From an uncultured Alphaproteobacteria bacterium (GTDB taxonomy: Bacteria > Pseudomonadota > Alphaproteobacteria > HIMB59 > GCA-002718135): 36,565 bases of DNA. Made by a program: the position numbers and the translations under genes. The DNA lies in NCBI GenBank assembly GCA_902541435.1, contig CACBQR010000010.1, forward strand, positions 1 to 36,565. The letters run 5' to 3'. The notes beneath the pieces were generated by a model. The model had not been told where the DNA came from, made no database searches, and saw only the letters and a program-made list of their open reading frames with translations. Shown piece by piece: positions 1-36,565 of this stretch (positions within the stretch are counted from its first letter, which is position 1; every line of letters starts with the position of its first letter).

Positions 1-92
1 TTGATTTCACTTTTCTTTGCCTCTTCAAACCATTCTTGAAAAAGTTCAATTGGTTTTTTATCAGAATTTATTAATTTTTGATTTGATTGCAT
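1..92 (-). CDS. pdxH: Pyridoxamine 5'-phosphate oxidase, N-terminal fragment (runs off window start)
   Basis: The reverse complement gives an ATG at 92-90 followed by about 30 codons without a stop before the window edge. The fragment contains PIELFQEWFEEAKKSEI, the characteristic N-terminal helix of PdxH (family pattern D/KPIxLFxxWxxEAxxSE). The enzyme uses FMN to oxidise pyridoxamine- or pyridoxine-5'-phosphate to pyridoxal phosphate in the cytosol. The catalytic domain lies outside the window, so only the family can be judged. The gene is divergent from fabI with 68 bases between the start codons, so both promoters must lie in that gap. The call rests on a short but distinctive segment. 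Confidence 0.8.
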   Translation of the reverse strand, partial: MQSNQKLINSDKKPIELFQEWFEEAKKSEI

Positions 93-160
93 ATTATAGA
101 TATGAATATTATGTTATAAGTATATATATCTATATTTATAAAAAAACACTGATTTACAAT
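93..160. promoter_or_regulatory. Divergent pdxH/fabI intergenic promoter region
   Basis: This 68-base, almost purely A+T gap separates the divergent starts of pdxH and fabI. It contains an alternating TA tract around 118-138 that could supply -10 elements in either direction. No unambiguous -35/-10 pair can be assigned by eye. The promoter role is inferred from the gene arrangement. Confidence 0.35.
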
Positions 161-988
161 ATGTTGATGCAAAATAAAAAAGGTCTGATTATGGGAGTGG
201 CAAATGACAGATCTATTGCCTGGGGTATTGCGAAAAAATTAGCAGAACAGGGGGCAGAAATTGCACTTACTTATCAAGGAGAAGCGCTTAAGAAAAGAGT
301 TCAGCCACTTGCAGAAGAAATAGGGTCTAACACTATTATTCCTTGTGATGTTTCAGACACACAAAGTATGAGTAATGTTTTCGAAACACTTAAAAATAAA
401 TGGGGTGAATTAGATTTTCTTGTTCATGGAATTGGTTTTTCCAACAAAGATGAATTAAGAGGTAAATACTACAATACATCTTCTGACAATTTTAAACAAA
501 CTATGCATATATCATGTTATTCTTTTACAGAGGCTTGTAGACTAGCAGAACCTTTAATGAATAATGGTGGATCAATTTTAACTTTAACATATTATGGATC
601 AGAACAAGTTATGCCTCATTATAATGTAATGGGAGTTGCAAAAGCAGCTTTAGAGGCAAGTGTTAGATATTTAGCAGTTGACTTGGGAGAAAAAAATATA
701 AGGGTTAATGCCATTAGTGCTGGCCCAATTAAAACTTTAGCAGCATCAGGAATAGGTGATTTTAGATTTATTCTAAAATGGAACGAACTTAATGCTCCGC
801 TTAAAAGAAATGTAAATCAGCAAGATGTTGGAAACTCTGCTTTGTATCTCTTAAGTGATCTTGGAAGTGCCGTTACAGGTGAGATACAACATGTCGATTG
901 TGGCTATCATACTGTAGGAATGGTTGCAGTTGACGAGAGTGAAAGTGTATCAGAATTATTAGGTGAATTTACAAATTCTAAAAAATGA
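161..988 (+). CDS. fabI: Enoyl-[acyl-carrier-protein] reductase (NADH), FabI type
   Basis: FabI catalyses the last reductive step of each fatty-acid elongation cycle (trans-2-enoyl-ACP to acyl-ACP). The 275-aa product is a short-chain dehydrogenase-fold protein of normal FabI length. It opens with the nucleotide-binding segment [16 protein letters not shown] (residues 8-23), typical of enoyl reductases rather than FabG. The catalytic pattern is present: Tyr144 in TLTYYG, Tyr154 and Lys161 in HYNVMGVAK, matching Tyr146/Tyr156/Lys163 of E. coli. The frame is open upstream to position 17, but that 48-residue extension is A+T-biased, unlike any FabI, and would run across the divergent promoter region. 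The ATG at 161 is therefore chosen; a second ATG at 167 is possible. The gene overlaps aroC by 4 bases (ATGA), so the two are probably co-translated. Confidence 0.95.
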
Positions 989-2055
989 CTTCTAATTCAA
1001 TAGGAAAAATCTTTAATTTTACTACATGGGGAGAAAGCCATGGCAAAGCTATTGGTTGTGTTGTCGATGGAGTTCCATCAAACATAAATTTAACTGAAAA
1101 AGATATTCAACCTTATTTGGATAAAAGAAAACCAGGTCAGTCAAAATTTACAACTCAAAGAAAAGAAGAAGATAAAGTTGAAATACTATCTGGAACTTTT
1201 GAAGGAAAAACAACAGGTCATCCTATTTCTCTAATTATTTACAATCAAGATCAAAGATCAAAAGATTATGGTGATATAAAAATTAAATTTAGACCAGGTC
1301 ATGCAGATTACACATATTGGAAAAAATATGGCATAAGAGATTATAGGGGTGGTGGTAGATCTAGTGCTAGAGAAACTGCAATGAGAGTAGCAGCAGGGGC
1401 AATAGCAAGAAAAATCATAAAAAATAAAATTAAAAATCAAGTTGTAATAACAGGTGCATTAATTCAAATAGGTAATCATAAAATTAATTATGATAATTGG
1501 AATAATAATTTTATTCCAAAAAATAATTTTTGGAGTCCTGATAAAGAAATTATTAAAACATGGGAAAACGAAATACAAACTGCAAGAAAGTCAGGTTCCT
1601 CTTTAGGTGCTATAATTGAAATAAGAGTAAAAGGTTTGCCCGCTGGATTAGGAGAGCCTATTTATGAAAAAATAGACTCCGATATAGCTAAGGCATTGAT
1701 GTCTATAAATGCTGTAAAGGGTGTAGAAATGGGAAATGGGTTTAGCAGTGTTTATGAAACTGGAATTTCTAATGTTGATGAAATGAGAATTAAAAATAAA
1801 AAACCTTTATTTCTTTCAAATAATAACGGTGGAGTTCTTGGGGGCATTACAACTGGCCAAGAATTAATTACTAGATTTGTAGTAAAACCTACAAGTTCAA
1901 TATTGTCGACAAAAAAAACAATTAACACAAAATTAAAAGAAACAACAATTTCTACTAAAGGTCGTCATGATCCATGTGTTGGTATAAGAGCTGTTCCTGT
2001 AGGTGAAGCAATGGTTGCAACAACTATAGCTGATCATTGTTTAAGATTTCTTTAA
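985..2055 (+). CDS. aroC: Chorismate synthase
   Basis: AroC converts 5-enolpyruvylshikimate-3-phosphate to chorismate, the branch point for aromatic amino acids and folate, using reduced FMN. The 356-aa protein has normal length and all family signatures: WGESHG (15-20), FRPGHADYT (102-110), the Arg/Gly-rich [14 protein letters not shown] (121-134) and the C-terminal [18 protein letters not shown] (from 326). The ATG overlaps the fabI stop (ATGA), indicating coupling. The 3' end overlaps the convergent tlyA by 15 bases. Pairing with fabI looks like housekeeping linkage with no direct pathway connection. Confidence 0.97.
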
Positions 2056-2790
2056 AATACTATAAATCAAAAATTCTTTATTTCCTTTTGGTCCAGTTAT
2101 TGGACTTTCGACTAAACCTAAAACTTCAGCCTTAATTGTTTTTTTAAACCAATTAGAAATATTATTACATACTTGTTCATGAATCAATGGATCTTTCACA
2201 ATACCTTTTTTCAAATTTATTTTATTAGTTTCAAATTGCGGCTTAATTAGTGAAATAATTTCAGCTTTACTTGATAAAAGCTTCAAGCTAGGTTCTATAA
2301 CCTTTGTTAGACTAATGAAACTAACATCACAGACTACCAAATTAATTTTTTCATGAATTATTGAGTTATCTAAGTATTTAGCGTTAAAATTTTCTATACT
2401 GATAATTTTTTTTTCTTTTTTTAATTTTTCATGAAGTTGATTTGTACCAACATCAATAGAATATATTTTTTTAGCGTTTTTTTTTAAAAGAACTTCTGTG
2501 AATCCACCAGTTGATGAACCAATATCTAGACAAATTTTATTTTCAATATCAATCTTAAAATGATCAATAACTTTCAGTAATTTGAATGCACCTCTTGATA
2601 CCCATGGAGGATGAAGTTGTTTAATTTTTATTTTTGAGTTTTCATTAAAACTGTTACCACTTTTGGTAATAATTTTATCGTTTACATAAACTTGGCCAGC
2701 CATAATCATAGATTGGGCTTTTGATTTAGTATCAGCTAAGTTTCTATCCATTAAAAGCTGATCAAGTCTAATTTTTAGATTTTTACTCAA
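2041..2790 (-). CDS. tlyA: TlyA-family S4-domain 2'-O-ribose rRNA methyltransferase
   Basis: The 249-aa protein has an N-terminal S4 RNA-binding domain (about residues 8-55: [19 protein letters not shown], then GQVYVND). It continues with the family linker WVSRGAFKL (63-71) and an FtsJ-like methyltransferase domain with the SAM-binding loop [12 protein letters not shown] (88-99). TlyA enzymes methylate ribose 2'-OH groups in 16S and/or 23S rRNA; which site this one uses cannot be read from sequence. The start is TTG at 2790-2788; the first downstream ATG (Met14) would delete the start of the S4 domain. It follows xseB by 9 bases. In many alphaproteobacteria dxs sits between these two genes, but it is absent here. 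The 3' end overlaps aroC on the opposite strand. Confidence 0.92.
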
Positions 2791-2799
2791 ATTTGAAAA

Positions 2800-3018
2800 T
2801 TACTTAAAATCTTCTTTTGTGACTTTATTGTTTTCTTGCTTAATTTTTTTAATTTGGCTTTCAATACTTTTTAATTTTTCCTCGCATGCTTTTTTTAAAT
2901 TCATTCCTTCTTCATAAAGTTTTACAGATTCTTCTAAATCAACTTCACCATTTTCTAATTTCTCTACAATAGACTCAAGTTTTTTTAAATTATTTTCAAA
3001 ATTATTATCTTTATTCAT
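2800..3018 (-). CDS. xseB: Exodeoxyribonuclease VII small subunit
   Basis: The 72-aa acidic, helical protein shows the XseB pattern: NNFENNLKKLESIVEKLENGEVDLEESVKLYEEG at residues 5-38, followed by a charged helix. XseB subunits bundle on XseA to form exonuclease VII, which degrades single-stranded DNA from both ends. The large subunit xseA is not in the window. The start overlaps the preceding minus-strand membrane-protein gene by 8 bases, and tlyA follows 9 bases downstream, so the three genes form one transcription unit. Confidence 0.93.
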   Translation of the reverse strand: MNKDNNFENNLKKLESIVEKLENGEVDLEESVKLYEEGMNLKKACEEKLKSIESQIKKIKQENNKVTKEDFK

Positions 3019-3304
3019 TAGACGTATCTATTTTTGTAATATTTGATGTTTCTATATCATATATTAAAGCATAAACTTTATCATTACTTTTTATTGTAAA
3101 CAAAATCCTATTATTATCAATCATATCTATATCTGTAATTTTATGCCCTTTTTCTAAATTTAAATTGTAATCAATTAAATTTGTTTCTAAATTACTTTGT
3201 TTTTTTGTTGTTTTTATATACAAACCATAAACAAGAGCTAAAAAACAAATAACAATTAATATACCTAAAAATATTACAATAAATTTAAGAATTTTTTGAG
3301 ACAT
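3011..3304 (-). CDS. Small single-pass membrane protein, DUF6476-like
   Basis: The 97-aa protein has one clear hydrophobic segment (residues 8-30, IVIFLGILIVICFLALVYGL) and a short polar C-terminal domain that alternates as beta strands (DMIDNNRILFTIKSND, YALIYDIETSNI). The layout resembles DUF6476 proteins of Rhodobacterales: an N-terminal transmembrane helix, then a small domain resembling a single propeller blade. That assignment is from pattern memory and not certain, and the function is unknown. Its ATG (3304-3302) shares the CATG at 3302-3305 with the ATG of divergent rluD, so there is no intergenic DNA. It overlaps xseB by 8 bases and is the first gene of the unit with xseB and tlyA. 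Confidence 0.6.
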   Translation of the reverse strand: MSQKILKFIVIFLGILIVICFLALVYGLYIKTTKKQSNLETNLIDYNLNLEKGHKITDIDMIDNNRILFTIKSNDKVYALIYDIETSNITKIDTSNE

Positions 3305-4274
3305 GAACGAATTCTATAATCTTAAATTAACTATAAATAAACAATTAAGTTCACAAAGATTAGATAAAGTGCTCGTTTCAAAATTGGAAGGGTATTCAAG
3401 AACACAAATAAAAACTTTAATATTAAATGGCAATGTAATTCTTGATGAAAAGGAAATAAAAGATCCATCTTACATAACTAAAGAAAATGAAAATTACTTT
3501 ATAAATATTATCTTGAAACAAGAAACAAAACATTCAGCTGAAAATATAGACTTAAATATTATTTTTGAAGATGAAGATTTAATTGTTATAAATAAACCTC
3601 CAAATTTAGTAATGCATCCAGCTCCTGGAAATGAAAGCGGCACTCTTGTGAATGCTCTTATACATTACACTAATAATCAACTAAGTAATTTAGATGAAAA
3701 TGCTAGACCAGGAATAGTCCATCGTTTAGATAAAGATACTAGTGGAATTCTTGTTGTTGCAAAAAATAATAATGTTCATATTAATTTAGCCAAACAATTT
3801 AAAGAACATACGATATCTCGTAGATATAAAGCAATAGTTTGGGGAACACCTGATAATCAATCAATTGAAGGGTATATAGAGAGAAATAGAAAAAATAGAA
3901 AAAAAATGAGTTTAAATAATAAGGGTTTTGGAAAATATTCTAAAACCGACATTAAATTAGAAAAAACTTTTGGTATTGCTAGTATAGTTGACTGTCATTT
4001 ACATACTGGAAGAACCCATCAAATTAGACTTCATCTAACTTCTAAAAATTCTCCCATAATTGGTGATAAGATCTATGGAAAAAGTAAAGTTAATCAATTT
4101 GGAAAAGATAAAAATACATTTAATAAATTTATGATTTTAAAAAATTTTGAAAGACAAGCATTGCATGCCTATCATCTAGGTTTTGATCATCCTATATCAA
4201 AAAAAAGGATGGATTTTGATATTGAAATTCCTGAAGATTTTAAGAATTTAATTGAATTATTGCTTAAATATTAA
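3303..4274 (+). CDS. rluD: RluA/RluD-family 23S rRNA pseudouridine synthase
   Basis: The 323-aa protein has an N-terminal S4 domain (about residues 18-80) and an RluA-type pseudouridine synthase domain. The catalytic loop GIVHRLDKDTSGILV (138-152) carries the nucleophile Asp143, and a later RTHQIRLHL motif is present. In E. coli, RluD modifies U1911/1915/1917 in helix 69 of 23S rRNA; domain order and length fit RluD, though RluC-type specificity cannot be excluded. The ATG overlaps the divergent upstream gene's ATG. rpoH follows 30 bases downstream, a neighbour relationship common in alphaproteobacteria. Confidence 0.88.
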   Translation: MNEFYNLKLTINKQLSSQRLDKVLVSKLEGYSRTQIKTLILNGNVILDEKEIKDPSYITKENENYFINIILKQETKHSAENIDLNIIFEDEDLIVINKPPNLVMHPAPGNESGTLVNALIHYTNNQLSNLDENARPGIVHRLDKDTSGILVVAKNNNVHINLAKQFKEHTISRRYKAIVWGTPDNQSIEGYIERNRKNRKKMSLNNKGFGKYSKTDIKLEKTFGIASIVDCHLHTGRTHQIRLHLTSKNSPIIGDKIYGKSKVNQFGKDKNTFNKFMILKNFERQALHAYHLGFDHPISKKRMDFDIEIPEDFKNLIELLLKY

Positions 4275-4304
4275 ATTATATTTTATTTGTGATATAGGCG
4301 TATT

Positions 4305-7532
<3,228 letters not shown>

Positions 7533-7540
<8 letters not shown>

Positions 7541-8888
7541 GATAAGGCCTCACTAATTTTTTTATTTCTAAAGATTTCTTTTTAACCTCGCTAATTTCTT
7601 GGCCTTCAACCAGTATTCTTAATAATGGTTCAGTTCCAGATAGCCTAACAAGAGATCTTATTTTTTTATTATTGTATAATTTATCATTTTTTAACTTGCC
7701 AAGAATTTTTAATAATTTTGTATTCTTTGTTTTATAACTTAAGTTAATTTTTTCTTGAGCAAAATCATTGTACAAATCAAAAAGTTTACTAGCCTTATTT
7801 TTATTTGATATCAAAATTTCAGTAATTTTTAAAGCTGCTAAAATTCCATCGCCAGTATTAGAATGTTCTGACAATATTATATGTCCTGATTGTTCACCAC
7901 CTATTATAGATTTGGATTTTTTCATTTGATTTATAACATTTATATCTCCTACAGCTGTGCGTTTAATCTTTAATTTTAATTTATTTGTGAGATAATTTTC
8001 TAATCCCATATTAGACATAACCGTTATAATAACATCGTGTTGATTAGATTTTTTCTTAGGTTTTACATAATTTTTACATAATAATCCTATAATTTTATCA
8101 CCATCAACTTCTTTTCCTTCTTCATCTACAACTATTAATCTATCTCCATCACCATCAAATGCAAATCCAATATCAGCTTTTTCTTTTATTACATTTTCTG
8201 AGAGTGATTTAACATCTACTGCACCACAATTTTTATTAATATTTAATCCATCTGGATTATTATTTATGGCGATCATATCATGACCTAATTCCCAGAATAA
8301 ATTTGGAGCTATATTGTATGTTGCTCCATTCGCACAATCTAAAACAATTTTTAATTTTCTATTAGAAGATATTTTATTCAAAGTGCTTTTTAAAAATTCT
8401 GAGTATCTACCTGAGGCATCTTCCAGTCTTTTTGCATTTCCAGATACAAATGTATTGTTTGAAATTTTAGAATATTTTTTATTATCTAAAACTATTTTTT
8501 CAACCTTTTGCTCTATTAATGAACTTAGCTTTGTTCCAGAACTATCAAAGAATTTCAGCCCATTATATTCATATGTGTTATGAGAAGCTGTAATCATTAC
8601 ACCAATATCTGCTCTTAAAGTTTTTATCATTAATGGTACAGCTGGTGTTGGAAGGGGGCCGACTAAAATTACATCCATACCCATAGAAATAAATCCAGCT
8701 GTCACAAGTGGTTCATATAGATAACCAGATAATCTAGTGTCTTTACAGATCACAACCCTGCTATTTTTAGCATTTTTCTTTTTTAGAAGGAATGCAACCG
8801 TTTTTGAAATTTTTAGACAAGTTTCAGCAGAAAGAGGTTCCTCGTTAACTAAGCACCGTATACCATCGGTACCAAATATTTTAGACAT
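7533..8888 (-). CDS. glmM: Phosphoglucosamine mutase
   Basis: GlmM interconverts glucosamine-6-phosphate and glucosamine-1-phosphate, feeding UDP-GlcNAc synthesis for peptidoglycan and lipopolysaccharide. The 451-aa protein starts with FGTDGIRCLVN, which is typical of GlmM. It has the phosphoserine loop MITASHNTYEYNG (Ser102 is the phosphorylated residue), the Mg-binding DGDGDR loop, the sugar-binding GGEQSGHI and the C-terminal phosphate-binding RLSGTEPLLRILVEG. These signatures and the length favour GlmM over phosphomannomutase. It lies 44 bases downstream of ftsH on the same strand, the usual ftsH-glmM order. Confidence 0.96.
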
Positions 8889-8932
8889 TTTTGTCTTTTA
8901 TTCAAAAAAATAAATAAAGTGAAGTAATTAAA

Positions 8933-10834
8933 TTAGTTTGCCGGTGCAGGAGCAGATCCACCTGTTTTAGGAACGGATGTAGCTGGTTTTTTTGGTGTGT
9001 TTATATCATTATCAAAATCATCACGAGTTGGCTTTATACCTTTGATTAAATCTTTAATTTCATCGCCTGATAATGTTTCATACTCTAAAAGCCCTTTAGC
9101 AACTATATGCAGTTCTTCAATGTTATCTTGAAGAATTTTTCTACAATTATTTTCAGCCTCTTCTGCAAGAGATCTAACCTCTTCATCAATTAATTTTGCA
9201 GTAGAGTCAGATAAATTTTTTGATTGTGCAACAGAATGGCCGAGGAAAACCTCCTCACTGTCACTGTTATATCTCAAACGTCCTAGTTTTTCACTCATAC
9301 CCCATTCAGTAATCATTTTTTTTGATAAATTTGTTACCATTTGTATATCGCTTGCTGCACCATTTGTGATTTTATCTTTACCAAAGATCATTTCTTCTGC
9401 AATTCTTCCCCCAGTAGCTATTAATAAATGCGCTTTCATTTGATCTTTTCTCATAGACAACTGATCTTTTTCAGGAAGTCTCATAACCATTCCTAGGGCC
9501 CTGCCTCTTGGAATTATGGTTGCTTTGTGTATTGGATCAGATGCTGGTGAGTGAAGAGTTGCTACCGCATGACCAGCTTCATGATAAGCTGTAAGTTTCT
9601 TTTCATCTTCAGACATGACCATTGATCTTTTTTCAGCACCCATCATCACTTTATCTTTAGCACTTTCAAAATCCTCAAGAGTAACCATTCTTTTATTTTT
9701 TCTAGCCGCTAATAATGCTGCTTCATTAACTAAATTTGCTAAATCAGCTCCAGAAAAACCTGGCGTTCCCCTTGCAATAATTTTTGAGTCAAATTTTGGC
9801 GAAACTTTAATTTTTTTAATATGAACTTTAAGTATTTTGTCTCTTCCCATTACATCAGGGTTATTAACTGTTATTTGACGATCAAATCTTCCTGGTCTAA
9901 GCAATGCTGGATCAAGAACGTCCGGTCTATTTGTTGCTGCAATAATAATTACACCCGCATTTGCTTCAAAACCATCCATTTCCACAAGAAGTTGATTAAG
10001 AGTTTGTTCTCTTTCGTCATTCCCACCACCAAGACCAGCGCCACGATGTCTTCCAACAGCGTCAATTTCATCGATAAAAACTATACAAGGTGCATTTTTT
10101 TTACCTTGGTCAAACATATCTCTAACTCTACTAGCTCCGACACCTACAAACATTTCAACAAAATCTGACCCTGAAATAGAAAAGAAAGGAACATTTGCTT
10201 CTCCTGCAATTGCTCTTGCAAGTAAGGTTTTTCCAGTACCTGGGGGACCTACTAAAAGTGCGCCTCTTGGGATCTTGCCACCTAATCTAGAAAATTTTGA
10301 AGGATCTTTTAAAAATTCAACAACTTCTTCTAATTCTTGTTTAGCTTCATCAATACCTGCTACATCGTCAAATGTAACTTTACCAACTGCTTCATTTAAT
10401 AATTTAGCTTTAGATTTACCAAAGCCCATTGCTTTTCCACCACCACCTTGCATCTGGCGCATAAAGAAGATCCAAACTCCAATTAATAGAAGCATTGGAA
10501 ACCACGACAGTAATACACTTAAAAGTGGATGCATTGATCTTTCAGAGGGTTCAGCAGTAATTTTTACACCACTTTCATTTAATTTATCTACCAAATTAGG
10601 ATAATTAGGGACATATGTGCTAAATGATCGTCCGTCGTTTAGAAATCCTGTAACGTTGCTTCCATTGATATTAACTTCAGAAACATTGCCACTTTCTGTT
10701 GCAGCAATAAAGTCAGAAAAGGATATTTTTGAAGTATTTCTATTGTTAGAACTTCCTTGGAAAAGATTGAAAAGCACGATTAAGAGCAATCCAATTATAA
10801 TCCATAGTACAACGTTTTTACTGATGTTTTTCAT
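8933..10834 (-). CDS. ftsH: ATP-dependent zinc metalloprotease FtsH
   Basis: This membrane-anchored AAA+ protease degrades misassembled membrane proteins and short-lived regulators. The 633-aa protein has two N-terminal transmembrane helices (about 9-25 and 104-125) flanking a small periplasmic domain. The AAA module has Walker A GPPGTGKT (196-203), Walker B IVFIDEID (251-258) and the second region of homology [20 protein letters not shown]. The M41 peptidase domain has the zinc motif HEAGH (418-422). The C-terminus ends in a Pro/Ala-rich tail. The gene lies between tilS and glmM, the conserved order. Several open frames on the opposite strand here are artefacts of its codon use. Confidence 0.97.
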
Positions 10835-10885
10835 CTAGTTAATACATAGGAATTTATTATAAAAACACAATAGTTTTGTAGTAAA

Positions 10886-11857
10886 TTAAACAGATTTTCT
10901 TGAAAATGTAAGAAAATCATCATTTTTTTTTACAATCATACCTTTGATATTAAAAATATTAAAATTTAATTTCTTCATTTCACTTATTAAGATTCTAGTT
11001 TTTTTTGATCGAGGAGCGTTAGATCGATAAAATAAAAACTGATATATTCTTCGTATAATATTTTCAGAAATAATTTCATTTAAATTTTTTATATTATTAA
11101 ATCTAACAACAACTTGTTTATTGTCAACATGAACAATATTGTTAAGAAGTGTCTCAAGTATCATTTGAATGAAATATGGTGAATAAAAAAGTATATTCTC
11201 AAAATCTTTGTTTATTTCTTTAATTGTTTTTTGGTCAGATTTTTTTAGAAAGTTTCTTATTATAGGACGAGTATAATCTAAATTAAAATTTGATGGATCA
11301 TTAAAATATTCTATTTTATTTTTTTTATTGTATTCTAATAACATTTCTTTAGAGAAATCTAAAAGTGGCCTTATTATATTGACTCTGTTGAAAAAAGACT
11401 GTTCAGACATTGATTTTAAACCATAAAAATCACTTCCAGCGATCTTTCTATTCAAAAAAGTTTCTAGATTATCATCTTTATGATGAGCAACAAATAAATG
11501 CAAAAAATTATTTTTAATACAAAAATCTGTAAGTAAATTATAACGATTATTTCTAGCTTCATTCATACTTTTTTTACTCACTTTATTTTTGTTTACAGTT
11601 AGAATTTGAGAGTTAATGTTGTTTTTATCCAAGTAGGCAGAAATAAACTTAGCTTCCTTTTTAGAATTTTTTCTAATACGATGATCTACAATTAAAGCTA
11701 TCAATTTCCCTTTTTTGTATTTTATAAAAGCATTTACAAGGAATAATAATGACATACTATCTGGACCGCCAGAAACTGCCACAGCGACAGAAGGTTTTTT
11801 TTCAAAAGTATATTTTTTTTCTATATTTTTAATGAATTCTTTATTTGTAAGTTTCAT
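10886..11857 (-). CDS. tilS: tRNA(Ile)-lysidine synthetase
   Basis: TilS converts C34 of the tRNA-Ile(CAU) anticodon to lysidine with ATP and lysine, so that AUA is read as isoleucine. The 323-aa protein carries the PP-loop SGGPDSMSL (Ser29-Asp33-Ser34) and downstream family motifs (VDHRIRKNSKKEA, VAHHKDDNLETFL, GLKSM, IRPLLDFSK, DPSNFNLDYTRPIIRN). It is shorter than E. coli TilS (about 430 aa), as expected for forms lacking the C-terminal extension. It overlaps cpoB by 4 bases. AUA (atata/aata runs) is frequent in this AT-rich genome, so the enzyme should be essential; that is inference. Confidence 0.94.
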   Translation of the reverse strand: MKLTNKEFIKNIEKKYTFEKKPSVAVAVSGGPDSMSLLFLVNAFIKYKKGKLIALIVDHRIRKNSKKEAKFISAYLDKNNINSQILTVNKNKVSKKSMNEARNNRYNLLTDFCIKNNFLHLFVAHHKDDNLETFLNRKIAGSDFYGLKSMSEQSFFNRVNIIRPLLDFSKEMLLEYNKKNKIEYFNDPSNFNLDYTRPIIRNFLKKSDQKTIKEINKDFENILFYSPYFIQMILETLLNNIVHVDNKQVVVRFNNIKNLNEIISENIIRRIYQFLFYRSNAPRSKKTRILISEMKKLNFNIFNIKGMIVKKNDDFLTFSRKSV

Positions 11858-12771
11858 TCATTATTTTCTAAACAATTATACTCAACAATTTGTTTTTTTG
11901 TTTGAGGAATTATTTTATTTTTTGGAAAATCAATAATTAATTTTTCCATAGTTTTACAAGCTTCAGTAATTTTTTCAACTTGGTATAAAGACTGAGAAAG
12001 TTTGAAAAGCATTTCTGCAGCTTTAATACTATTTGGAAATTTTTGGAAACCTTCTGCAAATATAAGTGCTGCTTCTCTATAATTTTTTTCTAGAATATAC
12101 AATTCACCAAGCCAATAATGTGCTGAACCTGATAGTTGATTATCAGGATTGTCTGAAATAAACTTTTCGAATGAAGTTTTGGCATCCTGCCATTTTTTAT
12201 CTCTAATATTATCAAATGCTTCTTGGAATTGATCTTCAGGTGATAAGACCTCTTCTTTTTCATTAGAATTTACTTCCTGATCTTCAGATATAACTTCTTT
12301 ATTTGTATCATTTGTGTTTTTTGATATATTTAATGTTCCAAGCGTATTTTCAGATTCAGTATCACTTAAAGTATTGCTTTTAACTTCAGAATTATCTTGT
12401 GAAGCTTCATCAGTATTTACTTCAACATTATTTACAGGAACTGTTTGGAAATTATTAATAACTAATTCTAAATTTTCTAATTTATTAAAGATATCGTCTA
12501 ATTGAAAATATAATTCTTCTAAATTAGAAGTTAAATTTTTTATATCTTTTTCAATATCATATATTCGCAAATCGATAGCAGAAAGATTTTTAACGAAATC
12601 ATTATTTGTTTCATTTGATTGCTTCGGCGAATTTGAAAATACTTCTTTGGAAAGATCTGAGACTTCTCTTTGTAATCTTTCTAATTGTTGGGAGATTGTT
12701 AGATCGCTTTCATTAGAAAAAGAATAGTTTGAAAAAAATAAAATTAAAACTGCGAGTATGTACTTTAACAT
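11854..12771 (-). CDS. cpoB: Cell-division coordinator CpoB / YbgF, periplasmic TPR protein
   Basis: CpoB links Tol-Pal-driven outer-membrane constriction with peptidoglycan synthesis in E. coli. The 305-aa protein begins with a signal peptide (residues 1-19, ending YSFS). A coiled-coil oligomerisation region follows (about 25-115: ISQQLERLQREVSDLSKEV and LEELYFQLDDIFNKLENLE). Then comes an acidic Asn/Ser/Glu-rich linker (about 116-180) and a C-terminal block of TPR units starting PEDQFQEAFDNIRDKKW and including GSAHYWLGELYILEKNYREAA. It is downstream of pal but separated by a strong hairpin, and overlaps tilS by 4 bases. The long low-complexity linker is compatible with the family. Confidence 0.9.
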   Translation of the reverse strand: MLKYILAVLILFFSNYSFSNESDLTISQQLERLQREVSDLSKEVFSNSPKQSNETNNDFVKNLSAIDLRIYDIEKDIKNLTSNLEELYFQLDDIFNKLENLELVINNFQTVPVNNVEVNTDEASQDNSEVKSNTLSDTESENTLGTLNISKNTNDTNKEVISEDQEVNSNEKEEVLSPEDQFQEAFDNIRDKKWQDAKTSFEKFISDNPDNQLSGSAHYWLGELYILEKNYREAALIFAEGFQKFPNSIKAAEMLFKLSQSLYQVEKITEACKTMEKLIIDFPKNKIIPQTKKQIVEYNCLENNE

Positions 12772-12805
12772 TGACCGATTTTAATTTCTAATTGAGATAA
12801 AAATG

Positions 12806-12829
12806 TGGCGCTATAATTCTATAGCGCCA
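12806..12829 (-). terminator. Intrinsic terminator after pal
   Basis: A perfect 10-bp inverted repeat TGGCGCTATA / TATAGCGCCA with a 4-base loop (12806-12815, 12820-12829) lies 20 bases downstream of the pal stop. On the minus strand the stem is followed by CATTTTTATC, giving a short T-run. It is the only G+C-containing long stem found in a non-coding gap of this window. It probably ends most tolQ-to-pal transcripts, so that cpoB-tilS depends on read-through or its own promoter. Confidence 0.75.
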
Positions 12830-12848
12830 AAGTATTAAGGAAAATAGA

Positions 12849-13370
12849 CTAATTAACTATGGTTACTGATCGTCTATTTTGAGCCCATGCTCCATCGTTA
12901 GATCCGACAACAGCAGGTCTTTCTTTACCATAACTAATAGTTGAGACTCTATCTGGATTTATTCCTAATCCAATTAGGTAATTTTTAACAGCTTGAGCTC
13001 TTTTTTCACCAAGAGCTAAATTGTATTCTCTGGTTCCTCTTTCATCACAGTGTCCTTCAATTGTTACAGATACATCGCTGTTCTGCTTAAGCCATGCAAC
13101 TTGATCTTGAAGTAACTCTAAAGCGTCTGAGTCTAAATCTGAACTATCATATCCAAAAAATACTCTATCACCAACATTAACAATTAAATCTTCTTGTGAT
13201 CCAGAAACTATACCACTTCCCGCAGTTTCAGTAATAGTGCCTTCTGAAGAAACATCACTTCCAGAACTACTTGACCCTGATCCAGAAGAGTCAGCTGAAT
13301 CTTTTGGTGTCGTTGCACAAGCGGCAACAAACAAAACTATAAATATAGAGATAAAAAACTTGTAAAACAT
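12849..13370 (-). CDS. pal: Peptidoglycan-associated lipoprotein Pal
   Basis: Pal is the outer-membrane lipoprotein of the Tol-Pal system, bound alternately to TolB and to peptidoglycan. The 173-aa precursor has a lipoprotein signal peptide with lipobox FVAAC and lipidated Cys18. A Ser/Gly-rich tether follows (about 21-58), then an OmpA-like domain (62-173). The peptidoglycan-binding signature GHCDERGTREYNLALG (106-121) includes the Asp/Arg pair that binds meso-diaminopimelate. Upstream, the minus strand reads AAGGGAG 9 bases before the ATG, a strong ribosome-binding site for this genome. The order tolB-pal-cpoB is canonical. Confidence 0.97.
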   Translation of the reverse strand: MFYKFFISIFIVLFVAACATTPKDSADSSGSGSSSSGSDVSSEGTITETAGSGIVSGSQEDLIVNVGDRVFFGYDSSDLDSDALELLQDQVAWLKQNSDVSVTIEGHCDERGTREYNLALGEKRAQAVKNYLIGLGINPDRVSTISYGKERPAVVGSNDGAWAQNRRSVTIVN

Positions 13371-13470
13371 AAATAATGCTCCCTTAATACTTTGAGTAGA
13401 TATACTAAATTATTCAGAATTCCTTAACATTTTTTTTAGAATTTCGTATATTTTTTTGTATTATATTGAA
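13371..13470 (-). promoter_or_regulatory. tolB-pal intergenic leader with strong ribosome-binding site
   Basis: This is the longest gene-free stretch in the window (100 bases). Read on the minus strand it is A+T rich, contains long A-runs and ends with AAGGGAG 9 bases before the pal ATG. The length and the unusually good Shine-Dalgarno suggest that pal has its own promoter or a stabilised 5' leader, as would suit an abundant lipoprotein. A TATATC hexamer lies in the right half, but no convincing -35 was found. No hairpin terminator was seen after tolB. Confidence 0.35.
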
Positions 13471-14787
13471 TTAATGCATTAAAGGAGACCAAGCTGGGTC
13501 AGACCCCCCTAATGGAGTTATTACTTTTCTTTCATTAAAACCTGTTAAATCAATAGAATATAGACTGGATTCACCCCCTGATCCATCTTCAGCAGTTCTC
13601 TCTTCTTTAAAATACATTAAAAATCTACCATTTGGTGCCCATGTTGGCCCTTCAACATGAAATGATTTTGCAATCATTCTTTCATTTGATCCATCAACTT
13701 CCATAACGCCTATATAAAATTGCCCGCCTTCTTGTTTAGTGAATGCAATCATATCACCTCTTGGAGACCAGACTGGAGTGTAGTAACTTCCTGCTTCCCT
13801 GCTAATTCTTTTAATATTTTTTCCATTATTATCACTTACATACAAATGTCTTCGTCCACTTCTATCTGAATTAAAAACTATTTTTTTTCCATCAGGTGAA
13901 AAACTTGCAGAAACATCTATTGAAGAATTATTTGTAACTCTTTTAGAAATTCTTGTTTTTAGATCAAGAATATAAATTTCTGAATTACCAATTTCTGGAT
14001 CAGTGTAAGACATTACGATTTGATTACCATCAGGTGAAAAACGTGGAGCGAATGTCATTCCAGGAAACTCACCTACTATTTCTTGCTTACCAGTTTCTAT
14101 ATCAAAAATATAAACCCTAGGATTATTTCTGTTTACGTAAGACATGTATGTAATCTTTTGTGAATTAGGAGAGAACCTTGGAGTTAAAACTAGATAAGAT
14201 CCGTCTGTTAAAAAACGATGGTTTGATTGATCTTGATCCATGATTGCTAATCTTTTTTGTTTATTTTCTTTTGGGCCTGTCTCAGCAACATAAACTATCC
14301 TCGTATCAAAGTAGCCACCTTCGCCAGTTATATTTTTAAAAATGGAATCTGAAATAATATGAGCAACTCTTCTCCAATTTTTTTCACTAGTTTCGTATTT
14401 TTTTCCAACTATTTGTTTTTGTTGAAACACATCATACAATCTAAATTCAACGGATATTTTTCCATTATTAGATGAAATTTTTCCAGAAACTAAATGTTGT
14501 GCTTTTATTAACTTCCAATCTTCAAATCTAGGTTTATTAGATAGAGATTGATTATCTTGAATAAATGATCTTTTATCTATTGGTAAAAAAAGTCCAGACC
14601 TTTCTAAATTATCTGAAATAACAGTTGAAATATTTTTACCTACTTTAGTTAATTGTGAATTTTTTGAGTATAGCTCTGTTACAGCTATTGGAGTTGGCTT
14701 CACGCTACCTTGTGTTAGAGTCACTTCTAAAGAAAAGACTTTAAAACTAAAAAATATAAAAAAGGTTATTAAAAAAAATTTTTTCAT
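13471..14787 (-). CDS. tolB: Tol-Pal system periplasmic beta-propeller protein TolB
   Basis: TolB shuttles between Pal and TolA at the constriction site. The 438-aa precursor has a signal peptide (about 1-19), then an alpha/beta N-terminal domain (about 25-165) with GVKPTPIAV-like opening residues (QGSVKPTPIAV). A six-bladed propeller follows, with repeated PRFSPDG / ASFSPDGKKIVFNSDRSGRRHLYV / PVWSPRGDMIAF / PTWAPNGRF / PAWSPLMH units. Length and repeat pattern are standard. The start overlaps the tolA stop by one base. The 100-base gap to pal carries no terminator. Confidence 0.96.
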   Translation of the reverse strand: MKKFFLITFFIFFSFKVFSLEVTLTQGSVKPTPIAVTELYSKNSQLTKVGKNISTVISDNLERSGLFLPIDKRSFIQDNQSLSNKPRFEDWKLIKAQHLVSGKISSNNGKISVEFRLYDVFQQKQIVGKKYETSEKNWRRVAHIISDSIFKNITGEGGYFDTRIVYVAETGPKENKQKRLAIMDQDQSNHRFLTDGSYLVLTPRFSPNSQKITYMSYVNRNNPRVYIFDIETGKQEIVGEFPGMTFAPRFSPDGNQIVMSYTDPEIGNSEIYILDLKTRISKRVTNNSSIDVSASFSPDGKKIVFNSDRSGRRHLYVSDNNGKNIKRISREAGSYYTPVWSPRGDMIAFTKQEGGQFYIGVMEVDGSNERMIAKSFHVEGPTWAPNGRFLMYFKEERTAEDGSGGESSLYSIDLTGFNERKVITPLGGSDPAWSPLMH

Positions 14788-15857
14788 CAGTACCCTTTCA
14801 TAATACTATAATCAAAAGTAATTGTAAGATTTTTCCATAGGTTATATTTATCTTTTGGAAGTTTTAACGGTGTACATTCTGGGTTTAAGAGTGTTCTCAT
14901 TGCACTATCAGTAATCGGTCCATAAAAAGGATTAGTTTTAGCTATGTTTGTGTCAACAATGCGGATACTATTCGGTGAAACCTTCATATTTTGTAATACT
15001 TTAGCTGAAATTGTTACTTTGTCTCCTCTTTCTATAACTGCACCTGCTGGAGCATTCCAACAAGAAGATAATTGCTGCCTTAACATGTCTATTTCAGATA
15101 TTGATAGCATAATATTGTAATCAGTATCATCTGTACTTTTATTATCAACCTCTTCAACCTCTTCCTTGACTTCATTTTGAACCATATTTGTTTTTTCATT
15201 TCTTAAATCTTTGAGCATTGATGCTATGCTAAAATCTTTTTCAGGTTTTGGCTTTGGTTTAGATACGTCTTTATCACTTTCCAAATTTGGTTTATCTTTT
15301 ATGTTTGTTTCAACGTCTAAATCTGATTTAATATTTTCATTATTTATACTTTTTGGCTTTGGCTTGAGTTTTGGTTTAATTATATCTGTTTTAATTGTTT
15401 CTACTTTTTTCTTAACCTCTAAAATTTCCTTTTCTTTGATAACTACTTTTTTTGTTTCCTTAACTTCTAAATTTGGAGTTTGTTTCATCTCTAAAACTGG
15501 TTGATTTGGATTAGTTTTTTCATCAATTTCAGTTTTATTTATTTCAACATTTTTTTTTACTTCTAATTGATCTGATGAATTAAATTTTTTTTGCTCAGTA
15601 ATTGTTTCCTTATTTTTATTTTCTGGTTTTTCAATATCAGATTTTTTCAAATTTGTATTTTCTTCAACATTAAGTATTTCAATGGGTATTACGTTAGGAA
15701 CGTAGATTTCTTTTGTAGAAAAAAAATTTGGTAAGCCAACCATAAACAAAATGATAATTAAATGTATTAGTGTTGAAAAAATAACTCCTGATGTTTTAGG
15801 ATTTAAATTTTCAAAAAAATTTATAAATTTTAAACTATTATAGCTTATACGATCCAT
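14787..15857 (-). CDS. tolA: TolA, energy-transducing envelope-spanning protein
   Basis: TolA carries proton-motive force from TolQR in the inner membrane to TolB-Pal. The 356-aa protein has an N-terminal transmembrane helix (about 24-45, VIFSTLIHLIIILFMVGL). A long Lys/Glu/Pro-rich helical and stiff region follows (about 60-240, with repeated KPKPKP and EVKKKVE motifs), then a C-terminal TolA/TonB-like domain (about 250-356: DMLRQQLSSCWNAPAG ... KDKYNLWKNLTITFDY). The repetitive middle is expected for TolA. It overlaps tolB by one base and abuts tolR with no gap, consistent with coupled translation of the TolQRAB set. Confidence 0.93.
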   Translation of the reverse strand: MDRISYNSLKFINFFENLNPKTSGVIFSTLIHLIIILFMVGLPNFFSTKEIYVPNVIPIEILNVEENTNLKKSDIEKPENKNKETITEQKKFNSSDQLEVKKNVEINKTEIDEKTNPNQPVLEMKQTPNLEVKETKKVVIKEKEILEVKKKVETIKTDIIKPKLKPKPKSINNENIKSDLDVETNIKDKPNLESDKDVSKPKPKPEKDFSIASMLKDLRNEKTNMVQNEVKEEVEEVDNKSTDDTDYNIMLSISEIDMLRQQLSSCWNAPAGAVIERGDKVTISAKVLQNMKVSPNSIRIVDTNIAKTNPFYGPITDSAMRTLLNPECTPLKLPKDKYNLWKNLTITFDYSIMKGY

Positions 15858-16286
15858 CTATTGCTCAAGATTTTGAGTAATTAATGCAACTTTAATATAT
15901 CCTGCTGAATTTATTATGGACATAATTTCCATAATCCTTCCATAAGCTACTACTCTATCGCCACGTATATAAATTCTTGCTTCTGTGTTTTGTTCAGTAA
16001 TAGCGTTTAGTCGAGGAATTAAATTTTCTACTTCAACCTTTGATTCTCCAATGTAGACTTCTCCGTCTAACTTAACGGTTATTTCAATTGGATCTTTAAT
16101 ATCAGTTAATGCAGTAGCTTTAACCTTTGGTAAATCAACTTTAATTCCAACTGTAAGAAGAGGTGCGGTAACCATAAAAACAATTAGTAAAACAAGCATA
16201 ACATCCACAAAAGGTGTTACGTTAATTTCACTCATTTGAGTGTACCTTTGCTTCTTTCGTTTGTTTAAATTATTTGATGTAATCAA
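15858..16286 (-). CDS. tolR: Biopolymer transporter TolR (ExbD family)
   Basis: TolR forms the ion-conducting inner-membrane motor with TolQ. The 142-aa product has a cytoplasmic basic N-terminus (KRKKQRYTQ) and the conserved SEINVTPFVDVMLVLLIVFMV transmembrane segment, whose Asp (PFVDV) is the proton-carrying residue. The periplasmic ExbD domain contains IYIRGDRVVAYGRIMEIMSII. It begins with TTG at 16286; the in-frame ATG at codon 18 would remove the basic stretch that precedes the helix in homologues, so the upstream start is preferred. It lies one base after tolQ and directly before tolA. Confidence 0.95.
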   Translation of the reverse strand: MITSNNLNKRKKQRYTQMSEINVTPFVDVMLVLLIVFMVTAPLLTVGIKVDLPKVKATALTDIKDPIEITVKLDGEVYIGESKVEVENLIPRLNAITEQNTEARIYIRGDRVVAYGRIMEIMSIINSAGYIKVALITQNLEQ

Positions 16287-16287
16287 T

Positions 16288-17001
16288 TTATTTTTTCTCT
16301 AATTGTCTAAAAAAAATTGTTGAGAATTCATCCATAAATGTTTCCAAGGATATAAAATATTTTGATAAGTCGTTTGAAATTTTATTGTACGCAACTACAG
16401 CAGGTATAGCTACAAAAAGACCTAATGCAGTTGCAAAAAGAGCCTCAGCAATTCCTGGTGCAACAACTGCTAAATTTGTATTTTGAGCTATTGCAATAGA
16501 TTTAAAACTATTCATTATACCCCAGACTGTTCCAAATAACCCAATAAAAGGTGCGGTTGATCCAGCAGTTGCGAGGAATGTTAAATTTCTTTCAACATTT
16601 TCACTTTCTTTATTAAAAACAACTGTCATTGATCTCATCATTCTATCTTTTAGAGAATTAATGTCAGATGTATCATTTTCAAACTGAGTTTTACTTTTTT
16701 TCCACTCTAAAATTGCAGCACAAAATAATTTTGATTTTGGATCTGTCTGATTAAAATTTAAGGTTTCATATAAATCTTCAAATGAATTTCCAGACCAAAA
16801 AATATCTTCAAATTCTTTTTCAAGTTTTTTTAATTGTCTAATTCTTAAAATTTTTGAAATAATTACATTCCAGGAATAAAGAGAAGCTAAGATTAAAATT
16901 ATAATTACAGATTTGACAACAAGGTCAGCTTGCATAAATAGAGCAAGCATTGAAAAATCTGGAGCTTCTGTTGATAAATTTGTACTATTAATATCTGCCA
17001 T
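16288..17001 (-). CDS. tolQ: Proton-motive-force channel protein TolQ (ExbB/MotA family)
   Basis: The 237-aa inner-membrane protein has three hydrophobic segments: about residues 28-48 (LVVKSVIIILILASLYSW), 143-165 in the conserved LATAGSTAPFIGLFGTVWGIMNSF block, and a third with GIAEALFATALGLFVAIPAVVAYN. These are hallmarks of TolQ/ExbB; position next to TolR/A/B identifies TolQ. In many alphaproteobacteria tolQ is preceded by the thioesterase gene ybgC and by ruvCAB. Here a small nuclease gene lies 5 bases upstream instead. Confidence 0.96.
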   Translation of the reverse strand: MADINSTNLSTEAPDFSMLALFMQADLVVKSVIIILILASLYSWNVIISKILRIRQLKKLEKEFEDIFWSGNSFEDLYETLNFNQTDPKSKLFCAAILEWKKSKTQFENDTSDINSLKDRMMRSMTVVFNKESENVERNLTFLATAGSTAPFIGLFGTVWGIMNSFKSIAIAQNTNLAVVAPGIAEALFATALGLFVAIPAVVAYNKISNDLSKYFISLETFMDEFSTIFFRQLEKK

Positions 17002-17006
17002 AATAA

Positions 17007-17300
17007 TTATTTTTTAATTTTTTCAAGATCACTACTATGAACCATAACCCAAAACCCCGGTCTATTTTTTTCACATAATGCTATTACTGGTGTCTTTCCC
17101 TCTTCTTTGGCAAGTTTTGCAGTATCATCCCATAAACTAATTGCTGTATGCTTAGCTCTTAATTTACATTCTATAAATAAGTCTTCATGAATTACATCAG
17201 CTCTTGTTACTTTACCATTACCCCCGCTCAAAGGTGTCCTTTTCCCATTAAAATAGTTTGCAACATCTCTTTCTCTTTTTTTCCAGGCTTTATCAGGCAT
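17007..17300 (-). CDS. Small PD-(D/E)XK nuclease, Hjc-like candidate resolvase
   Basis: The 97-aa protein carries a compact PD-(D/E)XK core: Glu10 in KKRERDVANYF, a basic Ser-Gly-Gly loop KRTPLSGGNGK (20-30), Asp35 in TRADVIHED, and Glu44-Cys45-Lys46 in FIECK. A conserved-looking C-terminal half follows (TAISLWDDTAKLAKEEGKTPVIAL, then RPGFWVMVHSSDLEKI). The order E...SGG...D...ExK matches the active site described for archaeal Holliday-junction resolvase Hjc, though this protein is shorter. Similar small nucleases also occur in marine phages, so function is inferred. It sits between yebC and tolQ, where many alphaproteobacteria have ruvC-ruvA-ruvB-ybgC. It has its own Shine-Dalgarno (GAAAGGAA) 14 bases after yebC. 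Hand-counted G+C is about 34%, not clearly foreign. Confidence 0.75.
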   Translation of the reverse strand: MPDKAWKKRERDVANYFNGKRTPLSGGNGKVTRADVIHEDLFIECKLRAKHTAISLWDDTAKLAKEEGKTPVIALCEKNRPGFWVMVHSSDLEKIKK

Positions 17301-17314
17301 CTATATTCCTTTCA

Positions 17315-18064
17315 TTAGGCTGTCAGTGAAGATAGAACATTATCATCAATTTCAAAATTTGATGATACAACTTGAACGTCGTCATTGTCTTCTAAAACTT
17401 CAAGTAATTTAAATAGTTTGTCTGCTGTATCTTTTCCAATATTTATATTATTTTTACTTTTCCAAATTAAATTTGCAGAATTAGTCTTACCATACTGTTT
17501 AATTAATTTATCATTAAGTTCATGCAAATCGTTTTGATCACAGTATATTGAATATTCTGTTTCATTAATTTCATAATCTTCACTATTATTTTCAATAAGA
17601 AATTCTAAAAGTTGATCTTCTTTTACTAAGTTTTTATCGAGAGTGATATTTCCAAATCTGTCAAAACCAAAACTAACGCTTCCTGTTTCACCTAAATTAC
17701 CTCCATGTTTACTAAAAGATGATCTAATCTCCGCAGCTGTTCTATTTTTATTATTTGTAAGTGCCTCAACTATTATTGCAATGCCTTCAGGACCATACCC
17801 CTCATATCTTACTTCTTCATAATTGCTATCAGGATCATTTCCTTGACCTTTTTTTATTGCTCTCTCAATATTATCTTTTGGCATATTGAGTGACTTGGCT
17901 GACGATATTGCAGATCTTAATCTAATATTACTCTCAATATCTTCACCTCCTACTTTGACAGCAACAGAAATTTCTCTTCCAAGTCTTGAGAAAACTTTTG
18001 CTCTTTTTTTATCTTGAGCACCTTTACGATGCATAATATTTTTAAATTTCGAGTGCCCTGCCAT
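17315..18064 (-). CDS. yebC: YebC/PmpR-family protein (TACO1-like)
   Basis: YebC-family proteins are DNA-binding regulators in some bacteria, and recent work links the family to ribosomal translation of difficult sequences. The 249-aa protein begins with the invariant MAGHSKFKNIMHRKGAQDKKRAK and contains NMPKDNIERAIKKG and YEGYGPEGIAIIVEALTNNKNRTAAEIRSSFSKHGGNLGETGSVSF, all family signatures. Length is standard. The gene normally precedes ruvC in alpha- and gammaproteobacteria; here it precedes the small nuclease. It leads the tolQ-containing run after a 79-base gap. Confidence 0.96.
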   Translation of the reverse strand: MAGHSKFKNIMHRKGAQDKKRAKVFSRLGREISVAVKVGGEDIESNIRLRSAISSAKSLNMPKDNIERAIKKGQGNDPDSNYEEVRYEGYGPEGIAIIVEALTNNKNRTAAEIRSSFSKHGGNLGETGSVSFGFDRFGNITLDKNLVKEDQLLEFLIENNSEDYEINETEYSIYCDQNDLHELNDKLIKQYGKTNSANLIWKSKNNINIGKDTADKLFKLLEVLEDNDDVQVVSSNFEIDDNVLSSLTA

Positions 18065-18112
18065 TACGAGTAGATTTATAAATATTTAATCCGATGTTAG
18101 TAAAGATATAAA

Positions 18113-18136
18113 ATATTAGATAAATGTGTCTAATAT
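18113..18136 (-). terminator. Weak AT-rich inverted repeat between ymdB and yebC
   Basis: ATATTAGA (18113-18120) and TCTAATAT (18129-18136) form a perfect 8-bp inverted repeat with an 8-base loop, just downstream of the ymdB stop on the minus strand. The stem is nearly all A+T, so it would be weak, and only short T-runs follow (TTTTATATC). It could be a weak terminator, a processing site or chance in such AT-rich DNA. Confidence 0.25.
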
Positions 18137-18143
18137 ATGTAAA

Positions 18144-18935
18144 TTATGTCTCTTGAATTGGGGTTATATTTTTAGCTAAACCAGTATTAGTATCAATCTC
18201 TATTAAAGACCCGCATACTGTTATGTTTTCAGTAGCAGGTGTAAATCTACCTTCTGCCCTGTATCCCTTAACAAATCCATGTATTGGATTGTTTATATCA
18301 AAACCAATTATTGAATTATAATCACCTGACATCCCCACGTCTGTTTGATAAGCTGTACCTTTAGGTAAAATAACACTGTCTGCCGTTGGCACATGAGTAT
18401 GTGTGCCTAAAACTGCCGTAACTTGTCCATCAACATAATATCCAAATGCCTTTTTTTCAGAAGTTGCTTCACCATGCATATCAATAATTATCGCATCACA
18501 TGTACTGCCTAACTTCTCTTTTTGAAGAAATTCAATTATGCCTTTAAAGGGATCATCTAATGATAAATTCATAAATAATCTGAGCATTACTTGTACTACT
18601 ATAATTTTTTTTCCATTTAAAAGTTCAAGCTTATAATATCCTTTTCCAGGAACCCCATGAGGATAATTCAAAGCTCTGATTATTTTTGGATTTTCTTCAA
18701 TATAAGAAAGCATATCTCTTTGATCCCATGCATGATTCCCAAGTGTAAGTAGATCAATTCCGCTAGAAAATAATTCTTCTGCATCCTTTTTTGAAAGTCC
18801 ATAACCAGAAGTAGCATTCTCACCATTAGCAATAATTATGTCTGTATGATATTTAGATTTGAGTGTTGGGATAAGTTCTTTAATTTTTTTTCGTGAAGCC
18901 TTACCGACAATATCACCTATAAAAAGAATTTTCAT
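18144..18935 (-). CDS. YmdB-type metallophosphoesterase (TIGR00282 family)
   Basis: The 263-aa protein has dinuclear metallophosphoesterase motifs: GDIVGKASRKKI (7-18), NGENATSGYGL, LGNHAWDQ, DMHGEATSEKKAFGYYVDG and GTHTHVPTADSVIL. These match the YmdB family, whose Bacillus member is a phosphodiesterase acting on 2',3'-cyclic nucleotides. The physiological substrate in alphaproteobacteria is not established, so only the chemistry is claimed. It overlaps fau by 4 bases (ATGA). The placement fau-ymdB-yebC recurs in alphaproteobacteria. Confidence 0.92.
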   Translation of the reverse strand: MKILFIGDIVGKASRKKIKELIPTLKSKYHTDIIIANGENATSGYGLSKKDAEELFSSGIDLLTLGNHAWDQRDMLSYIEENPKIIRALNYPHGVPGKGYYKLELLNGKKIIVVQVMLRLFMNLSLDDPFKGIIEFLQKEKLGSTCDAIIIDMHGEATSEKKAFGYYVDGQVTAVLGTHTHVPTADSVILPKGTAYQTDVGMSGDYNSIIGFDINNPIHGFVKGYRAEGRFTPATENITVCGSLIEIDTNTGLAKNITPIQET

Positions 18936-19513
18936 TGAAAACTATATAAATTTTTTTCAGTAATAACATAATCCACTTTAAAATCAAATTTGTCTATGGG
19001 TATGTAATCTAACTTTTGTTCTTCATATGCATAGGCTACAGAGATGAATCTGTGATTAATTTTATTTAAATAAGCAAATGTCCTATCATAATAACCTCCA
19101 CCATAACCTAATCTATTTCCCTTCTTATCAAAAGCTAAACAAGGTACAAAAATTAATTCAGGATTTAAAATTTTATTTTGATTTTGAGGCTCTGATATAT
19201 TCATATGCCCTTTTATAAAATTCTCTTCACTCTTAAATTGCTTAAAGATTAAATGACTATTTTTTTTTTCAATTACAGGGAGACATAAAATTTTATTTTT
19301 AATAAAGATAAGATTGTTAAGCTCTTTTGTATTTATCTCAGAATTTATAGAAATAAAACTAGAAACTATATTAATTTCTTGAAAGTTAATTTTTTCAAAA
19401 AGCTCATTAAATAAAGTTAAATCAAAATGAGATGGTTTATTATTTAAAATCTTATCTCTTATAATTTTTTGTTTTTTTCTGATAATTGATTTTTCATCTT
19501 TAATATTATTCAT
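18932..19513 (-). CDS. fau: 5-formyltetrahydrofolate cyclo-ligase
   Basis: The enzyme converts 5-formyl-THF to 5,10-methenyl-THF with ATP, returning a storage or inhibitory folate to the active pool. The 193-aa protein has the family's basic N-terminus (SIIRKKQKIIRDKI), the FVPCLAFDKKGNRLGYGGGYYDR block (122-144; the Gly-rich loop binds ATP and folate) and normal length. It overlaps zapA by 8 bases and ymdB by 4. The usual 6S RNA gene between zapA and fau cannot fit here. It complements the C1-folate genes at the other end of the window. Confidence 0.94.
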   Translation of the reverse strand: MNNIKDEKSIIRKKQKIIRDKILNNKPSHFDLTLFNELFEKINFQEINIVSSFISINSEINTKELNNLIFIKNKILCLPVIEKKNSHLIFKQFKSEENFIKGHMNISEPQNQNKILNPELIFVPCLAFDKKGNRLGYGGGYYDRTFAYLNKINHRFISVAYAYEEQKLDYIPIDKFDFKVDYVITEKNLYSFQ

Positions 19514-19925
19514 AATAAGAATTCTTAATTATATTAATTAAACCTTCTACCTTTTTATTTATTTCATCAAATTCTTGATCTAATTTCAATTTTTCATCTT
19601 CTAAAATTTTTTTTTCATTTTGTAATTTTAGTATTTTGTCTTTAAGTTCTAAATTGTTCTTTAGATATTCTTGTTTCTTGGTATCATTTACTTCTGAACT
19701 TCTTTCTATATTTAATTTTTCTGAAAGCTCTGCTTGAAGCTCAATAGAGAGAAGTGATAACAATATTGTATCACTTATTTTTCCATTAGAATATTTTGGA
19801 TTTTGTAATTTATCATCAATTTTTTTATTAATTAAATTTATTGAATCTATAATTTTTTTTTCATCTTTTTTTTCATATTCTAATGATATTTCTCTATTTA
19901 AAATTTTTGTCTTATAAAAAGGCAT
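19506..19925 (-). CDS. zapA: Cell-division protein ZapA-like
   Basis: The 139-aa protein has the ZapA fold pattern. A short beta-strand head (KTKILNREISLEY) is followed by a helix (IIDSINLINKKIDDKL), the conserved ISDTILLSLLSIELQAELSEKL segment (about 49-70) and a long Lys/Glu-rich coiled coil (about 85-135). ZapA bundles FtsZ filaments at midcell. Identification is supported by position directly before fau, which is where zapA (ygfE) sits in many proteobacteria. It is 2 bases downstream of the small coiled-coil gene and overlaps fau by 8. Confidence 0.82.
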   Translation of the reverse strand: MPFYKTKILNREISLEYEKKDEKKIIDSINLINKKIDDKLQNPKYSNGKISDTILLSLLSIELQAELSEKLNIERSSEVNDTKKQEYLKNNLELKDKILKLQNEKKILEDEKLKLDQEFDEINKKVEGLINIIKNSYYE

Positions 19926-19927
19926 AG

Positions 19928-20116
19928 TTATTTCTTAATTAAAAGTTCCAATTCATCAATATACTCGGACATTTGTTTTCGTAAATTTTTAATTTCATTT
20001 TCAAGGTTTTTAATTTTTTCTTTTTTAGAAATATGATGATCCCTAAAATCTTCTAAAGCTGATCTTAGATTATTTAAGTTTTCGCTTATAACTGTAATTT
20101 TTTTTTGTATTTCCAT
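19928..20116 (-). CDS. Small coiled-coil protein, DUF4164-like
   Basis: The 62-aa protein is predicted to be almost entirely helical with heptad-type spacing of Leu/Ile (ISENLNNLRSALEDF, then KIKNLENEIKNLRKQMSEYIDELELLI). It has no signal peptide or membrane segment. Alphaproteobacteria commonly have a small coiled-coil protein (DUF4164) between tkt and zapA, so this is likely the local member; that call rests mainly on position and composition. A role with ZapA at the division site is an inference. It is divergent from tkt across an 85-base gap and is the first gene of the long minus-strand run. Confidence 0.65.
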   Translation of the reverse strand: MEIQKKITVISENLNNLRSALEDFRDHHISKKEKIKNLENEIKNLRKQMSEYIDELELLIKK

Positions 20117-20201
20117 TATAATTTTATAGTTTGTAATTTTATAATTGTCACTGTAATGAACTCATATTAAATAATTTTATATCAACCATAAAGGTAAGTA
20201 T
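20117..20201. promoter_or_regulatory. Divergent promoter region between the DUF4164-like gene and tkt
   Basis: This 85-base A+T-rich gap lies between divergent starts. For tkt, TTGTCA (20145-20150) followed after 16 bases by TTAAAT (20167-20172) is a fair sigma-70-like pair. AAAGG (20190-20194) then precedes the TTG start at 20202. No clear pair was picked for the opposite direction. The promoter is a sequence guess without experimental support. Confidence 0.3.
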
Positions 20202-22178
20202 TTGAATAATTTAAATAATATCAACAATCTAAGACAATTATCAAATTGTATTAGATTTTTATCAATGGATGCAGTGGAAAAAGCAAAATCTGGTCATCCT
20301 GGTATGCCTATGGGTATGGCAGACATCGCAACAATTCTTTATAAAAATCATTTAAAGTTTAACCCGAGTGATCCGGAGTGGATTGATAGAGATAGATTAA
20401 TTATTTCAAATGGTCATGGCTCAATGCTTTTATACTCTTGTTTGTATCTAACAGGATATAAAGACATTGACATAAATCAAATTAAAAATTTTAGACAATT
20501 ACATAATAAAACTGCAGGTCACCCAGAATACGGAAGTGCAAAAGGAATAGAAACAACTACTGGGCCTTTGTCTCAAGGTTTAGCAAATGCAGTTGGAATG
20601 GCGCTAGCGGAAAAAAAATTATCAAATAATTATGGAAAAGAATTATTCGATCATTACACTTATGTTTTTGCTGGAGATGGATGCTTAATGGAAGGTTTAA
20701 GTCATGAAGCGTGTAGTCTCGCAGGACATTTAAAATTGAATAAGCTTATTATGTTTTTTGATAATAATTCTATTTCCATAGATGGATCAACAGATCTTTC
20801 AGTTTCAGACAATGTGAAAAAAAGATTTGAAGCTTATAATTGGAATATAATTGAAATAGATGGTCATAAATATGAGGAAATTGATCGAGCTATAATTCAA
20901 GCAAAAAAAAATGATGCTCCAACAATTATATCTAGTAAAACTAAAATTGGTTTTGGCTCTCCAAACAAAGAGGGTTCAGCTTCATCACATGGTTCACCTC
21001 TTGGTGAAGATGAAATTAGTTTAACAAGAGAAAAATTAGAATGGAATTATTCGCCGTTTGAAATTCCAGATGATTTATTACGTGAGTGGAGAAGTTTCTA
21101 TAAAAGAAATGAAGAATCAAGAAATTCATGGTTATCAAAAAACAAAGAATTAATTGAAAGTAAAGATTTTAAAAATAGTTTTTATCAAAAAATTGATCAT
21201 CAAATTCCAGAAAAACTTAGTGAATTAAAATCTGAGCATTTTAATGACAAAACAAATTGTGCTTCAAGAAAATCGAGTGAGCTAACGCTAAATTTAATTT
21301 CAAACTATCAAAAAAATCTTATTGGTGGATCTGCTGATCTTACTGGATCAAATAACACTAAGGCAAAAAATATGAATGTAATTACATTTAATAATTTTAA
21401 TGGAAATTATATTCATTACGGCATCAGAGAACATGGAATGGCTGGAGTAATGAATGGCATTGCTTTACATAAAGGTTTAATTCCATATGGAGGAACGTTT
21501 TTGGTATTTACCGATTATTGCAGACCTTCAATTAGGTTATCAGCTATTATGAATATACCAGTTATTTATGTAATGACGCATGACTCAATAGGATTAGGAG
21601 AAGATGGACCAACCCATCAACCTGTTGAACATCTTGCATCTTTAAGATCTATACCAAATTTAACAGTCATTAGGCCTTGTGATATTATTGAAACTATAGA
21701 AGCATGGGAATGTGCAATCAACAATACTGGACCAACAATCTTAGTTTTAACAAGACAAAATCTACCGATGTTACAAAAAGATAATCGCAAAGAAAATCTT
21801 GTAAATAAAGGTGCTTATAAAATAAGAGATTTTAAAGAATATGATGCAACAATTTTATCTTCTGGTTCTGAAGTTGAGATTGCTTGCTCTGCATCAAATA
21901 AACTTTTTGAAAATAATAATTTAAAGATAAGAGTTGTAAGCATGTCTTCATTTGAATTGTTTGAGAAAAATGATGATGGTTATAAAAATGAAATTTTAGG
22001 AAATAAACCTATTTTTGCTATTGAGGCTGGAGTAATAAATGGTTGGGAAAAATATATTAAAAATGAAAATTTTGTTGGCATGTCAACTTTTGGTGAAAGT
22101 GGTCCATACAAAGATTTGTATAAGCACTTTAAGATAACAGATGATTACTTAATTGAAAAAATAATTAAAACTTTATAA
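20202..22178 (+). CDS. tkt: Transketolase
   Basis: Transketolase moves two-carbon units between sugar phosphates in the non-oxidative pentose phosphate pathway using thiamine diphosphate. The 658-aa protein shows all expected blocks: SGHPGMPMGMADIA (30-43), SNGHGSMLLY, GPLSQGLANAVGMA, the ThDP/Mg motif from GDGCLMEG (158) to FFDNNSISIDG, and in the central domain YGIREHGMAGVMNG, VFTDYCRPSIRLSA and THDSIGLGEDGPTHQPVEHL. The start is TTG at 20202, with AAAGG about 8 bases upstream. The first internal ATG (Met22) falls inside the conserved N-terminal helix, so TTG is preferred. gap follows after 11 bases. Confidence 0.96.
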   Translation: MNNLNNINNLRQLSNCIRFLSMDAVEKAKSGHPGMPMGMADIATILYKNHLKFNPSDPEWIDRDRLIISNGHGSMLLYSCLYLTGYKDIDINQIKNFRQLHNKTAGHPEYGSAKGIETTTGPLSQGLANAVGMALAEKKLSNNYGKELFDHYTYVFAGDGCLMEGLSHEACSLAGHLKLNKLIMFFDNNSISIDGSTDLSVSDNVKKRFEAYNWNIIEIDGHKYEEIDRAIIQAKKNDAPTIISSKTKIGFGSPNKEGSASSHGSPLGEDEISLTREKLEWNYSPFEIPDDLLREWRSFYKRNEESRNSWLSKNKELIESKDFKNSFYQKIDHQIPEKLSELKSEHFNDKTNCASRKSSELTLNLISNYQKNLIGGSADLTGSNNTKAKNMNVITFNNFNGNYIHYGIREHGMAGVMNGIALHKGLIPYGGTFLVFTDYCRPSIRLSAIMNIPVIYVMTHDSIGLGEDGPTHQPVEHLASLRSIPNLTVIRPCDIIETIEAWECAINNTGPTILVLTRQNLPMLQKDNRKENLVNKGAYKIRDFKEYDATILSSGSEVEIACSASNKLFENNNLKIRVVSMSSFELFEKNDDGYKNEILGNKPIFAIEAGVINGWEKYIKNENFVGMSTFGESGPYKDLYKHFKITDDYLIEKIIKTL

Positions 22179-22189
22179 AAAGGAGAAAT

Positions 22190-23194
22190 ATGAAAGTTGC
22201 AATAAATGGATTTGGAAGAATTGGAAAACTTGTTTTTAGAGCTTTATTAGAAAAAAATCCTAAAGATATTAATATTGTAGCTATTAATGAACTAGGAAGT
22301 GTTGAGAGCAGTGCTCACTTACTTAAATATGACAGTGTTCACGGTATTCTTGAAGATGAGATTAGTTCAATCAAAAATGGATTAAAAATTGGTAAACATA
22401 AAATTAATTTTTATTCCGAAAGAGATCCAAATAACCTTCCCTGGAAATCACTCAATGTAGATGTTGTTCTTGAATGTAGTGGTGTTTTTACTTCAAAAGA
22501 AAAGGCGATTTCTCATTTAAATGCAGGAGCTAAAAAAGTTATTATTTCAGCACCAGCTTCAAATGTAGATGCCACAATTGTTCAAGGTGTAAATAACGAT
22601 ACCATTAAAAAAAATCATAACGTAATTTCAAACGGATCTTGTACTACTAACTGTCTTGCTCCTCTAGCTATGGTTCTTGATGAAAAATTAGGAATTGAAA
22701 GTGGTTTCATGACAACAATTCATAGTTACACGGGTGATCAAAGAACTGTTGATCAAACCCATTCTGACTTTAGAAGAGCAAGGGCTGCAGCTGAGTCAAT
22801 GATTCCAACTTCTACAGGAGCAGCAAAGGCTTTGAGTCTAGTCTTACCAAAATTAAAAGGTAAACTAGATGGAACAGCTATTCGAGTACCTACTCCTAAT
22901 GTCTCACTTATAGATCTTACATTTGTAAGTAAGAAAAAAACTAGCCCAGAAAAAATTAATTCTATAATTCTTCAAGCTTCAAAAACTAAAAAATTAAATG
23001 GAATACTAACAACAAACTCATTACCTCTAGTTTCAATTGATTTTAATCATAATTCAAGCAGTTCTGTATTTGATATGAGTCAAACACAAGTTGTAAAAGA
23101 TAAATTCTGCAGAGTTTTATCTTGGTATGATAATGAATGGGGCTTCTCAAATAGAATGGTAGACACTATGGTTAATCTTAAAAAATTTATTTAG
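22190..23194 (+). CDS. gap: Glyceraldehyde-3-phosphate dehydrogenase (alphaproteobacterial, Epd-like type)
   Basis: The 334-aa protein has the Rossmann start INGFGRIGKL (5-14), the catalytic SNGSCTTNCLAP (Cys151) and the base His178 in TTIHSYTGDQ. The C-terminus has WYDNEWGFSNRMVD. Several segments (AINELGSVESSAHLLKYDSVHG, PLVSIDFNHNSSSSVFD) are of the type shared by alphaproteobacterial Gap and E. coli erythrose-4-phosphate dehydrogenase, so an E4P role cannot be excluded. A strong AAAAGGAGAA Shine-Dalgarno precedes the ATG. Unlike many tkt-gap-pgk operons, no pgk follows. The stop overlaps the next GTG by one base. Confidence 0.92.
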   Translation: MKVAINGFGRIGKLVFRALLEKNPKDINIVAINELGSVESSAHLLKYDSVHGILEDEISSIKNGLKIGKHKINFYSERDPNNLPWKSLNVDVVLECSGVFTSKEKAISHLNAGAKKVIISAPASNVDATIVQGVNNDTIKKNHNVISNGSCTTNCLAPLAMVLDEKLGIESGFMTTIHSYTGDQRTVDQTHSDFRRARAAAESMIPTSTGAAKALSLVLPKLKGKLDGTAIRVPTPNVSLIDLTFVSKKKTSPEKINSIILQASKTKKLNGILTTNSLPLVSIDFNHNSSSSVFDMSQTQVVKDKFCRVLSWYDNEWGFSNRMVDTMVNLKKFI

Positions 23195-23592
23195 TGCCTA
23201 AAAAAATTTGTTTTGCAGTATCGACAGTAATACAAATTGAAAATTTAATAGAATTTCGAAAATCAAAGTTCAAAACTTCGATCATATTTATAAAATATTT
23301 TTTAATTAAAGGTTTTGGAATAGAGTGGCTTAGAACGTTAATAAAAAATATTAAAAATAAATATAAGACACACAATATTAAGTTTTTTATCGACTCAGGC
23401 TATGATCAAGGTCTTAGTATATTATTAACTCACGAAAATATTGATTATCTAAAATTAAAAAATAATAAAATCATCTTAAATAAAATCAATCAAATTGCTA
23501 AAAAAAATAAGGTTTTATTAAATCCAACTTTTGATGTAGTAGATCTTACGAAAATTAAAAATATACAAAAAAAACTTAAGATAAAACTATGA
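23194..23592 (+). CDS. Unrecognised 132-aa basic protein in the tkt-gap-efp operon
   Basis: I do not recognise this family. The protein is short, Lys- and Ile-rich and strongly basic. It contains a possible alpha/beta layout: FKTSIIFIKYFLI, WLRTLIKNIKNKY, KFFIDSGYDQGLSILLTHENIDYLKL and KKNKVLLNPTFDVVDLTKI. The FIDSGYDQGLSILL segment followed by a hydrophobic strand is the most conserved-looking part. There is no signal peptide. The GTG at 23194 overlaps the gap stop and the TGA overlaps the efp ATG by 4 bases. That tight coupling on both sides, with an opposite-strand frame that lacks gene features, argues the frame is translated. Its slot is where pgk, fba or thiE lie in some relatives; no motif of those enzymes is present. 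Confidence 0.6.
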   Translation: MPKKICFAVSTVIQIENLIEFRKSKFKTSIIFIKYFLIKGFGIEWLRTLIKNIKNKYKTHNIKFFIDSGYDQGLSILLTHENIDYLKLKNNKIILNKINQIAKKNKVLLNPTFDVVDLTKIKNIQKKLKIKL

Positions 23593-24158
23593 AAATAGAT
23601 GGAAATGAAATTAAAGTCGGAAATATTTTAGAAATTAACAACAAACTTTGGAAAGTTTTGAAAACCCAGCATACTCAACCAGGAAAGGGTGGTGCCTACT
23701 TGCAAGCTGAACTTAAAGAAATAAGAGAAGGTACTAAAATGAATAGTAGGTTTAGATCATCAGAAACAGTAGAAAGAGCTATTCTTGATGAAAAAGAATT
23801 TCAATATCTTTACGATGATAATAATAATTTTATATTCATGGATAAACAAACTTATGAACAAATAGAACTTGGCTCAGACATATTAACTGAGGATCAATCA
23901 AAATTTTTAGTTGAGAATAGTAATGTTATTATTAATTTCTATAATGAAAAACCGGTCGGAATTGACTTGCCTGATACTGTAGAATTAACTGTTATAGAAA
24001 CTGAAGGTGTTGTAAAAGGTCAAACAGCTGCTTCATCATATAAACCAGCTACTTTAGAAAAGAATATTAAAACATCTGTACCACAATTTATTGCAATTAA
24101 TGATAAAATAGTAATAAGTACAATTGACGGTAGTTATATCGAAAAATCAAAAAATTAA
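23589..24158 (+). CDS. efp: Translation elongation factor P
   Basis: EF-P relieves ribosome stalling at polyproline stretches. The 189-aa protein has normal length: the N-terminal KOW-like domain contains the tip loop HTQPGKGGAY with Lys33 (equivalent to the modified Lys34 in E. coli), followed by two OB domains ending in the EF-P signature KGQTAASSYKPATLE. Lys at the tip implies EpmA-type lysylation in principle, but no epmA or epmB is in the window. It overlaps the upstream 132-aa gene by 4 bases and the downstream phosphatase by one. Confidence 0.97.
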   Translation: MKIDGNEIKVGNILEINNKLWKVLKTQHTQPGKGGAYLQAELKEIREGTKMNSRFRSSETVERAILDEKEFQYLYDDNNNFIFMDKQTYEQIELGSDILTEDQSKFLVENSNVIINFYNEKPVGIDLPDTVELTVIETEGVVKGQTAASSYKPATLEKNIKTSVPQFIAINDKIVISTIDGSYIEKSKN

Positions 24159-24934
24159 TGCAGCCTGCTGTTATTAATATCTTTGAAAAGGCAGTAAAAA
24201 AAGCTGGTAAAATATTATTAAGAGATTTTGGAGAATTAGAAAATTTACAAATACAATCTAAATCAGTTGGGGATTTTGTAACAAATGCAGATATTAAAAT
24301 AGAAAAAACACTTTTAGAAACTCTAAAATATTATTATCCAGATTATACTTACATAACTGAAGAAACTGGTGAAATAAAGGGTGATGAAAACACCATTATT
24401 ATTGATCCCATTGATGGAACATCTAATTTTATTCATGGAATACCTCATGTTGGAATAATTGTTGCCAAAATGACAAATGATGAAATCACAGACGGTGTGA
24501 TTTATAATCCAATTTTAAACGAATTTTTTTGGAGTTCTAAGGGTAAAGGTTCGTGGTGTAATAATAGTAGACTTAGAGTCTCTAACAGACAAATTTTTTC
24601 AGATTGCTTGATCGGCACTGGTCTTCCGTTTGGAGAAAGAATTTATAAAAACTATTTAAGTGAGATTGATGAAATCCTAAAATCATCTGCAGGAATAAGA
24701 AGACTCGGTTCTGCAGGCCTTGATCTTGCTTATGTTGCCTCTGGTAAATTAGATGGTTTTTGGGAAAAAGATCTAAATTTATGGGATGTTTCAACGGGCA
24801 TTCTTTTAGTTAAAGAAGCTGGGGGGAAAATTTCTAAAATAGATGGAAATGCATGGGAAATAAATTCTCGTGATTTAGTTGCTTCAAATAATAAAATTCA
24901 TAATGAATTAGTTAAAAAACTTACTTTACTTTGA
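24158..24934 (+). CDS. suhB: Inositol-monophosphatase-family phosphatase (SuhB-like)
   Basis: The 258-aa protein carries the Mg-dependent sugar phosphatase signatures: the metal ligand Glu in ITEETGEIKG (Glu68/69), DPIDGTSNFIHGIPH (83-97), RRLGSAGLDLAYVASGKLDGFWE and LNLWDVSTGILLVKEAGG. Members hydrolyse myo-inositol-1-phosphate or related phosphates; E. coli SuhB also acts in rRNA antitermination. Which role holds here cannot be told. efp-suhB adjacency is common in alphaproteobacteria. Its ATG overlaps the efp stop by one base. Confidence 0.9.
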   Translation: MQPAVINIFEKAVKKAGKILLRDFGELENLQIQSKSVGDFVTNADIKIEKTLLETLKYYYPDYTYITEETGEIKGDENTIIIDPIDGTSNFIHGIPHVGIIVAKMTNDEITDGVIYNPILNEFFWSSKGKGSWCNNSRLRVSNRQIFSDCLIGTGLPFGERIYKNYLSEIDEILKSSAGIRRLGSAGLDLAYVASGKLDGFWEKDLNLWDVSTGILLVKEAGGKISKIDGNAWEINSRDLVASNNKIHNELVKKLTLL

Positions 24935-24958
24935 AATCTATATAAATATAAGACAGGC

Positions 24959-25186
24959 ATGAAAAAAGATATACATCCTAAATATCATGAAATAAACGTT
25001 ATTATGACTGATGGATCTACTTTTAAAACTAGATCTACTTGGGGTAAAGAAGGTGATACTCTTAAATTAGAAATTGATTCTAAATCTCACCCAGCATGGA
25101 CCGGTGGTAAGGCTGGCCTTAATGAATCTGAAGGACAGGTAGCTAGATTCCAAAAAAGATTTAAAGGTCTTAAAATTAATAAATAA
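24959..25186 (+). CDS. rpmE: 50S ribosomal protein L31
   Basis: The 75-aa protein starts with [19 protein letters not shown] and has [15 protein letters not shown] and [11 protein letters not shown], the L31 pattern. It lacks the four cysteines of zinc-binding L31, fitting the C-minus alphaproteobacterial type. ACAGG lies just before the ATG. The TAA stop abuts the stop codon of the convergent DUF1192 gene with no base between them. Confidence 0.95.
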
Positions 25187-25375
25187 TTATTTAAAAAACT
25201 TTTCAGCATTAAGTTTTAAATTTTCCTTCTTTTTTATCTCATCTTGAACTCTTAGTATTTCAGTTTGAAGTTCAGAAATATAATTTTGCAAATCCTCGAC
25301 ACTGAAATCATCCAAATTTAATATTTTAACCGTCTTTTGTTTTTCATCAACTTCAAAAAAATCTGTCATAGTCAT
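25187..25375 (-). CDS. DUF1192 family small protein
   Basis: The 62-aa protein has a polar N-terminus, a conserved NLDDFSVEDLQNYISELQTEILRVQDEI stretch (about 20-47) and ends in FFK. This matches the alphaproteobacterial DUF1192 pattern (L-SVEEL--RI--LE-EI-R---EI). Function is unknown; the heptad spacing suggests a short coiled coil. Two ATGs (25375 and 25369) are possible starts. It is divergent from the DUF1013/trcR gene across 44 bases, and DUF1192 and DUF1013 neighbour each other in several alphaproteobacteria. Confidence 0.8.
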   Translation of the reverse strand: MTMTDFFEVDEKQKTVKILNLDDFSVEDLQNYISELQTEILRVQDEIKKKENLKLNAEKFFK

Positions 25376-25378
25376 ATT

Positions 25379-25410
25379 TTGTTATATATTATTTTTTGAT
25401 TATATTATAT
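25379..25410 (+). promoter_or_regulatory. Candidate sigma-70-like promoter for trcR, nearly leaderless
   Basis: TTGTTA (25379-25384), a 16-base spacer and TATATT (25401-25406, inside TATATTATAT) give a reasonable sigma-70-type pair. Initiation about 7 bases downstream of the -10 would fall around 25413, only some 7 bases before the ATG at 25420. No Shine-Dalgarno is visible, so the transcript may be close to leaderless. Confidence 0.35.
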
Positions 25411-25419
25411 GAGCCAATT

Positions 25420-25962
25420 ATGAAATATCCTTTAATGCCTAAAGCAACAGCGATATGGTTAGTTGAAAATACAGCTTTAACGTTTGATCAAATAGCTGAA
25501 TTCTGTGGATTACATGAATTAGAGGTTCAAGGAATAGCTGATGGAGAAGTTGCTGTCGGTATGAGAGGTTATGATCCAATTGATAATAATCAATTAACAA
25601 AAGAAGAAATTGAAAGATGTGAAAAAGATAATGTAGCTCGTTTGAGTCTTATTAAGTCTGATGTAATTGAAGATTTACCACCAAGAAAAAAAGATTCTAA
25701 ATATACACCTCTTTCTTTAAGACAAGAAAAGCCATATGCTATTTTGTGGCTTATAAAAAGATATCCAACTGAATTAAGTAGTTCTCAAATTGCAAAACTT
25801 ACCGGTTCAACAAAAAATACAGTAGAGGCTATAAGAAATGGTACATACAGAGAAGCAGTTCTTGAGGCAAAGAGTCCAATGGATGTTGGTTTATGTACTT
25901 ATAAGGATCTCGAAAGAACTTTAAATAGAACTAGAACAAAAAAAGTAGATCAAGAAAATTAA
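25420..25962 (+). CDS. trcR: DUF1013 protein, cell-cycle transcriptional regulator TrcR family
   Basis: The 180-aa protein begins MKYPLMPKATAIWLVENTALTFDQIAEFCGLHELEVQGIADGEV, almost invariant across alphaproteobacterial DUF1013 proteins, now often named TrcR. Two helix-turn-helix-like segments are visible: LTFDQIAEFCGLHELEVQGIA (about 19-39) and LSSSQIAKLTGSTKNTVEAIRNG. DNA or RNA polymerase association is implied by family naming, not by this sequence. The frame is open back to a TTG at 25396, but the family start and the promoter-like sequence there favour the ATG at 25420. It overlaps convergent DUF2878 by 4 bases. Confidence 0.88.
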   Translation: MKYPLMPKATAIWLVENTALTFDQIAEFCGLHELEVQGIADGEVAVGMRGYDPIDNNQLTKEEIERCEKDNVARLSLIKSDVIEDLPPRKKDSKYTPLSLRQEKPYAILWLIKRYPTELSSSQIAKLTGSTKNTVEAIRNGTYREAVLEAKSPMDVGLCTYKDLERTLNRTRTKKVDQEN

Positions 25963-26471
25963 TCATTTTTTATAACGTAATTTAGATAATAGAACATCAA
26001 GATCATCCAAAATAATACCATTGAAATAATAAAAATCTGAAAGTTATATATTTTTATAACTCCGATAGGCTCACCAAGATAATAGGTTAAAGGTCCTAAA
26101 ACTCCACTTAAAATAATTCCTAAAATTTTATAACTTTTAAAAAAAGTAAGAATTTCATCAAAAAGAGTACTAAAACTAAGCCATAAAACAATCATCCATA
26201 ATGGCAGAGTGCCAAATTTAGCAATAGTTTCAAAATCGTAAATTTGGAAATAAACTGATAAAGTATCAAAAAAATATCCTGGAACTGAAATCAAAAGTGA
26301 AATCTTAATAAATTTTTGTTTATTATGATTAAAATAAAAATAAGTTAGTAAAAAAATAATTCCAACCCAAATGCCCAACATAGAATTAGAAAATTTTGTT
26401 TCACCAAATACACATGCTAACCAAGTTAGTTGATAGCCAGTTAAGACTAAAAATACTTGTAGTTTTTGCAT
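25959..26471 (-). CDS. DUF2878 integral membrane protein
   Basis: The 170-aa protein is very hydrophobic, with about five transmembrane segments. The first (LVLTGYQLTWLACVFGE) and a later GVLGPLTYYLGEPIGVI motif fit DUF2878. Genes of this family are repeatedly found with Cfa-like methyltransferases, DUF1365 proteins and FAD-dependent oxidoreductases, as here. It is the last gene of that cluster, 2 bases after the methyltransferase gene. The molecular function is unknown; a role in lipid modification or membrane photoprotection is inferred from context only. Confidence 0.78.
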   Translation of the reverse strand: MQKLQVFLVLTGYQLTWLACVFGETKFSNSMLGIWVGIIFLLTYFYFNHNKQKFIKISLLISVPGYFFDTLSVYFQIYDFETIAKFGTLPLWMIVLWLSFSTLFDEILTFFKSYKILGIILSGVLGPLTYYLGEPIGVIKIYNFQIFIISMVLFWMILMFYYLNYVIKND

Positions 26472-26473
26472 TT

Positions 26474-27667
26474 CTATTTTTGAATTAAGAAATGAGAAAC
26501 ATCGGTTGAACTATTTGCAAAACCTGTTTCACAATAAGATAGATAAAATTCCCACATTCTTTTAAATTTAATATCAAAACCAAACTTAGATAAATCATTC
26601 CAAGATTTTTGAAATTGTTTATTCCACATTTTAAGTGTTTTTGCATAAGAACCACCGAAACTTAGATTTTCAATACATTTTAATCCAACGTGTTTTGCCG
26701 AATATTCAAATTGTTTTTTAGTTGGAAGCATTCCACCTGGAAAAATATATTGTTGAATAAAATCTGGTCTGTTTTGATAATCTTTAGCCTTTTTTTCATC
26801 AATCGTTATGACTTGTAGTGCAGCCATACCGCCATCGTTGAGAGAATTACGAATTGTATCAAAGTAATTATGCCAGTATTTCTTCCCAACTGCTTCAAAC
26901 ATTTCAATTGAAACAATATTTGAATATTTTTTTTTGATATCCCTATAATCTCTGAATATAACTGATACTTTTTCAGACAAACCTTCATTTTGAATTTTTT
27001 CAGAAGCATATTCGTATTGTTCCTTAGAAATAGTTATAGCATCAACTGAACAATTGTAATTTTTCGCTACAAATGATGAAAAACCTCCCCATCCACATCC
27101 AATTTCTAAAGTTTTAGAATTTGAGTCTAATGATAAAGTTTCAGCAATTTTTCTATATTTGTTAAATTGTGCATCCGATAAATTGGTATTCTTATTATCA
27201 AAAAGAGCAGAAGAATAGGTCATGGTTTTATCTAGCCACTTTTCGTAAAAATTATTTCCTAAATCATAATGATATTTAATATTTTTTTTACTCTGTGATT
27301 TTGAATTGTTATTTAAAAAATGCTTTAATTTGGCAAAAGTAGCAAAAAAAAGATTAGTATTTATACTTTGTAAAAAATAACTCTCATTTTTGTGAGAAAG
27401 TAGTAATAAATTAGTTAAATCGGTGCTTGAAAAGTAACCATGCATATAGGCTTCTGCAAAACCTACAGATCCTTTTTTAAAAATTAAATTTAAAAAATTA
27501 TAATTATGAATTTTAATATTTGCAGATATATCCTCCTCTTTTCCGACAAAAACTCTCTCCTCGCCAGTTGGAAATTGAACTGTTAATTTTCCATATCTAA
27601 TTTTAGATAAAAAGTTTACTAATAATTTTTCGACAGTTTTATCAAAATTTGTTTTAAAAAAATTCAT
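26474..27667 (-). CDS. cfa: Cyclopropane-fatty-acyl-phospholipid synthase-like methyltransferase
   Basis: The 397-aa protein has an N-terminal lipid-binding-like domain (about 1-120) and a SAM-dependent domain. The latter carries YHYDLGNNFYEKWLD (132-146) and TMTYSSALF, which are hallmark Cfa/Mma segments, the SAM loop LEIGCGWGGF (187-196) and IEMFEAVGKKYWHNYF. Enzymes of this class methylate double bonds of membrane phospholipid acyl chains. Members encoded beside DUF1365 and FAD oxidoreductase genes may make other modified acyl chains, so cyclopropanation is not certain. It abuts DUF1365 and precedes DUF2878 by 2 bases. Confidence 0.88.
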   Translation of the reverse strand: MNFFKTNFDKTVEKLLVNFLSKIRYGKLTVQFPTGEERVFVGKEEDISANIKIHNYNFLNLIFKKGSVGFAEAYMHGYFSSTDLTNLLLLSHKNESYFLQSINTNLFFATFAKLKHFLNNNSKSQSKKNIKYHYDLGNNFYEKWLDKTMTYSSALFDNKNTNLSDAQFNKYRKIAETLSLDSNSKTLEIGCGWGGFSSFVAKNYNCSVDAITISKEQYEYASEKIQNEGLSEKVSVIFRDYRDIKKKYSNIVSIEMFEAVGKKYWHNYFDTIRNSLNDGGMAALQVITIDEKKAKDYQNRPDFIQQYIFPGGMLPTKKQFEYSAKHVGLKCIENLSFGGSYAKTLKMWNKQFQKSWNDLSKFGFDIKFKRMWEFYLSYCETGFANSSTDVSHFLIQK

Positions 27668-28441
27668 TTAAAAATTACCTTCAAAACTCACTGTATCATT
27701 CGGCTTCTTATTTCGTGCATAATATTTACCACCTTTGTAAATTATTTTTAAAGCCTCATAAAGAATTCCAGCCATTACCTTGAAGCCTAAAAGTGGATTA
27801 TAATATAAAAATTTAAACATATTTTTTGAGTTAAAATCTATAAATTTGCCATGCTGAGAAGCTGTGAGAACTTTTTTATTATTTTTATCATAAAGATCAA
27901 TGTTAATATTTATTTTATCTTTTTGCATTCGATTAAAAAATTTATAATTTGCCTCCATTTCTATGAATGGAGATACATAAAACTGCTTTGCACATTCATG
28001 AGATAATTTAAAATCTTCAAAATTTACATTTCCTTTAAAAATATAGGTATGTTGTTCATTAGTCGTATTTTTGACTTCATAGAAAATAGATATTAATTTT
28101 TTATCATCATAACAATATATAATTGATAAGGGATCAAATACATATCCCAAAATTCTTGGAAAACATAATATCATTATATTAAGATGTTTGTATTTAATAT
28201 TAAATTTAGAGAGGGAATCTTTAACGAATGTCTTTATTGACCTTTTGTCTCTATATCCATGATCTTTTTCATAAATTGAAAAAAGATTAAAAGAGTTTAA
28301 TGAAAAAAGTTTATATTTTTTACTTAATTGATCAAGATTATCCAAATTAATAAAAAGACTTGGTACCTCATATTTCAATGTGTGTTTAAATGGAATAAAT
28401 CTTTTATGAATAATGCTAGATAATAGAATTTGAGAAATCAT
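27668..28441 (-). CDS. DUF1365 family protein
   Basis: The 257-aa protein starts with a short segment matching the DUF1365 opening (IIHKRFIPFKHTLKYEVPSLFINLDNLD). It has LCFPRILGYVFDPLSIIYCYDD, YEVKNTTNEQHTYIF and KQFYVSPFIEMEANYKF, all family hallmarks, and a C-terminal YYNPLLGFKVMAGILYEALKIIYKGGKYY. DUF1365 proteins are nearly always linked to FAD oxidoreductase and Cfa-like genes; their biochemical role is not established. It overlaps the oxidoreductase stop by 4 bases and abuts the methyltransferase start. Confidence 0.9.
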   Translation of the reverse strand: MISQILLSSIIHKRFIPFKHTLKYEVPSLFINLDNLDQLSKKYKLFSLNSFNLFSIYEKDHGYRDKRSIKTFVKDSLSKFNIKYKHLNIMILCFPRILGYVFDPLSIIYCYDDKKLISIFYEVKNTTNEQHTYIFKGNVNFEDFKLSHECAKQFYVSPFIEMEANYKFFNRMQKDKININIDLYDKNNKKVLTASQHGKFIDFNSKNMFKFLYYNPLLGFKVMAGILYEALKIIYKGGKYYARNKKPNDTVSFEGNF

Positions 28442-29733
28442 TTAAAATTAATTTGCAATCTATTATAAAAATTTTTCTCTCTCTTCCAAGGTAAATCACA
28501 ATTTAACAATTTACAAATATAAGAAGATGATTGAATGCCATCTTCATGAAAACCATATCCAAGGTAAGCTCCACAAAAAAAAGTATTATTCTTTCCTTGG
28601 ATTTCCATAACATTTTTTTGAGCTAAAATAGTATCGGTAGTATATATTGGATGATTAAATGATGTTTCGTTAATTATGTTTTTAGGCTTTTTATATGGAT
28701 TAACAGTTACAAAATAATTTTGTTTAGTTGGTAATTTTTGCAAGAAATTCATCCAATAAGTTAGAGTAAATTTAGAGGATGATGACTTATTTAAAAAATT
28801 CCAACTTGACCAAGCAATTTTTGATTTAGGCATTAAAGAGTCATCAGAGTGAAGTATTGCTGAATTAGTTGAATATTTAAATTGTGAAAATATTTTTACT
28901 TCTTCTTCTGTTGGTTTTTCCAAAATATCCAATACTTGATTTGCATGGGTTGCGAATATTACCTTATGAAATTCATATATATTATTTTTCTCATCTTCTA
29001 TTTTAATTTTATTATTTTCTCTAATAATTTTTTTAATTTTGAAATTTATTTCATACTCAAAAATATTTTTATTAATAATTTTTTTAATATATTCGTTACT
29101 ACCGCCTTCTACATATTTCCATTGAGGTCTTTTTTTTAAATTAAATAAAGCATGATTTTTAAAAAAATTAATGAATGTTATGAGAGGAAAATTTTTTACA
29201 TCACTTATATTGCTTGACCATATAGATGAAATCATAGGTAAAATATGATAATTTATTAGGTATGTTGAAAAATTATTAGTTTTTAAAAAATCATTTAAGG
29301 TTTTAGTTTGCTCTAAATCACTAACATTCAAGCTATTACATAATAAATAAAGTTTTCTTATTTCAAATAACATTTTAAAAAAATTAAAAGAAAACACATT
29401 TCTAAAATTAGCAAAAAGAGAAAATATATTTTTGCCACTATATTCAATTTGAGGATCTTGATTTGAGACGGCAAAAGACATATCTGAATTTTTACATTTC
29501 ACATCAAGTAATCTTAAAAAATTTGTTAAATCTGGATAATTATTTTCATTGAATACAATAAACCCTGTATCGACTGGGATTGTCTTTGTAGATTCTTCAA
29601 CATAGATAGTTCTTGTATGTCCACCCAATCTATTATTTTTTTCAAATAAATAAACATCATATTTAGAAGATAAAAGGTAAGCTGCACTTATTCCTGAAAT
29701 ACCAGAACCAATGATTGCTATTTTTTCTTTCAC
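28438..29733 (-). CDS. FAD-dependent amine-oxidase-like oxidoreductase
   Basis: The 431-aa protein begins with a Rossmann FAD-binding motif IAIIGSGISGISAAYLL (5-21) and then EKNNRLGGHTRTI (31-43), the GG doublet of the amine oxidase/phytoene desaturase superfamily. Late segments FFCGAYLGYGFHEDGIQSS resemble the C-terminal FAD-contacting motif. Substrate is unknown. In this gene neighbourhood the enzyme is likely to act on lipid acyl chains or a photoprotective lipid, which is inference. It uses a GTG start at 29733, with one base between it and the photolyase stop. Confidence 0.86.
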   Translation of the reverse strand: MKEKIAIIGSGISGISAAYLLSSKYDVYLFEKNNRLGGHTRTIYVEESTKTIPVDTGFIVFNENNYPDLTNFLRLLDVKCKNSDMSFAVSNQDPQIEYSGKNIFSLFANFRNVFSFNFFKMLFEIRKLYLLCNSLNVSDLEQTKTLNDFLKTNNFSTYLINYHILPMISSIWSSNISDVKNFPLITFINFFKNHALFNLKKRPQWKYVEGGSNEYIKKIINKNIFEYEINFKIKKIIRENNKIKIEDEKNNIYEFHKVIFATHANQVLDILEKPTEEEVKIFSQFKYSTNSAILHSDDSLMPKSKIAWSSWNFLNKSSSSKFTLTYWMNFLQKLPTKQNYFVTVNPYKKPKNIINETSFNHPIYTTDTILAQKNVMEIQGKNNTFFCGAYLGYGFHEDGIQSSSYICKLLNCDLPWKREKNFYNRLQINFK

Positions 29734-29734
29734 A

Positions 29735-31156
29735 TCAACTAATAGTTTTAAACGCTGATAGTGCTCTATTTCTTGTTTCTTTTAAATCTACAATTGGTGC
29801 TGGATATGAAGTACCGATCTCAAAATTATATTTCTTTTGATCCTCCATAGACATCTCCCAAGGATGATGAATATATTTTTTTGGAATATTATTCAACTCA
29901 GGAACAAATTCTTTTACATAATCACCATCTGGATCAAATTTTTGACCCTGCAATATTGGATTAAAAATTCTAAAATATGGGCTTGCATCAGCACCACAAC
30001 CAGAGATCCATTGCCAACCTGCAGAATTAGACCCAATGTCAGCATCAACTAAAGTATCAAAAAACCACTCTTCTCCATTTTTCCAGTGTAACAATAAATT
30101 TTTTGTTAGAAACGAGCCTACAATCATTCTTACTCTATTGTGCATCCAGCCTGTTTTATATAGTTGTCTCATTCCAGCATCAACAATTGGAATACCAGTT
30201 TTACCATTATGCCATAATGATAAATTTTTAGCATTTTTTATCCATGGAAATTTATTAAATTTACTTTGTATTGGTTTATGAGTCATAGCTGGATAATGAA
30301 ATAAAAGATTATAAGAAAAATCTCTCCAACCAAGTTCAGCAAGAAATTTTTTTTTATTTTCAGGATCAATTTTTTTTTCAATATTTACGGTATCATAAAC
30401 TTCTAAAGCAGATATTTCTCCAAAATGAAGATAAGGTGATAATTTTGAAGTTAAATCTTTATCAGGTCTATCTCTTCCAACTGAATAGTTATTTGCTTTT
30501 TGCGAAATATATTTTTTTAATTGTAATTTTGCATTACTTTCACCAGGTATCCAATATTTTTCAATTTTTTTGATCCATTGCTCTTTTTTGTTTGTTAGAT
30601 TTAAATCTTGTATAGTTATTTCATTTTTAAATTTTGAATTGGCGTAGCTTATTTTTGTATTTTTAAATTTAATATCTTTTAGTTTTAGTATTTCATCACA
30701 ATGTCGCCAGTAAGGAGTAAATACTTTAAAAAAAGTTCCACTTTTATTTTTAATATTCCAAGGTTCATTTAAAAGATATCCATTGTGCGAGTCGCATTCT
30801 ATTTTAGATGAAGTAACTATAGATTTAATTTTAGTATCTCTTTTAATTGAATATGGATCATATAATCTATTCCAGGATACATATTTAACATTTGAATTCT
30901 TTAGTATTGAAGATATAATTTTCTCTGGATCACCAGCAAATATATTTAGTTTGCCATTATGTTTTTGTATTGAGTCATATAAACTAATTAAGGATTTTTC
31001 TAACCACCATTTGGATGTGGATCCAATTCTTTGATTTAAATCAAAAATATAAATTGGAATTATCTGATCAACTTTTTTTGAAAGTGATAATAAAGATGGA
31101 TTTTGTTGTAATCTCAAATCTTGTCTAAACCAATGAATTCCATAAGTGACTACCAT
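29735..31156 (-). CDS. phrB: Deoxyribodipyrimidine photolyase (class I cryptochrome/photolyase family)
   Basis: Photolyase uses blue light and FAD to split UV-induced pyrimidine dimers. The 473-aa protein has the N-terminal antenna domain (IHWFRQDLRLQQNPSL, 7-22) and the FAD domain with SKLSPYLHFGEIS (237-249), GWMHNRVRM (336-344) and DADIGSNSAGWQWISGCGADASPYFRIFNP (371-400, cited in parts as the FAD-contact and dimer-binding region). The length is typical of CPD class I enzymes; the (6-4) type and cryptochrome are less likely. It leads the cluster with oxidoreductase, DUF1365, Cfa and DUF2878. rpmG lies 46 bases upstream on the same strand. No ECF-sigma promoter motif was recognised upstream. 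Confidence 0.95.
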   Translation of the reverse strand: MVVTYGIHWFRQDLRLQQNPSLLSLSKKVDQIIPIYIFDLNQRIGSTSKWWLEKSLISLYDSIQKHNGKLNIFAGDPEKIISSILKNSNVKYVSWNRLYDPYSIKRDTKIKSIVTSSKIECDSHNGYLLNEPWNIKNKSGTFFKVFTPYWRHCDEILKLKDIKFKNTKISYANSKFKNEITIQDLNLTNKKEQWIKKIEKYWIPGESNAKLQLKKYISQKANNYSVGRDRPDKDLTSKLSPYLHFGEISALEVYDTVNIEKKIDPENKKKFLAELGWRDFSYNLLFHYPAMTHKPIQSKFNKFPWIKNAKNLSLWHNGKTGIPIVDAGMRQLYKTGWMHNRVRMIVGSFLTKNLLLHWKNGEEWFFDTLVDADIGSNSAGWQWISGCGADASPYFRIFNPILQGQKFDPDGDYVKEFVPELNNIPKKYIHHPWEMSMEDQKKYNFEIGTSYPAPIVDLKETRNRALSAFKTIS

Positions 31157-31202
31157 GAGTTTAAATTATGTTAATTTAGAATAAATTAAAGAGGTAAATC
31201 TA

Positions 31203-31397
31203 TTATTTACTATGAGGAGGCATTTTTTTCTCTACGAACCAAACGTGTTTTTTTAACACAGGATCATATTTTTTCATTCGAAGCTTTTCAGCAACTTTCA
31301 ATCCTTTTGTCGGTTTTCTTACAATATACTTAGTTCCTGTTTTTGGATTTTCTTCAGGTACTAGTTGTTTAAGAGCGAATGATGTTTTTTTTGCCAT
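31203..31397 (-). CDS. rpmG: 50S ribosomal protein L33 (extended form)
   Basis: The 64-aa basic protein ends with EKLRMKKYDPVLKKHVWFVEKK, which matches the C-terminal half of bacterial L33 (EKLELRKYDPVxRKHVxxKE). Upstream, TGTKYIVRKPTKG fits the usual TGxFYVTxKN strand. It is about 8-10 residues longer than common L33, with extra sequence after MAKKTSFALKQLV and a basic PPHSK tail. No zinc cysteines are present. It is on the same strand as the photolyase cluster and 41 bases downstream of trhO. Confidence 0.8.
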   Translation of the reverse strand: MAKKTSFALKQLVPEENPKTGTKYIVRKPTKGLKVAEKLRMKKYDPVLKKHVWFVEKKMPPHSK

Positions 31398-31438
31398 GAG
31401 GTGTCTATACAGAATAATTATTTGAAATAAAGTATTAT

Positions 31439-32374
31439 TTATTCATAATTAGAAATTGACTGCTTAATAAAACGGTTATAATTTCCCCTTTTTTTATCAA
31501 GTTTAATTTGTTTATTTCTTTCAAGTAAGTTTTTTTTCTTTTCTTCAGATGTTTTATCAAAACAATTATGACAAGATACACCTGGTTTATAATATTTATT
31601 ATAAGTATCTTTATTACTAATGGGTAACCGACAAGCATGACAAAGTTTGTAAGTTCCATCTTTTAATTCATTTTTCAAAGATACTCTTCCATCAAATACG
31701 AAACATTCACCATTCCACATTGAATCTTTTTTTGGAGTTTTTTCTAAATACTTTAGTATACCTCCGTCTAACTGAGCAACATTTTTAAAACCCTTCATCA
31801 TCATATATGATGAAGCCTTTTCACACCTGATACCTCCAGTGCAAAACATTGCAATTTTTTTGTCTTTTGTCTTATTCAGTTTTTTTTGAACAAAAGATTT
31901 AAAATCAGTGAAACTTTTAGTTTTTGGATTAATTGCCCCTTCAAAAGATCCCATTTTAACCTCAAATTCATTTCTTACATCAATCACAATAGTGTCTTTT
32001 TCTTTAATTAGTTGATTCCATTCATTGTATTTAACTTTTTTTCCAGATATTTTTGTAGGATCAGCAAATTTGGTTCTGAGTGTGACTATTTCATTTTTAT
32101 TTCTAATTTTAAGTTTTTGAAAAGGCATATATTTATATTTTGATCGTTTAAGATTAAGTTTATCAAAACTAAAATTTTCAAGATACAGAATGAAAGAATT
32201 TATGTTTTTTTCTAAGCCAGCTATTGTTCCATTAATGCCTTCATCAGCAATCAATATTGTACCTTTTATTTTATTAAATTTGCAAAAATCTTTAAGTTTA
32301 GTAATGATATCATTTTTATCTTTAATTATTTTGAATTGATAAAAAGTAATTATAGTAAAGTACTTGTTGTTCAT
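31439..32374 (-). CDS. trhO: tRNA uridine(34) hydroxylase, rhodanese-like (TrhO/YceA)
   Basis: TrhO hydroxylates U34 of several tRNAs in an oxygen-dependent reaction. The 311-aa protein has the N-terminal acylphosphatase-like domain with KGTILIADEGINGTIAG (37-53). A rhodanese domain follows (about 115-220) with IDVRNEFEVKMGSFEGAINP and the catalytic loop MFCTGGIRCEKAS (Cys178; Cys184 also conserved). The C-terminal region holds a CHACRLP...CHNC cysteine set, likely zinc-binding. Length is standard. It is divergent from the MTHFR-like gene across 33 bases. Confidence 0.95.
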   Translation of the reverse strand: MNNKYFTIITFYQFKIIKDKNDIITKLKDFCKFNKIKGTILIADEGINGTIAGLEKNINSFILYLENFSFDKLNLKRSKYKYMPFQKLKIRNKNEIVTLRTKFADPTKISGKKVKYNEWNQLIKEKDTIVIDVRNEFEVKMGSFEGAINPKTKSFTDFKSFVQKKLNKTKDKKIAMFCTGGIRCEKASSYMMMKGFKNVAQLDGGILKYLEKTPKKDSMWNGECFVFDGRVSLKNELKDGTYKLCHACRLPISNKDTYNKYYKPGVSCHNCFDKTSEEKKKNLLERNKQIKLDKKRGNYNRFIKQSISNYE

Positions 32375-32407
32375 TTATCTAATTAATATAAAAAACTTTA
32401 AAAATTT

Positions 32408-33301
32408 ATGTCTAAAGAAACCATTAATATTGTTAAAAAGTTTCTCAATAGTTATTCTATAGAAACAACTCCAAATGTTTACGAAAAATATGGGAGCTTT
32501 TCTGAATTTCTTAATAAAAATCATGACGTTTATATAACTTATTTACCAGATGAAAATTCAAAAAATGTTATTAGAACGGCAAAAAAATTAAAATTAGAAG
32601 GTTATGATGTTATACCTCATTTGCCTGCGAGAACTATTGTAAATAAAAATGACTTAGAAAAATATATTGGTGAACTTGCAAATGAATCTGGGTGTTCAAA
32701 AATGTTAATTATTGGTGGTGGTGGAAATCAAGCTGGTGAAATCTCTTCCTCAATTGATGTTTTAAAAACAGATTTTCTTTCAAAATATAATTATCAATTT
32801 GTAGGGGTGGCTGGACATCCCGAAGGAAGCCCAGATATTTCAAATGAAAATTTAGATTTAGCAATTAAACAGAAAAATGATTTTGCAAAAAATGTTGATT
32901 TTAAAATGTATTTAGCAACACAATTTTTTTTTGAAGCTAAATCTTTAATCGACTGGGAAAAACACTTAGTAAAAATTGGAAATAAATTACCAATCCATGC
33001 TGGGATACCCGGTCCTGCCTCTATTAAAACATTAGTAAATTATGCAAGGTCTTGCGGTATTGGAAATTCTTTAAGATTTATTACAAAACAGGCTTTTAAC
33101 TTAACTAAACTTGCAACATTGAGTACTCCTGACAAATTAATTTATGATCTTGCTGAACATAGTGAAATAAACAAAGACTCTAAACTTGAAAAAATACACT
33201 TCTATGCGTTTGGTGGTATGAAAAAAACATCAGAGTGGTTAAATCAATTTAATAACTCAGATTTTTCTTATAATAATAAACAAAAATTCGAGTTAAATTA
33301 G
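32408..33301 (+). CDS. Methylenetetrahydrofolate reductase-family protein
   Basis: The 297-aa protein fits the MTHFR TIM-barrel family: ETTPNVYEKYGSF at the N-terminus, AKKLKLEGYDVIPHLPAR (His-Leu-Pro-Ala-Arg strand), LIIGGGGNQAGE, GVAGHPEGSP and TQFFFEAKSLIDW, then LPIHAGIPGPASIKTLVNYARSCGI. It is divergent enough from E. coli MetF that I leave the symbol blank. FAD-dependent MTHFR interconverts 5,10-methylene-THF and 5-methyl-THF. Placement directly before fhs and the sarcosine oxidase genes suggests it oxidises methyl-THF from demethylation reactions rather than making methyl groups for methionine. That direction is inference. Confidence 0.87.
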   Translation: MSKETINIVKKFLNSYSIETTPNVYEKYGSFSEFLNKNHDVYITYLPDENSKNVIRTAKKLKLEGYDVIPHLPARTIVNKNDLEKYIGELANESGCSKMLIIGGGGNQAGEISSSIDVLKTDFLSKYNYQFVGVAGHPEGSPDISNENLDLAIKQKNDFAKNVDFKMYLATQFFFEAKSLIDWEKHLVKIGNKLPIHAGIPGPASIKTLVNYARSCGIGNSLRFITKQAFNLTKLATLSTPDKLIYDLAEHSEINKDSKLEKIHFYAFGGMKKTSEWLNQFNNSDFSYNNKQKFELN

Positions 33302-33394
33302 CTTCTTCACAATTTTTTTATCTTTTAATGAAACAAAAGTTGTTTGATATTTAAGTTAATTTATAGATTAAGAATCTAATAATTAAGGAGTCTC
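33302..33394 (+). promoter_or_regulatory. Leader upstream of fhs with two inverted repeats and strong ribosome-binding site
   Basis: The 93-base gap holds two perfect 6-3-6 inverted repeats with the same AAG spacer: AAACAA-AAG-TTGTTT (33331-33345) and TAGATT-AAG-AATCTA (33364-33378), centred 33 bases apart. TTGTTT (33340-33345) and TATAGA (33362-33367), 16 bases apart, form a plausible promoter overlapping both repeats. AAGGAG (33385-33390) sits 4 bases before the ATG. A repressor or activator site for the fhs-sox operon is possible but unproven. No known riboswitch was recognised. Confidence 0.35.
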
Positions 33395-35068
33395 ATGTCA
33401 GATATTGAAATAGCAAGAAAAGCTAAAATGAAACCTATTAGTGAAATTCTAAAAGGGCTTGATGTACCAGACACACCTGAAGCCTTTAGTCCTATGGGTC
33501 GTCACATAGCAAAAATGAACTTGGAATACATAGAGTCACTTAATAAAAATAAAGATGGTAAACTTGTTCTAGTCTCAGCTATAACTCCAACACCAGCAGG
33601 AGAAGGTAAAACAACAACTTCTGTTGGATTAAGCGATGGTCTTAATAAACTAGGAAAGAAATCAATTGTTTGTTTAAGAGAGCCAAGTCTTGGACCTTCA
33701 TTCGGTATGAAAGGTGGGGCAGCTGGTGGAGGCTATGCTCAGGTAGTTCCAATGGAGCAAATTAATTTGCATTTTACTGGAGATTTTCATGCAATTACAT
33801 CCGCTCATAATTTACTTTCTGCATTAATTGATAATCATATCTACTGGGGAAATAAATTAAATATTGATGTTAGAAGGGTTGTTTGGAAGAGAGTAATGGA
33901 TATGAATGATAGGTCACTTAGATCTATTGTTGTTGATTTAGGAGGAGTTGCAAATGGATATCCCAGACAAGATGGTTTTGATATTACTGTTGCATCGGAA
34001 ATAATGGCAATTTTCTGCTTAGCAAAAGACTTAAAAGATCTGGAAGAGAGAATTGGAAATATAACTATTGCTTATACACGTGACAAAAAATCTATTTTTG
34101 CAAAAGATTTAAATGCACAAGGACCAATGACAGTATTATTAAAAGATGCCATTAGACCAAACATAACACAAACGTTAGAAAATAATCCCGCAATAATTCA
34201 TGGCGGACCATTTGCAAATATTGCTCATGGTTGCAATTCATTAATTGCAACTAAAGCTAGTTTAAAATTAAGTGATTACGTTGTAACTGAAGCAGGCTTT
34301 GGGGCTGATTTAGGAGCAGAAAAATTTCTTGATATTAAATGTAGAAAATCAAATTTAAAACCTGATTGTGTGGTTTTGGTAGCTACAATTAGAGCACTAA
34401 AAATGCATGGTGATGTTTCAAAAGAAGATCTAAAAAATGAAAATGTTAATGCTCTTAAAAAAGGTTTAGTTAATCTAGAAAGACATATTAATAATATTAG
34501 AAAATTTGGGTTACCAGTAATTGTTGCAATTAATCATTTTGTCACTGATTCTAAAGCTGAAGTTGATGCAGTCCTAGATTTTTGTAAAACTCAGGGAGTG
34601 AAAGCTTCTATGTGTACTCACTGGTCCGATGGTGGTGATGGTGCAACAGAATTAGCTCAAAATGTAATAGATATTTGTGAAGAAAATAAAAATACATTTA
34701 AATTTTTATATGAAGATGATTTAACTCTATTTAAAAAAATAGAAAAAATTGCACTGGAGATTTATCACGCAAGTGAAGTTGTGGCAGACACAAAAGTACG
34801 TCAACAATTAAAGGATTTTGAAACTAATGGATTTGGCAGATTACCTGTTTGCATTGCAAAAACTCAATATAGTTTTTCAACTGACCCTAATTTAAAAGGT
34901 GCTCCTACAGGCCACGTTTTGCCTATAAGAGAGGTAAGATTGTCATCAGGAGCAGAATTCATAGTAGTTGTCTGCGGTGATATTATGACCATGCCAGGCC
35001 TACCAAGTGTTCCTGCGGCAAATTCGATAAAGTTAAATGAGCAAGGAGAAATTGAAGGTCTTTTTTAA
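33395..35068 (+). CDS. fhs: Formate-tetrahydrofolate ligase
   Basis: Fhs links formate and THF to 10-formyl-THF with ATP, or runs in reverse to gain ATP from C1 oxidation. The 557-aa product has normal length. Motifs include the P-loop-like [14 protein letters not shown] (66-79), [36 protein letters not shown] (spread over about 96-131), RSIVVDLGG and [37 protein letters not shown] near the C-terminus. The tight AAGGAG Shine-Dalgarno predicts strong translation. It lies between the MTHFR-like gene and sarcosine oxidase; folD/fchA is not adjacent. Confidence 0.97.
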
Positions 35069-35088
35069 AACTGCTATATAGAAGAATA

Positions 35089-36348
35089 ATGTTTAATAAA
35101 AATAAATATTCATTTTTGTCAATTGCTCGAAACGCTTTACATCATCATGAGAATTGGCAAAAGACATGGAATAGTCCTGAACCAAAAAAAAATTATGATG
35201 CAATAATAGTCGGTGGTGGTGGACACGGCTTAACTACTGCGTACTATTTAGCAAAAAACCATGGCATTAATAATATTGCTGTAATTGAAAAAGGTTGGAT
35301 AGGTGGAGGAAATACAGGAAGAAATACGACTATAATTAGATCGAACTATTTATGGGATCAAAGTGCAGCTTTATACGAGCATGCATTAAAACTTTGGGAG
35401 GGTATGTCTCAAGAATTAAATTACAACGTAATGTTTTCTCAAAGAGGAGTTTTGAATGTTGCTCATAATCTTCATGATGTTAGAGAGTTGAAAAGACGTT
35501 GGCATGCAAACAGACTGAATGATATCGATTGTGAATGGCTTGATACAAAAAAAGTTAAACAATTTTGTCCAATAATTAATACTTCACCAAACATTAGATA
35601 TCCTGTTTTAGGAGCAACACTACAAAGAAGAGCAGGAACTGCAAGACATGATGCTGTTGCATGGGGCTATGCAAGAGGAGCTGATGAAATGGGAGTTGAT
35701 ATAATCCAAAATTGTGAAGTAACTGGAATTAATATAAAAAATGGAAATGTAACTGGTATTGAAACAACAAAAGGAACCATTAGTTCAAATAAAATTGGAA
35801 TAGCTGCAGCAGGTCATACCAGTGTCATTGCCAATATGGCGGGTATCAAATTACCTTTAGAGAGTAAACCATTACAAGCTTTAGTTTCAGAGCCAGTAAA
35901 ACCAGTTATTGATACCGTAGTGATGTCCAATACAATTCATGCGTATGTTTCTCAATCAGATAAAGGGGAGTTAGTTATTGGTGCTGGAACAGATGGATAT
36001 ACATCATACACTCAAAGAGGTGGCTTTAACATTGTTGAAGATACCTTAATGGCAATCGTTGAATTGTTTCCAATATTTTCTAGAATGAAAATGCTACGTC
36101 ATTGGGGAGGAATTGTAGATATATGCCCTGACGCAAGCCCCATCATAAGTAAAACTCATATAAACGGATTATATTTTAATTGTGGTTGGGGAACAGGTGG
36201 TTTCAAAGCAACACCAGGTTCTGGTTGGGTATTTGCTTACACTATAGCAAATGACCAAGCCCATGAATTAAATGCTCCTTTTACAATAAATAGATTTTCT
36301 AGCGGTGAATTGGTTGATGAACATGGTGCAGCTGCCGTAGCACATTAA
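35089..36348 (+). CDS. soxB: Heterotetrameric sarcosine oxidase beta subunit
   Basis: SoxB carries the flavin site that demethylates sarcosine to glycine, with the methyl group leaving as methylene-THF in the complex. The 419-aa protein begins with the family N-terminus [18 protein letters not shown]. It has the FAD-binding [14 protein letters not shown] (42-55) and [21 protein letters not shown] (67-87 in parts), and [20 protein letters not shown] (around His187; the covalent FMN in characterised SoxB attaches to a conserved His in this region). The late [16 protein letters not shown] and [15 protein letters not shown] motifs are present. soxD follows 3 bases downstream; soxA and soxG are expected outside the window. 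Confidence 0.96.
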
Positions 36349-36351
36349 ATC

Positions 36352-36565
36352 ATGTTTTTAATAAATTGCCCTTATTGTGGAGAAAGAGATCAGGCTGAAT
36401 TTTCTTGTGGAGGTGAGGCTCATATTGCAAGACCAAAAAATCCTCCTGAACTTTCTGATGATCAGTGGGCAGAATATTTATTCTTACGTAAGAACGAAAA
36501 AGGTGTTCATTACGAAAGATGGAACCATGAATATGGATGTAGACAATGGTTTAATTTAGCAAGAA
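36352..36565 (+). CDS. soxD: Sarcosine oxidase delta subunit (cut by window end)
   Basis: From the ATG at 36352, 71 codons are open to the window edge. The product starts MFLINCPYCGERDQAEFSCG and continues with GEAHIARP and WAEYLFLRKN to HYERWNHEYGCRQWFNLAR. This is the SoxD pattern. Zinc ligands in known SoxD correspond to Cys6, Cys9, His59 and Cys63, and all four are present. It is 3 bases after soxB. The 3' end is missing, so the gene is partial by window truncation and shows no sign of being a pseudogene. Confidence 0.93.
   Translation, partial: MFLINCPYCGERDQAEFSCGGEAHIARPKNPPELSDDQWAEYLFLRKNEKGVHYERWNHEYGCRQWFNLAR

Follow-up and report, generated by a model that had tools for sequence, protein, structure and literature searches.

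Can a single gene encoding 97 amino acids take the place of the whole RuvABC complex in a free-living bacterium? The question is raised by a locus in a stretch of 36,565 nucleotides (here called the window) that is contig 10 of an uncultured alphaproteobacterial assembly (1.21 Mb, 65 contigs, 75% complete) in the order HIMB59 (AEGEAN-169), where a small nuclease gene stands between yebC and tolQ. We think it likely (at a probability of about 0.8) that a domesticated, motor-free, Hjc-like phage resolvase has replaced RuvABC here, with the activity of the enzyme inferred. RuvAB is regarded as near-universal in bacteria, being absent in under 2% of them, mostly small-genome parasites (PMC3403352), and a free-living ocean order without RuvAB would show that bacteria can dispense with coupling a resolvase to a motor. 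The locus would also be an example of a core housekeeping step passing to a virus-type gene, whose cell and phage versions are up to 83% identical and directly comparable. As a system of one gene and 97 aa, it lends itself to asking which features make a resolvase safe for its cell.

The nuclease gene and its conservation in the order

The gene, a predicted stand-alone Holliday-junction resolvase, is an open reading frame on the minus strand (17007–17300) with an ATG start, located 14 bp after yebC (17315–18064, minus strand; Pfam PF01709 and PF20772) and 5 bp before tolQ (16288–17001, minus strand; Pfam PF01618 and synteny). Pfam confirms YebC, TolQ, TolR and YmdB around it, and with gaps of only 14 and 5 bp the slot is too small for ruvC, ruvA, ruvB or ybgC. 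Six residues (E10, S25, G26, D35, E44 and K46) are invariant in all 67 sequences compared. Specifically, these are a predicted catalytic glutamate in helix 1 (E10, codon 17271–17273; role inferred from Hjc), a conserved loop preceding the catalytic aspartate (S25-G26, 17223–17228), a predicted metal ligand aligned with D33 of Hjc (D35, 17196–17198) and the E-x-K motif aligned with Hjc E46-x-K48 (E44-C45-K46, 17163–17171), all encoded on the minus strand. Slot and motif are shown by these data, and the earlier note, which had proposed an open reading frame between yebC and tolQ carrying E10, S25-G26-G27, D35 and E44-C45-K46, held on both counts: the coordinates were confirmed, and every residue is where it was said to be.

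The gene is a core component of the order. Among 61 order genomes (the window's own and 60 relatives, ten of them at least 90% complete), which we assign by inference to two families, f1 and f2, a full-length, single-copy nuclease occurs in 52, including all ten of those at least 90% complete. This count leaves out genome G060, which has only a weak match inside a 788-aa frame. Eight of the nine genomes lacking a full-length copy also lack a yebC match, and the locus was probably not assembled in them; the ninth is G060, whose contig ends inside tolR. The order yebC–nuclease–tolQ–tolR is found in 46 of 46 loci that span the region, the window included (47 loci were read, with G060 not reaching the region and six further nuclease-positive genomes left out). 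An identical protein is encoded in several named genome records, among them AG-891-K05 (L105), which serves as reference for genomospecies GCA002718135-1.A of order HIMB59 (PMC10734472).

The protein is also conserved beyond its neighbours, at 68–75% identity between the two families of the order vs 46–51% for tolQ and 53–58% for yebC. The nuclease at locus L024 is 99% identical (about one residue in 97 differs), yet of the 29 four-fold sites that can be compared just 31% agree, with yebC at 82% and tolQ at 87% identity; such conservation of the protein over diverged four-fold sites points to strong purifying selection rather than recent transfer and, together with the full-length copies in 52 of 61 genomes, marks the frame as a conserved gene and not a chance one. 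An exception comes from outside these loci: the nuclease frame of AG-457-I08 (L163, 2118–3020, plus strand) continues in frame into PyrE-like sequence (orotate phosphoribosyltransferase, judged by eye) for a total of 301 aa, with yebC still upstream and tolQ not found in that locus.

Absence of RuvABC in the order, and the ruvC slot in the class

RuvABC has been lost from the order. The RuvC model (PF02075) matches none of the 61 order genomes, and the curated cut-offs of the full ruvB model and of RuvA are likewise reached in 0 of 61; what remains are sub-threshold AAA+ matches to the ruvB model in all 61, and weak sub-cut-off RuvA matches in 14, all in frames longer than 900 aa. One genome among the ten most complete, G037, is a single contig of 1,410,127 bases and 99% complete, and no ruvA, ruvB or ruvC was detected in it (RuvA and RuvB judged by cut-off).

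A referee might object that RuvABC is present but was missed, because assemblies are incomplete or the genes diverged, and that the nuclease is merely an addition. In favour of this reading, the window's own genome is only 75% complete, and the Pfam model RuvB_N scores above its 27-bit cut-off at two places there. However, those places lie in frames of 423 and 580 aa, and we set RuvB_N aside as unspecific, as it also fires in 14 of 14 controls, archaea included. Against the objection stands, too, the absence at cut-off of all three proteins from 61 of 61 genomes, with ten at least 90% complete and one a single contig among them. Insensitivity of the model is unlikely to explain the gap in RuvC, because the same model finds 353 of 385 genomes in a sample of the wider class. 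The objection can thus be set aside almost entirely, and we return to loss and replacement.

The class sample (n = 385 genomes), searched for the nuclease with a 17-row profile (A4), shows complementary occurrence of the nuclease and RuvC. The nuclease occurs in nine genomes, of which two belong to the window's genus, three to f2 and four to a family outside the order, f25. Both f25 loci that were read have yebC–nuclease–tolQ, with nucleases 65 and 68% identical. RuvC, by comparison, is found in none of the nine genomes with the nuclease vs 353 of the 376 without it (Fisher p 6e-11, uncorrected for kinship). The nine represent three families in two order-level groups, so that few independent events are being counted. 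RuvB over cut-off is absent from the four f25 genomes and from G220, of the window's genus. PHROG_2002, tried as an alternative genome-search profile, proved too insensitive (4 of 385) and missed f2 copies that A4 found.

The slot is that of ruvC. Six RuvC-bearing genomes were chosen from among those with the best RuvC matches, and in them the match to RuvC begins 14, 16, 22, 23, 30 and 559 bp beyond that to yebC; of the two loci read (L266 and L276), both have ruvA after ruvC and L276 also has ruvB (ruvA and ruvB recognised by eye). YebC has previously been linked to RuvC through gene neighbourhood (PMC3403352). The earlier note had started from a yebC–ruvC–ruvA–ruvB order and read the nuclease as a replacement for those genes. 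The yebC–ruvC order held in all six picked genomes, with ruvA in two of two and ruvB in one; the replacement is supported by absence in 61 of 61 genomes and by the complementary occurrence in the class sample; and an intact ruvCAB elsewhere in the genome, which would have told against replacement, was looked for and not found. The RuvABC resolvasome and the nuclease therefore share a chromosomal slot after yebC and presumably a task; they differ in that RuvABC has motor genes whereas the nuclease slot has none. RuvC has an RNase H fold (PMC3864405).

Partial precedents exist. RecU stands in for RuvC in Firmicutes, where RuvAB is kept (PMC1193525), whereas RuvAB is gone too from the nuclease-bearing order. 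RecU is a PD-(D/E)XK nuclease, as the window's is predicted to be. Among 117 species surveyed, two that have RecA lack RuvAB, namely Aquifex and Wigglesworthia, which have RecG (PMC1193525) and so resemble the present case; those are two genomes among 117 species, however, whereas here a whole order has a dedicated nuclease in the ruv slot. Three papers on HIMB59 (PMC3815206, PMC10308909, PMC10734472), searched by term in their main text, returned no ruv genes or Holliday junctions, and the term ‘resolvase’ is absent from the main text of the latter two. In the open-access literature searched, judged by titles and the starts of abstracts (subscription papers and preprints were not covered), we found no report of RuvABC loss in HIMB59 or of a phage resolvase in the ruv slot. 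The kind of enzyme is known; its use by cells as a core replacement for the entire complex, and repeated replacement at one locus, appear to be new.

An Hjc-like profile and predicted fold, with phage relatives

Which family does the nuclease belong to? Among phage protein families its sole match (up to E 10) is phrog_2002, ‘Holliday junction resolvase’ (E 2.5e-10, residues 3–94 on profile positions 16–112 of 130), and the same profile matches one relative each from f2, f25 and a phage; an f25 relative is also matched weakly by PHROG_244, ‘RusA-like’ (E 1.3e-4). Curated models are silent: an NCBIfam scan of the window's nuclease gave no match, and hence no Hjc, RecU or RusA model, while a Pfam scan gave nothing above cut-off, with no match to Hjc, RecU, RusA or RuvC (PF02075). 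The sole Pfam line, Fip1, lies far under its cut-off and was rejected. PDB sequences, searched by phmmer and by profile, gave no credible match.

Aligned profile to profile (hhalign), the nuclease family and four Hjc/Hje chains match over 78 columns with a score of 33.9 and 24% identity, compared with a mean of 11.6 (sd 2.0, maximum 20.4) for 100 column-shuffled Hjc alignments. The register places D35 on D33, and E44-x-K46 on E46-x-K48, of 1gef; E10 falls outside the local alignment. An AlphaFold model built from a deeper alignment (48 rows, mostly close relatives) reaches pLDDT 83 and pTM 0.77, with residues 25–29 under 50, and consists of a helix (2–16, with E10), a strand (41–47, with E44 and K46) and then helix, strand, strand and helix. 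It supersedes a weak first model (pLDDT 68), whose best fold rows were likewise Hjc. In Foldseek the top 12 rows are all Hjc chains, but they are marginal (best E 4.5e-3, none at or below 0.001, TM up to 0.56), and in VIA the best match is 1gef (Z 7.3, under 8; 86 residues, 3.6 A). Further proteins of the PD-(D/E)XK type come next, with Z 5 to 6.5, and fold alone therefore leaves function unsettled.

The Hjc-like profile is shown by these comparisons and an Hjc-like fold is predicted with marginal scores; the earlier assignment to an Hjc-like PD-(D/E)XK nuclease is supported by PHROG_2002, by the shuffle-controlled alignment and, at that marginal level, by the fold search. As no curated Hjc model matches, we describe the protein as ‘Hjc-like’ without classing it as Hjc. 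With archaeal Hjc/Hje (1gef, 2wcw, 1ob8) it has in common the order of active-site residues, and these chains are its best profile matches and, with marginal scores, its best fold matches; it differs in length (97 aa vs 123–147 aa for the PDB chains), in sequence (13–22% identity in VIA and no single-sequence PDB match) and in being bacterial and phage rather than archaeal. Archaeal Hjc/Hje are stand-alone enzymes that work without RuvAB.

Kinship with phages is shown too, marine phage genes being among the closest relatives of the nuclease. A scan of viral contigs returned 99 stretches encoding relatives of the nuclease, of which the best 80, at 66–83% identity, were kept. In 78 of these 80, a same-strand match to terminase large subunit begins –3 to 693 bp downstream, and the two remaining contigs end within 15 bases (the terminase and head-tail adaptor are named from the phrog_2 and phrog_332 matches of L094 and L095). 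Contamination by host DNA was ruled out, with yebC, tolQ or ymdB in 0 of 80. Among annotated phage records only two match (45–47% identity), one of them from Bacteroides, and a viral scan using a Bacteroides-phage copy returned one relative. In Bacteroides phage BS162P1 (L098, 5323–6315, plus strand), the nuclease domain is C-terminal in a 330-aa frame, with an N-terminal NUMOD4 + HNH endonuclease.

Phylogenetically, two phages join the window's genus (support 100/95), with other phages around them, and f2 and f25 fall elsewhere in the tree. A single clade for the two families of the order is not rejected (AU p 0.197), nor is one with f25 added (0.118), and with few columns and many open forks the number of gene moves is undecided. 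We interpret the fork that joins the window's genus and phages as exchange between cells and phages, the direction and number of events not being settled; transfer from phage to cell is an inference only. One column alone separates cells from phages by the criterion used: Pro81 (codon 17058–17060) is present in 33 of 33 cellular rows vs 3 of 32 phage rows, and might be a mark of domestication.

The earlier note had cautioned that similar small nucleases occur in marine phages and may have other jobs there. That caution held: the enzyme is of phage type, and its phage kin lie beside terminase. In a rival explanation, a phage-derived gene was kept for another use, such as packaging by gene transfer agents or interfering with phages, and stands after yebC only by coincidence. 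The terminase in 78 of 80 viral contigs points to a packaging-linked role in phages and speaks for this reading. Against it, the cellular copy stands among the housekeeping genes yebC, tolQ, tolR, tolB and ymdB, and is single copy and full length in every genome with an assembled locus, under strong purifying selection (the cell genomes were not screened for capsid or terminase). Defence genes are usually patchy, which also counts against it. We consider this explanation very unlikely. PHROG_2002 phage kin adjoin terminase, whereas the window's nuclease is a single-copy cellular core gene in the position of ruvC.

A proposed motor-free resolvase, and other RuvC-less lineages

As we picture it, the gene encodes a small, metal-dependent endonuclease of the PD-(D/E)XK class and Hjc type that has been exchanged with marine phages, and it would have displaced ruvCAB between yebC and tolQ in ancestors of these bacteria. 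A homodimer would bind four-way (perhaps also other branched) DNA and nick two opposing strands, the paired nicks being made at metal sites formed by E10, D35, E44 and K46, as inferred from Hjc. Recombination intermediates and reversed forks would thereby be separated without the RuvAB motor, and RecG would probably supply branch migration where it is needed. Dimerisation, junction cleavage and the partnership with RecG are inferred only; with no activity data, the resolvase function that the earlier note proposed remains an inference as well. Of 27 genomes examined for RecG, 25 have it at full length (20 of the 22 that bear the nuclease), with 15 of these 25 matches below the curated cut-off; G028 has only a partial match and G040 has none. 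That a phage enzyme can do the job without RuvAB is shown by RuvC of phage bIL67, which restores UV resistance to an Escherichia coli ruvABC mutant (PMC3864405). Viral resolvases also attack other branches, for example forks, and are a danger to cells (PMC3864405); it follows from such promiscuity that a domesticated enzyme should be more selective than its phage kin.

It is possible that another resolvase shares the work, the genome searches not having covered RusA, RecU, YqgF/RuvX or RecA. A stronger form of this objection makes the nuclease a general repair endonuclease for flaps and branched DNA, with Holliday junctions handled mainly by YqgF/RuvX, by RusA or by RecG-driven reversal without cutting. 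It can draw on the frequent promiscuity of phage resolvases (PMC3864405), on RecG in most genomes tested, on YqgF, RusA and RecU having been outside the genome searches, and on six other RuvC-less genomes (below) with no slot nuclease by eye, so that other solutions exist. However, the nuclease occupies the exact ruvC slot in two order-level groups, RuvC is absent from nine of nine nuclease-bearing genomes of the class, and the closest folds are those of dedicated junction resolvases. We regard this alternative as unlikely and retain a stand-alone junction resolvase as the preferred reading.

Twenty-three class genomes have neither RuvC nor the nuclease, and yebC was found in 16 of them, 5 of 5 in one search and 11 of 18 in another (12 of the 32 RuvC-less class genomes were identified by elimination). 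Among these 16, six have no nuclease recognisable by eye after yebC (one each of f135, f149, f104 and f47, and two of f108; loci L289, L286, L285, L265, L280 and L290), from which it follows that loss of RuvC needs no replacement in the slot. Two more have contigs that stop at yebC or shortly beyond it, and both of these genomes carry RuvB. RuvB was under cut-off in the RuvC-less genomes G157, G108, G233, G193 and G257, which were tested for it.

The remaining eight of the 16 carry, as the next frame after yebC, a different resolvase-like nuclease, of one of two kinds. First, three f50 genomes have a nuclease of about 168 aa directly after yebC (L269, 978–1481, minus strand; L274, 1748–2248, plus strand; and locus L281), the next gene looking like tilS and not tolQ. 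The two that were scanned match PF24608 PDDEXK_15 (E 2–3e-21) and phrog_244, ‘RusA-like’ (1e-13), that of G404 being assigned by eye only, and RuvB is below cut-off in the two f50 genomes checked. Second, four f99 genomes and one f119 genome encode a phage-type RuvC-like protein (L277, 1001–1528, minus strand; also L287, L288, L291 and L284), its gene standing between yebC, which it directly follows, and ybgC or tolQ. The proteins of G157, G355, G266 and G177 match phrog_1770 at E 9e-22 to 4e-37, and that of G432 was recognised by eye only.

On balance we lean, without much margin, towards reading the yebC–tolQ interval as a recurrent replacement port for single-gene phage-type resolvases in small-genome alphaproteobacteria, in which RuvABC was discarded several times and resolvases were drawn from nuclease families unrelated to one another: an Hjc-like family (the HIMB59 order and f25), PDDEXK_15 (f50) and phage-type RuvC-like proteins (f99 and f119). 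If this is true, Holliday-junction processing in these bacteria is motor-free or RecG-driven, and viral in origin. The f99 genomes are single contigs of 1.2–1.3 Mb, 99–100% complete, with a GC content of 0.29–0.30 over the loci.
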